Shown one piece after another: positions 1 through 64,000 of a DNA stretch of 64,000 bases; positions within the stretch are counted from its first letter, which is position 1, and the number at the start of each line of letters is the position of its first letter. This stretch comes from Nakamurella flava (GTDB lineage: Bacteria; Actinomycetota; Actinomycetes; Mycobacteriales; Nakamurellaceae), in NCBI RefSeq assembly GCF_005298075.1, contig NZ_SZZH01000001.1:1488001-1552000 (forward strand). The letters are read 5' to 3'. A program made the position numbers and the translations under genes. The notes under the pieces were generated by a model. That model made no database searches. It saw nothing but the letters and a program-made list of their open reading frames with translations, and was not told where the DNA came from.

Positions 1-1107
<1,107 letters not shown>

Positions 1108-1141
1108 ACCCCGACGATAGGCCGCTCGGCGACCGGCCCGA

Positions 1142-1885
1142 TCAGACGGCGATGGCCTTGCGTCGCGCCCGGTCCGCCCCGCTGACCAGGAAGGCGGCCA
1201 GCACGCCGGCCAACGCCCCACAGAGGTGGGCCTGCCAGGAGATCGTGACGACCGAGGTGAGGTCGGCCGCGGCCGGCCGGACGATGCCCGTCCAGAACAG
1301 GCTGCCCCACACGGCGAGAAGCACGATGCCGAGCAGGATGTGCTTCCAGGACCGGGTGAATACCCCACGAGCGATGAGGAACGCCAGCCACCCGAAGACG
1401 ACACCGGACGCGCCGACGGTCACCGAGTTGGACGGCGAGATCAGCCAGACCCCGAGCCCGGACAGCAACCACACCAGCACGGTGACGGCGACGAACTGCT
1501 TCATGCCGCCGACCGAGATGAGCACGCCCAGGATGATCAGCGGCACGATATTGGCCAGCAGGTGCTGCCAGTTGTAGTGCACCAGTGGTGCGGTGAGAAT
1601 GCTCCACAAGTCGCTGAGCGAGCGCGGCTCGATCCCCCAACTCGTGGCGAGCCGGCCGCCCATCGCCCAGTTGACGATCTGGATGACCACCATCGCCAGG
1701 GCCAGCACGCCGACGGTGATCGCGGCGGCGCGCAGGTTCTCCGGCAGCAGCCCGGGCTTCTTCGCCGGGGCGGTGGACCCCGTCGGCACGACCGGTGCCG
1801 AGAAACCACCGGGCGGACCGGCCGAGTAGCTCCCGGGCGTGGACCCGTACGAATCGGCGGGCGGGAAACCGGGCGACGAGGTCAT
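1142..1885 (-). CDS. Rhomboid family intramembrane serine protease
   Basis: A 247-residue membrane protease expected to cut transmembrane substrates within the bilayer. A Gly/Pro/Ser-rich cytoplasmic tail of about 45 residues precedes six or seven hydrophobic segments. The catalytic dyad is visible as S160 in VGASG and H220 in WQAHLCG; the H108/N112 pair (HLLAN) supplies the oxyanion region. The start at 1885 is chosen because GGGAGG lies just upstream; a longer version from 1930 adds 15 unlikely residues. It sits between cysM and fbiC on the same strand, as the corresponding gene does beside cysM in mycobacteria. The substrate is unknown. Confidence 0.9.
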
Positions 1886-1993
1886 ACCTCCCAGGCTACC
1901 GACGCAGCGTGGACCGGGGATCAGGGACAACCCTGAACGGGCGACCCCCGTCCGGAACGCCGCAGAGCCGGTCGTTCGCGCCGCTCCGTGGCC

Positions 1994-3281
<1,288 letters not shown>

Positions 3282-3385
3282 GGGCACTGACTCCTTGTGT
3301 GGCACGGGTGGCTGGGACTTCGGGTGGGTCGGCTTCCGCCCTGCTCGCCGGCACCGCGCACGGTGACGGCCAGCGGGGCGAGGCC

Positions 3386-3817
3386 CTACTCGACTGGAAC
3401 GTCGGAGGGGGTCGAAATCATTTCCACCGGCTCCTCGGTGACCTGACCGTCGACGATCCGATAGGACCGGAACTCGACGTCGTCCGGGGAACGGGTGGAC
3501 ACCAGGACGTAGTGGGCCTGGGGTTCGCCGGCGTAGGAGATGTCCGTCCGACTGGGGTACGCCTCGGTCGCGGTGTGCGAGTGGTAGACGACCACGACCT
3601 CCTCGTCCGCGGCGGCCATCTCCTTGTACAGCCGCAGCTGTTCGCCGGAGTCGAAGCGGTAGAAGGTCGGGGACCGTTCCGCGTTGGTCATCCGCACCAG
3701 ACGGGTGGGCCGGTCGGACCCCTCGGGCCCGGCGATGATGCCGCAGGCCTCGTCCGGATGATCGGCCCGAGCGTGCGCGACGATCTCGTCGACCATCGCG
3801 GTGGGGATGCGCAACAC
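3386..3817 (-). CDS. mec: JAMM/MPN+ zinc metallopeptidase Mec
   Basis: A 143-residue zinc peptidase that releases cysteine from the CysO-Cys adduct. The full JAMM set is visible: E23 in HPDEACG, H79 and H81 in YHSHT, S89 and D92 in PSRTD. Translation starts at a GTG at 3815-3817. It is the first of the mec-cysO-cysM run. In this genome it may also trim the two residues that follow Gly-Gly in CysO, as the related protease QbsD does for QbsE in Pseudomonas; that role is inferred. Confidence 0.92.
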   Translation of the reverse strand: MLRIPTAMVDEIVAHARADHPDEACGIIAGPEGSDRPTRLVRMTNAERSPTFYRFDSGEQLRLYKEMAAADEEVVVVYHSHTATEAYPSRTDISYAGEPQAHYVLVSTRSPDDVEFRSYRIVDGQVTEEPVEMISTPSDVPVE

Positions 3818-3894
3818 CGGCCCAGACTACCGAGGTGGCCGGTTCCCCCCGACCACGGAGCGTTGGTGGCCGCCCCGGGGGTCGGTGGGTCCGG

Positions 3895-4437
3895 TCACTC
3901 CAGGAGCGCCGTGACCAGCGAATCCTGGACGGCCGACAGCCAGCGGTACGTCGAGTACATGGACGCCTGCGGCGAATCGGGGTCGTCCGTCCCCGGCGGG
4001 TCGGTGTCGTCCTCGGTGATCTCCAGGCGGACCCCCAGCGCTAGGCGCACGTCGTTGAGGGCCTGAGACCAGGCCACCGCCGTGGCCTCGTCCAGCCGAA
4101 CCTGTCCGCCGCTGCGCGGGAGGGTGTCCAGCAGAGTCATCGCGGCGGAGTCCTTGGCCGCGAGAAGCCCCGGCTCGTGCAACGACCGCAGACCACCGGA
4201 CAGGTCGGCGTCGTCGACGGAGAAGTCGGGGAACAGCCGGGCGAGGACGGCGTCGGTCGGAGGTGTCGAACTGCCCACCGTGATCCCGGTCAGCTGGGCC
4301 AGGGGGTCGTCGGGTGAGGCGGACCGACGGTCGGCCAGGAGCTTGCGGACCTGATCGACCAGGTCGGCGATCAGAGCGGCCTCGGCGGTCTCGAAACCGG
4401 CCACGTACTTGCCGAACCGTCGGCGGAAGGGACGCAT
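3895..4437 (-). CDS. DUF2017 family protein
   Basis: A 180-residue soluble, largely helical protein of the actinobacterial DUF2017 family. It opens MRPFRRRFGKYVAGFE and ends in a helix WLSAVQDSLVTALLE. The function is not known. It lies 12 bp downstream of clpS, a conserved pairing, so a link with ClpS-dependent proteolysis is possible but unproved. No enzyme motif or membrane segment is visible. Confidence 0.85.
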   Translation of the reverse strand: MRPFRRRFGKYVAGFETAEAALIADLVDQVRKLLADRRSASPDDPLAQLTGITVGSSTPPTDAVLARLFPDFSVDDADLSGGLRSLHEPGLLAAKDSAAMTLLDTLPRSGGQVRLDEATAVAWSQALNDVRLALGVRLEITEDDTDPPGTDDPDSPQASMYSTYRWLSAVQDSLVTALLE

Positions 4438-4449
4438 CGACCGGGCCGA

Positions 4450-4794
4450 TCAGGAGTCCTGGGCCATGGTGGCCCACAGGCCGGCACCCTGGAGCTTGGC
4501 CACATCGGCCTCCATCTGCTCCCGGGGACCGCTCGACACCGTTGCCCGGCCCTTATGGTGCACGTCCAGCATGAGCGCGTGGGCCTTCGGACGGGGGTGG
4601 CCGAGCAACTTCTGGAACACCCAGGTGACGTACGACATCAGGTTGACCGGGTCGTTCCAGACGATGGTGACCCACGGCGCGTCCGGGTCGAGGACCGTGA
4701 CCACACCGGTGACCTCGTCCTGGTCGGGGACGGCAGTCGGCGTCGCCGGGGAGGACACGCGCACCCTCGTACGGAAGGACACGTCAGCGGGCAT
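4450..4794 (-). CDS. clpS: ATP-dependent Clp protease adaptor ClpS
   Basis: A 114-residue adaptor that hands N-degron substrates to ClpC/ClpA-ClpP. The conserved core runs from [20 protein letters not shown], the binding pocket region, through the [13 protein letters not shown] segment. The first 25 or so residues form a flexible tail. It is divergent from pncB across about 160 bp, the arrangement also seen in mycobacteria, and is cotranscribed with the DUF2017 gene. A GTG a few codons in is an alternative start. Confidence 0.93.
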
Positions 4795-4955
4795 GTGACC
4801 AGTTTCGCACGCGTTGCGGTCGGCGCGGCGCGGTCCCGACGCCCGGTGACCGCCGACCCCGACGCGGCGGCGGCTCGGCCCCGACGGTCCCCCCCAGGAG
4901 TGACAGGCCCGGCCGCTCGGTAGGCAGCTCGGGCACCCGTCATTACGGTGACCCC

Positions 4956-6254
4956 ATGCACACCACTGCCGGTGACCGGCCGAGTACGGCGCTGCTGACC
5001 GATCACTACGAGCTGACCATGCTGCAGGCCGCGCTGGCCGACGGCACGGCCGAGCGGGACTGCGTCTTCGAGATCTTCACCCGACGGCTGCCGAACGGCC
5101 GTCGGTACGGCGTGGTCGCCGGCACCGGCCGCCTGCTCGACGCCATCGCCGACTTCCGCTTCGGCCCGGCCGAGCTGGACCGCCTGCGGGGCGTGCTCGA
5201 CGACCGGACGCTGGCCTGGCTGGCCGACTACCAGTTCAGCGGCGACATCGAGGGCTACCCCGAGGGCGAGCTGTACTTCCCCGGCTCCCCCGTCCTGACC
5301 GTCCGGGCGCCGTTCGGGGTGGGCGTGATCCTGGAGACGCTGGCCCTGTCGATCTACAACCACGACTGCGCGATCGCGTCGGCCGCGGCGCGGATGGTCT
5401 CCGCCGCCGGTGACCGACGTCTCATCGAGATGGGCTCCCGCCGCACCCACGAGGAATCGGCGGTGGCCTCGGCCCGGGCCGCCTACCTGGCCGGTTTCGG
5501 CAGCACGTCCAACCTGGAGGCCGGTCGCCGGTTCGGCATCCCCACCGGGGGGACGGCGGCCCACGCCTTCACCCTGCTGCACGACAGCGAGGCCGACGCG
5601 TTCGCCGCCCAGATCGCGAGCCTCGGGGTGGGCACCACCCTGCTGGTCGACACCTACGACATCACCCAGGGCATCGCGACCGCGATCGAGGTCGCCGGCC
5701 CGGAGCTCGGGGCCGTCCGCATCGACTCCGGCGACCTGGGTGTCCTGACGATCGCGGCCCGGCGGCAACTGGACGACCTGGGGGCGACGAAGACCCGGAT
5801 CGTGCTGTCCGGCGACCTCGACGAGTACGCGATCGCCGCGCTGGCCGCCGCCCCCGTCGACGTGTACGGCGTCGGCACTTCCCTGGTCACCGGATCCGGT
5901 GCGCCGACGGCGAGCATGGTCTACAAGCTCGTCGAGGTGGACGGCCGACCGGTGGAGAAGCGCAGCTCGAACAAGCAGTCGCACGGCGGTCACAAGTCGG
6001 CGTTGCGGCGCCACAAGACCACCGGGACGGCGACCGAGGAGGTCATCTTCCGGGTCGCGGGTGATCAGCCCGATCCCGAGCCGGGCGACCGCGTCCTCCC
6101 GGTCCCGCTGATGCGCGCCGGCGAGCGCGTGCCGACCGTGGCCACACTGCCGGAATCCCGCGAGCACCTGCGCTCCGCGATGGTGTCGCTGCCGTGGGAG
6201 GGACTCAAACTGTCCGCCGGCGAACCGGCCCTGACGGTCACCGTGCTGCGCTGA
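4956..6254 (+). CDS. pncB: Nicotinate phosphoribosyltransferase
   Basis: Forms nicotinate mononucleotide from nicotinate and PRPP, the entry point of the Preiss-Handler NAD salvage route. The 432-residue chain opens with the family signature [12 protein letters not shown] and contains the EMGSRRTHE catalytic segment, the RIDSGDLG phosphate-binding region and a downstream GVGTSLVTG loop. pncA follows after 17 bp, so the two salvage steps are probably coexpressed. Length and motifs are normal for the family. Confidence 0.95.
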
Positions 6255-6271
6255 CCGGGCACCCTGAACCC

Positions 6272-6880
6272 ATGACCACCTCGTTCGGCCCCGAACACGC
6301 GCTGATCATCGTCGACCTGCAACACGATTTCGCCGACCCGGGCGGCGCGCTCTACGTGCGCGGCGGCGAGCACCTCCTCGACCCCATCAACGCCCTCATC
6401 GAGGAGGCGACGACTGCCGGCGCCGCACTGATCTACACCCAGGACTGGCATCCGCCGGTCACCCCGCACTTCGCCGCGCACGGCGGCCTCTGGCCGGTGC
6501 ACTGCGTCATCGACACCCCCGGGGCCGATCTGCTGCCCGGTCTGCGGACCACCGGCCCGGTCTTACGTAAGGGGTCCGGTCCCGAGGACGGCTACAGCGG
6601 GTTCAGCGTCCTGCACCTGCCCACCAACGAGACCCGGGAGACCGAGCTCGACGACTTCCTGCAGGCGCACGGCGCCCGCGCCCTGACCGTCGTCGGCCTG
6701 GCCGGCGACTGGTGCGTCAAGGAGACGGCCATCGACGGGGCGAGGCTGGGCTACGACGTGACGGTGCCGTTGGAGTACACCCGGTTCGTGGAACTGCGGC
6801 CCGGTGACACCGACGCCGCCGTCGAGGCGATGAAGGCGGCCGGTGTCGAGGTCACCGGCGAGGTCGTACGCCCCGGCTGA
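6272..6880 (+). CDS. pncA: Nicotinamidase (isochorismatase fold)
   Basis: Hydrolyses nicotinamide to nicotinate, feeding the PncB reaction upstream. The catalytic triad is visible as D15 (IVDLQHDF), K100 (LRKGSG) and C148 (GDWCVKETA). Metal ligands D58, H60 and H66 lie in QDWHPPVTPHF. Start at 6272 gives the usual 202-residue length; the in-frame extension from 6194 overlaps pncB and is rejected. Confidence 0.95.
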   Translation: MTTSFGPEHALIIVDLQHDFADPGGALYVRGGEHLLDPINALIEEATTAGAALIYTQDWHPPVTPHFAAHGGLWPVHCVIDTPGADLLPGLRTTGPVLRKGSGPEDGYSGFSVLHLPTNETRETELDDFLQAHGARALTVVGLAGDWCVKETAIDGARLGYDVTVPLEYTRFVELRPGDTDAAVEAMKAAGVEVTGEVVRPG

Positions 6881-6944
6881 CCCGCGTCGGCCGTCGCGGG
6901 TGCCCGCGCGCACCCGTCAGGGCGACCAGGCAGAATCGTCCACC

Positions 6945-8906
6945 ATGTCCGCCGCACCCACCGAGCTCCACGCCATCGCCGCCGAGGAACTGGCCGGCGA
7001 ACCCGAACACCGCCGCGACCTGTTCGGTCTGCGCCTGGACCGGTGGTGGGAGGACCTGCACGCCGGCCTGACCGCCGTCTACCCGGCCGACGCGGTGCCG
7101 GCGCTGGAACGGCGACTGGTGCGGACGGCGGCGCGGGCCTACCGCGAGCGGGACCCGGAACTGCGCCGTCTGGACGTGCAGCGCACGCTGGACCCGGCCT
7201 GGTTCCACGACGAGCACATGCTCGGTTACGCCGCCTACGCCGAGCGCTTCGCCGGGGACCTGGCCGGCATCAAGGGCCGCATCAGCTACCTGTCGGAACT
7301 GGGCGTCACCTATCTGCACCTGATGCCGTTGCTGCAGCCCCGGGACGGCGACAGCGACGGCGGCTACGCGGTGGCCGACTACCGCACCGTCCGACCTGAC
7401 CTGGGGACCACCGAGGACCTGCGCGGTCTGGCCGCCGAGCTCCGCCGCGCCGGCATCAGCCTGGTCGTCGACCTGGTGCTCAACCACGTCGCCGCCGAGC
7501 ACGAGTGGGCGGTGAAAGCCCGCAACGGCGACCAGAAGTACCGCGACTACTTTTACGTCTACCCGGACCGCATCGGGCCGGACGCCTACGAGCAGACCCT
7601 GCCCGAGGTCTTCCCCGACTTCGCGCCGGGCAGCTTCAGCTTCGACGAGCAGCTCGGCGGCTGGGTGTGGACGACGTTCAACACCTGGCAGTGGGACGTC
7701 AACTGGTCCAACCCGGACGTCTTCGCCGAGTACGCCGACATCATCCTGTTCCTGGCCAACCTGGGCGTCGAGGTGCTCCGGCTGGACGCCATCGCCTTCG
7801 TGTGGAAGCGGCTGGGCACCAACTGCCAGAACCAGCCCGAGGTGCACGCCATCACCCAGGCGTTGCGGGCGGTCGCCCGGATCGCGTGCCCGGCCGTGCT
7901 GTTCAAGGCCGAGGCGATCGTCGCGCCGCAGGATCTCGTCCACTACCTCGGCCAGGGTGCGCATCACGGCAAGGTCAGCGACATCGCCTACCACAACAGC
8001 CTGATGGTGCAGGTGTGGTCGATGCTGGCCACCCGGGACGTCCGGTTGGCCGCCCACGCGTTGCGGGCCATCCCTCCGGTGCCGGCGTCCGCCACGTGGG
8101 TCACCTACGTCCGCTGTCACGACGACATCGGGTGGGCCATCGACGCCGCGGACGCCGCGGCAGTCGGGCTGTCCGGGTTCGACCACCAGCGGTTCCTGTC
8201 CGACTGGTACTCCGGGGTCTACCCGGGATCGCCCGCCCGGGGTCTGGTGTTCCAGGAGAATCCGGACACCGGCGATCGACGGATCAGCGGCACCGCGGCC
8301 AGCCTGCTCGGGCTCGAACACGCGCTGGACACCGCGCAGCGCACCGGCCGCACGGAGGAGATCGACCTCGTCGTCGGCCGTCTGTACGTGGCCTACGCGA
8401 TCGCCATGGGCTGGGGCGGCATCCCGGTGCTGTGGATGGGCGACGAGCTGGGTCTGACGAACGACGTCGACTGGGCCGGCGAGCCGGGCCATTCCGACGA
8501 CAACCGCTGGGCGCACCGGCCGCGGATGAACTGGTCGCTGGCCAACCAGCGCCGGGACCCGGCCACCCTGGTCGGACGCATCTACGCCTCGGTCCGTCAC
8601 CTGGCCCAGGTCCGGGCCAGCCTCCCGCACCTCGAATCCACCGTCGCCGCCGAGGTCCTCGAAGACCCGCTGACCGGCCGGAGCGACCCCGGCGTGCTGC
8701 CGGTGTTGCGGCGGCACCCGTTGGGGCCGCTCCTGGAGCTGTTCAACGTCACCGAACAGTGGAAACCCTTCCCCGGGGCCCGGCTCGCCGAGCTCGGTCT
8801 GGTCGGCGGTGTGGACGCGCTCTCGGGCGCCACCATCCATCCCGGACCCGACGGGAACGTCTGGCTACATCCCTACGGCGTGCTCTGGATCACCTCGACG
8901 TCCTGA
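6945..8906 (+). CDS. Amylosucrase (GH13 family)
   Basis: Splits sucrose and transfers glucose to alpha-1,4 glucan, releasing fructose. The 653-residue protein has the N-terminal helical domain of amylosucrases and then the GH13 barrel. The nucleophile D281 lies in EVLRLDAIAF, the acid/base E323 in FKAEAIVAP and the third acid D393 in CHDDIGW. The WKRLGTNCQNQPEVH stretch matches the amylosucrase subfamily rather than trehalose synthase. No signal peptide is seen, so it acts in the cytoplasm. It starts 64 bp after pncA but has no evident link to NAD salvage. The 198 bp after it hold no gene that can be supported. Confidence 0.9.
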   Translation: MSAAPTELHAIAAEELAGEPEHRRDLFGLRLDRWWEDLHAGLTAVYPADAVPALERRLVRTAARAYRERDPELRRLDVQRTLDPAWFHDEHMLGYAAYAERFAGDLAGIKGRISYLSELGVTYLHLMPLLQPRDGDSDGGYAVADYRTVRPDLGTTEDLRGLAAELRRAGISLVVDLVLNHVAAEHEWAVKARNGDQKYRDYFYVYPDRIGPDAYEQTLPEVFPDFAPGSFSFDEQLGGWVWTTFNTWQWDVNWSNPDVFAEYADIILFLANLGVEVLRLDAIAFVWKRLGTNCQNQPEVHAITQALRAVARIACPAVLFKAEAIVAPQDLVHYLGQGAHHGKVSDIAYHNSLMVQVWSMLATRDVRLAAHALRAIPPVPASATWVTYVRCHDDIGWAIDAADAAAVGLSGFDHQRFLSDWYSGVYPGSPARGLVFQENPDTGDRRISGTAASLLGLEHALDTAQRTGRTEEIDLVVGRLYVAYAIAMGWGGIPVLWMGDELGLTNDVDWAGEPGHSDDNRWAHRPRMNWSLANQRRDPATLVGRIYASVRHLAQVRASLPHLESTVAAEVLEDPLTGRSDPGVLPVLRRHPLGPLLELFNVTEQWKPFPGARLAELGLVGGVDALSGATIHPGPDGNVWLHPYGVLWITSTS

Positions 8907-9104
8907 TCCTGGATCTCCGGGTCGCCGGTGGCTGGGCGACTACCGATCGCGTCGCTGACGCAGGTGAACGGAGCTGACGCTGATCGTTCCGCCGACACCG
9001 ACCGGGGTGGACCGGTCCGACTGCGGAGTTGATCAGCTTCGGCCAAGACGGTCGGCCCCATGCGACTGCCCCCGGCGGCACTCCGACCCGGGGCTCGTGC
9101 CCAG

Positions 9105-10007
9105 CTACCGGCCCGGGGCCCGGGCGATGACGGTGATGGTCCCAGCCGGGATCTCGGTGAACCCGGCGTCGCGCACGGCCACCAACCGCTGCGCGCTCCA
9201 GCCGTCGGCGGCGGCCACCGCAGCGGACAGCGCCGACCAGTCGGCTGTTCTCCCCTGGGTGACCGTCGGATACCCGGCGGCCGCCCAGGAGTCCAGCACT
9301 GCGGCGTCGCCGCTGGCGGTGTCCGGACCACTGAGCAGCGCGGCGGCGATCATCCCGGCGTGCCCGGCCTGAGCCATCGACTTCCCCAGGGTCATGGCCG
9401 GCTCGGACGGCAACCAGAGCTGCAGCGCGGCCGCCGGATCGGCAGCACCGAGCTGCGCCCAGTCCGGGGCCGGGTCGACCGGTGCGTCGGTCCCCCCGAC
9501 CTGCAGCCGGGAGACCCGAGAGTCCAGCTCGGCGACCCGCCCGGGCAGCAGCGCTCGGACCTCGGTCCCACCCAGGTCGATGGTCACCCCGGGCAGGTCC
9601 TGGACGGCTGCCCAGTGCGCGCCACGGGCCCGCCGGGTGACCTTGCGGATGTGACCGGCGCAGTAGTCGGCCACCGCGTCGTGCCACGGGCCGTCCGGGG
9701 CCGCCCGGGGGTCCAGACAGATCGACGCGGCCGCGCTGGCCGCGGCGGCCAGCGCGGCGTGCCAGGACGGTGGCGCTGACCGCTCCATCCGCAGGATCAA
9801 CGGCATGGCCCGGACGTCGTCGGCCGCCTCCTCACGATCGGAGCGCACCTGGGCGTCCGACAGGCCCAGCCAGTGTCGGTACCGCTCCCGTAGCGGCGCC
9901 AGCACGGCGGCGATCCCACTCACGGACAGGCCGGACAGGCCGACCCCACCCCCGACGGTGCCGTCAGGTGGCGGGGGGCCGGACGGTGACGTGTCCGAGG
10001 AAGCCAT
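9105..10007 (-). CDS. Peptidyl-tRNA hydrolase (PTH2-like) domain protein
   Basis: A 300-residue protein whose C-terminal part carries a PTH2-type motif: LGKSMAQAGHAGMIAA with the Lys and His of the active site, followed by a strand ending TITVIARAPG. The N-terminal two thirds include a conserved actinobacterial region with many short helices. It would release peptides from stalled peptidyl-tRNA. It starts 6 bp after serB stops, so it is likely the third gene of a ctaD-serB-pth unit. The start ATG at 10005-10007 opens MASSDTSPSG. Confidence 0.75.
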   Translation of the reverse strand: MASSDTSPSGPPPPDGTVGGGVGLSGLSVSGIAAVLAPLRERYRHWLGLSDAQVRSDREEAADDVRAMPLILRMERSAPPSWHAALAAAASAAASICLDPRAAPDGPWHDAVADYCAGHIRKVTRRARGAHWAAVQDLPGVTIDLGGTEVRALLPGRVAELDSRVSRLQVGGTDAPVDPAPDWAQLGAADPAAALQLWLPSEPAMTLGKSMAQAGHAGMIAAALLSGPDTASGDAAVLDSWAAAGYPTVTQGRTADWSALSAAVAAADGWSAQRLVAVRDAGFTEIPAGTITVIARAPGR

Positions 10008-10012
10008 GGCGG

Positions 10013-13064
<3,052 letters not shown>

Positions 13065-13262
13065 GATCTGCCTCCAGCAGCGAGTCGGCGCACTACTTGG
13101 CCCCGGTCACCCCGGGGACATCTCGGAGCTTAGTCCGACAGAACGTAGAACACCCCGCGAGGGTCCCTTCGAGTTCTGGGGTTTCGCTCATCGAACGCTC
13201 ATCGGCGCCCACCGGCCGGGACCGGGAACGAGAAACCGGGATACGAGAAACCGAGAAACGAC

Positions 13263-13300
13263 AAAAGGGCCAGGTCCGGTTTCCCGGACCTGGCCCTTGC
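13263..13300 (-). terminator. Rho-independent terminator of tRNA-Ala
   Basis: A perfect 13-bp stem pairs 13267-13279 with 13284-13296 around a 4-base loop. Read on the minus strand it is followed by TTTT, and it begins only 7 bp past the tRNA 3' end. It ends the tRNA transcript and isolates ctaD from it. Confidence 0.85.
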
Positions 13301-13303
13301 GGG

Positions 13304-13376
13304 TGGAGCTGAGGGGACTCGAACCCCTGACCCCCACACTGCCAGTGTGGTGCGCTACCAGCTGCGCCACAGCCCC
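13304..13376 (-). tRNA. tRNA-Ala, anticodon GGC
   Basis: A 73-base tRNA on the minus strand. The acceptor stem GGGGCTG pairs with CAGCTCC, the T arm contains GGTTCGAGTCC, and the anticodon stem CCACA/TGTGG encloses loop CTGGCAG with anticodon GGC, reading GCC codons. The discriminator base is A; CCA is not encoded. A strong terminator follows immediately. It is not used as an attachment site by either element in this window. Confidence 0.95.
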
Positions 13377-13452
13377 GCTGTCGTGCTGGATCAGATTACC
13401 AACAGTCGTGGCCGGAACCCAAATCGACGGCCGTTCATCCGATCCGGCCTGG

Positions 13453-14325
13453 TCAGGAGCCCAGGAGCGTCGACAGCCAGGTGGTCTGGTTGATGTTGAC
13501 GATCTGTCCGTCGTGAACGACGGACGGGGTGCGAACGCCGCCGACGATGCCCTGCAACGTGGCCGACGAGGCGGTCGCGTTGGCCTGTGCGGCCGCGACG
13601 GAGGATCCGGCGCTGATGCAGGAGGTCGACGTGTCGTTGGCGCCCAGACCCTTGGCCAGGTCGGCCAGCTGAGCGTTGGTCAGGTCGGACGTCCCCTGCT
13701 CCTCCGGCTGCGTCCCCTCGGCGAACAGCTTGGTGTAGTAGCTGAGCACCAGGCCCGGGGTGCTGCCCTGGTTCTGGGCCACGCACAGCAGGGCGCCGGC
13801 CGCGCGACTGGAGTAGTCCTTCGAGAAGGAGCCCCGGTCGAGGAAATTGAGCATGTGCAGGTTCACGACCAACTTGCCCTGGTCGACCGCCTGGTTGATC
13901 TGCTGCCCGTACTGGCGCTCGAACTGACCGCAGATCGGGCAGAGCGCATCGGCGTAGAGATCGATCGTCACCGGCGTCGTCCCGGCCGGCGGGGTGGCCG
14001 ATGAGATCGTCATCACGTTGCCATTCACCGTGGTCACCGAGTTGGTGGAGGCCCCGTAACCGTCGGCCTGCACGGCGGTGTTCGACCGGTTCATCATGAT
14101 GCCGATCACCACCACGGCGGCGATGAGCGCGATGGCCACCCCGCCGATGATCAGCTGCGTGCGGTTGTTGGACCGGCTCGACCGCGCCGCGGCGACCGAC
14201 GTCCGCGAGGCGGTGGCCCCGGACTTGGCCGGCTTGCGAGCGGACGGCTGCACGCCGGACTTACCCTTCGGCCCGTTGCCGCCGTTCTTGCCCGTCCCCC
14301 GGGACCGTCCCGAACCCTGCGCCAC
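13453..14325 (-). CDS. Membrane-anchored DsbA-family thiol oxidoreductase
   Basis: A 290-residue thioredoxin-fold protein. About 55 basic, Gly/Ser-rich cytoplasmic residues precede one membrane segment (58-78); the rest is extracytoplasmic. The active site is CPIC at 129-132 (DALCPICGQF), and the cis-proline loop is GVRTPSVV. Two further cysteines may form a structural disulfide. It probably makes or reshuffles disulfides in exported proteins. A MauE/DoxX-family gene lies directly upstream, a common partner that could supply electrons; this link is inferred. Confidence 0.88.
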   Translation of the reverse strand: MAQGSGRSRGTGKNGGNGPKGKSGVQPSARKPAKSGATASRTSVAAARSSRSNNRTQLIIGGVAIALIAAVVVIGIMMNRSNTAVQADGYGASTNSVTTVNGNVMTISSATPPAGTTPVTIDLYADALCPICGQFERQYGQQINQAVDQGKLVVNLHMLNFLDRGSFSKDYSSRAAGALLCVAQNQGSTPGLVLSYYTKLFAEGTQPEEQGTSDLTNAQLADLAKGLGANDTSTSCISAGSSVAAAQANATASSATLQGIVGGVRTPSVVHDGQIVNINQTTWLSTLLGS

Positions 14326-14456
14326 GTCGTCCTCTTTCCTGCTCTGCCCGGAGCTCGTTCCGCTCCAGGTGGCGGGGCCGCGCGTGCACCCCGTCGTTCC
14401 ACTATGCCGCCGCGGGCCGGACGCCCAAGGCGGTGACGTTCACCGACAACAGTCGG

Positions 14457-14936
14457 TCAGCGCCCGGTCAGCCGACGGTCCAGCGACCACGGCGTCCCGG
14501 GGCGGACGATCAGCCACGCCGCCAGGGCCAGGAAGCCGACGTCGCGGAGGATCTCGCCCGCGTAGTTCGTCTGACCGGCGGCGACGTCGCCGCCGCCGCC
14601 GAAGCAACCGCAGTCGATCGACAGTCCCCGGGCCGCGGCGGAGATCACCCCGGCGATGAAGATCACCAGCACCACCGCGGACAGGATCGCCGCGAGCCGG
14701 GTCGCCAGACCGATCAGCAGGAGCAGCCCGAGGGCGATCTCCAGGTACGGCAGCACCGCCGCGACCGTTTCGGCCACCCCGGACGACAGCAGCCGGTACG
14801 CCTTGACCGCCACCAGGGTCTCGGCCGGGGCCGAGGCCTTGGCGAAGCCGGAGATCAACCAGACAGCCGCCAGACCGAGCCGGGCCAGCAGCCCGATGCC
14901 GTCCAGGACCCGGCCGCGGTCGACCGTGCGGCCCAT
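14457..14936 (-). CDS. MauE/DoxX-family membrane protein
   Basis: A 159-residue protein with four membrane segments and the cysteine motif SIDCGCFGGGG in the third loop, typical of MauE-like proteins that work with thiol-disulfide enzymes. Its ATG overlaps the stop of the FKBP lipoprotein gene in TGATG, so the two are translationally coupled. The DsbA-like gene lies 131 bp downstream on the same strand. Likely role: redox partner for the DsbA-like protein in the membrane. Confidence 0.85.
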   Translation of the reverse strand: MGRTVDRGRVLDGIGLLARLGLAAVWLISGFAKASAPAETLVAVKAYRLLSSGVAETVAAVLPYLEIALGLLLLIGLATRLAAILSAVVLVIFIAGVISAAARGLSIDCGCFGGGGDVAAGQTNYAGEILRDVGFLALAAWLIVRPGTPWSLDRRLTGR

Positions 14937-15970
14937 CAGGAGGTCTGGGCGACCAGATCCAGCACCGCGGCCAGGGCCGGCTGCGCCTGACCGGTCTGCT
15001 GGTTGGTCTGACCCGGGATCTGGACGAGCACTCGGCTACCGAGCGGAACCCCGACCAGTCCGGCGAACGGCCCGCCGGCGGCCACGGACAGCTGCTGCGG
15101 TCCGGTGCCTCCGGTACCGGCGGCCTCGGCCGCCGGATCGGGCCAGGTCGATCCGGCCGACTCGCCGGACCATTGCACCGCCACGTACTGCGCGAGGACC
15201 TGACCGTCCTTGATCGCGGCTCCGGTTCCCTGGGCCAGGACGGTGATCTGCGGACTGGTGGGTTCCGGCGTGCCGGCCGGAACGGTGATGGACGGCTTCT
15301 GACCGAGGTCGCCGGTCACCTGCGGCCCGGTCGCGGGCGCGGGCTGCGGCACGGCGTCGGCCTGGCCGGCAGCGTCCTTGCCGTAGGCCGCGACGATGTC
15401 GACGACGAAGACGATGGTGTCGGTGCCGCCGATACCGGCGCTGCTGTTGCCCTTGGACCCGTAGCCGTCCGCCGGCGGCAGGCTGAGCAGGACGCGGCTG
15501 CCGACCGGCACCCCGACCAGGGCGGTGTCCCAGCCGGGGACGACGTTGCCGACGCCGATCTGGAACGTGGCCGTCGTGCCCTTGTCGTAGGAGTTGTCGA
15601 AGACCTTGCCGTTCCACACCTGACCCAGATAGTTGGTGACCAGCCAGTCACCCTTCTGGGTCTCCGGGCCGGTGCCCTGGACGAGCACCTGGCGCTGCAG
15701 GCTGGGCGGCGGGTTCGTGCTCGGGAACGTCAGCGTGGGCTTCTCACCGAACGCGCCCGTCGCGGTGGGCAGCTGGTCCGCGGCGACCGGGTCGGCCACG
15801 ACGGTGGCCGCGGGAACGTCGGGCCCCAGCGTGGGGGCGGCGCTGGCGGACCCGGATGCGGAGGCGGTTCCGGAACTGGCCGTGGTGCCGCCGGAGCCGC
15901 AGGCCCCGAGGGCGAGCAGGCCGACGGCGAGCAGGGGCGCGACGATCCGAACCGGGGCGCGCAGGCGCAT
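14936..15970 (-). CDS. Lipoprotein with two FKBP-type peptidyl-prolyl isomerase domains
   Basis: A 344-residue exported protein. The signal peptide ends in the lipobox LALGAC, followed by a Ser/Ala/Gly linker. Two FKBP-like repeats follow. The first keeps FDNSYDKG, the VVPGWDTALVGVPVGSRVLL core and PPADGYGSKG. The second is more degenerate (VQWSGES, GPFAGLVGVPLGSRVLVQIP) and has probably lost part of its active site. It would assist folding of secreted proteins at the membrane surface. It is divergent from the MgtE-like gene across 170 bp, which must hold promoters for both. Confidence 0.88.
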   Translation of the reverse strand: MRLRAPVRIVAPLLAVGLLALGACGSGGTTASSGTASASGSASAAPTLGPDVPAATVVADPVAADQLPTATGAFGEKPTLTFPSTNPPPSLQRQVLVQGTGPETQKGDWLVTNYLGQVWNGKVFDNSYDKGTTATFQIGVGNVVPGWDTALVGVPVGSRVLLSLPPADGYGSKGNSSAGIGGTDTIVFVVDIVAAYGKDAAGQADAVPQPAPATGPQVTGDLGQKPSITVPAGTPEPTSPQITVLAQGTGAAIKDGQVLAQYVAVQWSGESAGSTWPDPAAEAAGTGGTGPQQLSVAAGGPFAGLVGVPLGSRVLVQIPGQTNQQTGQAQPALAAVLDLVAQTS

Positions 15971-16140
15971 GTTGTGTGGTCCTCACCGGGAGACGAGCTG
16001 ACGGCAGGCAACCCTACGCACGGACTCTGTCCATTTCGTGAGAGACCACACCGGTCGAACCGGACGGGCAGGTCGGACCACCCACCCGGCCGCAGCGAGC
16101 GTTCACTGTCCGTTCCCCCAGGGGCCCTAACCTGAGGGAC

Positions 16141-17547
16141 ATGGCTGTCAGCACCCGTGTCTTCGTCGCCCAGGTGGACGGTCTCCCCGTCTTCGGACCG
16201 GGGGGCGAATCCATCGGCAAGGTGCGCGACGTGATCACCGCCCTCCGACTGGACCGCAAGCCCCCGCGGGTCCTCGGACTCGTCGTCGAGTTGCCCACCC
16301 GGCGGCCGATCTTCGTCCCGATGGGGCGGGTCACCAGTCTCGAGCCGCGTGAGGTCGTCCTGTCCACCGGGACGGTGAGCCTGCGCCAGTTCGAGCAGCG
16401 GGCGCTGGAGTTACGGGTTCTCGGTCAGCTCGTCGGCCAACAGGTGCAGCTGGGCACCACCGCCGCTTCGGCGACCGTGGTCGACGCCGCGATCGAGCGG
16501 GAACGCACCCGCGACTGGGTGCTCAATCGCCTGGCGGTGCGGGAGCGGCGCGGCCGACTGGCCCGGCGGGCCCCCGTCCAGGTCGTGGGGTGGACCGATG
16601 TCCGCGGGCTCGATCCGGCGCAGTTGACCGGTCAGCTGGTCCCGGGACCGCAGCGGATCCTGGCGTCCTTCGAGGGTCTGCGAGCCGCCGACGCCGCTGG
16701 TCTGCTCCGCGAGCTGGACGGCCAGTTGCGCTACGAGGTGGCCGACCTGCTGGACGACGACCGACTGGCCGACGTCATCCAGGAGTTGCCGGAGGAGGAC
16801 CAGAAGGACCTCCTGGCGCACCTCGACGAAGCCCGGGCGGCCGACGTGCTCGAGGCCATGGATCCGGACGACGCGGCGGACCTGCTGGCCGAGCTGATGC
16901 CCGGCGTCCGGGAACGGCTGCTCGGCCTGATGGAACCCGAGGAGTCGGCGCCGGTCCGCCGGCTGATGCAGTACTCGTTCGACACGGCCGGTGGTCTGAT
17001 GACACCGGAACCCATCGTCGTCAGCCCGGACGCGACCATCGCCGAGGCCCTGGCCCGGGTCCGATCGCCCGAACTCTCCCCCGCGCTGGCCTCGATGGTG
17101 TTCGTCTGCCGTCCACCGCAGGCCACCCCGACCGGCCGTTACCTCGGGTGCGTGCACACGCAGCGGCTGCTGCGGGAGCCGCCGTTCGACCTGGTGGCCG
17201 GCGCGATCGACACCGAACTGGGTCGGCTGTCACCGCAGGCCGTGTTGTCCGACGTGACCCGGTACTTCGCGTCCTACAACCTGGTGTGCGCACCGGTGGT
17301 GGACGACGAGGAGCACCTGCTCGGCGCGGTGACCGTCGACGATGTGCTGGACCACCTGCTGCCGGACAACTGGCGCGAGGACGGCCTGCCGGACAACGAC
17401 CTGACCGCCGGGGAACGGGCCGACCGCCCGGGACTGCGCAACGGCGGGTGGCGGCCGGTGCGCCGGCCGACCGTCGGGATCGGGCACGATGACCCGGGCG
17501 TCCAGCGGGCCACCGACGTTTCCGCGGCCACCGACAGCCACCACTGA
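16141..17547 (+). CDS. Soluble MgtE N-domain and CBS-pair protein with PRC-barrel-like start
   Basis: A 468-residue cytoplasmic protein. Residues 1-90 resemble a PRC barrel (GGESIGKVRDV, RPIFVPMGRV). The middle holds MgtE N-domain repeats rich in ELPEEDQ, MDPDDAADLLAEL and LMEPEESAPVRRLM. Two CBS motifs follow, ending PVVDDEEHLLGAVTVDDVLDHLLP. The five-helix Mg2+ channel of true MgtE is absent, so it cannot transport by itself; it may sense Mg2+ or nucleotides. The DUF1003 membrane protein gene follows after 27 bp, and the pair is conserved in actinobacteria. Confidence 0.87.
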   Translation: MAVSTRVFVAQVDGLPVFGPGGESIGKVRDVITALRLDRKPPRVLGLVVELPTRRPIFVPMGRVTSLEPREVVLSTGTVSLRQFEQRALELRVLGQLVGQQVQLGTTAASATVVDAAIERERTRDWVLNRLAVRERRGRLARRAPVQVVGWTDVRGLDPAQLTGQLVPGPQRILASFEGLRAADAAGLLRELDGQLRYEVADLLDDDRLADVIQELPEEDQKDLLAHLDEARAADVLEAMDPDDAADLLAELMPGVRERLLGLMEPEESAPVRRLMQYSFDTAGGLMTPEPIVVSPDATIAEALARVRSPELSPALASMVFVCRPPQATPTGRYLGCVHTQRLLREPPFDLVAGAIDTELGRLSPQAVLSDVTRYFASYNLVCAPVVDDEEHLLGAVTVDDVLDHLLPDNWREDGLPDNDLTAGERADRPGLRNGGWRPVRRPTVGIGHDDPGVQRATDVSAATDSHH

Positions 17548-17574
17548 TCACACCCACGAGGGGAGGACGGCGCC

Positions 17575-18129
17575 ATGACCAGCAGCACGCTCAGCAATCC
17601 TCGCGCCAACCGGTTCAAGCGACCCCAGCTGTTGAATCCGGACGCTTTCGGGCGGGCGAGCGAACAGTTCGCCCGGTACATGGGGACGTCCAAGTTCCTG
17701 GTGCAGATGTCCCTGTTCATCGCGGTCTGGCTGGGGTGGAACAGCCTCGCCCCGGCGAACCTGCAGTTCGATCCGTACACCTTCACGTTCCTGACGCTGC
17801 TGCTCAGCCTGCAGGCCAGTTACGCGGCACCGTTGATCCTGCTGGCCCAGAACCGGCAGGACGACCGGGACCGGGCCGAGGCCGCCCGGGACCGTCAGCA
17901 GACGGTGCTGAACTACGAGATCAACTCGTACCTGACCCGCGAGTTGTCCGATCTGCGCGGACGGCTCGGCGAGATCAGCTCGGACCTGGACACCGTGAGT
18001 CGACGGCTGACGCCGCTGCCGACGAAGAAGAAGGATCTGGTGGCCACCAGCTCCGAGACCCGTGACCTGGCTGCTCGGCTGGACCGCATCGAGCGCATGC
18101 TGGAGAAGATGACCAAGCAGCGGGCCTGA
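17575..18129 (+). CDS. DUF1003 family membrane protein
   Basis: A 184-residue protein with two closely spaced membrane segments (about 42-62 and 69-86) and a long C-terminal coiled-coil region from about 95. It shows the DUF1003 features FIAVWLGWNSLAP and ASYAAPLILLAQNRQ. The function is unknown. It follows the MgtE-like gene after 27 bp with GGGGAGG upstream of the start, and a bidirectional terminator lies right after its stop. Confidence 0.85.
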   Translation: MTSSTLSNPRANRFKRPQLLNPDAFGRASEQFARYMGTSKFLVQMSLFIAVWLGWNSLAPANLQFDPYTFTFLTLLLSLQASYAAPLILLAQNRQDDRDRAEAARDRQQTVLNYEINSYLTRELSDLRGRLGEISSDLDTVSRRLTPLPTKKKDLVATSSETRDLAARLDRIERMLEKMTKQRA

Positions 18130-18150
18130 GCACCCGGCTTCGCAAACCAC

Positions 18151-18183
18151 AAGACCCGCCCACCGAGATGGTGGGCGGGTCTT
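18151..18183. terminator. Bidirectional terminator between the DUF1003 gene and ssrA
   Basis: A perfect 14-bp stem: AAGACCCGCCCACC at 18151-18164 pairs with 18170-18183 around 5 bases. It lies 21 bp after the DUF1003 stop and 4 bp from the 3' end of ssrA, so it can end both convergent transcripts. Confidence 0.9.
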
Positions 18184-18187
18184 CTTG

Positions 18188-18556
18188 TGGAGGTGGCGGG
18201 AATCGAACCCGCGTCCAATGTTGTGTTGTGAGGACTTCTCCGGGCGCAGTCCGCTAGGCCTCTACTTGACTCTCCCGATCACGCGAACATGCCGGGATGA
18301 CGAGCCCAGTCGCTGTTTGATGTCCCTCGGAGCCCCGCGACCGGGTCCCTCGGTAAGTTCCCTAGATGACGCCAGGAACCGGGTCGGGAACTCAACCCGG
18401 GCTGACGGAGTAGCACTCGCTCAGGCGGCGAGGGCGTACTCGCGCTGACTGGAGTCGGCGCTTGATTTTTTGCAACGGATCGTTAACGAGATGATCGTTG
18501 CCTTCCTCGGCCCGCTTCTCCTCACTCGACAGACACTGTCGAAACCGATCACCCCC
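18188..18556 (-). ncRNA. ssrA: Transfer-messenger RNA (tmRNA)
   Basis: The 369-base tmRNA of ribosome rescue. The 5' end GGGGGTGATC pairs with CACCTCC at the 3' end to form a 7-bp acceptor stem (one G-U), and the T arm carries GGGTTCGATTCCC. The tag reading frame at 18424-18459 encodes ADSSQREYALAA and then TGA, close to the mycobacterial ADSHQRDYALAA; the resume codon is GCC. CCA is not encoded. Its protein partner smpB lies 3.7 kb upstream on the same strand, separated by four paralogous genes. Confidence 0.96.
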
Positions 18557-18662
18557 GAGGGGACTTTCGGGTACTGCTGGTGGTGCTGTGCTGCCGTCAG
18601 GTGCAACGGCTCGACCAGTCTACGTGTTCCCGGCGCCGGAGCTCGTCACCTTTTCCGGGGCG

Positions 18663-19559
18663 TCACTCGGGGCAGCCCGGTTGGCCGAGCACCAGGACAG
18701 CCGCGGTGAACGACGTCGGGCGGATCCCGTCGTCCCACTTTGCCGTACTGGCACCGCTGCCCATCGTGGCCAGGACGGTGCGCGCGGACTCTCCTTCGAG
18801 GACGACGCAGTCCGGGCGGGTGCGCTGCAGGGCCTGCTCGATGCTGTCGGGTCCTGGCCACCGGTAGTCGGGCTGGTCGTCGCCTGCGGCGCTGTCGAGG
18901 CCGACCATCCGGACCCGGTCCGGCATCCACGGCTGCGGACCGACCACCGCCGACTGCAGATCGTCCAGCGCGGCGACCAGACGCTCACGGTGGGCGAGCT
19001 GCTCGTCCGTCAGATCGCCGAGGCTGTCGGGCCCGATGCCGAGCGCGTACACGGCGATCTGCTGCGGCCCGGCCGCGCCGTCGGGGCGGAAGGTCACGGT
19101 GGTGGTGCCCTGGTCGGTGACGCCGGGCGCGCCGAAGTCCGCTGTGGTCAGGTCGGTCAATTCGGCGAGCGCGCTCTCGAGGTGGCAGGAGTCGATGTGG
19201 CCCCGTTCCATCGCCGGGATCGTCGCGCCATCATCCCCCGGGGTCACCGGACGGACGGCGTCACCGCTGTCGTAGACGGCCAGCGCGACCGGCCGGGTCC
19301 ACAGGGTGCCGATGTTCCAAGCGTTCGTCTCGCCCGAGACCATGATCACCGGGTCGCCGGCCGGCCCGGGGTCTCTGAGGTCGGCGACCTCGTCACAGGA
19401 GGGAAGGCCGGTGGGGTCCGCGCTGGTCGTCGCGCCGCCGACGGCGGCGGTCCCCGTCACCCCGGTCGCGCACCCGCCCAGCACCAACCCGCCCATCGCG
19501 ATCGCGGTGATGAGCGCGAACGGCGATCGGACCGTCCGATCTGTCCTTGATGTCCGCAT
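18663..19559 (-). CDS. Secreted lipoprotein, smpB-ssrA cluster paralogue 4
   Basis: A 298-residue protein of unknown function. The signal peptide ends in lipobox LVLGGC. It shares with the three upstream genes the segments LRDPGP, a middle ELTDLTTADFGAPGVTD region, PWMPDR, WPGPDSI and a C-terminal LGQPGCPE. It is the most diverged copy and lacks the YxDGTVL motif in clear form (VYDSGDAVRP instead). It lies 70 bp after paralogue 3 and 106 bp before ssrA. The ATG at 19557-19559 is chosen because it opens a normal lipoprotein signal peptide. Confidence 0.8.
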   Translation of the reverse strand: MRTSRTDRTVRSPFALITAIAMGGLVLGGCATGVTGTAAVGGATTSADPTGLPSCDEVADLRDPGPAGDPVIMVSGETNAWNIGTLWTRPVALAVYDSGDAVRPVTPGDDGATIPAMERGHIDSCHLESALAELTDLTTADFGAPGVTDQGTTTVTFRPDGAAGPQQIAVYALGIGPDSLGDLTDEQLAHRERLVAALDDLQSAVVGPQPWMPDRVRMVGLDSAAGDDQPDYRWPGPDSIEQALQRTRPDCVVLEGESARTVLATMGSGASTAKWDDGIRPTSFTAAVLVLGQPGCPE

Positions 19560-19629
19560 GACCCATGGACGGTACTGGCCGGGTGCGCGGTTGCGCTGTC
19601 TGCGCACCGTGCGATCCAGCGGCACCAGG

Positions 19630-20514
19630 TCACCGCGACGGCGGACGGCGGGCCGGGCAGGCCGGCTCACCGGGAAAGAGCACGCTGATACCCAGGAGGG
19701 ACTGGGCCCCACCTTCCTCGGTCCACCAGGACACCGGGGGCCGGAACTGGTCCACCCCCTCGGCGCCGATCATCCGGTCGCCGACCTCCGTGCAGTCGCC
19801 GCTCCCGACGGTCTCGGCGATCGACCGCGGACCCGGCCACGTGGCGGGTGGCTGTCGCACCGGGAAGTACGCGTCGTGGAACCGTTCGAGCCGGTAGCGG
19901 TCCGGAGACCAGGGCTCGGCCCCCGGGGCGTCGCGCAGGCTCTCGACGACCCGACGAATGGCGTCGCGGGCGGCATCCGGCGTGCTCGCGTACTGGTCGA
20001 AGTAGCGGTCCATCGCGTACACGGAGATGGCCACCTCGGGCGTCTCCTGGAACGGACGGACGAGAATGTAGGCCGAGGACACGTCGGTGACCGGCACGTC
20101 GCCGATCCTGGCCCCGGCCATCTCCCGCAGCCGGTCAGCGGCTTCCGCGACCTGGCAGGGACCGGCCCAGCCCAGCGTCACGTCAGGGAACGGCGACCAG
20201 ATCCCGCCGCTGTTCGAGGCGCGCACGACCGTGCCGTCGGCATACGCGGCGATGGTCAGGTTCTGGGCCCGGGCCTCGCGGTCCCAGAACGAGGCCCCGG
20301 CGGCCCACGCGACCAGCGCCTCGGTGCCCGCGGCCGGGGGAACGAGTGGATCCGGTCGGGGGCCGTCGACACACGCCGCCGCCGTCGAGCCCACGGCCGG
20401 ACGGACGACGCCGATGATCACCGCACCAAGAAGAGCCCCGGCGACCACCAGCGCCGTGACGGCCCCCCGCCGGGCCCTCGCCCAACCCCGGCGTTCCCGC
20501 CCGGTCACGTCCAT
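19630..20514 (-). CDS. Membrane-anchored extracytoplasmic protein, paralogue 3
   Basis: A 294-residue protein. A short basic N terminus leads into one uncleaved membrane segment (about 18-40); the rest is extracytoplasmic. It shares with paralogue 2 the segments GASFWDREARAQNL, AYADGTVVRAS, TLGWAGPC, PWSPDRYR, TWPGPRSI and a C-terminal LFPGEPACP. Four cysteines at matching places suggest two disulfides. No known domain is recognised. It lies 49 bp after paralogue 2. Confidence 0.8.
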   Translation of the reverse strand: MDVTGRERRGWARARRGAVTALVVAGALLGAVIIGVVRPAVGSTAAACVDGPRPDPLVPPAAGTEALVAWAAGASFWDREARAQNLTIAAYADGTVVRASNSGGIWSPFPDVTLGWAGPCQVAEAADRLREMAGARIGDVPVTDVSSAYILVRPFQETPEVAISVYAMDRYFDQYASTPDAARDAIRRVVESLRDAPGAEPWSPDRYRLERFHDAYFPVRQPPATWPGPRSIAETVGSGDCTEVGDRMIGAEGVDQFRPPVSWWTEEGGAQSLLGISVLFPGEPACPARRPPSR

Positions 20515-20563
20515 ACCGATCAGACGGCGATCGTCACCGATCCGGTTGCACCCGCGCTGCGGG

Positions 20564-21469
20564 TCAACGCCAGGGCGTGGATCGCGGCGGGCAGGCGAGC
20601 TCGCCCGGCATCAGCACGCTCAGGGCGACGACGGTCGACTTCTCCCCGTCCGTCCACTGCGCGACGAGTTCGCCGCCGGGTTGCGCGTGAATCAGTCGTT
20701 CCGCTGTGGCTCGCGGTAACTCGGCGCAGCCGTTCGGACCGCGCAGACCGATGATCGACGTGGTCAACGGCCAGCTCGTGACCTCGGGACCCACCATCCT
20801 GGTGAACCCGTCCGACCACTGGGCGCGGAACCGATCCGACGTCCAGGGCACCCGATCAGTGGCGGCCTGCAGGCCGCGCACCACCTCCTGCACGGTCGCC
20901 CGGGCGGACAGCGCATCCTCGTTCTCCGGCCAGACATCCGACTGATCGAAGGCGTAGACCTGGAGCACGGTCCGCCGGCCGGCGGTGTTCGGGTTCACCA
21001 TCACCAGCGCGGTGGACGCGTCGGCGACGCCCGGAAGGCCGAAATCCACGCCGGTGAGGGCTGACAAGTGCTCGTCGGCGCTGGCCACGGCACACGGACC
21101 GACCCAGCCGAGCGTCAGCTCGACCTCTCCCCCGGGGAATCCGCCGATGCCGGAGGCGTTCAGCACCGTTCCGTCGCGGTACGCCGTCATCGACAGGTTC
21201 TGACCGAGCGCGCTCGGATTCCAGTAGGACGCCCCGACCGCGAATGCGACAACCGCCTCGGACGATGCGGTGGGCACCGGGAGCGGTCTCGGCGCCGGGC
21301 CGTCCTCGCAGGCCGCACCGCTGGCCAACTCCGACAGCGAATCAGTCGATCGACCCACGACCTTCAGCACCGCGGCCGCCGTCACGAGACCGACGACGAC
21401 GGCCAGCACGGCGCCGACCATCGCCCGGCGGGCCCACCGGTGTCTCGTACTCCCGGCAACGCCGGTCAT
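20564..21469 (-). CDS. Membrane-anchored extracytoplasmic protein, paralogue 2
   Basis: A 301-residue protein with one N-terminal membrane segment (about 18-37) and an extracytoplasmic domain close in sequence to paralogue 3: GASYWNPSALGQNL, AYRDGTVLNAS, TLGWVGPC, LTGVDFGLPGVAD, PWTSDRFR and LMPGELACP. The ATG overlaps the stop of paralogue 1 in ATGA, so the two are coupled. Function unknown. The in-frame extension to 21541 runs into paralogue 1 and is rejected. Confidence 0.8.
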   Translation of the reverse strand: MTGVAGSTRHRWARRAMVGAVLAVVVGLVTAAAVLKVVGRSTDSLSELASGAACEDGPAPRPLPVPTASSEAVVAFAVGASYWNPSALGQNLSMTAYRDGTVLNASGIGGFPGGEVELTLGWVGPCAVASADEHLSALTGVDFGLPGVADASTALVMVNPNTAGRRTVLQVYAFDQSDVWPENEDALSARATVQEVVRGLQAATDRVPWTSDRFRAQWSDGFTRMVGPEVTSWPLTTSIIGLRGPNGCAELPRATAERLIHAQPGGELVAQWTDGEKSTVVALSVLMPGELACPPRSTPWR

Positions 21470-22155
21470 GCCGGGCATCCCAGCTGGCCGGGCATCAGCG
21501 GCGCGACGGCGACCAGCGTGGTGCGGTAGGGATCGGACCACCGCGACTGGGCCGGGGCGTTGCCCAGGCCCTCGAGGAGCGTGTCGACGTGATCGCCGGT
21601 CACCTCACCGCAGGCCGGGACCGTCGCGCTCCGGGTCATCACCTCGTCGAACGAGCCCAGCGGCCAGCCCAGCGTCGGTGGTGCGTAGCCGTAGGGCTCG
21701 CCGGCCGGACCCGGGGCCCCGCCGCGGACCGAGATGGTCGTGGTGGACATGTCCGTCGGGAGCGGGATGTCCACATCGGCCTCGGTGAGCTCCTGCAGAC
21801 CGAACACGGCATCGCGGACCCGGCAGGGGTCCACCCGGTCGATGGTCGTCGGGCTCAGCGGCGCCGAGTTAAACCCGTCTCCGGCCGAACGCAGTACGGT
21901 GCCGTCGCGGTAGGCGGCCAGCTCCCAGGCTGCGGTCCAGTCCCGTGGTGGGCCGAAGGCCCCGCCGCTGTCGACCCACAGCACCAGGGTCTGCGCACTC
22001 GGCGGGCCGGGGTCCCGGATGTCGCAGGCCGCGGGCGACGAGGGTAGGTCCGTGCTGACGACCAACGGAGGGCCGGACCCTTCGATCCAGGCACAGCCAC
22101 TCAGAGCCAAGGTGGCCACTGCCGCCGCGGGCGCCAGGGCCCTCCGCCGTTTCAT
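21466..22155 (-). CDS. Secreted lipoprotein, paralogue 1
   Basis: The first and shortest (229 residues) of four related genes lying between smpB and ssrA. The signal peptide ends in lipobox LALSGC. The mature part holds CDIRDPGPPS, AYRDGTVLRS, an ELTEADVDIPLPTD segment and C-terminal LMPGQLGCP. It starts 54 bp after smpB. Like paralogue 4 it is lipid-anchored, whereas 2 and 3 are membrane-spanning. Confidence 0.8.
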   Translation of the reverse strand: MKRRRALAPAAAVATLALSGCAWIEGSGPPLVVSTDLPSSPAACDIRDPGPPSAQTLVLWVDSGGAFGPPRDWTAAWELAAYRDGTVLRSAGDGFNSAPLSPTTIDRVDPCRVRDAVFGLQELTEADVDIPLPTDMSTTTISVRGGAPGPAGEPYGYAPPTLGWPLGSFDEVMTRSATVPACGEVTGDHVDTLLEGLGNAPAQSRWSDPYRTTLVAVAPLMPGQLGCPA

Positions 22156-22209
22156 AGCGCAGGGACGGAACGGCCACAGCGGACGGTTGCATCGCCGGTG
22201 ACCGCACGA

Positions 22210-22746
22210 TCAGTCGGTGCGGCCCTTCGCGGCGCGACCGGCGTACCGGGCGATCTCCCGGTCGGCGTCCCGCTTGGCCAGGTCCTGGCGCTTGTCGTAG
22301 ACCTTCTTGCCGCGGCCCAGGGCCAGTTCGACTTTGACCTTGCCGTCGAGGAAGTACAGCGACAGCGGGACCAGCGCGGTCCCACTCTCCCGGAGCTTGG
22401 CGGTCAATCGCTCGATCTGCTCGCGGTGCAGGAGCAGCTTGCGGGACCGGCGCGGCGCGTGGTTCGTCCAGGTGCCTTCGGCGTACTCGTTGATGTGGAC
22501 GTTGCGCAGCCACACCTCGTCGTCGGTGATCGTCGCGTACCCGTCGACCAGGGACGCCTTGCCGGCGCGGCAGGACTTCACCTCGGTGCCGGTCAACGCG
22601 ATTCCGGCCTCGAACACGTCCAGGATCGTGTAGTCGTGCCGGGCCTTGCGGTTGGAAGCGATGAGCTTCCGACCGGTGGGACGGTTGCTGGAGGCGTTCT
22701 TGCCGGGCCCGCGGGCCGGCGACTTGGTGGACGTGTTGGTAGCCAT
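22210..22746 (-). CDS. smpB: SsrA-binding protein SmpB
   Basis: Binds tmRNA and brings it to stalled ribosomes. The 178-residue protein has an actinobacterial N-terminal extension of about 25 residues, then the SmpB core [21 protein letters not shown] (first half) with GTEVKS, HINEY and [19 protein letters not shown]. The basic C-terminal tail that enters the mRNA channel is present. Start ATG at 22744-22746. It follows ftsX, and its RNA partner ssrA is on the same strand 3.7 kb away. Confidence 0.95.
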
Positions 22747-22766
22747 GGCCTGTCCAGGGTAGACGG

Positions 22767-22798
22767 CGGGGGCGACCGAATATCTTCGATCGCCCCCG
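22767..22798 (-). terminator. Stem-loop between ftsX and smpB
   Basis: A 9-bp perfect stem (22767-22775 with 22790-22798) with a 14-base loop lies 28 bp after the ftsX stop. There is no T-run, so it may be an attenuator or RNA stability element rather than a full terminator. Confidence 0.45.
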
Positions 22799-22826
22799 AC
22801 GGTGGCGCGGTCCGCTCGTCGCTGGA

Positions 22827-23729
22827 CTACAGCCGGACGTAGAGCCGGAGCGTCACGTAGGCGGAGATCGCGGCCAACCCGGCTCCGACGCCGAGCAGGA
22901 TCGGTGAGACCCAGACCAGGGTCGCCGTGTCGATCTCCGGCAGGATGCCGGCCCGGATGACCGGACCGAGCGCCTTGTCGACGAACAGGAACTTGGCGGC
23001 GATCAGTCCACCGATGGCCAGCACGGCGCCGACCACTCCGGCAAGCACCGCCTCGATCATGAACGGCAGCTGCGTCCGCCACCGTGAGGCTCCGACCAGC
23101 CGCATGATCGACGTCTCGGTGCGCCGGGTGAACGCGGCGATCTGCACCATGTTCGAGATCAGCAGCAGCGCGGCCAGCGCCTGGATGAGGGCGATGACCA
23201 GGGTCGCGTTGCGGACGCCGTTGAGCAGGCTGAACAGCCGGTCCAGGAAGGCACTCTGGTCGGCCACGTTCTCGACGCCCGGCAGGCCGGTGAACTGCTG
23301 CGAGATGACCCGGTACTGCTGCGGGTCGAACAGCTTGACGTGGAAGGACGCCGAGAGCGCTTCCTTGGTGCCGATCTCCAGCAGCTCCGGCTGACCGGCG
23401 AACTGCTGCTTGTACCGCTCGAAGGCCGCGTCCTGGCTCTCGAACGTGAACGACTCGACGTCACTGTTGTTCTGCAGCGCGGTGTTGATGGCCTGGCAGG
23501 TCGCGTCGCGGCAGTCCGGGTCCTGGGCCGAGAGGTCCGGCGTCAGGTAGACGGTGACCTCGACGCGGTCGCCGTAGATGTCACGCATCTGGTCGGTCAG
23601 CTTGGCCACGATGAGCCCGCCACCGAGCAGACCGAGCGAGATCGCGGTGGTGAGGATCATCGCGATGGTCATCGTGATGTTGCGGCGGAAGCCGCTCCAG
23701 ACCTCGCTCAGCAGGAACGTCGCCCGCAT
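22827..23729 (-). CDS. ftsX: Cell division protein FtsX
   Basis: The membrane half of the FtsEX complex, which couples division to activation of peptidoglycan hydrolases outside the membrane. It has 300 residues: a cytoplasmic start, one membrane segment (about 22-42), a large extracellular loop to about 165 containing the CRDATCQ cysteine pair, and three further segments near the C terminus. The ATG shares bases with the ftsE stop (TGATG), so the two proteins are made together. Confidence 0.95.
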
Positions 23730-24418
23730 CAGCGCCCCACCCCGTAGACGCCCTTGGCCTCGTCCCGGACGATCTTGCCCAACTGCAGCTCGATCACCCG
23801 GCGCCGCATGGAGTCGACGATGGTGTTGTCGTGGGTGGCCATGACCACGGTGGTTCCCGTCCGGTTGATGCGCTCCAGCAGGAGCATGATGTCGGCGCTC
23901 GTCTCGGGGTCGAGGTTGCCGGTGGGCTCGTCGGCCAGCAGCAGCAGCGGCCGGTTGACGAACGCCCGGGCGATCGCGACGCGCTGCTGCTCACCGCCGG
24001 AGAGCTCGTGGGGCAGGCGGTTGGCCTTGCCCTCGAGCCCGACCATCTCCAGCACCTCGGGCACGGTCTCGCGGATGCGGGCCCGGGGCTGGCCGATGAC
24101 CTCCAGCGCGAAGCCGACGTTCTGCTCGACGGTCTTGTTCTTCAGCAGCCGGAAGTCCTGGAAGACACAGCCGATCTTCCGCCGGTGGGCGGCGATCTTG
24201 GACCGGCGCATGGCGACCAGGTCGTTGCCCTCCACGGAGAGCTCGCCGGACGTGGGTACCTCCTCCCGGATCAACAGCCGCAGCAAGGTCGACTTGCCAC
24301 TGCCGGACGGACCGATGAGGAAGACGAACTCACCCTTGTCGACGTCCATGGAGACGTCGTCCAGGGCAGGCCTGGTCGACGTCTTGTAACTCTTGGTGAC
24401 GTGTGACGAATGGATCAC
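23729..24418 (-). CDS. ftsE: Cell division ATP-binding protein FtsE
   Basis: ABC ATPase of 229 residues that drives FtsX. Visible are the Walker [10 protein letters not shown], signature LSGGEQQR, Walker [15 protein letters not shown] and switch His in MATHD. It starts 129 bp downstream of hisN and overlaps ftsX. The usual actinobacterial neighbour prfB is not seen here. Confidence 0.96.
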
Positions 24419-24547
24419 AACGGCGGAGTCTAGGGGGCAAGGCTCCCTGATGGGTTCCTGAGCGCCGCGAAGGTGGCTTCGATCTGTCGATCCGCGGGGC
24501 GCCGGGTGGCCGCCGGCTCACCGGATCGGGTCCTGTCGACGCGCGGC

Positions 24548-25438
24548 TCACCCGTTCAGCGCCGCGATGACCCCCGGGTGGAGCAGCCCGTTCGTGGCCA
24601 CCAGTGACGTCGATTCTGGACCGGTCGGGTGACCTGCCAGATCGGTCACGATCCCCCCGGCTTCGGCCACGATCGCGACCAGCGCGGCGATGTCCCAGAG
24701 GTTCAGCTCGGGTTCGGCGGCGATGTCCACGGCCCCCTCGGCGACCAGGAGGTACGAGTAGAAATCGCCGTAGCCGCGGACCCGCCAGCAGGAGTCGGCG
24801 AGCGCATCGAAAGCGGCCCGTCGTCCGGCCGCGCTCCACTCGGTCGGCTCGGAGAACGACAGCGAGGCGTCGGCCGTCGCGCCGACGGCGGAAACCCGGC
24901 AGGGCCGCGGGGCAGGGTCGGCTCCGGGTCCGGTGAACCTGGTCCAGGCGCCCCCGCCGGCCGACGCCCACCACCGTCGGGCCAGGGCCGGGGCACTGAC
25001 GACGCCGACCCGGAAGGCGGTTCCGCCGGGCGCAGTGGCGTCGTCCTCGAGCAGGCCGATCAGCGTCCCCCAGACCGGCACGCCGCGGACGAAATTCTTG
25101 GTGCCGTCGATGGGGTCGATGACCCACCGCCGCCCTGAGGTCGCAGCCGAGGACAGGCCGAACTCCTCGCCCAGGACGGTGTCGTCGGGACGCTCCGCCG
25201 CCAGGATCTCCCGCAGCGCCTGTTCGGTGGCCAGGTCGGCGTCGGTCACCGGCGTCAGGTCGGGCTTGCTGTCCACCCGCAGGTTCGCTGCCCCGAACCG
25301 CGGCAGGGTGACCGCATCGGCGGCGTCGGCCAATCTCAGGGCGAGCGCGAGATCGGCGTCGACGGACTGGTCCTTGGCGGGTGCGGGGCGATCGACCACG
25401 ACCGGCACTGTAAGACGGCCGGAGCAGTCTCCGCGCAC
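24548..25438 (-). CDS. hisN: Inositol-monophosphatase-family enzyme, probably histidinol-phosphatase
   Basis: A 296-residue lithium-sensitive-type phosphatase. The metal motifs are [22 protein letters not shown] and [10 protein letters not shown]. The [14 protein letters not shown] loop and the position near ftsE/smpB fit the actinobacterial HisN, the penultimate step of histidine synthesis, better than inositol phosphatase, but substrate choice cannot be proved here. The first codon is GTG; another GTG ten codons in is equally possible. Confidence 0.8.
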
Positions 25439-25452
25439 AGGGGCCGTACCCG

Positions 25453-26346
25453 TCAGCTTCCGGTGCGCTGCGCGTCGAGCTGGCGCTGGGCGTCGGCGAG
25501 CAGCCGGGTGATGTGGGCACCGAGCCGGACGTCGGCGACGGTGGGCCGGCCGTTGGTCGCGGCGGCCACCAGCTCACCGGCGGCGACGGCGAACACATTG
25601 GCGATGTCGCCTTCCGGTCGCGGTGGCATGCGATTGATGCCGTCCTCGCCCCACAGGGCGCACTCGAACGACGCGGCGGCGGGTGGGGCGAACTGGCTGA
25701 GCACCGCGGTGCTGGTCGCGCCCGAGTGGTGGTGCAGCACCAGCGTCACGAGGTCACCCTCGCCGGCGACCGCGGTCAGCGACTCCACCCGACCCAGCGC
25801 CGCCCCGAGGGTCGAGAGTGCGTGGGGCGCGGTGTCCCACAGGGCGCCCAGTTCCTGACGCCACGCGGACCCGCCGTAGGGGTTGCCGGGGGCCTGGAGT
25901 GAGCTGAGCCAGCGGAACCACGCGCCCTGCCATCCCGGGGTGGCCCGGACCTGCTCGAACCAGGCCCGCGAGGTGTCGACGAAGCGGTCGGTGAAGAACA
26001 CCAGCGAGGCGGTGCCGGCAGAGGTGACCGCGGCCTCCAGCCGGTCGGCGTCGGCGGGGTCGAGGGCGATCGGCTTGTCGAGCAGCACGTGCTTCCCGGC
26101 CGCGGCCGCCCGGATCGCCAGCGGCGCCTGCACGTCCGGAGGCACAGCGAACGCGACGGCGTCGACCCGGTCGATGAGATCGTCGAGGTCCTCCGCGGCG
26201 GAGACCTCGAGGTCGGCGGCCAGCTCGGCCGCGCGCTCGGGATTGCGACCCCAGACCCCGACCAGCTCGGCCGTGGGGCAGGCCCGCAGCCCGGGACCGT
26301 GCGCCCGCTCGGCCCAGGGTCCGGTGCCCACCAGTGCGAATCGCAT
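25453..26346 (-). CDS. Gfo/Idh/MocA family NAD(P)-dependent oxidoreductase
   Basis: A 297-residue oxidoreductase of unknown substrate, probably a sugar or inositol. The N-terminal Rossmann fold opens [20 protein letters not shown] (GxGxxA type), and the family EKP-like motif appears as LLDKPIAL. The C-terminal half is the mixed-sheet domain. It ends 14 bp before hisN begins. The 220 bp separating it from the divergent tadA fragment must hold promoters for both. Confidence 0.87.
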
Positions 26347-26566
26347 CGTCGCTTCCTCTCGCCGGGACTTCGATCATCCTCCGCGTCACTGCGCCACGCC
26401 TGCTGTGACGGCGAGGCCACGGGCGGTCACCTCCTGTGGACAGGTTCCCGCCTGATGCGCCATCCGGGTTACCGTCGGCCTCGCTCGCCACCCGGATCAC
26501 CCATCCGCCCGGCCACCCTGGCCGCACTGATCAGCCCGACGGACCCATCGCACGAGGAGGCGCTCC

Positions 26567-26992
26567 ATGGCCCCGACCGCCACCGACCACATCCACGACG
26601 AGGTCCGCGAACTCGTCCGCCGCCGCGGCATCGACCCCATCGTCGACCACCGATCCATCCGCCACCTCATCGACGAAGTCATCGGCCACTACGAGGAACG
26701 GGTCCCCGTCTCGGCCCTGCCCCCACTCATCGACCGCGACGCCGCCGTCCGCCACGTCTTCGACGCCCTCGCCGGATTCGGCCCCCTGCAGCGCCACTTC
26801 GACGACCCCACCGTCGAAGAGATCTGGATCAACCAACCCGGCCGCGTCTTCGTCGCCCGCCGCGGACGCTCCGAACTCACCACCATCGTCCTGACCTCCG
26901 ACGAAGTCCGCGACCTCGTCGAACGCATGCTCAAACCCTCCGGACGACGCCTGGACCTCTCCAGCCCGTTCGTCGACGCGACTCTCTCATAG
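26567..26992 (+). pseudogene. tadA: Interrupted tadA/cpaF pilus ATPase gene, 5' part
   Basis: The first 137 codons of a Tad/Flp pilus secretion ATPase, then four foreign codons and a TAG. The N-terminal domain is normal: LIDEVIGHYEERVP, DALAGFGPLQRHFDDP and EEIWINQPGRVFVARRG. The sequence breaks off in LDLSSPFVDA, just before the family continues LPDGSRLHAVIP, which is found 17.5 kb away at 44452. Joining 26979 to 44452 restores the frame with no lost or extra base. Start ATG has GAGGAGG upstream. As it stands the fragment lacks the nucleotide-binding site and cannot be active. Confidence 0.93.
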
Positions 26993-27001
26993 ACGACAGG
27001 T
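26953..27001 (+). other. attL of element 1
   Basis: Left junction. The 5-bp core GACGC lies at 26975-26979, preceded by tadA codons and followed by the element half-site GACT at 26980-26983, eight variable bases, and GACGACAGGT at 26992-27001. The same half-site occurs inverted at the right end, equally spaced from the core. Confidence 0.85.
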
Positions 27002-27107
27002 TCACTCTCAGTGATTTCGGGCTCCAATTGCCGCTTCCCGAAGTGCTGCCCGCGTCGTTCGTAGAACTGTAATACATCTCCTGTTTGCGCTGATCACAGG
27101 GGGTTTC

Positions 27108-28214
27108 ATGCCGTTTAGAATTACGCGAGAGAAGCGAGATTCTGCTTTCTTATTCCGAATTCGAGGCGGCATCTTGGAACCGATCATCGAGCCGGTCACG
27201 ACCCTCGTTCCCGCGTCCGTAGGCCCAGCGATCGCGACTCCGTCTCGTGACACCGCGCGACGGGTGGACATCATCCGCAGGCGGATGGCGGACAGCTCCT
27301 TGCTCGCCTACGAAGCCGACTGGAACCACTTCACCGAGTGGTGCGCCGTCGCCGGCCACTCCCCAGTCCCGGCGAGCGAGGACGCGCTGCTCGACTACAT
27401 CGACTTCTGCACTGGCCCGAATGCCCGCAGCACGGCGACCCGGTGCCCGCCGAAGTCCGCACCGCTGTCGCTCTCCTCGATCCGTCGGCGCCTCGCCGCG
27501 ATCACGTTCGCCCACAACGCGGCGGGACTCCCCCTCCCCGCCTATCCCATCGTCAAGGACCGACTCGGTGTCGCGGAGCGGGAGATCGGGACGGCGAAGC
27601 GACAGGCCCGTCCAATCACCCAGGTGCAGCTGATCCAGGTTCTCAGTCTCCAACCGGACTCCCCCGCCGGCCGTCGGAATCGCGCGCTCCTGCTCCTCGG
27701 GTTCACCACCGGCCTCCGCCGAGCCGAACTCGTCGCCCTGGACCGCGGCCACGTGTCGTTCCTCGACGAGGGCGTCTCGGTCTTCGTTCCGAAGAGCAAG
27801 ACCGATCAGGGCCGCAACGGTAGAACCGTGTCGGTCCCCTACAGCCCCAACGCCGCCACATGTACGGGGACTGCGCTCCGCCGATGGTTCGCCGTCCTCG
27901 GTGACAGCGACGGTGCAGTGTTTCGACGGGTGCTCAAGGGCGGCACCGTGTCAGCGCAGCGGCTCGCCCCCGACGCGGTGTCCCTCCTGGTGAAGACCTC
28001 GATGTCGCAGCTCGGCGAGGACCCGACGGAGTACTCCGCACACTCCCTCCGCGCCGGTCTCGCCACCGCACTCGCCCGAGAAGGGGTCCCGTTGCCCCAG
28101 ATCATGGGCCAGACCGGGCACGCCGACGTGCACACCGCGATCGGCTACGTCAGGCTAGGTACGGCGTTCCGGGACAACCCCGTCGCCAAGCTCGGCGGCC
28201 TGTACCCGTCGTAG
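27108..28214 (+). CDS. Tyrosine recombinase (phage integrase family)
   Basis: A 368-residue site-specific recombinase. An N-terminal core-binding domain (about 55-150, SLLAYEADWNHFTEWC) is followed by the catalytic domain with R204 (TTGLRRAEL), K231 (KSKTDQ), H312 and R315 (AHSLRAG), H338 (QTGHADVH) and nucleophile Y347 (AIGYVRLG). All residues needed for activity are there. It sits 107 bp inside the left junction, but that junction bears serine-recombinase architecture, so this enzyme probably did not place the element. It may resolve multimers or mark an older insertion. GGGGG lies upstream of the ATG. Confidence 0.9.
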   Translation: MPFRITREKRDSAFLFRIRGGILEPIIEPVTTLVPASVGPAIATPSRDTARRVDIIRRRMADSSLLAYEADWNHFTEWCAVAGHSPVPASEDALLDYIDFCTGPNARSTATRCPPKSAPLSLSSIRRRLAAITFAHNAAGLPLPAYPIVKDRLGVAEREIGTAKRQARPITQVQLIQVLSLQPDSPAGRRNRALLLLGFTTGLRRAELVALDRGHVSFLDEGVSVFVPKSKTDQGRNGRTVSVPYSPNAATCTGTALRRWFAVLGDSDGAVFRRVLKGGTVSAQRLAPDAVSLLVKTSMSQLGEDPTEYSAHSLRAGLATALAREGVPLPQIMGQTGHADVHTAIGYVRLGTAFRDNPVAKLGGLYPS

Positions 28215-28238
28215 GCATGAGATCCGGGGGGATCGATC

Positions 28239-29591
28239 ATGGACGAAGAACAGCAGTTCCCGGCACCTCTCGTTCATCCGCTCGGATGGCCGGCTCCTGG
28301 CACCTCGACCACCGTCTACCGGGGGCCGCTCCTCGGCGTCATGCCTGATGGTGCAGAGGTCACGTTCCCTGGCGAACTTGCACTCACGTGGGAGCTCAAG
28401 CCGCTCGCCACATGGAGTCCCGCGGATCCCAACCTCGACGCCAGGCTTATCGACGACGTTCCCGGGCCAGCCGGAGGCACCGAGTTCTTGACTGCCAACT
28501 CGCCGATGCCACTCGATCACCCTGGTGAAAGTCGAGTCCGCAACCTCCGCGCTCACACGCAGCTCGGCGACGGAGCCGATCTTGACCGCGTGGTCTTCTT
28601 CCTCGGTACCGGGTTGCAGAGCGCACGGTGGGATCGGATTCAGTCCCCCGACGACCCTCACCCGGTGCGCGGCAGACTAACCATTCCCTTTGCCGAGTGG
28701 ATCATCACGATCGACCAGAGCAGCGACGAAGCGATGTTCAAGCGACTGAGACGCCAGAACGGAGGATGGGCGTTCACCCACCTCTGCGAGATCGTCCGCG
28801 CCGACGGAGCCAATTTCGACGCGTCAGTCGCGCTACCCATCGTGCAGGGGATCGCGACTGCCTTCACCTTCACCGTCGGACGAGAGATCAACGCCGCTCT
28901 CACCACCGGGACCTATAAGGGTGAGATCCGGTGGGCCTACTTCGGCAAGCCGGGCTTCACCGGGTGGAGCACGCCGTGGTCGTGGTCCGACACCCAGCGC
29001 GACGCCGAGCAGCTCCGGGAGCTACTCCCCCTCTGGCTCGCCAAGTGGCGAGACCCGGACCACCGACACACCCTCAGTTTGGCGGCGGGGTACCACTTCG
29101 TAGCGAATCGGACCGAGCCAGTCGATTCCGGGCTAGCTACCGCGATCTCAGCCCTCCTGTTGCTAGCTGAGCACACCGATCCCGGTCAGTTCGCCGCCGA
29201 CCCATCGGTATCCCAACAGGTGCGCAGCTTTCTCAGTCGGTGCAGCATCGACGTACAGCCGAGGCCGAACTACCCCGAACTTGAAAAGGCCGGAATCGAC
29301 TACTTCGCCGCCGAGCTCGCGAAGCCGCGCAGCGGCAAGAAACCCTGGTTGAAGGTGCCCCCCGACTCCGTCGACAGCGTCGTGTACGCCCGGAACGTCG
29401 TCGTCCATCCAAAGGCCCGCGAGCGGTCTACCGTTGCCAACCGAGTCTGGCACCAGGCGTGGGCCCTCTCCACCGAGTGGCTCACCCTGGGAATCCTCCA
29501 CTGGCTTGGCTACACCGGCACCTACGCGTCTCGCACCCTTGCGGGAGTCCGATGGCACGGCGCCGTCGAGCAGGTCCCTTGGGCACCGTAG
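28239..29591 (+). CDS. Large protein with C-terminal ApeA-like HEPN domain
   Basis: A 450-residue soluble protein. The N-terminal 250 residues are beta-rich and not recognised. The C terminus from about 295 is helical and holds the HEPN ribonuclease motif R385-x4-H390 (YARNVVVHP), followed by WALSTEWLTLGILHWLGYTG, the usual closing helix of ApeA-like HEPN proteins. That family includes abortive-infection RNases. It starts 24 bp after the tyrosine recombinase and is convergent with the AlbA_2 gene. A defence role is inferred from the domain and the mobile context; the domain call rests on motif pattern only. Confidence 0.65.
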   Translation: MDEEQQFPAPLVHPLGWPAPGTSTTVYRGPLLGVMPDGAEVTFPGELALTWELKPLATWSPADPNLDARLIDDVPGPAGGTEFLTANSPMPLDHPGESRVRNLRAHTQLGDGADLDRVVFFLGTGLQSARWDRIQSPDDPHPVRGRLTIPFAEWIITIDQSSDEAMFKRLRRQNGGWAFTHLCEIVRADGANFDASVALPIVQGIATAFTFTVGREINAALTTGTYKGEIRWAYFGKPGFTGWSTPWSWSDTQRDAEQLRELLPLWLAKWRDPDHRHTLSLAAGYHFVANRTEPVDSGLATAISALLLLAEHTDPGQFAADPSVSQQVRSFLSRCSIDVQPRPNYPELEKAGIDYFAAELAKPRSGKKPWLKVPPDSVDSVVYARNVVVHPKARERSTVANRVWHQAWALSTEWLTLGILHWLGYTGTYASRTLAGVRWHGAVEQVPWAP

Positions 29592-29612
29592 GCAAGGTCC
29601 ACAATCGGGGAG

Positions 29613-30911
29613 TCAGCGAGCGTTCTGATTCAACCGGTCGCGGAAGATCCTGCCTAGATCGAGTTGAGCCTCTGACAGCTCGACGCGGATAGACCCCTTG
29701 GCGACACCGCTGTGACTAGATGCGGTCACCTCCCACTCGATCTCCCCGCCCTCAGTATCGGGTTCGGCGATCAGAACCAGAGGTCTCTCAAAGACCTCTT
29801 TACCGTGAGCGTGTATGAGCGTGATATCCGCAGTGACCACCTGACGTCCATCACTGTCTTCGTACACGCTTGCACCAGCCGGGTAGTACGCCTGCGGTGT
29901 CCAGTCCATGACGTTCGCAAGGTCCAAACCAACCGGCCTCCCGAACTTTGGATCGCGCGGCACCGAGGTGGTTGAGCGCAGCACGACGGGGGTTATTCCC
30001 ACGGGCAGACGGATTGTGGCACGAACATCCCTCATTGCTTGCCCAGAGGTATTTCGCACCCAGATGGGGAATTTGTCGCCGAGTTGATCTCGTACCTCGT
30101 CTTCGGCCGCCGCGACCAACGACTCACCGAGCTCTTCGAGATAGCGCCGAATCAGAACCCATGGAAACTCCGACTCTCTCGGAGCCGTCCAGCCAAGAAC
30201 AACGGCCGGCCGGTTCTTCTCTTCAGCCTCATTCCCAAGGGCCGTCAGCCGTGCTTGCTCGCTCTCCAGCACGCGAGCGACAGCTTGAGGCGATCGATCA
30301 AACGGGTAGGCGACCAGGCTGCCTGTCGCGATCAACTCAGCGGGGACCACGGGATCCACTGCTCCCGCCAGCAGTCTCGCTTCCAGCATCCGAATCTGCT
30401 CGGTGTTCGCGTGACCGACAGACGTCTGCTGCCGCACGTAGATGGCACCCTCCTGCGCCGCTGGAGAGATACCGGTTGCCGACTTCCGCAACGTGTGAAT
30501 TCGATCCCCATCCCGAGGTCTCTCCACCACGAAGACGGATACGTTCACCGTCCCCACCGGCACGTGCTCAACCCGCCAGTCTGGGCCACCGTCCCCCAGA
30601 TACTGTCCCAAGGAGTTTCTTAGGGTTGCGGAGTCGATCGCCTCCACTCCAGGGGTCTCACCGCTACTGGCACCGACCACGATGTACCCGGTACCTTCAA
30701 ATTCCTCGGCCGCTCTCGATACCGATCGGTTAGCCATGCCAAGGATCTCCTTGGAGAGCGCAAACTGCCCCTCCTTCTGCTGCAGATCCAGTCGACTCTT
30801 CCACTCGACCGAGTAGGTCTCGTCCTCCGGTCCGGCGAAGACCACGGCGGCCACCAGCTTGTCCAGATCGCTGCCCCGAATCGCCCGGTCTCGCGGGATT
30901 CCCAGTACCAC
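29613..30911 (-). CDS. AlbA_2 (Schlafen-like) domain protein
   Basis: A 432-residue protein whose N terminus shows the AlbA_2 pattern: VEWKSRLDLQQKEG, then KEILGMANRS and GYIVVGASSG, a fold found in Schlafen proteins and in bacterial nucleic-acid-binding or defence proteins. The C-terminal half is beta-rich and unrecognised. It converges with the HEPN gene, with only 21 bp between stops. The substrate is unknown. Catalytic residues of Schlafen nucleases cannot be assigned with certainty. Confidence 0.65.
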   Translation of the reverse strand: MVLGIPRDRAIRGSDLDKLVAAVVFAGPEDETYSVEWKSRLDLQQKEGQFALSKEILGMANRSVSRAAEEFEGTGYIVVGASSGETPGVEAIDSATLRNSLGQYLGDGGPDWRVEHVPVGTVNVSVFVVERPRDGDRIHTLRKSATGISPAAQEGAIYVRQQTSVGHANTEQIRMLEARLLAGAVDPVVPAELIATGSLVAYPFDRSPQAVARVLESEQARLTALGNEAEEKNRPAVVLGWTAPRESEFPWVLIRRYLEELGESLVAAAEDEVRDQLGDKFPIWVRNTSGQAMRDVRATIRLPVGITPVVLRSTTSVPRDPKFGRPVGLDLANVMDWTPQAYYPAGASVYEDSDGRQVVTADITLIHAHGKEVFERPLVLIAEPDTEGGEIEWEVTASSHSGVAKGSIRVELSEAQLDLGRIFRDRLNQNAR

Positions 30912-31019
30912 GTCTGCCCCCTCCGTCGCCCGCCACGACTCCTCGGCGTCGACCTCGAGTCAGACACCGAGGTTCATTCAACCCTGAGCCCCCGACAGCG
31001 AATCAGCAGAACGGATGCG

Positions 31020-31223
31020 TTACGCGTCTTTGGCGGCGGCTCCCTTCGGAAGCTCACTCGCTCGGTGGTGCCAGCAGCGGTCGCCGACTCCCGCGGCGGG
31101 AGTTCCGCAGCCCGGATAGGTACACCTCGGCTTGCACGCATCCGAGCAGTAGCGGTCGCTTGCCCGCGCCCTCCGTCCGAGCTCGACGGTGTCTCCGCAT
31201 GTCCTGCATGTCCCCGCGATCAT
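31020..31223 (-). CDS. Small cysteine-rich (zinc finger) protein
   Basis: 67 residues with CRTCG at the start, CSDACKPRCTYPGC in the middle and CWHH near the end, enough for two small zinc sites. Proteins of this type are common in actinobacterial phages and integrative elements, and are thought to bind nucleic acid. It is divergent from the zinc-ribbon gene at 31303. The longer reading frame to 31346 lacks support. Confidence 0.5.
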   Translation of the reverse strand: MIAGTCRTCGDTVELGRRARASDRYCSDACKPRCTYPGCGTPAAGVGDRCWHHRASELPKGAAAKDA

Positions 31224-31302
31224 GCCAGCATCGTCGTACGCACGTTCGGGCTCGTCAACTCGGCGGATCTGTCGTACAGTCGAACCAACTAGAGGGGGGC
31301 AC

Positions 31303-31473
31303 ATGGTCAAGGTCGGTGACTTCGACGTCGAGTTCAGCAAGTGCAAGGTGTGCGGGGAGCCACAGGATCAGCTGCGTCAGTACCGGAGACCGGGAACCCT
31401 CCAGAATCAGACCCCGCGTCCGGTGCCCTACTACACCTGCGCGAAGGGACACCGCTCGTCACCGTACGACTGA
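31303..31473 (+). CDS. Small zinc-ribbon protein
   Basis: 56 residues, MVKVGDFDVEFSKCKVCGEP followed by a YYTCAKGH pair, giving a CxxC...CxxxH zinc site. A strong ribosome site GAGGGGGG lies before the ATG, which makes this short gene convincing although its function is unknown. Confidence 0.6.
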   Translation: MVKVGDFDVEFSKCKVCGEPQDQLRQYRRPGTLQNQTPRPVPYYTCAKGHRSSPYD

Positions 31474-31491
31474 GCCGGTATTGTCCGTTTC

Positions 31492-31746
31492 ATGTTCGGC
31501 AGCCTGCGACGCGGCCAATGGGTTCAGGTCCTCGCTGACGCCCACTCAGGCCCGAATGGCGTCCGCGCCGGTGCCCTGGGTCAAGTGGAGAACAGACTGC
31601 AGTCGTCCGGACCACCGGCCTATAGCGTCCGCTTCACTCACGGCGTCACATTCACCGTCGTCAACCTTCTCGGCAGCAACCTACGCAAGATCCCGTCACC
31701 ACCTGTGCGCCGCGCCCCCGTCCGTCCAAAGCGGCCACAGCGGTAA
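31492..31746 (+). CDS. Small SH3-like hypothetical protein
   Basis: 84 residues, MFGSLRRGQWVQVLADAH, then GALGQVENRL and YSVRFTHGVTFTVVNLLGSN. The pattern of short strands resembles the small beta-barrel proteins of phages. It follows the zinc-ribbon gene after 18 bp. Function unknown. Confidence 0.5.
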   Translation: MFGSLRRGQWVQVLADAHSGPNGVRAGALGQVENRLQSSGPPAYSVRFTHGVTFTVVNLLGSNLRKIPSPPVRRAPVRPKRPQR

Positions 31747-31775
31747 TCACGTAACGACACCCCTTCGGCGACCGA

Positions 31776-31976
31776 TCATGAATCTCCGCGGGTTTCGTTC
31801 AACAGCTCCTCCGCGGTCATGCCGGTGGTGTTCTCACCCAAGAGGCCGGCCAGCGGATCGGGGTCGTCCGGGCCCCACGGATCGCCGAGCTTGATCACCC
31901 CTTCCCTCACCATCCGGTCCCACGCGCTCTCCCCCGCGACGCCGTCGTCTTGCTCGTCCCCGCTCACCGTCCCCAC
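31776..31976 (-). CDS. Small acidic hypothetical protein
   Basis: 66 acidic residues from a GTG start, rich in Asp/Glu, ending TAEELLNETRGDS. The length and acidity recall antitoxins, but no toxin gene adjoins it. Low-confidence gene. Confidence 0.35.
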   Translation of the reverse strand: MGTVSGDEQDDGVAGESAWDRMVREGVIKLGDPWGPDDPDPLAGLLGENTTGMTAEELLNETRGDS

Positions 31977-32131
31977 CGCCCATCTCCTCGCCGCACGGTT
32001 CCCTCGTTGAGAGGTGCCGTCGTCACTCCGCCAACCCGATGCCTCGCCGACAACCTCTCGTCGATGGAACCGTGCGGCACCCGCCCGAAATCAGGTCCCG
32101 CACTTCGCGCCGCCCCTTCTACGCTCGCCCG

Positions 32132-32299
32132 ATGACCGAGATCCCGTGGAACCCGCAGGTCGTGTGCAAGCACCGGCAGTACCACCCCGTCCAGGACGGT
32201 AAGCCCGTCGCTCCCCACGCCTGCTGCGTCGACCAGTGCTGCGTCGAGTTGGCGAAGGAACATCACCGCAACTCCACCGTCCCTCGCCCCACCGACTGA
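32132..32299 (+). CDS. Small Cys/His-rich hypothetical protein
   Basis: 55 residues with CKHRQYHP and HACCVDQCCVELAKEHH, a possible metal site. No clear ribosome site; it may be leaderless. The 290 bp after it hold nothing that can be supported. Confidence 0.4.
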   Translation: MTEIPWNPQVVCKHRQYHPVQDGKPVAPHACCVDQCCVELAKEHHRNSTVPRPTD

Positions 32300-32590
32300 A
32301 CACCCGGCGACCACCTCCGGCGCGTCGTCGATCCTCAGCCCGACAAGCATTTCCGGTTCACCCGAAACCGCGGAGCTACTCTCTCGTCGACTATCGAACG
32401 AGGCGGGAGACCAGTCCACGGTGACCACGCGCAGCCCTCGAACTCCCATTCATGCCCAGCCGACGGATGCCGTCGACGGGTCCATCCCCGGGACACCCAC
32501 GCCCCGTTCTGCGACATTCATTCCCGCCTCAGTCCGCGGTGGGCATCCGTCGCCGCGGATGAGCACCGACGCGCCGCCGCAGCCGGCCAG

Positions 32591-33106
32591 ATGACCACCC
32601 CTTCCGCGGTGCGCTCCGCCGTGGACCGCGCCGAGAACGCCTACCTCGAGGCGACCCCGATCAGCGCCGATCTCATCCGCCCGCTCCTGTCAGCGGTTCA
32701 CGCGATCACCGCCGGAGAAGACATCTCCATCCCCACGGTGGCGCTCCGCGGGATCGCCCACTGCGCCGAGAACCTCGCCGCCGGCCTCATCCGCGCGGGC
32801 GTGCCGAGCACTCGCGTGGAGTTGGTTCACCTTCACGGTCTCCGCCGTCGGATCGGCGCCAGGTGGGAACACGATCCGCAGCTCACCCACACCGTCGTCC
32901 TGCTGGACCGACACACCGACACCGAGGTGATCGTGGATCTGTCCATCGCCGCGTTCGCTCCCGTTCCGCACCGCGACGTGTCGGTACGCGACCAGCTCGG
33001 CGGCGACCCAGGCCCGTTCGGCGACAGCCCCTACGTCGCCGATGTGGACGGGTACATGAGCGGTGACCGTGTCGCGTGGGACTTCTGCTCCGACACCCTC
33101 GAATAG
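32591..33106 (+). CDS. Putative papain-like-fold cysteine enzyme
   Basis: A 171-residue protein with no family recognised by name. The order C58 (GIAHCAENLAAGL, at the start of a helix), H100 (LTHTVVLL, in a strand) and D116 (VIVDLSIAAF, next strand) is that of papain-like and transglutaminase-like folds, including many small toxins and peptidases. No signal peptide or membrane segment is seen. The assignment is by pattern only; the protein could instead be inactive or structural. Confidence 0.5.
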   Translation: MTTPSAVRSAVDRAENAYLEATPISADLIRPLLSAVHAITAGEDISIPTVALRGIAHCAENLAAGLIRAGVPSTRVELVHLHGLRRRIGARWEHDPQLTHTVVLLDRHTDTEVIVDLSIAAFAPVPHRDVSVRDQLGGDPGPFGDSPYVADVDGYMSGDRVAWDFCSDTLE

Positions 33107-34180
33107 GTTCGCTCGCAACGGGTCTCGAACTCCTCAGGCACCGTCCGCGACGCTGAGATCGTCTCAGGCGACCGCAGCGACTCCCTTTCGACGATCGACT
33201 CGTCGAGACACCGACAACGCGTCAGATCGCGAATCAGCGCTCCGCAGAAAATCCACACCGTCGCGGTCTCGATCCCACTCACCGATCCCGCTCCGGAACA
33301 GATCGCACGGTCCAGACTCCCTTGCCGGCTACCGCCCCCACGATTCCCGCGCGGTCCATCCCGATCACCGAATCTCCACCGCCCCGCGTTCCGTCGCTCC
33401 TCGAACTCCTCGACCGTCGAACGCCGCTCACCGCGATCGCGCCGCCCGAGTTCTCGCCGACCGTCGTCAACGCCCGAGCCGCGCCTCAGAACCAACAGCA
33501 ACCGCGAAGCGCGCGAGCGCAGCGAGCGAGGCGTCGCCAGGTCGACCGATACAGAGGAGGGGCCTGATGAACCTGAGGTTCGCGGTCGACGAGTCCTCGT
33601 GGAGTCGCCGGGGAGAGCGATCGCGACAGCGAGCGGTCTGGAGGCGACGGGAACGAGGACGAGGAGAATCGGGAGGAGATGCCCGTAGCTCTGATCCTCC
33701 ATCGCGGGGGTCTCGGGGGCGGCAGCCCCTGAGGGGACTCCATCATGGGGACCGAGATGATGACCGATCCGAGTGGCTTCTCAATCACCGGTCATACAGC
33801 AGAGACTGACATAACAGACAACAACAGGAACAGCAGTATGAAGGACAAAATAATTATCGGAGGAAGAAGATCTAAAGGTGAGGGTCGAGACTACCTACGC
33901 AAATGGGCCCCTGAACTTAAGTTGGAGCTCTATAGGTCGAGGGTCTACGACTCGTGATCTCTCGATCGGCGAAACCGGCACAAACGAGGTAACCAAAGGA
34001 TCTGACCTCCCGGTTCTACGGTCACAAACGAACAACGACATGCCGGTCGGTGAAGGGAATGATCCTTGTCGCGCCGCTCCCCGCTTACAGATGCGGACGC
34101 TTTCGATCATTCCTTGAACTCGTTGCCAACGGACACGCAGCCTACTTGAGCCAGCCGGCATTCCCCGCTAACCCCCAGGA
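33107..34180. other. 1.07-kb stretch without a convincing gene
   Basis: Both strands have reading frames here, but their composition (runs of Arg, Ser and Pro) is that of chance frames. Two weak candidates remain: 33567-33809 (+), 80 residues with GAGGAGGGG before its ATG but very Arg-rich, and 33745-33957 (+), 70 residues. From about 33780 the GC content drops. A 9-bp inverted repeat GGAATGATC/GATCATTCC lies at 34056-34064 and 34105-34113. The region may hold an origin, an RNA gene or decayed genes; none can be shown. Confidence 0.5.
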
Positions 34181-35194
34181 CTACAACGCCGGACGTGCTA
34201 GCGGAGGCTCGGCATTATTAGATCGCTGACTCGACGAGGTCACCATCTGGTCGATGCGTTCGATCACAGATGGTTTCACCTTGCCGAGCACCACCGCCTG
34301 CACCAGCACCGAGTTGGAACGCCGACTCTTGGTGAACCCCTTCGCCACCAGCGCGAAGACAACTCCCATACTGACGAGGCCGTATAACACGCCCACATCT
34401 TGTGGGACCGCCGGCGTGTAGACGATGAACGCGACGACGATGGACAAGCAAGCCAGCGCGGGGGCGACGCTGAGTCTAAACTCTGCCTCCGCTCTCAGTC
34501 TGTCGTACTCGTCATACAGGTCCTTGTCGGCAACCTGCAGACGCACCGCGATGGTTTCGGTGTTCGCGAACAGATCCCCAATGATGAGATCGCGGACAAG
34601 ATCTCCGTATGTGTCGAGATGAGCTTCGCCCGGTTGCATCGACTGGATATCCCGCAGGGCGTTCTCACGCTCCTGAGTGAGCTGTCGCAGAGTCTTGCGC
34701 TGCATCACCTTTTCGACATACCACCTGTATGAGCGCCGGTACCACCGTCTCCGATGCAGCCACCGAGTGACTAGCGACCCTTTCATGGTTGGATTCCGTT
34801 GAGAGCGGAGGCGCTTCAGCACATGGTCGACCGGCACGCGGACATCAGCGAGACGCCGTTGTAGATCGGCGACGTAGTCCTTGGTGTCAGACCAATCGTC
34901 GAGACCGATGACCCGGATGTCCGCCCATCGACTGAGGCCGGTGAACTTCACCTTGTACCGCGTCGAGACCATCAACAAGCTACCCACCACGTAGGCGATG
35001 AAGGACAACGCCGCCACCAGTGAGCCGGTGCCCAGGAGGCCATCCAGCTTCAGGATCGCCCCCACGACGCCGGTGGCTTGATCCGCCGACGGGATCTTGT
35101 CCCAGATCAACAGCCACAGCACGACCAGGTAGATGTATCCGGTGGCGAGCGGGGTACGAAGCTCGCGGAGCCCGGGAAGAATGCTTGCCAACAT
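34181..35194 (-). CDS. Membrane protein with four segments, unknown
   Basis: A 337-residue protein with two membrane segments near the N terminus (about 20-36 and 53-76), a large cytoplasmic basic and helical middle (about 80-250, including RRRWYRRSYRWYVEKVMQRK), and two segments near 255-300. The arrangement resembles membrane effectors of some anti-phage systems, but no domain is recognised. GGAGGG precedes the ATG at 35192-35194. It is divergent from the excisionase-like gene. Confidence 0.65.
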   Translation of the reverse strand: MLASILPGLRELRTPLATGYIYLVVLWLLIWDKIPSADQATGVVGAILKLDGLLGTGSLVAALSFIAYVVGSLLMVSTRYKVKFTGLSRWADIRVIGLDDWSDTKDYVADLQRRLADVRVPVDHVLKRLRSQRNPTMKGSLVTRWLHRRRWYRRSYRWYVEKVMQRKTLRQLTQERENALRDIQSMQPGEAHLDTYGDLVRDLIIGDLFANTETIAVRLQVADKDLYDEYDRLRAEAEFRLSVAPALACLSIVVAFIVYTPAVPQDVGVLYGLVSMGVVFALVAKGFTKSRRSNSVLVQAVVLGKVKPSVIERIDQMVTSSSQRSNNAEPPLARPAL

Positions 35195-35444
35195 CAGCCG
35201 CACCCTCCGGCAATGACCGCCGCTGCTCCTGGTCGTTCTCCTACAGCCATCCTGGCCAACCCGATCACACCCCAGCGCATCCACCGATCATGTCACCGGC
35301 TCCCCCGCTACTGCCGACCGAGAGGACACCGCGTGGAGGCGGCGGCAGCCAAGTCGAGTAGGCCGCGGTTGGTCGCCACTCGCCGGGGGGACTCGAAGCC
35401 AGACACGAACCGTCTCGATGGGGTCGGTCACTACCGTTTTCGGC

Positions 35445-35696
35445 ATGTCCTCCCCCACGCCGCCGGCCAGCCCAAGGTTCCTCACCCTCACCCAGGCAGC
35501 GGAGGAACTCAACGTAACGATGAGCCAGATCTACGCGCTCGTCCGCTCCGGGGACCTCGTCGGCATCCAGATCGGCGGCCGTAACCAGTGGCGCGTCGAG
35601 CGGTCCAAGCTCGAGGAGTACATCGACCGCGCGTATCAGCGGACCGCCGAGAACCTCAAGGACCTCCCGGCGGCCCTACCCGGCGACACCGCGTAG
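35445..35696 (+). CDS. Excisionase-like helix-turn-helix protein
   Basis: 83 residues with the MerR-type HTH_17 pattern FLTLTQAAEELNVTMSQIYA, RSGDLVGIQIGGRNQWRV and a closing SKLEEYID helix. Such proteins act as recombination directionality factors or small regulators in integrative elements. For serine recombinases the directionality factor need not be of this type, so the partner could equally be the tyrosine recombinase. The start is placed at 35445; the reading frame opens at 35418. Confidence 0.75.
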   Translation: MSSPTPPASPRFLTLTQAAEELNVTMSQIYALVRSGDLVGIQIGGRNQWRVERSKLEEYIDRAYQRTAENLKDLPAALPGDTA

Positions 35697-35736
35697 GGCC
35701 GAGTCGCCTTCGTTCCGACACCAGCAGCAGTTCACC

Positions 35737-36744
35737 CTATTCGCTTGACTCCTCGCCCGGCAGTCCTGACGGGCGACCCTGCATTCTAGCGAAGTCCCTG
35801 ATCAGCGTATCGATGTGCGAACCCGACACTTGAATCTCGCGATCCCTCCTCTTGGGAACCTCCCTCCCCGCAAACGGTTGATCGTCTGGGTGATGGAACG
35901 CCTCTCGACGGGCGTTGCGCAGCGTGTAGTCGTTGATCAGTCGAGCCCGCGCTGAATTACCGGCGAGCCGTTGGTCCTCTCCCTCCCCTCCGACCTTGCC
36001 CAGTACCAGGCAGGCCCGACGCCCCACAGGCACGATCAGTTCGCGCGCCATTCCGAATCCTGCATTTGAGTAAAAACCCGTGGTCTCATCCGACACACAG
36101 ATGACGGGAGAGTCTGACGTTCCCAGCACCTTGCGCTCCCAAAGAATCAGGGCCCAGGGTCCGCGACCCATCACCAGGTTCGTCGTCCCTTCGAGGCCGT
36201 CGAGGAGGTAGCGCAGGTGCGCGTGTCGATCCACAGCGAAGGTGTCCGCGGTAACCAAGGCGTTCGCCCTCAGCTCTTCAACTTGAGCGTCGGAGGCGTC
36301 GTCGGACAGACCCAACATCTCGCGAACTTGGTCGGTCGACATCACCCCCAACTCCAACTTCCCGATGGAGCGGGTGATCTCCTCGATTCCTGACCGGGTC
36401 GACTGCGAGCGGAGGTACTGCAGAGCGACGAAGGTTGCCAACCAGAACCGGTCTTCGTCGCTCGGAGGCCACGCGCCCTGGTCCACCACCCTGGTCAGCG
36501 CGGGAGCGATGTCTGCCTCGATCCCCGCGAGTGCGTCCTCTAACGCGTCGGGCCGCAGCTCGGGGTGCTCCAAGCGGTAGAAGTCCGTCTGAACGGTGGC
36601 GTCCTTCGTCGGGATCGTTCTCACTTCACCGCCCCCGAGCGGAACGCGGGTAATCATCCTCTTCTCGTCCGCGAACCTCCGGAGGTAGAAGTTCGGTACG
36701 ACGTGGTGCCGCCGCTTGACGGGGCCTTCCCCGTCAGTCGACAT
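35737..36744 (-). CDS. DUF4238 family protein
   Basis: A 335-residue soluble protein opening with the DUF4238 signature RRHHVVPNFYLRRFAD and continuing with WLATFVALQYLRSQ and SDSPVICVSDE. The family is widespread in mobile and defence-rich regions, but its function is not established. The start overlaps the end of the upstream gene by 11 bp, with GAGG upstream, so the two are coupled. Confidence 0.78.
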   Translation of the reverse strand: MSTDGEGPVKRRHHVVPNFYLRRFADEKRMITRVPLGGGEVRTIPTKDATVQTDFYRLEHPELRPDALEDALAGIEADIAPALTRVVDQGAWPPSDEDRFWLATFVALQYLRSQSTRSGIEEITRSIGKLELGVMSTDQVREMLGLSDDASDAQVEELRANALVTADTFAVDRHAHLRYLLDGLEGTTNLVMGRGPWALILWERKVLGTSDSPVICVSDETTGFYSNAGFGMARELIVPVGRRACLVLGKVGGEGEDQRLAGNSARARLINDYTLRNARREAFHHPDDQPFAGREVPKRRDREIQVSGSHIDTLIRDFARMQGRPSGLPGEESSE

Positions 36745-37558
36745 CGTCGTCGCCTCTCTCCTCTGCGGCCTTGAGGAAGGCATACACGGCCATCCCCGCG
36801 ACCGCGACGGTGGTCCCCAGGTCCGCGACGAAGTCCCCCGGCAAACGGTTCGTGGTGCCGGCCACCATCGTCGGCCAGGCGAAGGCGTGCGATACCCCGG
36901 AGTAGGTGTTGAAGATCCAAACGAGATGCTCTGACCGGGTAGTTGCGTGCTCCTCTTCCTCGCCGCCTGCTGCACGCATCATGTCCCCGACGACATCGGC
37001 CGCCAACTCGACCATCTCGATCTCGGTAAAAGCTCTTTTCCCCTCCGCCTGTAGCTCCGCGTGACGCCTCTCGTGAAGCTCTATCACCTGACGCGGGGGC
37101 ACCAGCGCGCGCAGTCTCTTGAACTCGGCGGCCCGCCGGTACAGATGGCCCAAGCTTCGGGACTCCTGCATCATCACCCGGAGGGTGTTCTCCCGAGCTT
37201 GCTCGACGTCATCCGGTCCGACGAGCACCAGCAGCCGACATGACGCCAGGAGCGCCGTCCGACACAGGATGGCCAGAGACTCCGGGCTCGTGGGCACGCC
37301 CGAGGTGATCAGTGTGGAAACGGTGTCCAGCGCCCCCCGCAATCCCGACACCGCGCACGCCATCGTTCGGCGGACGTCGACGTGGGGCTCGGGCAGGTCG
37401 GCGATCAGCCGGCCGATCTTGCTACCCGGCCGGTGCCAAATCTCGGGATCCGCCGCCACGTCATCGATCTGCTGACCGAGTTGCCGGATCTCCTCCAGCA
37501 CAACGAACAACCGCTCCCGCGCTCCGGGCTCATCCAGTCCTAGATCCATCACCATCAT
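36734..37558 (-). CDS. Helical protein with C-terminal membrane segment, partner of the DUF4238 gene
   Basis: 274 residues, almost all helical, with a HERRHAELQAEGKR segment, a TYSGVSHAFAW motif near 228 and a weak membrane segment (about 248-265, TTVAVAGMAVYAF). The family is not recognised. Overlap with the DUF4238 gene points to a two-gene module. The YSGVSHA segment recalls the closing part of some helical HEPN-like proteins, but no Rx4H motif is clear. Confidence 0.6.
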   Translation of the reverse strand: MMVMDLGLDEPGARERLFVVLEEIRQLGQQIDDVAADPEIWHRPGSKIGRLIADLPEPHVDVRRTMACAVSGLRGALDTVSTLITSGVPTSPESLAILCRTALLASCRLLVLVGPDDVEQARENTLRVMMQESRSLGHLYRRAAEFKRLRALVPPRQVIELHERRHAELQAEGKRAFTEIEMVELAADVVGDMMRAAGGEEEEHATTRSEHLVWIFNTYSGVSHAFAWPTMVAGTTNRLPGDFVADLGTTVAVAGMAVYAFLKAAEERGDDDVD

Positions 37559-37850
37559 CGGACCGTACCTAGCCAGCCGAAGACTGATGCCCGATTTGCC
37601 GGGTTACACCTCTTCGGGCGGATCACCGTCAACCGGGTTGACACGACCGGCGACTCCCGGATGGGATACGCGACGAGCCCACGGGTCGTGCGGGCCCGTC
37701 TCGGGCGTCTCAGATCCCCGTTGAGCGCCGCACTTCGATCTAGCGTCTCGTAACGTCGACGATCGAGACTTATTCGCTCACAGACGCTCTCAGCTCGACC
37801 GCGATCCCCAGTTCGCCAGGCAACCGCGAGACATGAGCCAGAGGTACCCG

Positions 37851-38456
37851 ATGAACCCAGATCCAGTCTTCGCCGACACCCTGTCCGTGTCGTTCCGGTC
37901 CGCCGGGGACTTCCGTATGCCGGACAGCAACCCGCCCGGTACACCCGACGAGACCGCGGGGGTGCTCTTCACCGGTTCCACAGAATTCGATCGGTCCGAG
38001 TTGCGCCAGGTGGTCGAGCAGGTCACCCAAGGATCCGCCATCCGACGGGTGGAGGACCGGTACACCTACGTCGATGCAGGTGCCGACTACTCCGAACTTC
38101 AGTTCATCGTGGACTTCGGAGTTCCACTCCTCGAGTTCGCGGCTATTCAGCCGGTGGTCGCGTACCTCCGTCGGAAGTACCGGAGGCACGCCGAGGAGAA
38201 GCTCGCCAGGACCGCCGCAGACACCACCGACGAGCAGTTCGAGTCGGTCGCCGTCAAGGTGATCACGGAGCGGTACACGCTCCCTCGTGATCAGGTCTCC
38301 GCCGCCCTCACCGAACGGGGCTCGGACGGCACCGCGGCCATCGAGGTCGCGGTCGCCGCTCCGGATAGCCGCCGATTCGAAGTACACGTCCGGGTCTCCG
38401 ATGACGGTATCACCGAGTTCTGTACGAGGCGGATCACATCAGGCGGGACTCGGTAG
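37851..38456 (+). CDS. Hypothetical protein
   Basis: 201 residues. A central segment VDFGVPLLEFAAIQPVVAYLRRKYRRHAEEKLAR resembles the hydrophobic-then-basic region of small element-encoded proteins, and the C terminus is a beta-rich domain ending TEFCTRRI. No family recognised. AGAGGT precedes the chosen ATG; another ATG lies six codons upstream at 37833. Confidence 0.5.
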   Translation: MNPDPVFADTLSVSFRSAGDFRMPDSNPPGTPDETAGVLFTGSTEFDRSELRQVVEQVTQGSAIRRVEDRYTYVDAGADYSELQFIVDFGVPLLEFAAIQPVVAYLRRKYRRHAEEKLARTAADTTDEQFESVAVKVITERYTLPRDQVSAALTERGSDGTAAIEVAVAAPDSRRFEVHVRVSDDGITEFCTRRITSGGTR

Positions 38457-38493
38457 CATCGATACCCCACACCGACTTGGATATGATCAGCCG

Positions 38494-38748
38494 GTGATCG
38501 TGGACAGAATTTGTTCCGTGCCCCGGTGTGGTCGGATAGCGGACTACATCACCCCTCAGGATTTGTGCCAAACTCATTATGCCCGTCTGCATCGGAGCGG
38601 CGACATACAAGAGGATCGCCCGGTCGGCAAGCCCGGGCCGGTGCCTCGAGAGGGGTGCGAGGTCGGAGGATGCGATTCTCCCCACTACGCGAAAGGTTAT
38701 TGCAATCGCCACTGGCGACAGGACCGCGCCTGGCGCTTGGGCCAGTAA
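38494..38748 (+). CDS. Small zinc-finger protein, HNH-like cysteine pattern
   Basis: 84 residues from a GTG start with two similar halves: CSVPRCGRIA...LCQTHYARLHRSGD and CEVGGCDSPHYAKGYCNRHW. Each is a Cx4C...Cx2H finger seen in phage HNH-type and DNA-binding proteins. The HNH catalytic core itself is missing. Probable nucleic-acid-binding protein. Confidence 0.6.
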   Translation: MIVDRICSVPRCGRIADYITPQDLCQTHYARLHRSGDIQEDRPVGKPGPVPREGCEVGGCDSPHYAKGYCNRHWRQDRAWRLGQ

Positions 38749-38975
38749 CCCAGCATGTCGGGAGAGAACAAGCGACTGGATCTCGTTTCACTGCCCGAGC
38801 GGCGCTCCCAGATCGCCGCTGAGACCCGATCTACGTCAGACGCGTCTCGATCGTCTACCCTGACGATCTTCTCTCGCATAGACGCTCTCAGCGCTAGCGC
38901 TTGTCTCGACCGCTAGTCGACAGACCGATCCATCGTCATTCCCTGACAACACGCCGGGTGACAGCGGAGCCTGCC

Positions 38976-40223
38976 TCAGTCAAGCAGGGTCATCCTGTCC
39001 CAATCGTCCTCGCGATCAGATCGACCGTGTATCAGTCGATCCTGCATCCGCTCACTCTCGGCCCGTAGATCCGCCGCTCGTCTTTTCAGTTGCTCGGCGT
39101 CCCGCACCATGGATCGCGCAAGCGCGATCGAGTCCACCGCACCCGGCACCCACGAATCGTCCGTCCTTCGAGGTTGCTCCCGGTCCCACTCCGGTTCCTC
39201 TACCGGCCACGGGTCCGCATCGTGGGCCATCGCGTCGACGTACCGTCCGGCCGGCCATTCGGCATCCCACGTCTGCGGCACCTCCGCCTCGGCCATCGGG
39301 TCCTTTGAGCGGAAATATCGCAAGAATGCCTCCTTCATCTTTTCTCGGTGTCGCCGCAGCCACCAGGCCAGCGGCCCTCGCAGCACCGCGTCTACCCGAT
39401 TGAACAGTCCTTCGCGAGTGCTTTCTTGGTATCGATCATAAGAGGTACTTTTCGCGACCAGATACTCAGATTCTATCTCCGCATCGATGTCCCACAGATC
39501 GGTCTCCTCCCTGCACATCAGGAAATCCGAGATCCACCCGGTCAGATGCTGAATCCCCTTGCTCAAGGAAAAGAGGTGGATCCCATCGGATACCTCCGCG
39601 ATTTCCTCATAAAGCTGCAGCGCACGCGCACGCGCCATCTGCACACTTGGATCATCCGAGTCCATCGCGGCGATCCCCAGAAGGTCTCCCCACGCCCACG
39701 AGGGATTATTCTCGGCCGAGTGAGGGTCATTCTTCTTGAAAAAGTAGGACACGTCATATCGGTCCAAAAACTTGATCAATACGGCTTCCGGTGCCACATA
39801 GCGGTCCTCACCGGTTACCTCACCCAGCGCCGCGCGGATCTCCTTCATCACGGCCGCCCGGAGGGCTTCCCGATACCGATCCCACGCGGGGTCATCCGCC
39901 GGGACGTTCTCCACCGGAAAGGCAAGCACATTCCGGTGCGGATGTATCCCGGGAATCTTCGCGGAAACTTCCCACATGTTCGCGGCGTATGCTCCGCCGA
40001 TCTGCTTCCCGCAACTCTGCATCACCCGTGTCAGCCTCGGTGACAGAATTTTCCAGAATTCCCTCCGCTGCTCCCTCTCCACGTGCGGCGGCGACACACA
40101 CATATAGAGGACCGGTACATCCTGATCCTCGCAGACGTAGGACAACGCAGTCAATGCCAGGTATCCCGGTCGCCGTCTTTTTCCACGGAATATGCGGCTT
40201 GCCCAGATCTTCCAGATACCCAT
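38976..40223 (-). CDS. Rolling-circle-type replication initiator (RepSA-like)
   Basis: The 415-residue frame shows the motif order of actinobacterial rolling-circle initiators. Motif I is the strand ending VLYMCVSPPH, and motif II is GIHPHRNVLAF, an HUH-like site with Asn where many relatives have a third His. A catalytic Tyr candidate lies in VSYFFKK, and LYEEIAEVSDGIHLFSLSKG matches a late conserved block. A stop codon lies right before the first ATG and no ribosome site is seen. The N-terminal part of the protein appears to be encoded in another frame upstream, so the gene may be frameshifted. Confidence 0.65.
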   Translation of the reverse strand: MGIWKIWASRIFRGKRRRPGYLALTALSYVCEDQDVPVLYMCVSPPHVEREQRREFWKILSPRLTRVMQSCGKQIGGAYAANMWEVSAKIPGIHPHRNVLAFPVENVPADDPAWDRYREALRAAVMKEIRAALGEVTGEDRYVAPEAVLIKFLDRYDVSYFFKKNDPHSAENNPSWAWGDLLGIAAMDSDDPSVQMARARALQLYEEIAEVSDGIHLFSLSKGIQHLTGWISDFLMCREETDLWDIDAEIESEYLVAKSTSYDRYQESTREGLFNRVDAVLRGPLAWWLRRHREKMKEAFLRYFRSKDPMAEAEVPQTWDAEWPAGRYVDAMAHDADPWPVEEPEWDREQPRRTDDSWVPGAVDSIALARSMVRDAEQLKRRAADLRAESERMQDRLIHGRSDREDDWDRMTLLD

Positions 40224-40515
40224 TTATCTGCGTGTGAGAAGACATTCGCAGAGCGTGCGGCAGAGGATCGTGCAGCTTCCGCTTGCCACGGGCGGTGATC
40301 TCGTTGCCCATCACCAGCGAGCAGAATTCGGCGGCGGCGAGGTCCACTCCCGCCACGCGGACGAAATCGCGCTCAGATCGATTCTCAGGCCCGCGAAGAC
40401 CAATAGAAGACGATCGCTTCGCTTTCGTCAGCTTGCGCCCCAGCAGCGCTCTCAGCGCTCTTCTTCGATATCTGACGACGCCGGGGGGAAGATCGACGCT
40501 GACAGTCACTGACAT
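40183..40515 (-). CDS. Probable N-terminal part of rep in another frame
   Basis: From the ATG at 40515 a frame of about 110 codons (MSVTVSVDLPPGVVRYRRR..., NRSERDFVRVAGVDLAA) has a coding-like high third-position GC. It fades near the run of five A residues on the minus strand at 40178-40182, exactly where the Rep frame becomes coding-like. A +1 shift there would fuse both into a protein of roughly 510 residues. Frame choice is inferred from composition. Confidence 0.45.
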
Positions 40516-40551
40516 GATCTCATCTCGTTTGAAGTGAATCGGAAATGTAGC

Positions 40552-41070
40552 TCACGCCGCGCACCATTCCATAAAACTCATCAACGGCCGCGGGTGCCGC
40601 TCTGCCCATTCCACGAAAAGCTGCTCACCGGTCCGCATCGGCTGTTTCCTGTCTCGAGGTCGCACCCCGAGAGGGCACCTCGGCCCGAAGAAGGGGAGCA
40701 AGAAGCGATCAGCCACTACCGATCCGCGCCACTCCTCCACCAGGCGCCAGGTAAAGCAGTCGGGGTTCACGCTCCCCAGCTGCCGGCCCACCTCGATGTC
40801 ACCGCCGTTGACCGCCACCGCCCACGGCTCCGGTAGGCCGAGCTCGAAGAGCAGATCCAGCCACCGAGCTTCCGTCAGCGGCTCGGAGATGACTAACCGT
40901 CGGTCCCCACCACCTGGTCCCCGCCGCGGTGATCCGGTGTCCCTCGGCGGGAGCAACGGCGTTCGGTCGCCATAACCTCCGGCAAGAACGACGTGGGCGG
41001 TCTCCTGACTCTCGACGAGGTAGATTTCGGGGCAGGGGACGAAGATCTCGCGCCTGAACCTTCTGGTCAT
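40552..41070 (-). CDS. Hypothetical protein
   Basis: 172 residues, opening MTRRFRREIFVPCPEIYLVE, with ISEPLTEARWLDLLFELGLP in the middle and MSFMEWCAA at the end. No family recognised. It lies just upstream of the rep N-terminal frame (36 bp) on the same strand, so it is probably in that transcript. TAGGAA precedes the chosen ATG. Confidence 0.5.
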   Translation of the reverse strand: MTRRFRREIFVPCPEIYLVESQETAHVVLAGGYGDRTPLLPPRDTGSPRRGPGGGDRRLVISEPLTEARWLDLLFELGLPEPWAVAVNGGDIEVGRQLGSVNPDCFTWRLVEEWRGSVVADRFLLPFFGPRCPLGVRPRDRKQPMRTGEQLFVEWAERHPRPLMSFMEWCAA

Positions 41071-41271
41071 TGTTGGTTTCCTATTCACTAGCTTCCAGGG
41101 CTAAGAATAGAATATCGACCGAATGACTATTTGAACAGTAATTGACTCGATTGGAATATCCGAGGGGCAATACGCTACTATCGAAAGAGTGTCGGGGCGG
41201 GCTGCTCCTCGTAGCTTCCAGGCGCGTTGGTTATATCCCGCCCCCACGCCCCAATCGGCGAGGGAGGCGAG

Positions 41272-41571
41272 ATGCCCAGGCATTCCAATCGACCCAGAAC
41301 TCGGGCTCCGGGCATCCCCCATGGGACACGCGCCGGGTATGTCTACCAAGGCTGCGGATGCCCCGAGTGTGTCGAGTGGAATCGAAAGGAAAAGGTCCGC
41401 GCCGAAGCAACGACCAGCCGCCAGATACGGATTCGGCTACACCGTATCCAGCGGCTGGACGCGCAACGCGAGGTGGCCGTGGCAGAGATTTCGGAGTTGC
41501 TCGCCATCGGTGATCCATCGGTGACGCAGGCGACCCTCCGGCAGGTCCACGCCACACTAAATCTTGCCTAG
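41272..41571 (+). CDS. Small phage/element protein with HGTRxGY-CxC motif
   Basis: 99 residues. The N terminus has PHGTRAGYVYQGCGCPECVEWN, split here as HGTRAGY and CGCPEC, a signature seen in many small actinophage proteins of unknown role; a helical C terminus follows. GGGAGGCGAG before the ATG is a good ribosome site. Its stop shares CTAG with the stop of the opposing frame at 41568. Confidence 0.65.
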   Translation: MPRHSNRPRTRAPGIPHGTRAGYVYQGCGCPECVEWNRKEKVRAEATTSRQIRIRLHRIQRLDAQREVAVAEISELLAIGDPSVTQATLRQVHATLNLA

Positions 41572-41975
41572 AGCATCCCGCGGGCTTTCGCTTCAGCTTC
41601 GTGGTGCGCCCGTCGCTGTGGCCGCGCGTGCCGCCCGGGGCTCAGCGGCGCCGGTTCCAGCGTCGCGCACCCGATCGGCTCCTCCGCCTCGGGATCCGGT
41701 CCTGCTGGGTCACCCAACAGGCACAACTGGCACCGCCCCCACGGATCGGACGGAGCGGGGAGGAAGGCAATCCTCACAGTGCGCTGGATCTTCCTTCGAC
41801 TTTGCTCTCCTGACCATCTTGTCTCCTCAGGGCGGGGAATCGGATGGACGGAAGAATGGACCCGCATAACGCCCCGAAGCAAGCTATCAGTGCAAAGTTG
41901 CGCCGACCCGTTAGACTTTTCATCGTAGATTTCTAAGACATCGGACCTTTCAGGTAGGATGGCCGCATCGGGCAT
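41568..41975 (-). CDS. Possible small Cys-containing protein
   Basis: A 135-codon frame ending RRAHHEAEAKARGML with a CQLC pair (DPWGRCQLCLLGDP). The stop overlaps that of the convergent gene in CTAG, a compact arrangement typical of real element genes. The N-terminal part is not coding-like, so translation may begin lower down. Low confidence. Confidence 0.3.
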   Translation of the reverse strand: MPDAAILPERSDVLEIYDEKSNGSAQLCTDSLLRGVMRVHSSVHPIPRPEETRWSGEQSRRKIQRTVRIAFLPAPSDPWGRCQLCLLGDPAGPDPEAEEPIGCATLEPAPLSPGRHARPQRRAHHEAEAKARGML

Positions 41976-42021
41976 GTAGTACTATTCTCAGATAGCATTG
42001 CTAAGGATGTAGGACTATTCT
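41974..42021. repeat. Pair of 15-bp direct repeats in an AT-rich spacer
   Basis: ATGTAGTACTATTCT at 41974-41988 and ATGTAGGACTATTCT at 42007-42021 match at 14 of 15 bases, 33 bp apart, about three helical turns. They lie in the gene-free, AT-rich stretch before the 42217 gene and may be an operator. The rest of 41976-42216 holds nothing else recognisable. Confidence 0.6.
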
Positions 42022-42216
42022 ACGAAGGCCCCCGGCCACGGCCGCAGGATGCGCTACGATCCAAGCGTCGATCTCACGACCCCCCGGGGTCCCGCCGCGA
42101 ACGCCGCAGGTCGAGATCCGCCCCGTATGTCAGACAATGAACAGACGTCGTCAGATTCCAGTTGAGGGCCAGCGATACCGCGCACCGGGAACGCGGAGCC
42201 TCTCAACGGAAGGGCC

Positions 42217-42402
42217 ATGGACAACGCGAACCAGGACATCAACTACGCGGCGGTCGTCGCGGAAACCCGAGCGGCGCAGGGTCTCCCGAAGAAGGTCGAC
42301 CTCACCCGCGTTCACGCGGTGCTATCGGCGGCCGCATCCCGGGTGCGCGTAGAGCGGCATCAAGACGCGCCGGACCCGACATCTCGGCATCACGCCGCTT
42401 AG
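42217..42402 (+). CDS. Small hypothetical protein
   Basis: 61 residues, MDNANQDINYAAVVAETRAA, with a helical middle QGLPKKVDLTRVHAVLSAAA. GGAAGGG precedes the ATG. No family is recognised. It faces the DUF2510 gene, with 15 bp between stops. Confidence 0.45.
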   Translation: MDNANQDINYAAVVAETRAAQGLPKKVDLTRVHAVLSAAASRVRVERHQDAPDPTSRHHAA

Positions 42403-42417
42403 CGCCGACCGGTTCGA

Positions 42418-42873
42418 CTAAAAGGGCCTGGTGTGCCCCGTCCAGCTCGACCCATCCCACCAGCGAAGGAGCGGGCCACCACCCGGGTCCTGGTACCAAC
42501 CCATCGGAACAGATTGGATTACCGAGATCGGTCCCGTGGGTCGCTGAGCGTCAGCGCGGCCAACCGCACCCCTGGATCGGGCTACCAGCAGGACGACCCC
42601 TGCAATCGCCGCGCCGCCGAGAAGGAATGGCAGCACTGCGCCAATCGCGGAAAACACGAGTTGCGCCACCACCAACACCGCAGAAATGACCGCGACTACC
42701 GCGACCAGCCCGGCTATTAGAGAAGCGCCTCCACCCCCAGGTGAACCGCCGTCAGCTTCCGCCATCCGGCGGAGAGAGTCCGCTTGTGAACGTTGGTAGG
42801 CCTCCACCTCTCTCCGGTGCGTGCAGGTCGCGCACGGCCCACCGAACATCGATGAGTTGTGGGGGCACGTCAT
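42418..42873 (-). CDS. Membrane protein with zinc-finger start and DUF2510 end
   Basis: 151 residues. An N-terminal CPHNSS...CATC site, a helical linker, two membrane segments (about 50-72 and 76-97) and a C-terminal DUF2510 motif GWYQDPGGGPLLRWWDG, WTGHT. DUF2510 is an actinobacterial short domain of unknown role, often next to membrane segments. Confidence 0.75.
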   Translation of the reverse strand: MTCPHNSSMFGGPCATCTHRREVEAYQRSQADSLRRMAEADGGSPGGGGASLIAGLVAVVAVISAVLVVAQLVFSAIGAVLPFLLGGAAIAGVVLLVARSRGAVGRADAQRPTGPISVIQSVPMGWYQDPGGGPLLRWWDGSSWTGHTRPF

Positions 42874-42938
42874 GGGCGCACCGTCGCAATCGGAGGGAGT
42901 GACTTCGTCACTCTGGGTTGATACGTCGCCACTTCTGG

Positions 42939-44408
42939 CTACCGCGCCCAGGCTAGCTCTACCCGATCAGGGTCGAACCGCGGCCCGGACAGTCTTCCCC
43001 GCGCCGACGGCTTCACCCGGATCTCGGCGAACAACGCTCGAATCGTCAACGACCTCTCCGCCTGGGTCGACGCCGCCCATGCCTCGGAGGTCGGCACCGC
43101 CCGCTCGACTCGCCGCCGACCGAGTGTGATCGCGTCCAACTGCGCCTCGACCGCGGCGATCTCACTATTTACAGCACGCTGTCTGTCCACGATCTCCTCA
43201 ACGCGGAAGGCGCCGGATTCGGCGAGTAGGATGTGTTTCTTCGCCTTTTCCCGCAACCGCTGAATCTCCTCCTCCAGCGCCACCTGCAGCGAATCACTTG
43301 ACCGCTTCTCGACGATGATCGGTGGACCATCTCGGATCACGGTCTCCACCACCCCGAGAATGAATTCCTCGATGGCCGATGCACTCACCGCGACGCTTCC
43401 ACAGCCCCCGCCGCGGCCGGCCGATTGGCATTTATAGGTCGCCCGTGTCTTCAATCGACTAGGATTTTGAGCATCAATCTTGTCCGGGCTGAAGCCCATT
43501 TTCGAACCACATTTTGCGCACCGCAGGATGCCACTCAGCAGTGAACGCGGAGCCCTCATCGGTGTCGCTCCCCGTGTCGTCTGTCTAAAGACGGCCCTGA
43601 CCGCTTCCCATTGTTCCGTGGTCAGGATCGCAGGCCACACCGCCGGACTTATCCGCCCCGGAGGCCGCTCCTCACCGGTCACCTCACCCGCACGCCGCCG
43701 CTCTGCCCACTCCCGGGTTGCCTTCTCCGACCGGTATTCCCTCATCCCAATGACTCTGTATGACTTCAGCGCATTCTTGAGCGAAACCGCACGGGCTCCC
43801 CGGCCGGTGGCGTCGTTGAACTTTCGAGTCGCGGCATTCAGGCCCATCCCGGCGATGATCATCTCCGCCGCTTCGATCAAAGCCGCCGCCTCGACCGGAT
43901 CCACGGTGACACCGTCCGCCTCATATCCGATCGGGCGCTTGCCGCCGTGCCGCTGACCACGTTCCGCATTCGCTGAATACTTTGCAGCCAGCCTCTCGCT
44001 CTTGATCTGCATCTCCATCTGCGCAAAGGCAACCAGCACCTGAGCCAGCGTCCGACCCATCGGCGTGGAAAGGTCCAGCTCTTGGCCAGAAACCGTGACG
44101 ATTCGCAGCGGCCGACCCCCGAGGGAATCCAGAAGCGTCTGGAATTGGGCCACCTGCCGGTAACATCGGTCCAGCGCCCACGCCAAGATCATGTCCACCT
44201 CGCCGCGGTGCACCATCTCCAGCACCAGCGGCCATTCGGTCCGCGAATCAACCGTCTTGAAGGCGCTCACGTCGTTGTCAGATCGCACCGCTACGACATC
44301 AATCCCCCGCTCACGGGCCAGCTTCTCGCACGAGCGGATCTGCTCCCCCAAGTTGACGGCAAGCCCGTCCCTGTCTTGGCTGATCCGGCCGTAGATCACC
44401 GCCCGCAC
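42939..44408 (-). CDS. Large serine recombinase, integrase of element 1
   Basis: A 489-residue recombinase. The resolvase domain has nucleophile S10 (VIYGRIS) and the family blocks AWALDRCYRQVAQ and GRTLAQVLVAFAQMEMQ. A recombinase domain and a zinc ribbon follow (LRCAKCGSKMGF ... YKCQSAGRGGGCGS), then a coiled coil. It starts at a GTG with AGGAGGTGA upstream, only 38 bp from the crossover core at 44447, so its upstream DNA in the integrated state is the attR half-site and tadA. It should catalyse attP x attB integration; excision would need a directionality factor. This is the enzyme that best explains the insertion. Confidence 0.93.
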   Translation of the reverse strand: MRAVIYGRISQDRDGLAVNLGEQIRSCEKLARERGIDVVAVRSDNDVSAFKTVDSRTEWPLVLEMVHRGEVDMILAWALDRCYRQVAQFQTLLDSLGGRPLRIVTVSGQELDLSTPMGRTLAQVLVAFAQMEMQIKSERLAAKYSANAERGQRHGGKRPIGYEADGVTVDPVEAAALIEAAEMIIAGMGLNAATRKFNDATGRGARAVSLKNALKSYRVIGMREYRSEKATREWAERRRAGEVTGEERPPGRISPAVWPAILTTEQWEAVRAVFRQTTRGATPMRAPRSLLSGILRCAKCGSKMGFSPDKIDAQNPSRLKTRATYKCQSAGRGGGCGSVAVSASAIEEFILGVVETVIRDGPPIIVEKRSSDSLQVALEEEIQRLREKAKKHILLAESGAFRVEEIVDRQRAVNSEIAAVEAQLDAITLGRRRVERAVPTSEAWAASTQAERSLTIRALFAEIRVKPSARGRLSGPRFDPDRVELAWAR

Positions 44409-44421
44409 GGGCTCACCTCCT

Positions 44422-44475
44422 ACCTGTCGTCAAAGTAATAGTCGCAGACGCCCTGCTCCCCGACGGCAGCCGCCT
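44422..44475 (+). other. attR of element 1
   Basis: Right junction. The element half-site reads ACCTGTCGTC at 44422-44431, eight variable bases, AGTC at 44440-44443, GCA, then core GACGC at 44447-44451, followed directly by tadA codons (CCTGCTCCCCGAC). It mirrors attL base for base in spacing. Confidence 0.85.
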
Positions 44476-45283
44476 GCACGCCGTCATCCCGGACATCACG
44501 CGCGAGCACCTGTCGGTCAACATCCGGAAGTTCGTCGTGGCGGCCAACGGCTTGGATGATCTGGTGGCCCTGGGCACCCTGCCGCCGGCCGCGGCCCGCT
44601 TCCTGGAGGCCGCGGTGGTCGCCGGCCTCAACGTCATCGTCGCCGGGGGCACGCAGGCCGGGAAGACGACGCTGCTCAACACCCTCATCAACTCGGTGCC
44701 GGCCCGGGAACGGGTCATCACCTGCGAGGAGGTCTTCGAGCTCCGCCCCAACCTGCCGGACGTCGTCGCCATGCAGACGCGTCAAGCGAACCTGGAGGGC
44801 CACGGCGAGATCCGGCTGCGCCGGTTGGTCAAGGAAGCGCTGCGGATGCGCCCCAGCCGGATCGTCGTCGGCGAGGTCCGGCAGGAGGAATCCCTGGACC
44901 TGCTGATCGCCCTCAACAGCGGCCTGCCGGGTATGTGCTCGGTGCACGCCAACTCCGCCCGCGAGGCGGTGGTCAAGCTGTGCACCCTGCCGCTGCTGGC
45001 CGGCGAGAACGTGACCGCCGGGTTCGTCGTCCCGACCGTCGCGGCCTCGGTGGACCTGGTGGTCCACGTCGGCAGCGAGCCCAACGGGGCCCGCCGGGTC
45101 CGCGAGATCGTGGCCCTGCCCGGGCGCGTCGAGGGCGGGGTCGTCGAGACGGAGGACATCTTCACCACGCGGGACGGGGTGCTGACGCGCGCCCAGGGCT
45201 ACCCGCCGCACCAGGACCGGTTCGCCCGGCACGGCTACGACCTGACCGAGCTGCTGGAGGGTGGACGCCCGCAGCGCCGCTGA
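44452..45283 (+). pseudogene. tadA: Interrupted tadA/cpaF pilus ATPase gene, 3' part
   Basis: The remaining 276 codons of the ATPase plus the first-codon remainder. The nucleotide site is intact: Walker A VAGGTQAGKTT, the EEVFELRP and RLVKEALRMRPSRIVVGEVR blocks, and SVHANSAREAV. Joined to 26567-26979 it gives a 414-residue TadA with no frame error, which argues the gene was intact until recently and is kept by selection or reversible excision. It has no start of its own. The TPP riboswitch begins 87 bp after its stop. Confidence 0.93.
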
Positions 45284-45370
45284 GCCGGCGATCCGCGCGA
45301 CGCAATGCCCGTTCGCGCGGCGATGGGCACGCAACGCGACCAGGTCGAGCGGACGGGTAGGCTGCACGGT

Positions 45371-45442
45371 CGACACGGGGTGCCCCACCGGGGCTGAGAG
45401 AACACCCGTTGAACCTGATCTAGTTCGTACTAGCGAAGGGAT
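45371..45442 (+). promoter_or_regulatory. TPP riboswitch (THI element)
   Basis: The conserved parts are in order: ACACGGGGTGCC, GGGGCTGAGAGAACACCCG, TTGAACCTGATCTAG and CTAGCGAAGGGA. It ends about 10 bp before the GTG of the substrate-binding gene, so it probably controls translation initiation by hiding the start region when thiamine pyrophosphate is bound. Confidence 0.93.
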
Positions 45443-45451
45443 TGTCGTTCC

Positions 45452-46561
45452 GTGCTGCCGTCTGCATTCGAACGTCCCACCGTCCAATCCACCGGTCCCC
45501 TGCTGTCCCGGCGGACCCTGCTGTCGGCCGCGCTCGCCGGGGCCGTCACCGTCGTCGCCGGTTGCTCGTCCGGCTCCGACCCGGCCTCCCCGTCGACCGC
45601 CGCCGGATCGTCCGGGGCAGGCGCGTCGACGTCCACCGTGCGGTTCGCCCTCGACTGGACGCCCAACACCAACCACACGGGCCTGTACGTGGCCCAGCAG
45701 AACGGCTGGTTCGCCGACGCCGGCATCGACCTGCAGATCCTCCCGTACAACACGGCCCTGCCCGACACGCTCATCGACGCCGGTAGCGCCGAGTTCGGGA
45801 TCAGCTTTCAGGACGGTGCCACCGTCGCCCGGGCCGCCGGTGCCGACATCGTCTCCGTCATGGCCGTCCTGCAGCGGTGGGCCACCGCCATCGGGGTGAA
45901 GGCCGACCGCGCCGACCTGACCTCCCCCAAGGACCTGGACGGGAAGACCTACGCCGGGTTCGGTGGCCCCACCGAGGTCCCACTGCTCAAAGAGGTCATC
46001 AAGGACGCCGGCGGGACGGGCGAGTTCACCACCGTCACCCTCGGCACGTCCGCCTACGAGGCCCTCTACTCGGGCAGCGCGGACTTCACGATCCCGTTCG
46101 TCGCCTGGGAGGGCATCGAGGCCGAACACAACGGGACACCCATGAAGTACTTCGAATACACCGATTACGGGTTCCCAGACGCGTACTCCATCGTGGTGAC
46201 CACGAACCGGACGTGGCTGGCCCAGAACCCCGACATCGCCAGAGCTTTCGTGCAGGCGCTGCAGCGGGGCTACCGGTTCGCCGCCGAGCAGCCCGACGAG
46301 GCGGCGCGCCTCCTGATCGCCGCCAATCCCGGGGTGTTCGCCGACGAGGAACTCGTCACCCAGTCGCAGCGCATGCTGGCTGAGAAGTACCTCAAGGCCG
46401 CGGACGGATCGGTCGGCACGCAGACCGCCCAGCAGTGGGCGACCTACGGCGGCTTCCTGTTCGACGCGGGCCTGCTCGTCGGCCCCGACGGCTCCCCCCT
46501 GTCCACCGCGCCCGACTACTCGACCCTGTTCACCAACGACTACCTCTCCACCTCGTCATGA
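45452..46561 (+). CDS. ABC transporter substrate-binding lipoprotein, THI5/NMT1-like (ThiY-like)
   Basis: A 369-residue binding protein. A twin-arginine-like SRRTLLSAALAG signal precedes lipobox VVAGC. The mature part opens with the pyrimidine-binding NMT1 signature VRFALDWTPNTNHTGLYVA and has EFGISFQDG. With the TPP riboswitch upstream it most likely binds a thiamine pyrimidine precursor such as formylaminopyrimidine or HMP. GTG start. The permease and ATPase genes follow with 4-bp overlaps. Confidence 0.88.
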   Translation: MLPSAFERPTVQSTGPLLSRRTLLSAALAGAVTVVAGCSSGSDPASPSTAAGSSGAGASTSTVRFALDWTPNTNHTGLYVAQQNGWFADAGIDLQILPYNTALPDTLIDAGSAEFGISFQDGATVARAAGADIVSVMAVLQRWATAIGVKADRADLTSPKDLDGKTYAGFGGPTEVPLLKEVIKDAGGTGEFTTVTLGTSAYEALYSGSADFTIPFVAWEGIEAEHNGTPMKYFEYTDYGFPDAYSIVVTTNRTWLAQNPDIARAFVQALQRGYRFAAEQPDEAARLLIAANPGVFADEELVTQSQRMLAEKYLKAADGSVGTQTAQQWATYGGFLFDAGLLVGPDGSPLSTAPDYSTLFTNDYLSTSS

Positions 46562-47436
46562 CGATCGGCACCTGGGCACGTCCGGGCGCCACCACCGACG
46601 ACGGCCGACCAGCCGGGGCCGCCACCGGCAACCGTGGAGCGCGGAGGCGTCGGACGGTCGGCGCGGCCGTCCGGTCCGCGGTGCCGGCGGCCGCGGTCGT
46701 GCTGATCCTGCTGATCGGCTGGCAGGTCGCCGTGACCGTTCTGGCCGTCCGTCCGCAGATCCTGCCGTCCCCGGTGCGGGTGGTGCAGCAGGGCTGGCTC
46801 GACCGGGCCGACCTGTTCGCCAACGCCGTGGCCACCCTGGGTGTGACCCTCGCCGGGTTCGCCGTCTCGCTGGTCGTCAGCTGGGTCGTCGCGGTCGCCG
46901 TGGACTTCGTCCCGCTCCTGCGCCGGGCTCTGGTCCCCCTGCTCGTGGGATCGCAGACGCTCCCGATCATCGCCATCGCCCCACTGTTCATCATCTGGTT
47001 CGGCTTCGGGCTGCTCCCGAAGGTGCTCGTCGTCGTCCTGACCACCTTCTTCCCGGTCGCCATCGGGCTGATCGAGGGCTTCGCGGCGGCTGATCGGGAC
47101 GGCAGCAAGCTACTGGCCGGGATGGGTGCCAGCCGTTGGCAGCAGTTCCGCTACCTGCGGCTGCCGGGGGCACTGCCCCGCTTCTTCACGGCGCTGCGCA
47201 TCGGCATCACCTATGCGGTGGTGGCGGCCATCTTCGCCGAGTACGTGGGGTCGGCCAGCGGCCTGGGCATCTACATGGCGACGGCGAAGAACTCGTTCCG
47301 CACCGATCTCGTCCTCGCCGCGGTGGCCATCACCGCCGTCCTCAGCATCACGCTGTTCGCCCTGACCTTCCTCGTCGAGCGGTGGGTCTGCCCGTGGCGA
47401 CGCCCGCGCCGCGGCGGGGCGGAGCGCCCCCGATGA
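46558..47436 (+). CDS. ABC transporter permease (ThiX-like)
   Basis: A 292-residue permease with six membrane segments and the BPD_transp_1 coupling loop EGFAAADRDGSKLLAGMGAS. About 35 Arg/Gly-rich residues precede the first segment. ATG overlaps the upstream stop in ATGA. It forms the membrane channel of the thiamine-precursor importer. Confidence 0.9.
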   Translation: MTIGTWARPGATTDDGRPAGAATGNRGARRRRTVGAAVRSAVPAAAVVLILLIGWQVAVTVLAVRPQILPSPVRVVQQGWLDRADLFANAVATLGVTLAGFAVSLVVSWVVAVAVDFVPLLRRALVPLLVGSQTLPIIAIAPLFIIWFGFGLLPKVLVVVLTTFFPVAIGLIEGFAAADRDGSKLLAGMGASRWQQFRYLRLPGALPRFFTALRIGITYAVVAAIFAEYVGSASGLGIYMATAKNSFRTDLVLAAVAITAVLSITLFALTFLVERWVCPWRRPRRGGAERPR

Positions 47437-48269
47437 CGGGCGTTCGACCCGGTCAAGCGCCGGGCGGGGAGGCCGCTCCGCGTGGTCTGCACCTGGCCGA
47501 CATCCGCCACGCCTTCCCGACCCCGGACGGCCCGCTGCCCGTACTCGACGGCATCACCGTCACGGTGGCCCCCGGCCAGTTCGTCGCCGTCATCGGCCCC
47601 TCGGGGTGCGGCAAGAGCACGCTGTTCGACATCGTCACCGGACAGCTGACTCCCCGGGCCGGGACCGTGACGGTGATCGGCGGTCGACCGCCGGGCGCCG
47701 CCGGCCCGGCGACGCCGCGCGGGCAGGTGGCGCACATGCCCCAGCGGGACCTGTTGCTGCCCTGGCGCACCGTCCTGGACAACACCGCGCTGGGTCTGGA
47801 CGTGCAGGGTGTCCCTCGCCGGGAAGGCAGGCGCCGGGCCGCCGCACTGTTCGCCGACTTCGGTCTGGACGGGTTCGAACGGGCCTACCCGGACGAGCTG
47901 TCCGGCGGCATGCGCCAGCGGGCGGCCCTGCTGCGCACGATGGTGCAGCAGCGCCCCATCGTGGCGCTCGACGAACCGCTGGGGGCGCTGGACTCGTTGA
48001 CCCGGTCCGATCTGCAGGTGTGGTTGCAGCGGGTGTGGACCGAGCATCCCCGGACGATGCTGATGATCACCCACGACATCCGGGAGGCCCTGCTGCTGGC
48101 CGACCGGGTCCTCGTGCTCTCGCCCCGGCCGGCCCGCATCGTCCGCGACCTGACCGTCGACCTCCCCCGCCCCCGGGACCTGCGGGCCGTGACCACCCCG
48201 GAGTTCGTCGCCCTGGAAGCCGAACTGCTCGACCTGCTGCACCACACCACGGGCGGGCGTCCCCGGTAG
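47433..48269 (+). CDS. ABC transporter ATP-binding protein (ThiZ-like)
   Basis: A 278-residue ATPase with Walker A GPSGCGKST, a Q-loop in AHMPQRDLLLPW, signature LSGGMRQR, Walker B IVALDEPLGALD and switch MITHD. ATG overlaps the permease stop in ATGA. It completes the three-gene importer under the TPP riboswitch. A strong hairpin overlaps its last codons. Confidence 0.92.
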   Translation: MTGVRPGQAPGGEAAPRGLHLADIRHAFPTPDGPLPVLDGITVTVAPGQFVAVIGPSGCGKSTLFDIVTGQLTPRAGTVTVIGGRPPGAAGPATPRGQVAHMPQRDLLLPWRTVLDNTALGLDVQGVPRREGRRRAAALFADFGLDGFERAYPDELSGGMRQRAALLRTMVQQRPIVALDEPLGALDSLTRSDLQVWLQRVWTEHPRTMLMITHDIREALLLADRVLVLSPRPARIVRDLTVDLPRPRDLRAVTTPEFVALEAELLDLLHHTTGGRPR

Positions 48270-48292
48270 TCCCGGAGACACCCGCCCGTGGT
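48246..48292. terminator. Hairpin between convergent ThiZ-like and dhaM genes
   Basis: A perfect 12-bp stem pairs ACCACGGGCGGG at 48246-48257 with 48281-48292. It begins inside the last codons of the ATPase gene. No T-run follows, but the position between convergent genes fits a shared terminator. Confidence 0.65.
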
Positions 48293-48313
48293 GGTCGGCC
48301 GCAACGGCCGGTG

Positions 48314-48739
48314 CTACATCTCGTCCACGGAGCGGACACCGCCCGGTCCGTTGGCAGTCCGGGCCTCCAGCGCGGCGGACACCACGGCCTTGCGGTCGGC
48401 CCCGAACGACGCCGTCAGGGCGGCCGAGACGGCACCCTCGACGAACGGCGTGTCGACGATCGTCACCCGCTCCCCGAGTTCGGGTTCGAGGAACTCGACC
48501 GCGGTCTCGGTGGTCAGGTAGCCGCTGCCGAGGTCGTAGAGCAGCACGACCCCGTCACCGTCGCCGTCGTCGGCCTGCTGCACGGCGGCGGTGATGGTGT
48601 CGAACGAGGTGCCGATCCCACCGTCCTCCATGCCGCCGGCCGCCACGATCCGCACGCCGGGCGCCATCTGCTGGGCGACCTCCAGGACGCCGGCCGCCAG
48701 CTGGGCGCTGTGCGAGACCAGCACGATTCCGACGCTCAC
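48314..48739 (-). CDS. dhaM: Dihydroxyacetone kinase phosphotransfer subunit DhaM
   Basis: A 141-residue PTS EIIA-Man-type protein with the phosphorylated His in GIVLVSHSAQLAAG, a GGMEDGGIGTS loop and VLLYDLGSG. It passes phosphate from HPr to ADP bound on DhaL. It is the single-domain form, without fused HPr and EI. GTG start overlapping the dhaL stop in GTGA. Confidence 0.93.
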   Translation of the reverse strand: MSVGIVLVSHSAQLAAGVLEVAQQMAPGVRIVAAGGMEDGGIGTSFDTITAAVQQADDGDGDGVVLLYDLGSGYLTTETAVEFLEPELGERVTIVDTPFVEGAVSAALTASFGADRKAVVSAALEARTANGPGGVRSVDEM

Positions 48740-49377
48740 GCCCCGCCCCCCGCAGCCGCATCGGCCATGGCCCGGAGTAGCAGGGACGCACTCGTGGCCC
48801 CCGGATCCCGGTGCCCAATCGACCGCTCACCCAGGTAGCTCGCCCGACCCTTGCGGGCCTGCAGCGGAGTGGTCGCCTCGGCACCCTCGGCGGCGGCGTC
48901 GGCCGCCGCGGACAGCACCGCTGCGGCGTCCCCACCGCTGTCGGCTGCGGCAGCGGCGGCCTGCACGGCCGGCGTCAGCGCGTCGACCATGGTCTTGTCG
49001 CCGGGCTCGGCCTTGCCGCGGGCGACGACGCCGTCCCGGGCCGCGGTCAGACCGGTGACGACCAGCGCACCGTCCAGTTCCGAGGCGTCGCCGATGGCGG
49101 TCGCCGCGCGGAGGAAAGCCGTCCCGTACAGCGGACCCGAGGCACCGCCGACCGTGGAGATCAGGGTGGTGGCGACGAGCTTGAGCACCGCGGCCGGGGT
49201 CTCCGGGGCGCTGGCGTCGAGCTTGGCAACGACGGCGGTGAAGCCCCGAGCCAGGTTCTCCCCGTGGTCACCGTCGCCGATCTCCCGGTCGAGGCGGGTG
49301 AGCTCGGTCTTGTGCTCGGCGGCGGCGGCGGCGGCCGCCCGCACCGCGGCGACGACCGTTCCGGCGTCACAGGTCAT
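48736..49377 (-). CDS. dhaL: Dihydroxyacetone kinase ADP-binding subunit DhaL
   Basis: A 213-residue helical-barrel protein that holds ADP through Mg2+ (EIGDGDHGENLARG, GGASGPLYGTAF, GDKTMVDAL, SYLGERSIGHRDPGATS). Together with DhaM it phosphorylates dihydroxyacetone bound to DhaK. No dhaK lies on either side, so the substrate subunit must be elsewhere or missing. The ATG at 49377 is preferred over a TTG four codons up. Confidence 0.92.
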   Translation of the reverse strand: MTCDAGTVVAAVRAAAAAAAEHKTELTRLDREIGDGDHGENLARGFTAVVAKLDASAPETPAAVLKLVATTLISTVGGASGPLYGTAFLRAATAIGDASELDGALVVTGLTAARDGVVARGKAEPGDKTMVDALTPAVQAAAAAADSGGDAAAVLSAAADAAAEGAEATTPLQARKGRASYLGERSIGHRDPGATSASLLLRAMADAAAGGGA

Positions 49378-49546
49378 GTCGAAGTTCAACTCCCCATAGT
49401 CGCCGGCCGCCCTGGCCGGCTCGATTGATGGCCGCGGTCACCCGGGCCGTCGATGATCATCGACCGTTGATGCGGTCGCCGCCCACGATCCTGCCCTGCG
49501 GCCCGCCGGACGGCCAGGTGCCGGTCCGATCCATCGGCCGCGATGT

Positions 49547-50848
49547 TCAATCGGCCGGTCGCCCGTCCCGCTGGTAGATGTCGGGGACCCCGTCGTGGTC
49601 GTCGTCGCGGGCCTCTTCCTCGCACATCAGCCGGTAGCGACGGTTGCGCAGCCGGAGCAGAACAGTGGCCAGGACTGCGGCGACGATCGAACCGGTCAGC
49701 ACCGCGATCTTGACGTGGTCGTCGGCAACCGGGTCGGCGAAGGCGAGTTCGCCGATGAGCAGGCTCACCGTGAAGCCGATGCCACCGAGCAGACCGACCC
49801 CGATGAGGTCGGGCCACGTCAAACCGGTCTGCAGCTGCTGACGGGTGGCCTTCGCCGCCACGAAGGTGCCGACCAGGATGCCGATCGGCTTGCCGACGAC
49901 GAGACCGAGCATGATGCCCAGGGCGATCGGGTCCGTCAGGGCCCCGGTGAACCCGGACCAGCCGGCGACGGTGACCCCGGCGGACATCAGGGCGAACAGC
50001 GGGACCGCGACCCCGGCCGACAGCGGACGCCACCGGTGCTCGAAGCGTTCGGCCATCCCGGCGGCCGACGGACGCCGGGACCGGACCGGAACGGTGAAGG
50101 CCAGCAACACCCCGGCGACGGTGGCGTGCACCCCGGAGGCGTGCACCAGGGTCCAGGTGGCCAGGGCCAGCGGCAGCAACAGCCACCACGAGCTGACGCC
50201 GCGCTGGACCAGGACCGCGAAGGCGGCCAACGGCAACAGCGCCAACCCCAGCATGAGCAGGTTCAGCTCTGAGGTGTAAAAGAGCGCGATCACGCAGATG
50301 GCGAGCAGGTCGTCGACGACGGCCAGGGTCAGCAGGAACGTGCGCAGGGCCACCGGGAGATGGGTGGCGATGACGGCCAGCACCGCGAGGGCGAAGGCGA
50401 TGTCGGTGGCGGTGGGGATCGCCCACCCGGTGGGTGCCGTCCCGCCCGCGATCACCAGGTACAGGACCGCGGGGACGATCATGCCGCCGACGGCGGCCAC
50501 CACCGGGACGACCGCCCGCGACGGACTGCGCAGATCACCGGCGACGAACTCGCGTTTCAGTTCCAGACCGGCGACGAAGAAGAAGATGGCCAGCAGGCCG
50601 TCGGCCGCCCAGGTCGACAGCGACAGGTCCAGGTGCAGAGCGGACGGGCCGATCACGATCGCACCGAAGGTCGTGTAACCGTCGGCCCACGGCGAGTTCG
50701 CCCACACCAGGGCGGCGACCGCGCCGATGAGCAGCAGGATCCCGCCGACGGTCTCCCGGCGAAGGACATCGGCGATCCGCCGGGCCTCCGGCCACGAACC
50801 CGGCGAGAACGCAGCGCGCAGCGGGGAGGGTGCGGGCGGTCCGGTCAT
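49547..50848 (-). CDS. nhaA: Na+/H+ antiporter NhaA
   Basis: A 433-residue antiporter with about twelve membrane segments. The two ion-binding aspartates are in [11 protein letters not shown], and the [13 protein letters not shown] segment is typical. It exports Na+ in exchange for protons. A charged tail ([14 protein letters not shown]) resembles a calcium-binding or linker stretch. AGGAG precedes the ATG at 50846-50848. Confidence 0.95.
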
Positions 50849-50995
50849 GGGCACTCCTGGAACATCTCGCGGACGCGACCACGGGATCGTGTCGCGTTCC
50901 GGCCGACCAGACTTCCCGGCACACCGTGGACCAGCCTATCGATGACGAGCCCGGGATCGGACCACACGGCCGGCCGGGCGCCCGACGCGCGCCGG

Positions 50996-52228
50996 TCAGT
51001 AGGGCGGGGTGCCGAAGACGGTGACCGTCGACCCGGTGGACAGCGCGTCGAAGAACGCCGCCGAGGCGTCCCACGACAGATGGATGCAGCCGTTGGACTG
51101 CCGGGACAGGCTGCCCTGGTGGAAGGCGATGTCGCCGTCGAAGAACACCGAGTTGGGCATGGGTGCGTCGTTGAAGAGGCTGGACTTGTGGTCCTTGTCC
51201 TTCCAGAACACCGCGAACGTCCCGGTCCGGGTGCGGGATCCGGCCTCGCCGGAGGTGACGGCCACCGGCCCGTAGGTGACCGCGCCGCCCGACTGCAACC
51301 AGGCCTGCTCGTTGGTGAGGTCGACGCAGGCCTGCGCGGTGGCCGGGCACGGGTTCGACGCCTGGACCGCGGCGGCGCCGGCCTGGTTGGGGTTGACCGG
51401 CGGCGCGGTGACCGTGAAGGAGCTGGTGGCGGTGGCCGGGTCGAACCGCATGTCCCCGGCGTAGGCGACGCTGACCTCGTGCTTGCCCTCGGCGGCGGCC
51501 GGCATCGTCGCGGTGAACCGGCCCTGTTCGTCGACGGCCCCCTGCCCCACCACCGCACCGTCGACGGTCACGGTCACCTGCCCGGTCGGCGACTGCGGGG
51601 TGCCGATCACCCGGGTGGGGATGGTGGCCGGCCGGCCGGGTTGCACACCCGTGACCTGGCCGATGGAGATGTCCACGTCGGTCGTGGTGGTCCGCAGGAT
51701 GAGCGAACCGGTGGCCGGTGCGATCCCCGCGTTGCCGCCGTAGCTGACGGAGTAGACGTGTTCCCCGGGATCGACCGTGTTGTAGAACGCCAGCGTGGCG
51801 GTACCACCGGCGTCCGTCGTGCCCTGGGCCAGCACGGTGCTGCCGTCGTTGACGCTGATCGGGCCGGTGAGATCGGCGCCGGGGGTGGCGGTCGGAGCCG
51901 CCGCCGTCAGCGTGAAGCTGCTGTTGTCGCCGTACCGGACAGCGGTCTTTGCCGTCGCCCCGGTGACGGTGGACGCCGCGGGGCCGGCGGGCTGCGGGGC
52001 GGGTTCGCTGGATGCCGTACTCGACCCGGGGGTCACCGATCGCTCGGTCGGCGCGGCGGACGGCGCCGGCGGTCCGGCGGTCACCGTCGTCGCCGAGGGA
52101 CTGGTCGCGGCCTGCTGACGCACCCCGTCCGCACCGCTCCCGCAGCCGGCCACCAGCAGCAGTGCCGCCGTCCCCACCAGGGCGACGCGACCCATCCCCG
52201 AGCCCCCGGCCCACCTGCTGCTGTTCAT
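50996..52228 (-). CDS. Lipoprotein L,D-transpeptidase with Ig-like repeats
   Basis: A 410-residue cell-wall crosslinking enzyme. Signal peptide with lipobox LLVAGC, a Pro/Ser/Ala linker, two Ig-like (Big_3-type) domains each ending VSYGGNAG or VAYAGDMRF, and a C-terminal YkuD domain with the catalytic motif IAFHQGSLSRQSNGCIHLSW, where Cys is the nucleophile. It forms 3-3 peptide links in peptidoglycan outside the membrane. It lies 147 bp from nhaA and is divergent from dinB. Confidence 0.9.
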   Translation of the reverse strand: MNSSRWAGGSGMGRVALVGTAALLLVAGCGSGADGVRQQAATSPSATTVTAGPPAPSAAPTERSVTPGSSTASSEPAPQPAGPAASTVTGATAKTAVRYGDNSSFTLTAAAPTATPGADLTGPISVNDGSTVLAQGTTDAGGTATLAFYNTVDPGEHVYSVSYGGNAGIAPATGSLILRTTTTDVDISIGQVTGVQPGRPATIPTRVIGTPQSPTGQVTVTVDGAVVGQGAVDEQGRFTATMPAAAEGKHEVSVAYAGDMRFDPATATSSFTVTAPPVNPNQAGAAAVQASNPCPATAQACVDLTNEQAWLQSGGAVTYGPVAVTSGEAGSRTRTGTFAVFWKDKDHKSSLFNDAPMPNSVFFDGDIAFHQGSLSRQSNGCIHLSWDASAAFFDALSTGSTVTVFGTPPY

Positions 52229-52410
52229 CGCCCTGCCCCCTGTGTCGCGTCGACCCGACCTCACGGCCGGTCGGGCGGGACAGTACCGCGCTGCCCCGAC
52301 AGCCTGGACAGTTTCGTGACCGCTCTCGCAGCGGCCACGATCGTGGTCCCGGCGGCCGGAACCGACCGGGGGTCCTTGGCCCACCGGTGGCCGCGTGCGA
52401 ACATGTGTCC

Positions 52411-53643
52411 ATGACTGGACGTCCGGACGGAGAGCGGTCCGGCCCGCCCGCGCCCCGGACGGCGGCGACGATCCTGCACGCCGATCTCGACGCGTTCTAC
52501 GCCTCGGTGGAGCAGCGGGACGACCCGTCGCTGCGGGGGCGTCCGGTGATCGTCGGCGGCGGGGTCGTGCTGGCCGCCAGCTACGAGGCCAAGGCCCGGG
52601 GGGTGCGCACGGCGATGGGCGGTGAGCGGGCCCGCCGGCTGTGCCCGGAGGCCGTCGTCGTACCGCCCCGCATGTGGGCGTACTCGGCCGCGAGCAAGGA
52701 CGTGTTCGGGGTGTTCCGACGGACCACGCCCCTGGTCGAGGCGATGTCGATTGACGAGGCCTTCCTCGACGTCGGCGGGCTGGGGCGGCTGGCGGGGGCG
52801 CCGGCCGACATCGCCGCCGGCCTGCGGCGGGCGGTGCGGGAGGAAGTCGGGCTGGCCATCACCGTGGGGGTGGCCCGGACGAAGTTCCTGGCCAAGGTGG
52901 CCAGCGGGGTCGCGAAACCCGATGGGCTGCTACTGGTCCCGCCGGAGGGCGAACTGGACTTCCTGCATCCGCTGCCGGTGCAACGCCTGTGGGGGGTCGG
53001 TCCCAAGACGACGGCCAAGCTGCACGACCACGGCATCCGCACGGTCCGTGAGGTGGCCGCTCTGGGCCGGGCGGGATTGGTCTCACTGGTCGGTCAGGCC
53101 GCCGGGCATCATCTGCACGCCCTGGCCCACAACCACGACCCGCGGGCGGTCGTGGTGGGCCACCGTCGCGGGTCGATCGGGTCCCAGCACGCCCTGGGTC
53201 ACCGCACGCGGGACCCGGCCGAGATCGACGCGGTCCTGATGGGGTGCGTCGACCGGGTGGCCCGCCGGCTCCGCGCGGCGGAACGCTCCGGCCGGACGAT
53301 CACGCTCCGACTGCGGTTCGGCGACTTCACCCGCGTGACCCGCTCGCACACGCTGGCCCGCGGGACGTCGTCCACCGAGGTCGTACTCGAGACGGCCCGT
53401 TCGCTGGTGACCGCCGCGATGCCACTCATCGGTCGGGAGGGTCTGAACCTGGTGGGCGTCGCCGTCAGTGGCTTCGACGCCGACGGTGCCGAACAGCTGG
53501 CGTTCTCGTTCGACCGCCGGGCGGACGAGCGGCTCGACCGGGCGTGGGACGCGGTGCGCGGCAGGTACGGGGCGGGGGCACTGACCCGGGGCACGCTGGT
53601 CAACCGCGGTACCGGCCTGGAGGCACCGCTCACCGACGACTGA
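52411..53643 (+). CDS. dinB: DNA polymerase IV (Y family)
   Basis: A 410-residue translesion polymerase. Catalytic acids D25 (LHADLDAFYASVEQ) and D115/E116 (MSIDEAFLDV) are present, followed by the helix-hairpin-helix thumb GVGPKTTAKL and the little-finger domain with GSIGSQHAL. A C-terminal beta-clamp-binding candidate is EQLAFSF. The ATG at 52411 is chosen; no SOS box is visible upstream. Confidence 0.94.
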   Translation: MTGRPDGERSGPPAPRTAATILHADLDAFYASVEQRDDPSLRGRPVIVGGGVVLAASYEAKARGVRTAMGGERARRLCPEAVVVPPRMWAYSAASKDVFGVFRRTTPLVEAMSIDEAFLDVGGLGRLAGAPADIAAGLRRAVREEVGLAITVGVARTKFLAKVASGVAKPDGLLLVPPEGELDFLHPLPVQRLWGVGPKTTAKLHDHGIRTVREVAALGRAGLVSLVGQAAGHHLHALAHNHDPRAVVVGHRRGSIGSQHALGHRTRDPAEIDAVLMGCVDRVARRLRAAERSGRTITLRLRFGDFTRVTRSHTLARGTSSTEVVLETARSLVTAAMPLIGREGLNLVGVAVSGFDADGAEQLAFSFDRRADERLDRAWDAVRGRYGAGALTRGTLVNRGTGLEAPLTDD

Positions 53644-53682
53644 CCGGAACCCGCTGTCGGTGACCCGTGGGAGGGTGCGGCC

Positions 53683-54543
53683 ATGAGCGAGATCGCCGGC
53701 CGCGGGGCCACCGGACTGCGTACTGGTGTCGTCATCAGTCAGGCCACCGTGCACGAGTTCGTGGACCTGGCGGTGGCCGCTGAACAGGCCGGGTGGGACG
53801 CCGTCTTCACCTGGGAGGCGGTCTGGGGACAGGACGCCTGGGTGACGCTGGCCGCGGCGGCCGTGCGCACCGAGCGGATCCGGCTGGGCACGCTGCTCAC
53901 CCCGCTCCCCCGGGTCCGCCCGTGGGAGTTGGCCGGCCGGGCCGCCACGCTCGACCAGCTCTCCGGGGGCCGGATGCAGCTGGCCGTCGGGATGGGCGCC
54001 CTGCACGACAACTGGCTGGCCTTCGAACGGGACGAAGGCCGCCGGACGCGCGCTGAGAAGCTCGATGAGGGACTTGCTGTCTATGACGGATTGATGCGCG
54101 GCCAGCCGTTCAGCTTCACCGGCCAGCACTATCAGGTCCGCCCCACCGACCTCATGAACCCGCCGCCGCCCGTGCAGCGACCCCGGGTGCCGGTCTGGGT
54201 GGTGGGCGCCCACCCGGCCCGTCGCTCACTGGCCCGCGCCGCTCGGTGGGACGGGCTGCTGGCCACGAAGGTCGGGTTCAGTGAGACCACCGCATTCGGC
54301 CCGTCGGACCTGGCGGACGTGGTCGCCGCCGTTCGGCCGCTGCGGGAGGAAGCCGGCCTGCCCTGGGCCGGATATGACGTGGTCGCCGAAGGGGTGAGCG
54401 GTCCCGGCTCGGCCGGCGACGGTTGGGTGGCGGAATGGGTCGCCGCCGGCGCCAACTGGTGGGTCGAGTCGGACTGGACGATGGGCGACGACGCCGTCGC
54501 CCGGCACCGTCGAAGGATCGACGCCGGTCCACCCCGGGTTTGA
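53683..54543 (+). CDS. LLM-class flavin (probably F420)-dependent oxidoreductase
   Basis: A 286-residue luciferase-like TIM barrel. LGTLLTPLPRVRPWELAGRAATLDQLSGGR, split around the conserved PWELAGRAATLD block, and VGMGALHDNW are family features. F420 is likely as cofactor because FbiC is encoded in the window, but FMN cannot be excluded. Substrate unknown. It lies 39 bp after dinB with GGAGGG before the ATG. Confidence 0.87.
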   Translation: MSEIAGRGATGLRTGVVISQATVHEFVDLAVAAEQAGWDAVFTWEAVWGQDAWVTLAAAAVRTERIRLGTLLTPLPRVRPWELAGRAATLDQLSGGRMQLAVGMGALHDNWLAFERDEGRRTRAEKLDEGLAVYDGLMRGQPFSFTGQHYQVRPTDLMNPPPPVQRPRVPVWVVGAHPARRSLARAARWDGLLATKVGFSETTAFGPSDLADVVAAVRPLREEAGLPWAGYDVVAEGVSGPGSAGDGWVAEWVAAGANWWVESDWTMGDDAVARHRRRIDAGPPRV

Positions 54544-54572
54544 CGCGACGAGCCGACGACCGCTCGGCCCCG

Positions 54573-56231
54573 TCATTCCGCGAACGCGTCGGGCAGCTCC
54601 AGCTGCACCTCGCAACCGCCTCCGTCCCGGCGGCGGATCGTCACCGTTCCGCCGTACGCCTCCGCCCGGGCTCGCATGGTCGAGATGCCGAAGTGCCCGT
54701 CCGGCGAGGACTCCCGGTCGCATCCGATGCCGTCGTCCTGGACGACGACGACGAGCAGCGGTCCGCGCCGTTCACCGGCGACGGTCAGCTGGCGGGCCTG
54801 GGCGTGTCGGCGGGTGTTCATGATCGCTTCCCGCACGACCCGGTACCCGGTCGAGGCTGCCGCCGGAAGGAGCGGATCGGCCGCCGCCCGGACGGTCACC
54901 CGGACGCCGGTACCCATGAAGAGCACCTGGGCGATCTCCCGGATCGCCGGCCACAGCCCAGCGCGCAGATCCGGCGGGGTCAGGCCGACTTTCATCAGAT
55001 CGCGCAGCCGTTGTCCGGCCTGCTCCAGCAGGTCGAGCGAACGCTCGATCTCGTCCCGGGTCCCTGGGTCGAGATGCGGCGCGACCAGGTCCAGACGCAG
55101 GGTCGCGGCCACGATGAGCTGCAGGGGGTCGTCGTGGACCACCTCGGCGACGAGCGAGCGCTCGCGGTCCTCGACGTCCTCGAGCTGTTCCAACAGTTCG
55201 TCGCGCTGCTCCCGCAGGTCCTCGCGTTCGTCGACCAGTCGGTGGAGCCGCTCGGCCCGGGCGTGAAGGAGGCGGCGTGCGCGGGCCTGCGCCACGGCCG
55301 CGCCGGCTCCATCGGCCAGCACCTGCAGCAGTCCCTGATCGGCGGGGTCGAAACAGCCGGCAGTGTCGGGTCGGAACACGGCCAGTGCGCCGGCGACCCG
55401 ACCGCTCAGGCGGATGGGGGCCGTCAGATGGTGGGTCACCGACATCTCCGCGAGCGAGAAGATCGACGCGACGGCGGATCGTCGGCTCGGAGGGTGACCC
55501 TGGCAGCTGCGCGGCAGCGCGGTCACCGCGGCCTGATCGACGTCCCGCACGGGCCGCCCGCCGGCCGCACCAGGCTCTTCCCCGGTCGGCCGGCGCGGCA
55601 TCGATGCCTCATCGTCGGCGGGTTGCCGATCGACGGTGACGCCCCGGGGATCAGGTGGAGCCACGATGTCGTAGTCGCAGCCGTCGCCCTCGGTGTTCAG
55701 AACGATCATGTGTGCGGAGCCACCGAGGGAAGCGGCGACCAGTCGGGTGATGCGATGCAGCAGTTCGCCGGGCCGGGCGCTAGCGGCCATGGCCGCGCCC
55801 ACCTGCCCGAGAACCAGCAACCGATCGGTGGTGGCCTGCGCCACCGACCGCTCCTGCAGTCGAGCCACGTCGACGCTCGCCGTGACGTCCATGTGCCAGG
55901 CACGAGCCGGGCGACGGTCCGCGGAGGCTCCGTCCGGCCGGACGACCGCCTGCAGGTGTCTCGGCTCCCCGGTGCTGCCGTGCACGATGCGGTAGGTGAC
56001 GACGCGGTGCGCCGGACCGAGACCGGTCATCCACGTTTCCCAGGTCAGTGCGGCGGCCGGGCCGCCGACCGGCAGCACGGGATCCACGAGCACACTCGGC
56101 GCCTCGTGCTGCTCCACCCCCCACAGCATCAGCAGGTCGCGGTCGAACTGCCATCCGGACCCGTCCGTCCATTGGCTCCCGCCGATGACGGGCGGTGGTG
56201 CGGTCGGGCCCCCGTCGGAGTCCTGGTGCAT
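54573..56231 (-). CDS. Sensor histidine kinase with PAS-like and GAF domains (NarL type)
   Basis: A 552-residue soluble kinase. An N-terminal PAS-like region (residues 1-120), a GAF domain (about 140-310), a coiled coil rich in Glu/Arg, then a HisKA_3-type dimer domain with the phospho-His in VAEVVHDDPLQL. The ATPase domain follows with REAIMNTRRHAQA (N box), VQDDGIGCD and HFGISTMRARAEAYGG. No response regulator adjoins it. The ATG at 56231 has AGGGG upstream; an in-frame GTG at 56261 is the alternative. Confidence 0.85.
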   Translation of the reverse strand: MHQDSDGGPTAPPPVIGGSQWTDGSGWQFDRDLLMLWGVEQHEAPSVLVDPVLPVGGPAAALTWETWMTGLGPAHRVVTYRIVHGSTGEPRHLQAVVRPDGASADRRPARAWHMDVTASVDVARLQERSVAQATTDRLLVLGQVGAAMAASARPGELLHRITRLVAASLGGSAHMIVLNTEGDGCDYDIVAPPDPRGVTVDRQPADDEASMPRRPTGEEPGAAGGRPVRDVDQAAVTALPRSCQGHPPSRRSAVASIFSLAEMSVTHHLTAPIRLSGRVAGALAVFRPDTAGCFDPADQGLLQVLADGAGAAVAQARARRLLHARAERLHRLVDEREDLREQRDELLEQLEDVEDRERSLVAEVVHDDPLQLIVAATLRLDLVAPHLDPGTRDEIERSLDLLEQAGQRLRDLMKVGLTPPDLRAGLWPAIREIAQVLFMGTGVRVTVRAAADPLLPAAASTGYRVVREAIMNTRRHAQARQLTVAGERRGPLLVVVVQDDGIGCDRESSPDGHFGISTMRARAEAYGGTVTIRRRDGGGCEVQLELPDAFAE

Positions 56232-56680
56232 GTCGATCACCCCTGTCTCGGCTCGGATCACACCTCCGGACCGTAGGTCTGACCCAGCCCGAATTGCCGC
56301 CTATGACGCTTCTGTCACCTGACCGGTATGCCTGACCACCCCGTGGCCCCCACGGAGCCCGCGGGCCACCCGCCGGACACCACGAACCAACCGGACGGCG
56401 GAGCGGCTGCCGGTGGGCGCGAACCCCATTCCACGTAACGACGAACCCCGTTCCCTCCCGGGGAAGAGCCGGCCGGGAATGAACCATTCCGGGCGGTCGC
56501 GATCCACGAATCGCGAACAGTGATCACCGCATCGAGATATCCGGCATGCCGAAACTCTTCGCAACGAGGGCCATTGCCGGGGAGTTGTCCACAGCCGGAC
56601 GATCACGTATTCATGGCTTTCACATCTGCTGGTTAACCTCCGGTCGTCCGCAGTTCGGCACCGATAGGAGGAGGCACGTC
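56232..56680. other. Divergent intergenic region between the kinase and tadB
   Basis: 449 bp that must hold promoters for both genes. A 36-residue frame at 56328-56438 (+) is Pro/Gly-rich and not convincing. GGAGGAGG at 56668-56675 is the tadB ribosome site. No terminator, operator or RNA gene was recognised. Confidence 0.5.
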
Positions 56681-57538
56681 ATGGGAGCACTCGTCGGCCT
56701 GCTCCTCGGTGTCGGTCTGCTCCTGGCGTGGACGGGCGTCACCCGCCGCAACCGTCCCGACCAACCGCGCCGTGATCACTTCCGCCGCACCCGCGAACAC
56801 CTGCACCAGGCCGGCCTGACGACCATCAGCCCGGGCCAACTCATTGCGCTGCAGGCACTCTCCCTGCTACTGATCGGGCTGTTGACCCTCCTGGTCACCA
56901 CTTCGGTCAGCGTCTCGACGCTGTTCGCCGTCGCGGGAGCCGCCCTGCCCCGCATGCTGGTCAACCGCCTGCGTCACCGCCGGCAGGCCGACCTCCGGGA
57001 GCTCTGGCCCGAGGTCGTCGACAATCTCACCTCCGGGGTGCGGGCCGGCCTGTCCCTTCCCGAAGCGCTGGCCGCCATCGGTACACGGGGACCCGAACAA
57101 CTGCGGGAGCCATTTCGGCAATTTGGCTCGGACTACCGCACGACGGGCCATTTCACCACCAGTCTCGATCGCCTGAAGAACGCCCTGGCCGACCCGGTCG
57201 GCGATCGGATCTGCGAATCGCTGCGCGTGGCCCGGGAGGTGGGCGGTACCGATCTCGGCCGGCTGCTGGCCACCCTGTCCGGGTTCCTCCGTGACGACGC
57301 CCGGACGCGCGCGGAACTGCTGGCCCGGCAGACGTGGTCGGTGAACGCGGCACGCATGGCGGTGGCCGCACCGTGGTTGGTGCTGCTGCTACTGGCCACC
57401 CAACCGACCACCCTGCAGGCCTACGACTCCCCGACCGGCACCGCCATCCTGGTCGGCGGGGCGGTGCTGTCGGTCGTCGCGTACCGCGTGATGATCCGGA
57501 TCGGGCGACTGCCGGAAGACCGGCGGGTGCTGCAGTGA
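56681..57538 (+). CDS. tadB: Tad/Flp pilus assembly protein TadB
   Basis: A 285-residue type II secretion F-domain membrane protein, part of the inner-membrane platform on which the TadA ATPase works. A first membrane segment (3-20) is followed by a pair near 55-95 and a C-terminal pair; the F-domain core is ELWPEVVDNLTSGVRAGLSL, LRVAREVGGTDLGRLL. The ATG at 56681 has GGAGGAGG upstream. tadC overlaps its stop by GTGA. tadA lies 11.4 kb away, which is unusual. Confidence 0.92.
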   Translation: MGALVGLLLGVGLLLAWTGVTRRNRPDQPRRDHFRRTREHLHQAGLTTISPGQLIALQALSLLLIGLLTLLVTTSVSVSTLFAVAGAALPRMLVNRLRHRRQADLRELWPEVVDNLTSGVRAGLSLPEALAAIGTRGPEQLREPFRQFGSDYRTTGHFTTSLDRLKNALADPVGDRICESLRVAREVGGTDLGRLLATLSGFLRDDARTRAELLARQTWSVNAARMAVAAPWLVLLLLATQPTTLQAYDSPTGTAILVGGAVLSVVAYRVMIRIGRLPEDRRVLQ

Positions 57539-58401
57539 CGGTCCTGGTCGGTGCGCTCCTCGGCGGGCTGGTGGCCGTCGGCGTGCTCGTCGCCGTCTTC
57601 GGTGCGCCCCCGATGCGTCGCACCACCCTGGCGGACCGCATCGCCCCCTACCTCAGCGACGCTCCACCCCCCTCGCGCCTGCTCACCGGCGACCCGTCGA
57701 CGGGCACCCGTTCCGCGCTCGTGGTCCTGCTGCGGCCTTTCGTCCGGGACACCGGACGTCTCATCGACCGGCTCCTCGGCGGACGTCAGTCGGTGGAGCA
57801 ACGGCTGGCTGCGCTCGGCTCGTCGCAGACGGTCGACGGCTTCCGCGTGGAGCAGGTGCTCTGGGGAGCCATGGGCGCCGGCGGCGCGATCGCGCTGAGT
57901 TTGCTGGCCGTGCTCTTCGGCCAGAGCAATCCACTCGCCCTGCTGCTGGTCATCGTGGTTGCGGCGGTCAGCGGCGTGCTGGCCCGCGACTGGTGGTTGA
58001 CGCGTGAGGTCGAGCGGCAGGACCGCGAGATCCTGGCCGAGTTCCCCGTCATCGCCGAGATGCTGGCCCTGGCGGTCGCCGCCGGCGAAGGACCGATCGG
58101 GGCACTCGACCGGATCACGACACTGGCCCACGGCCCGCTCATCGATCAGCTCTCCAGCGTGCTCGCCTCGGCCCGGTCGGGCACCCCGCTGCTGACGGCA
58201 CTGTCCGACCTGCGCGACCGCACCCGGCTGGAGCCGCTCGCCCGGTTCGTCGACGGCATGGCCGTGGCGATCGAGCGCGGCACCCCGCTGTCGGACGTGC
58301 TGCGGGCCCAGGCCGCCGACGCCCGCGCGGCAGCCAAGCGGGAGCTGCTCGAGGCCGGCGGCCGCCGGGAGATTGCGATGATGATGCCGGTCAATAGCTA
58401 G
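57535..58401 (+). pseudogene. tadC: Truncated tadC, interrupted by element 2
   Basis: 288 codons of TadC, the second membrane platform protein of the Tad pilus. It runs normally through AEFPVIAEMLALAVAAGEGP and RREIAMMMPV, where the family continues with a last membrane segment of the type VFLILPVTVLFA. Here NS and a TAG follow, and a serine recombinase begins 16 bp later. The loss removes the final membrane segment, so the protein is probably inactive. GTG start overlapping the tadB stop. Confidence 0.9.
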
Positions 58402-58416
58402 CCGTAATCTTTCTGC

Positions 58417-59811
58417 ATGACAGCTGACCTACCGGCCGGGATCTACGCGCGAATCTCATCCGACGATGAGGGCCTCGGCCTCGGCGTCCAACGTCAGATC
58501 ACCGACTGCCGGACGGAAGCCCAACGGCGGGGCTGGACTGTCACCAGCGAGTACGTCGACAACGACGTCAGCGCGACCCGATCCAAGGTCCGCCCCGAGT
58601 ACCAGCGGATGCTCCGTGACGTCGTCAACGGCCGAATCAAAGCCGTCGTGGTGTGGGACGTGGACCGCCTCACCCGCACCCCCCGCGAACTCGAGGACGT
58701 CATCGACCTCGCCGACCGCCAAGGCCTCGCGCTTGCGTCCGTCGGCGGAGACATCGACCTCTCCACCCCGCAGGGCCGACTGACCGCACGGCTCAAGGGC
58801 TCCGTCGCGCGCCACGAAACGGAACAGCAGTCCCGTCGGCTGCGTCGCAAGTTCGATGACCGAGCCGCGGAGGGCCGCCGGCACGGGCGTGTCCCGTACG
58901 GGTACGCCCCATCGGCCGACGGGCCGGACCAGCTCGACCCCCACCAGGCTGGGGTCATCGCCCTCGCCGCAAAAATGCTGCTCGCCGGCCAATCGCTGCG
59001 TGCTGTCACCGCCGAACTCAACCGGCGGGGTGAGCCGACCCCGCGGGGATCGGGTGTGTGGACATCGACTCAGCTGCGTCAGGTGCTGCTGCGTCCGCGG
59101 AATGCTGGCCTTCGCGTGCACCGAGGATCCGTGCTGGGCCCCGGCGACTGGCCCCCCGTCTATGACGTCGACGTGCACGACCGGGTGCTCGCCCTGCTGA
59201 CGGACCCGACCCGGCGAACGTCGCGCGGCGCGGAGCGAAAGCACTTGCTGTCTGGTCTGGCGATCTGCGGTCGGTGCGGGGACGACGACATCATCGTGAA
59301 TGTGGGCCGCAAGTCGAGGGGCAAGACGCAGCCACCCGCTTACGTGTGTCGGTCGTGCACGCGGGTCCGCCGAAAACAGGCCGCCGTCGACGAGGTTGTT
59401 GAAGGGGTGGTCGTGGCGCGGCTCCAGCTGCCTGATGCGCTGGCGGTGTTGGCGGCGGGTGATCCTTTGGTGGTCGAGTCGGCGAGGGCTGAAGCAGCTG
59501 CTCTGGAGGCTCGGCTCGGACTTGCGGCCGATCAGTTCGCTGACGGGGCGATTACCGGCGACCAGTTGCAGCGGATCTCCGCGAAGCTGCGTCCGCAGAT
59601 TGACCACGCGAAGGAGCGAATGAACGCCGCGATGCCGACCCCAGGGATGGCCGAGCTGGCCGGCGTCGACGCAGGGTCCCGGTGGAGCGTTGCGCCGTTG
59701 GAGGTTCGACGTGCTGTTATCGACGCGCTGTGCACCGTGACGATCATGCCGGCTGGGCCGGGGAAACCGTTCGACCCGGAATCCGTCCGCATTCAGTGGA
59801 GGTCATCATGA
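58417..59811 (+). CDS. Large serine recombinase, integrase of element 2
   Basis: A 464-residue recombinase with nucleophile S14 (GIYARISSDDEG), WDVDRLTRTPRELED, RLTARLKGSVARHETEQQSRR, a recombinase domain and a short zinc ribbon (LAICGRCG ... YVCRSC), then a coiled coil. It is clearly different in sequence from the element 1 enzyme. The ATG is about 20 bp from the junction, with no ribosome site or room for a promoter, so in the integrated state it relies on tadBC transcription. Its stop overlaps the next start in ATGA. Confidence 0.93.
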   Translation: MTADLPAGIYARISSDDEGLGLGVQRQITDCRTEAQRRGWTVTSEYVDNDVSATRSKVRPEYQRMLRDVVNGRIKAVVVWDVDRLTRTPRELEDVIDLADRQGLALASVGGDIDLSTPQGRLTARLKGSVARHETEQQSRRLRRKFDDRAAEGRRHGRVPYGYAPSADGPDQLDPHQAGVIALAAKMLLAGQSLRAVTAELNRRGEPTPRGSGVWTSTQLRQVLLRPRNAGLRVHRGSVLGPGDWPPVYDVDVHDRVLALLTDPTRRTSRGAERKHLLSGLAICGRCGDDDIIVNVGRKSRGKTQPPAYVCRSCTRVRRKQAAVDEVVEGVVVARLQLPDALAVLAAGDPLVVESARAEAAALEARLGLAADQFADGAITGDQLQRISAKLRPQIDHAKERMNAAMPTPGMAELAGVDAGSRWSVAPLEVRRAVIDALCTVTIMPAGPGKPFDPESVRIQWRSS

Positions 59812-60260
59812 CCCGCCGCCGAATCACGGTGGTTTGCGACCGCCACGAACCAGCTGCACTGATCGGGGTGCTCTTTCCGCCCACTCGTGGTCCCGCGAGT
59901 CAGGAGGAACTGACGGCGGCCGTCCAACAATGGATCAGCCTGTTCAGTTGGACCGAACCCAACCTTCCAGCGGACGAAGCTCTCCAGAAGGCGGAGCGAT
60001 TGGCTCGGAAGAACGAACGCGCGCAAACCGAGATCACGTACGAGTCGAACCGGGACCGCCGCACGAGGGCAGGGACGTTCAGGACGACCGTCCGTGACGG
60101 CATCTACGCCGAGACTGGTCGAGACAACCAGCGCTACTTCGTCTTTCGGTGTAAGCGATGCGGTCCGAGGATGAGCAAGACCGTTCGCGATAGTCGGTTG
60201 GTAGAGATCCTGAGCAGCCTCGGCGCGCCGGAGGACCGAGTGTTGCTGTCCGCCCTCTAA
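59808..60260 (+). CDS. Hypothetical protein with C-terminal CxxC
   Basis: 150 residues, MTRRRITVVCDRHEPAALIG, a helical middle and FRCKRCGPRMSKTVRDSRL near the end, half of a zinc site. It overlaps the recombinase stop by ATGA, with GGAGG upstream inside that gene, so it is coupled to the integrase. Function unknown; a role with the integrase is possible. Confidence 0.65.
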   Translation: MTRRRITVVCDRHEPAALIGVLFPPTRGPASQEELTAAVQQWISLFSWTEPNLPADEALQKAERLARKNERAQTEITYESNRDRRTRAGTFRTTVRDGIYAETGRDNQRYFVFRCKRCGPRMSKTVRDSRLVEILSSLGAPEDRVLLSAL

Positions 60261-60381
60261 CGCATGTAGCCTTTCGCCTACAAGGGAATAGGTCCGCCGG
60301 AAGGGCCTCACGTACTCCGGGTAGCGCGTCCCACCGATCACGGGAAGACGCGGTATCTCTCCGCACCCGGAGGCGGACCCT

Positions 60382-60594
60382 GTGGCATGGACCCACACTC
60401 GCAGCGAACTCGGCAACGCCATCAAATTGGGCGCCGACGAAAAGACTGTCGCCGATCTTCGCAGACAGCTTCGCGCTGACAAGCTCGCCGAACACATCAA
60501 GAAGGTCGTCGATCAAGCTCCGCCGCTGACGGCTGAACAGCGCGACCGGCTCGCCGCACTCCTCCGCGCTGGCGGTGGCAATGCCGCAGCCTGA
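60382..60594 (+). CDS. Small helical hypothetical protein
   Basis: 70 residues from a GTG start, MAWTHTRSELGNAIKLGADE, followed by VADLRRQLRADKLAEHIKKV, almost wholly helical. Small proteins of this pattern precede replication genes in actinobacterial elements. CGGAGGCGG lies upstream. Confidence 0.6.
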   Translation: MAWTHTRSELGNAIKLGADEKTVADLRRQLRADKLAEHIKKVVDQAPPLTAEQRDRLAALLRAGGGNAAA

Positions 60595-61186
60595 GAACGA
60601 GGAAACCCGCCCCGTGGTCAGCGGGACGGGCCTCGAAAATGACCTGCTGGCGGGCGGGGTCGAAGTCAATGATACGGCCTCAGACCTCACCGATCAGATT
60701 GCCGACGCGGCCGAACTGACCGTGGCGTCAGCGCTCCTGCTCTCGCCGACCGTCGATCACGCGAAGCGACTACTCGCCCTCGCCGCAGTCCCCGTGAGCA
60801 GCGATGACCGCGTCGAGTGGATCCCGGCCGCCGCATTCACACACCCCACGGCGAAGTTCGTGGCTGACGTCTCCACCCGACTGGTCGAGGACCTCGTGCC
60901 CCCCGCTCCCGTCACCGTCGTCACCTACGCCATGCAGCACAAGATGAGTCTGCCTGACCGTCATACGCCCATCGCGGCGTTGTCGAAGCTGGCAGCGGCG
61001 AGCCACGTGACCGCGGCCGCAGATTGGGCCGCTCGGGAGGTCCGCAACAACTACTTCCGCAGGGCGATCGCGACTGCTGGACAGCGGATCTCGAGTGCCG
61101 CGTGGGCTGACACAGCCGAGATGGCCGAGCTGGTCAAGCGGGAGATCGCGGCGATCACCGACGCGGTCGAGGCGGTGAAGGGATGA
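60581..61186 (+). CDS. Hypothetical helical protein upstream of the replication ATPase
   Basis: 201 residues without recognised domain. The region from about 40 is helical, with SALLLSPTVDHAKRLLALAA and DWAAREVRNNYFRRAIATAG. It overlaps the upstream gene by 14 bp and the ATPase gene by ATGA. A GTG two codons earlier is an alternative start. A role in replication is suggested by position only. Confidence 0.6.
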   Translation: MPQPENEETRPVVSGTGLENDLLAGGVEVNDTASDLTDQIADAAELTVASALLLSPTVDHAKRLLALAAVPVSSDDRVEWIPAAAFTHPTAKFVADVSTRLVEDLVPPAPVTVVTYAMQHKMSLPDRHTPIAALSKLAAASHVTAAADWAAREVRNNYFRRAIATAGQRISSAAWADTAEMAELVKREIAAITDAVEAVKG

Positions 61187-62154
61187 GCGCTCCCATCCAG
61201 CTCCCCACTCCGCAGCGTGGGATCTCGCATCGCGTGCTTGACCGCAGTGCGCTCGCTGATCTGCCCACCCCCTCCCCGCTGATCGCCCGGACGATCGACC
61301 TTGGAACGGTCGGTGTTGTGGCCGGCTACTGGGGCACGCTGAAGTCGTTCATCGGCCTCTCCTGGGCCTCCAGTGCCGCCACAGGCTTCGCCTGGGATGG
61401 TCGGGCCGTTGAACCCTGCCGCGTTCTGTACGTGGCTGCTGAGGGCGCTTACGGCCTACACCAACGGTTGTCGGCCTGGGAGCAGCACCGTCGTACCGTC
61501 ATCCCTTCGGCGGAGTTCCTGACGTTGCCCGAGCCGGTGAACCTGGGCAGCGAGGACTCGGTGAACCAGGTCATCGAGTTCGTGGCGTCTGAGCGGATCC
61601 GCTTCGCCTGGTTCGACACCCTCGCGAAGTGCATGCCGGGCATGGACGAGAACTCGTCCCGGGACATGGGCGTCGCCGTCTCCAGCCTGTACCGCATTCG
61701 AGCGGCGACGGGCGACGGCGCCGTCGCCGCCATTCACCACACCGGCAAGGACAAGACCACCATCCGCGGGTCGTCCGCTCTCGAGGCGGGTGTGGACTGG
61801 GTTTACAAAACCGAGGGCGACGCGAACGGCATCCAGCTCAGCCGGACGAAACGCAAAGACGGACCTGTCGAAGACGTCCACCGGCTCGCGTTCCAAGCCG
61901 TTGATGGGACCGATTCAGGGGTAGTCGTCCAGTCCCAAGAGGGCTTGGGACTACGTCCCAACGCGGACGAGCTTTTGTCCCACTTCCAGTCCCACTTTTC
62001 TTTGACCGGGGCGACCCCGACGCAGCTGTTCGAGGTGTCGGACATGCCGAAGAGCAGCTTCTACCGGGCTCTGTCTGAGCTGGTCAGCGCCGGTGTGATC
62101 CAGAATCACGGCACTGACAAGCGGGCCTTCTACAAGGAGGCCAGTCATGGCTAG
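61183..62154 (+). CDS. RepA-like AAA/RecA-fold replication ATPase
   Basis: A 323-residue DnaB/RepA-type ATPase. The P-loop is AGYWGTLKSF (47-56), with Leu in place of the usual Gly before Lys54; variants with a residue other than Gly here are known in this actinobacterial family. Walker B is IRFAWFDTLAKC, and AAIHHTGKDKTTIRGSSAL is the conserved sensor block. A C-terminal winged helix (PTQLFEVSDMPKSSFYRALS) probably binds DNA. It likely unwinds the origin of the element; GTCCCA repeats lie in its last 220 bp and just after. Confidence 0.8.
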   Translation: MSAPIQLPTPQRGISHRVLDRSALADLPTPSPLIARTIDLGTVGVVAGYWGTLKSFIGLSWASSAATGFAWDGRAVEPCRVLYVAAEGAYGLHQRLSAWEQHRRTVIPSAEFLTLPEPVNLGSEDSVNQVIEFVASERIRFAWFDTLAKCMPGMDENSSRDMGVAVSSLYRIRAATGDGAVAAIHHTGKDKTTIRGSSALEAGVDWVYKTEGDANGIQLSRTKRKDGPVEDVHRLAFQAVDGTDSGVVVQSQEGLGLRPNADELLSHFQSHFSLTGATPTQLFEVSDMPKSSFYRALSELVSAGVIQNHGTDKRAFYKEASHG

Positions 62155-62237
62155 TCCCACAGTCCCAAACGGTCCCACTGATTCTGGTACCAGTCTCACC
62201 AGTCCCCATTCCTTAAGAATGGGACTGGGACTGGGAC
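61932..62237. repeat. GTCCCA iteron-like cluster, candidate origin of element 2
   Basis: Eleven copies of one hexamer in 306 bp. GTCCCA starts at 61932, 61955, 61977, 61989, 62154, 62162 and 62172; its complement TGGGAC starts at 61946, 62220, 62226 and 62232. Near matches GTCTCA and GTCCCC lie at 62193 and 62202. A hairpin pairs CCATTC (62206-62211) with GAATGG (62217-62222) around CTTAA, and its stem extends into flanking copies. The cluster spans the end of the RepA-like gene and the start of the next. Confidence 0.75.
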
Positions 62238-62461
62238 CCGGTACAGAGGTCGGTTTCGAGCACCGGGATTCGTGCTCTCGGCCGCCGCTCCGGTCGTCGA
62301 CTGACGTCTTCGATCGGTCGCGGGTGCGGTGGCGGTGCCCCGAGTGCGGTCGGGCGGTCTACGGGGGCACGCGCTCACCGCGCACCCAGGGTCTAAGCAG
62401 TGCTGACCCCATCAAGGGTGTCGATCTGCCCTACCCCCCTGCCGGCGGTGATGTGGCGTGA
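62147..62461 (+). CDS. Small protein with CxxC, repeat-derived N terminus
   Basis: 104 residues overlapping the ATPase stop by 8 bp. The first 35 residues (PTVPNGPTDSGTSLTSPHSL) are simply the translation of the GTCCCA repeats, so selection there may act on the DNA. The C-terminal half has RWRCPECGRAVYGG, one zinc knuckle. Function unknown. Confidence 0.5.
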   Translation: MASPTVPNGPTDSGTSLTSPHSLRMGLGLGPGTEVGFEHRDSCSRPPLRSSTDVFDRSRVRWRCPECGRAVYGGTRSPRTQGLSSADPIKGVDLPYPPAGGDVA

Positions 62462-62661
62462 CCACCGTCGCCGACCTGCTCACTGCCGACTCCTGCACGG
62501 CCGCATGCATTGCCGCCACCACTTCAGCGCGCCGCTGCCAGTGCCCGTGTGGCGGTCTGCATCACGGCCTGCTCGCCCACGCGTCCGTCGACGCGCTCCT
62601 CGAAGCCCGGTCGTCCGGGCTTACCTCCCTCCCAGATTTGGAGATCCTCAATGCCCAGTGA
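62458..62661 (+). CDS. Small Cys-rich protein
   Basis: 67 residues from a GTG start that overlaps the previous stop in GTGA. CTAACIA and CQCPCGGLHHG form a possible metal site, and the C terminus is helical. Function unknown. Confidence 0.55.
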   Translation: MTTVADLLTADSCTAACIAATTSARRCQCPCGGLHHGLLAHASVDALLEARSSGLTSLPDLEILNAQ

Positions 62662-62824
62662 CCGCGGACCCCTCCCCCTCAAGCAGCACTCCGAGTGGTG
62701 CTCCGAACCGAACCTTGTTTTCCACCAGCAAATCCGACCCTGGTTGCCCGTGATCGGCCACTGCCCCGAGTGCGGAGCCGCTGCCGTGGTCGCCGGCCCC
62801 GACGTCAAGCGGGCCACCCGATGA
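62651..62824 (+). CDS. Small zinc-ribbon-like protein
   Basis: 57 residues, MPSDRGPLPLKQHSEWCSEP, with HCPECGAAAVV giving a CxxC knuckle. It overlaps the previous gene by 11 bp and the next by ATGA. Function unknown. Confidence 0.5.
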   Translation: MPSDRGPLPLKQHSEWCSEPNLVFHQQIRPWLPVIGHCPECGAAAVVAGPDVKRATR

Positions 62825-63105
62825 CCCCCCAGGAACGTCGCGCGATGTTGGCCCGCGTCATCGCGTGCGAGATCGCGTTCCAGTCCCACGACCGTGCCGC
62901 CGTGGACAACTATCTGCTGGACCTCAAGTCGACGGTCTCGGACAAGGCGTGGCCTGCCCTGTCGATCGAGGTCATCCGGCAGCTCACGCTCCAGGTCGTT
63001 AAGCCACTTCTTCACCGGGACGACGCCGCGGGTGGCCAGTTCCGCCGGCAGCTGGAGATCGCCGCAGCGCAGGGACGGGCGGCCACCAAGACGGACCACG
63101 AGTGA
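62821..63105 (+). CDS. Small helical hypothetical protein
   Basis: 94 helical residues, MTPQERRAMLARVIACEIAF, without recognised domain. Its start and stop both overlap neighbours by four bases, so it is part of one transcript. Confidence 0.6.
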   Translation: MTPQERRAMLARVIACEIAFQSHDRAAVDNYLLDLKSTVSDKAWPALSIEVIRQLTLQVVKPLLHRDDAAGGQFRRQLEIAAAQGRAATKTDHE

Positions 63106-63647
63106 ACACCCCCGAGCAGGGCGTCAAAGTCACCGGGACTGCCTCCGCAGCGTCGGTTCCCGGATCCATGGCAGCACGTCGTCTGAGTGCAGCTGCCAGC
63201 GCCCCTCGGTCCGCCGGTACCCCGGGAACTCCCGGGGGCCGGCGGGCCCTGCCTGTGGAATATGAGCGCTTCGTTCACGGCCCCGGAGTTCTGGTGCCGG
63301 ACAGGCTCGCTGCGTTCTTGGTCAGCCGCCTCAAGCTCGAGCAGCTCGCGACCCAGGTCCGAGGTGTCGACGTCGAGGCCGATGCCGTCCTCCTCTCGCT
63401 GATCTTCGCCGGGACCCGTTACCTCACAGCACGTTCCCCAAAGGGAACGCCGACTGCATCTGCAAGGGAACAGGTGTCAAGCTCGGACTGGCTGACAACA
63501 AGGGCAGTAGCCACCCAGCTCGGCATGACCGTGCGGGGGGTGCGAATGGCAATCAGCGCCGGCCGGCTCGAAGGCGAGAGAGTCGACTCCCGCTGGCGAG
63601 TCAGGCGCGGCGAAGTCGAGCAGTACCGATCGAGAAGGACGGCATGA
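63102..63647 (+). CDS. Helix-turn-helix (excisionase-type) protein
   Basis: 181 residues from a GTG. A disordered Ala/Ser/Gly start, a helical middle (LAAFLVSRLKLEQLATQVRG), and a C-terminal HTH_17 domain: DWLTTRAVATQLGMTVRGVR, AISAGRLEGERVDSRWRV, EVEQYR. It may be the directionality factor of the element or a regulator. Confidence 0.7.
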   Translation: MNTPEQGVKVTGTASAASVPGSMAARRLSAAASAPRSAGTPGTPGGRRALPVEYERFVHGPGVLVPDRLAAFLVSRLKLEQLATQVRGVDVEADAVLLSLIFAGTRYLTARSPKGTPTASAREQVSSSDWLTTRAVATQLGMTVRGVRMAISAGRLEGERVDSRWRVRRGEVEQYRSRRTA

Positions 63648-63648
63648 C

Positions 63649-63801
63649 ATGGAGAAACCCGAGCACAGCGCAACGGCGCCCATCGTTGGAATGCGCATGA
63701 CCGACCGGGCGACGGCCGAGCGCGACGGCCTGAAGATCCTCGGCCAGTCGGATGACAAGACCGTCATCGTGGCCGCCTACCAGGAGGGCACACAGGCATG
63801 A
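63649..63801 (+). CDS. Very small hypothetical protein
   Basis: 50 residues, MEKPEHSATAPIVGMRMTDR, then ATAERDGLKILGQSDDKTVI. It starts 1 bp after the HTH gene stop and overlaps the next start by ATGA. Function unknown. Confidence 0.5.
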   Translation: MEKPEHSATAPIVGMRMTDRATAERDGLKILGQSDDKTVIVAAYQEGTQA

Positions 63802-64000
63802 GCATCCGATCAGCTGGCCCTGCGGCGGTTCCCACTGCCGAGGAGCTGGAGAAGTGGCAGAACCTTTGGTCCCGAGTGTGCGTGGAGCGTGACGAAGCCC
63901 TCGACCGACTCGCTCTGGCGGAAGCCCGGATCGGCGGCCTCCACCAGAGGGTCACGGATATCGGAAGCGCAGCCAACGCCGACAGCCAGCTGTCGGGCGC
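63798..64000 (+). CDS. Hypothetical coiled-coil protein, cut by the window edge
   Basis: 67 codons visible, MSIRSAGPAAVPTAEELEKW, then a coiled coil (VCVERDEALDRLALAEARIG). It starts in the ATGA overlap with the previous gene. Family unknown. Confidence 0.5.
   Translation, partial: MSIRSAGPAAVPTAEELEKWQNLWSRVCVERDEALDRLALAEARIGGLHQRVTDIGSAANADSQLSG

Follow-up and report, generated by a model that had tools for sequence, protein, structure and literature searches.

Ends of an element inserted in tadA of Nakamurella flava rebuild a probable large serine integrase attP, with further such insertions in Flp-pilus genes of its order

Introduction

The tadA/cpaF gene of Nakamurella flava, which encodes the ATPase of the Flp pilus, is split by an insertion, here called element 1, and the locus raises the question as to which enzyme inserted the element and whether its two ends, read as a circle, rebuild the attachment site of that enzyme. 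Based on the letters of a 64,000-nucleotide stretch of DNA (the window), an earlier note had proposed that the ends restore a perfectly symmetric 52-bp attP-like site with the architecture of a large serine integrase attP. We examined the junctions, the rebuilt joint and the recombinases of element 1, and compared them with related insertions in other genomes of the order.

Results

The 5' fragment of tadA (26567-26992, plus strand) carries gene sequence as far as a GACGC core at 26975-26979, beyond which the frame enters element 1 and stops at a TAG codon (26990-26992). A second GACGC core marks the other junction (44447-44451), and the 3' fragment, which starts there (44447-45283, plus strand), is in frame with the 5' fragment once the flanks are joined, giving a continuous 414-aa TadA/CpaF. 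In all 16 same-genus genomes the site is empty, 63 nt (codons 130-150) running through with neither gaps nor inserted bases, and in 13 of the 16 the encoded residues are identical to those of the joined site, DLSSPFVDALLPDGSRLHAVI. Since tadA is whole when the flanks are joined and the site is empty in these 16 genomes, we place the insertion of element 1 at codon 137 of tadA and its length at 17,472 bp. The 5-bp GACGC that the earlier note had reported for both junctions is indeed present at each of them; its further claim that the boundary is pinned to the base did not stand, as the breakpoint is ambiguous by sequence identity within GACGC and the predicted crossover dinucleotide, GA (26975-26976), was chosen by the symmetry of the attP.

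When the two ends of element 1 are joined, they give a 52-bp pseudo-palindrome of the form ACCTGTCGTC-N8-AGTCGCAGACGCGACT-N8-GACGACAGGT, in full ACCTGTCGTC AAAGTAAT AGTCGC AG|AC GCGACT CTCTCATA GACGACAGGT, centred on the GA inside the shared GACGC. The 22-bp half-site arms, ACCTGTCGTC-N8-AGTC, match exactly on the left (26980-27001, minus strand) and on the right (44422-44443, plus strand), with the identical spacing that had been described; the inner inverted block, taken earlier as 4 bp beside the 10-bp outer one, extends to 6 bp (AGTCGC). Over the outer and inner blocks together, the two half-sites agree at 16/16 positions. The symmetry is nevertheless not perfect: about GA, 19 of the 26 half-site positions are symmetric, the 8-bp spacers match at 3/8 positions and the 4 bp at the centre lack symmetry. 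The other in-register core dinucleotides, AC, CG and GC, gave 6, 6 and 9 matches against 19 at GA, and the values for all in-register dinucleotides tried other than GA ranged from 2 to 9. As a control, window positions with a common 5-bp core were paired at random 200,000 times and the joints scored at the best of four centres; at least 19 matches were reached in 10 of these draws. For the attB of element 1, symmetry is low at GA (5/21) and highest one base to the left (10/21), which speaks against the attP reading.

No third exact copy of the arm (0 mismatches) was found in the window or in the 4.84-Mb genome. With up to 3 mismatches the arm pattern occurred 7 times in the window, against 9.65 expected by chance, and with up to 2 mismatches it occurred 62 times in the genome, against 183 for a reversed control pattern. 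The search of genomes for the arm sequence that had been suggested earlier found paired copies only at the ends of element 1. Outside the host, single copies were detected in two of 397 genomes of the order (G004 and G222) and at nine places in viral contigs; because none of them is paired, we rejected them as real sites and regard them as chance matches.

Close to the right arm, element 1 encodes a 489-aa large serine recombinase (LSR; 42939-44408, minus strand), the proposed integrase of this attP, with a start codon whose last base, 44408, lies 13 bp short of the right arm and 38 bp short of the right core. Its frame is open, without internal stops, and the protein carries an N-terminal resolvase catalytic domain (Pfam Resolvase, PF00239, 4.2e-23), together with a recombinase domain (Recombinase, PF07508, 1.1e-06) and a zinc ribbon (Zn_ribbon_recom, PF13408, 1.8e-11) that both score over their curated cut-offs. 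Comparison with PHROG gave the phage integrase family phrog_95 (5.4e-80), and comparison with PDB gave a structurally solved integrase of 500 aa (9iu2, E 1.8e-17), perhaps Bxb1 integrase, which has the same length. The stretch YGRISQDRD aligns to the same region of the 9iu2 chain, and its serine, near residue 10, is presumably the catalytic one. The NCBIfam identities XisF and Ccr were discarded, their scores being far under the curated cut-offs.

Relatives of this enzyme were distant in every collection searched. Among genome contigs a single distant match (25%) was found and among viral contigs none, the genome-contig and phage pattern scans being sensitive to close relatives only. Identity to phage enzymes was 28-32% among the 15 listed of 675 records and below 60% in all 675, and identity to plasmid-encoded enzymes was 24-34% among the 15 listed of 125 records; across the 397 genomes of the order, the best-scoring match was 36% identical, with values up to 37% over shorter stretches. 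Genome contigs, phages, plasmids, viral contigs and the 397 genomes yielded no sibling insertion of the integrase. As no close relatives of the integrase were found, the attP/attB pair stands without a second copy for comparison.

Element 1 carries further genes of interest. A tyrosine recombinase, either a passenger or a rival integrase, lies at its left end (27108-28214, plus strand; Pfam Phage_integrase, 2.1e-17), and had one weak match (G252, 29%, E 2.8e-4) in the 27 regions fetched from other genomes that are described below. An excisionase-like helix-turn-helix protein (35418-35696, plus strand; TIGR01764; PHROG excisionase and regulator phrog_66) is a candidate directionality factor. 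The cargo protein at 28239-29591 contains an RNVVVH stretch, which resembles a HEPN RNase motif; searches of Pfam, PADLOC, PHROG and NCBIfam gave no match to this protein. A DUF4238 protein is encoded at 35737-36975 (Pfam, 2.6e-36; weak PADLOC match to DUF4238-Pers, 1.5e-05); PADLOC, applied to 10 proteins, gave only this weak match and a chance-level match to LeoBC.

The host genome has both tadA and tadC interrupted, the latter by element 2. The truncated tadC (57535-58398, plus strand) is cut near its 3' end by this 14.4-kb element, which occupies 58387-64000 and continues beyond the window to a right end near G000:C1:1560809. Element 2 encodes its own LSR (58417-59811, plus strand; start codon assigned by eye), and the centre of its rebuilt attP reads TTGACC-CC-GGTCAA. 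The same part of tadC is cut in three other genomes, seen from both sides in G007, from the left side in G092 and from the right side in G001.

Among the matches listed for the 397 genomes sampled from the order, fragments of tadA begin or end at several codons. LSR elements were found in tadA (G027, G039a, G060, G068, G080, G087, G185, G291, G331, G343, G351 and G355), in a tadA paralogue (G039b) and, together with element 2, in tadC (G001, G007 and G092). The tad-inserted elements other than element 1 enter near codons about 150, 205-213, 233-240 and 300 of tadA, or at the 3' end of tadC, and their enzymes are about 25-34% identical to that of element 1 over the aligned parts. An LSR matching the integrase of element 1 or element 2 was present in 18 of the 27 fetched regions (14 with tadA or its paralogue, 4 with tadC), a proportion that is not a rate, since these regions had been picked for a split-looking tadA or tadC or a nearby LSR. 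The nine regions without an LSR match include the far end of the G343 insertion, whose near end has one.

A less selected sample consisted of all 27 LSR loci that the element 1 integrase retrieved as query at E ≤1e-20 from 101 genomes, the two elements of the window included, with matches 26 to 37% identical to the query; it is biased, since the enzyme used as query belongs to a tadA insertion. Twelve of these loci adjoin tadA, its paralogue or tadC: seven lie at tadA fragments (one of them G039b, which is only 47% identical to tadA and therefore probably a paralogue), one at a gene distantly similar to tadA (G006a, 42%, E 3e-5), and the remaining four at tadC. A tadA match at L014 (E 0.036) was dropped because it is located inside the recombinase. 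Three more loci (L006, L008 and L025) have a com-like frame upstream, separated from that of the recombinase by 20 to 37 bp, and the genes concerned are of ComEC type (PF03772), of ComM type (Mg chelatase, PF01078) and ComEA-like, with SLBB and helix-hairpin-helix domains; as one side only is visible at each, their interruption is probable rather than seen. At the G020 locus a TadE/G-like gene (PF13400) lies about 500 bp from the LSR. Contact with tad or com genes was thus found at 15/27 loci, or 16 with the TadE/G neighbour, and at 13 or 14 of 25 when the window's two elements are left out. The remaining 11 loci comprise seven at HNH/DUF222 genes, one at an SSB gene and three without assignment. 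HNH/DUF222 genes are another recurrent neighbour, located upstream of the recombinase (L004, L007, L010, L014, L016, L018 and L020); these calls were made by eye, with Pfam DUF222 confirmed for G053 (L004) only and G077 the weakest.

Pairwise identities, computed without a tree for those 19 of the 30 recombinases that passed an extraction filter, placed the tad-inserting enzymes in several groups: G185 with G291 (83%), G039a with G039b (66%), G027 with G343 and G355 (59-64%), and three tadC enzymes together (60-66%). The recombinases of element 1, G068 and G087 are each less than 40% identical to their best match. These separate identity groups suggest that tad genes were taken up as targets several times.

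The tadA gene is also split near codon 150 in G151 (L121/L122) and G315 (L125/L126), with a 12-bp junction identity, GTCATCCC(G/C)GAC, and CTGACCTGC repeats nearby. No serine recombinase was found at these two splits, so that another integrase type may perhaps use tadA as well.

According to Rutherford and colleagues (PMC3783163), the motif for the zinc domain occupies positions 16-24 of the A118 attP half-site and is displaced by 5 bp towards the centre in attB. We therefore scored matches between attP and attB at 17 shifts (-4 to +12), setting positions 16-26 of each attP half against each attB half, with the centre GA fixed beforehand from attP symmetry alone. For element 1, shift 5 was the best of the 17, with 22/44 matches; of the 46,408 positions of the joined window, 489, counting the site, reach this score. 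Among six centres the score was highest at GA, the other five giving 7 to 18.

The same comparison was summed over 12 elements, namely element 1 and the 11 others with both ends readable (10 in tadA, 1 in tadC), whose anchors were set by eye according to the codon register of the tad genes. At shift 5 the sum was 219, and the 16 other shifts gave 101-155; when host positions were resampled 100,000 times, 219 was never reached (mean 132, sd 11.5). With element 1 excluded, the sum of 197 was likewise reached in 0/100,000 resamplings (mean 121, sd 10.7). An earlier nine-element version, to which G331, G343 and G185 were later joined with anchors set by eye, had given 174 at shift 5 versus 76-120. 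Individually, 5 of the 12 elements peak at shift 5 (element 1, element 2, G068, G027 and G351) and seven peak elsewhere. The set omits G060, which has no clear in-register crossover; G039a, G039b, G001, G007 and G092, for which both ends were not worked out; and G163, G052, G140 and the codon-150 group (G151, G315, G252, G287 and G244), which have no LSR match. G046 was rejected as a split gene, being a simple frame break. The element 1 pair fits the 5-bp motif shift of LSR sites, in a test that is noisy for any one element.

Discussion

Based on these comparisons, the 52-bp joint is in our estimate, at a probability of about 0.92, the attP of the large serine integrase encoded at 42939-44408. 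The LSR architecture proposed in the earlier note is supported by the three-domain enzyme at the right arm, the 16/16 empty sites and the 5-bp shift. GA is likely the crossover dinucleotide, as the note had also predicted, being the core dinucleotide of highest symmetry and the best centre in the shift test.

The main competitor of this enzyme is the tyrosine recombinase of the left end, which would have inserted element 1 itself, the symmetry then being a tyrosine integrase core/arm pattern. The start of its gene lies about 130 bp from the left core, its match to Phage_integrase spans positions 6-168 of 172, and the codon-150 insertions with their 12-bp junction identities show tadA split where no LSR was found. 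Tyrosine recombinase core sites, however, consist of a 6-8-bp overlap flanked by core-type inverted repeats, whereas the junctions of element 1 share a core over 5 bp only and the inverted blocks of the joint lie 4 bp (inner) and 32 bp (outer) apart. As the LSR-specific 5-bp shift also speaks against it, we consider insertion by the tyrosine recombinase very unlikely. Even less credit is due to the idea that the inverted repeat arose by chance and the true junction lies elsewhere. Joints of equal symmetry do arise by chance, if at the rate of the random draws given above, and the arm pattern is present, unpaired, in two other genomes and in nine viral-contig stretches; yet the symmetric centre falls within a core that was defined by tadA homology, the joined site is an uninterrupted gene in every same-genus genome compared, and the shift test draws on attB and not on the symmetry of attP.

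A different question is whether the attP is real and element 1 a relic that is no longer mobile. The circular joint of element 1 is absent from the genome assembly and no close relatives were found, in favour of a relic; against it stand the intact integrase frame and the full agreement of the half-site blocks, and we regard loss of mobility as unlikely, with more weight than either of the two preceding alternatives.

If the LSR of the right end inserted element 1 into tadA, one enzyme subunit would bind each 26-bp half-site, the recombinase domain reading the inner AGTCGC block and the zinc-ribbon domain the outer ACCTGTCGTC block. The enzyme would then cut at the central GA and exchange strands with an attB in tadA whose outer motif sits 5 bp closer to the centre, and the excisionase-like protein may reverse the reaction.

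In Micrococcus luteus, natural transformation is reported to be abolished or largely inactivated when tad genes are deleted (PMC4322843). Given this need for Flp pili, the tad-inserted LSR elements may, by analogy, disable DNA uptake. They fit a pattern of mobile elements that break competence genes, described in PMC4774983 for comK, comYC, comFA and comM, where the advantage of such elements is argued to be that they escape curing by transformation. Elements landing in Flp-pilus or competence genes would gain in the same manner, their host no longer curing them by transformation, a step that lies outside the confidence figure given for the attP. The wider proposal is that the Flp/Tad pilus is the DNA-uptake machine in the host's order, that divergent LSR lineages independently target tadA, tadC and com genes, and that insertion blocks transformation and so protects the element; we put it forward tentatively, at slightly less than even chances. 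Alternatively, the gain from pilus loss could be escape from pilus-binding phages.

The analysis adds a computationally well-supported set of integrase, attP and attB with its own specificity, and 11 further rebuilt pairs in Flp-pilus genes. The attP alone is a known kind of site; the recurrent targeting of Flp-pilus genes by LSRs is the more interesting result, and it makes testable the evolutionary claim that mobile elements here repeatedly disrupt a pilus required for natural transformation in Micrococcus luteus. LSR targets are reported to be enriched for competence genes (PMC10083194). Among the titles listed in a targeted literature search, no paper on LSR attachment sites in Flp/Tad pilus genes was found, and a prior listing is possible in the supplementary tables of PMC10083194.

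In comparison with known systems, the enzyme of element 1 has the resolvase, recombinase and zinc-ribbon domains of the LSRs of A118/LI, Bxb1 and phiC31 type, and its site, like known LSR attPs, is about 50 bp long and pseudo-palindromic with a central dinucleotide. The outer motif lies at attP positions 17-26 in element 1 and at 16-24 in A118, shifted by 5 bp in attB in both (for A118, PMC3783163). Unlike the known phage LSRs, the integrase would have a specificity of its own, tadA codon 137. Element 1 resembles the other tad-inserted LSR elements, which have the LSR gene beside a tad fragment and whose 11 rebuilt pairs show the 5-bp shift as a group. As with competence-disrupting elements, divergent integrases insert into genes of a DNA-uptake system; in contrast to the comK, comYC, comFA and comM cases, the target here is the Flp/Tad pilus, whose role in uptake was shown in the actinobacterium Micrococcus luteus (PMC4322843).
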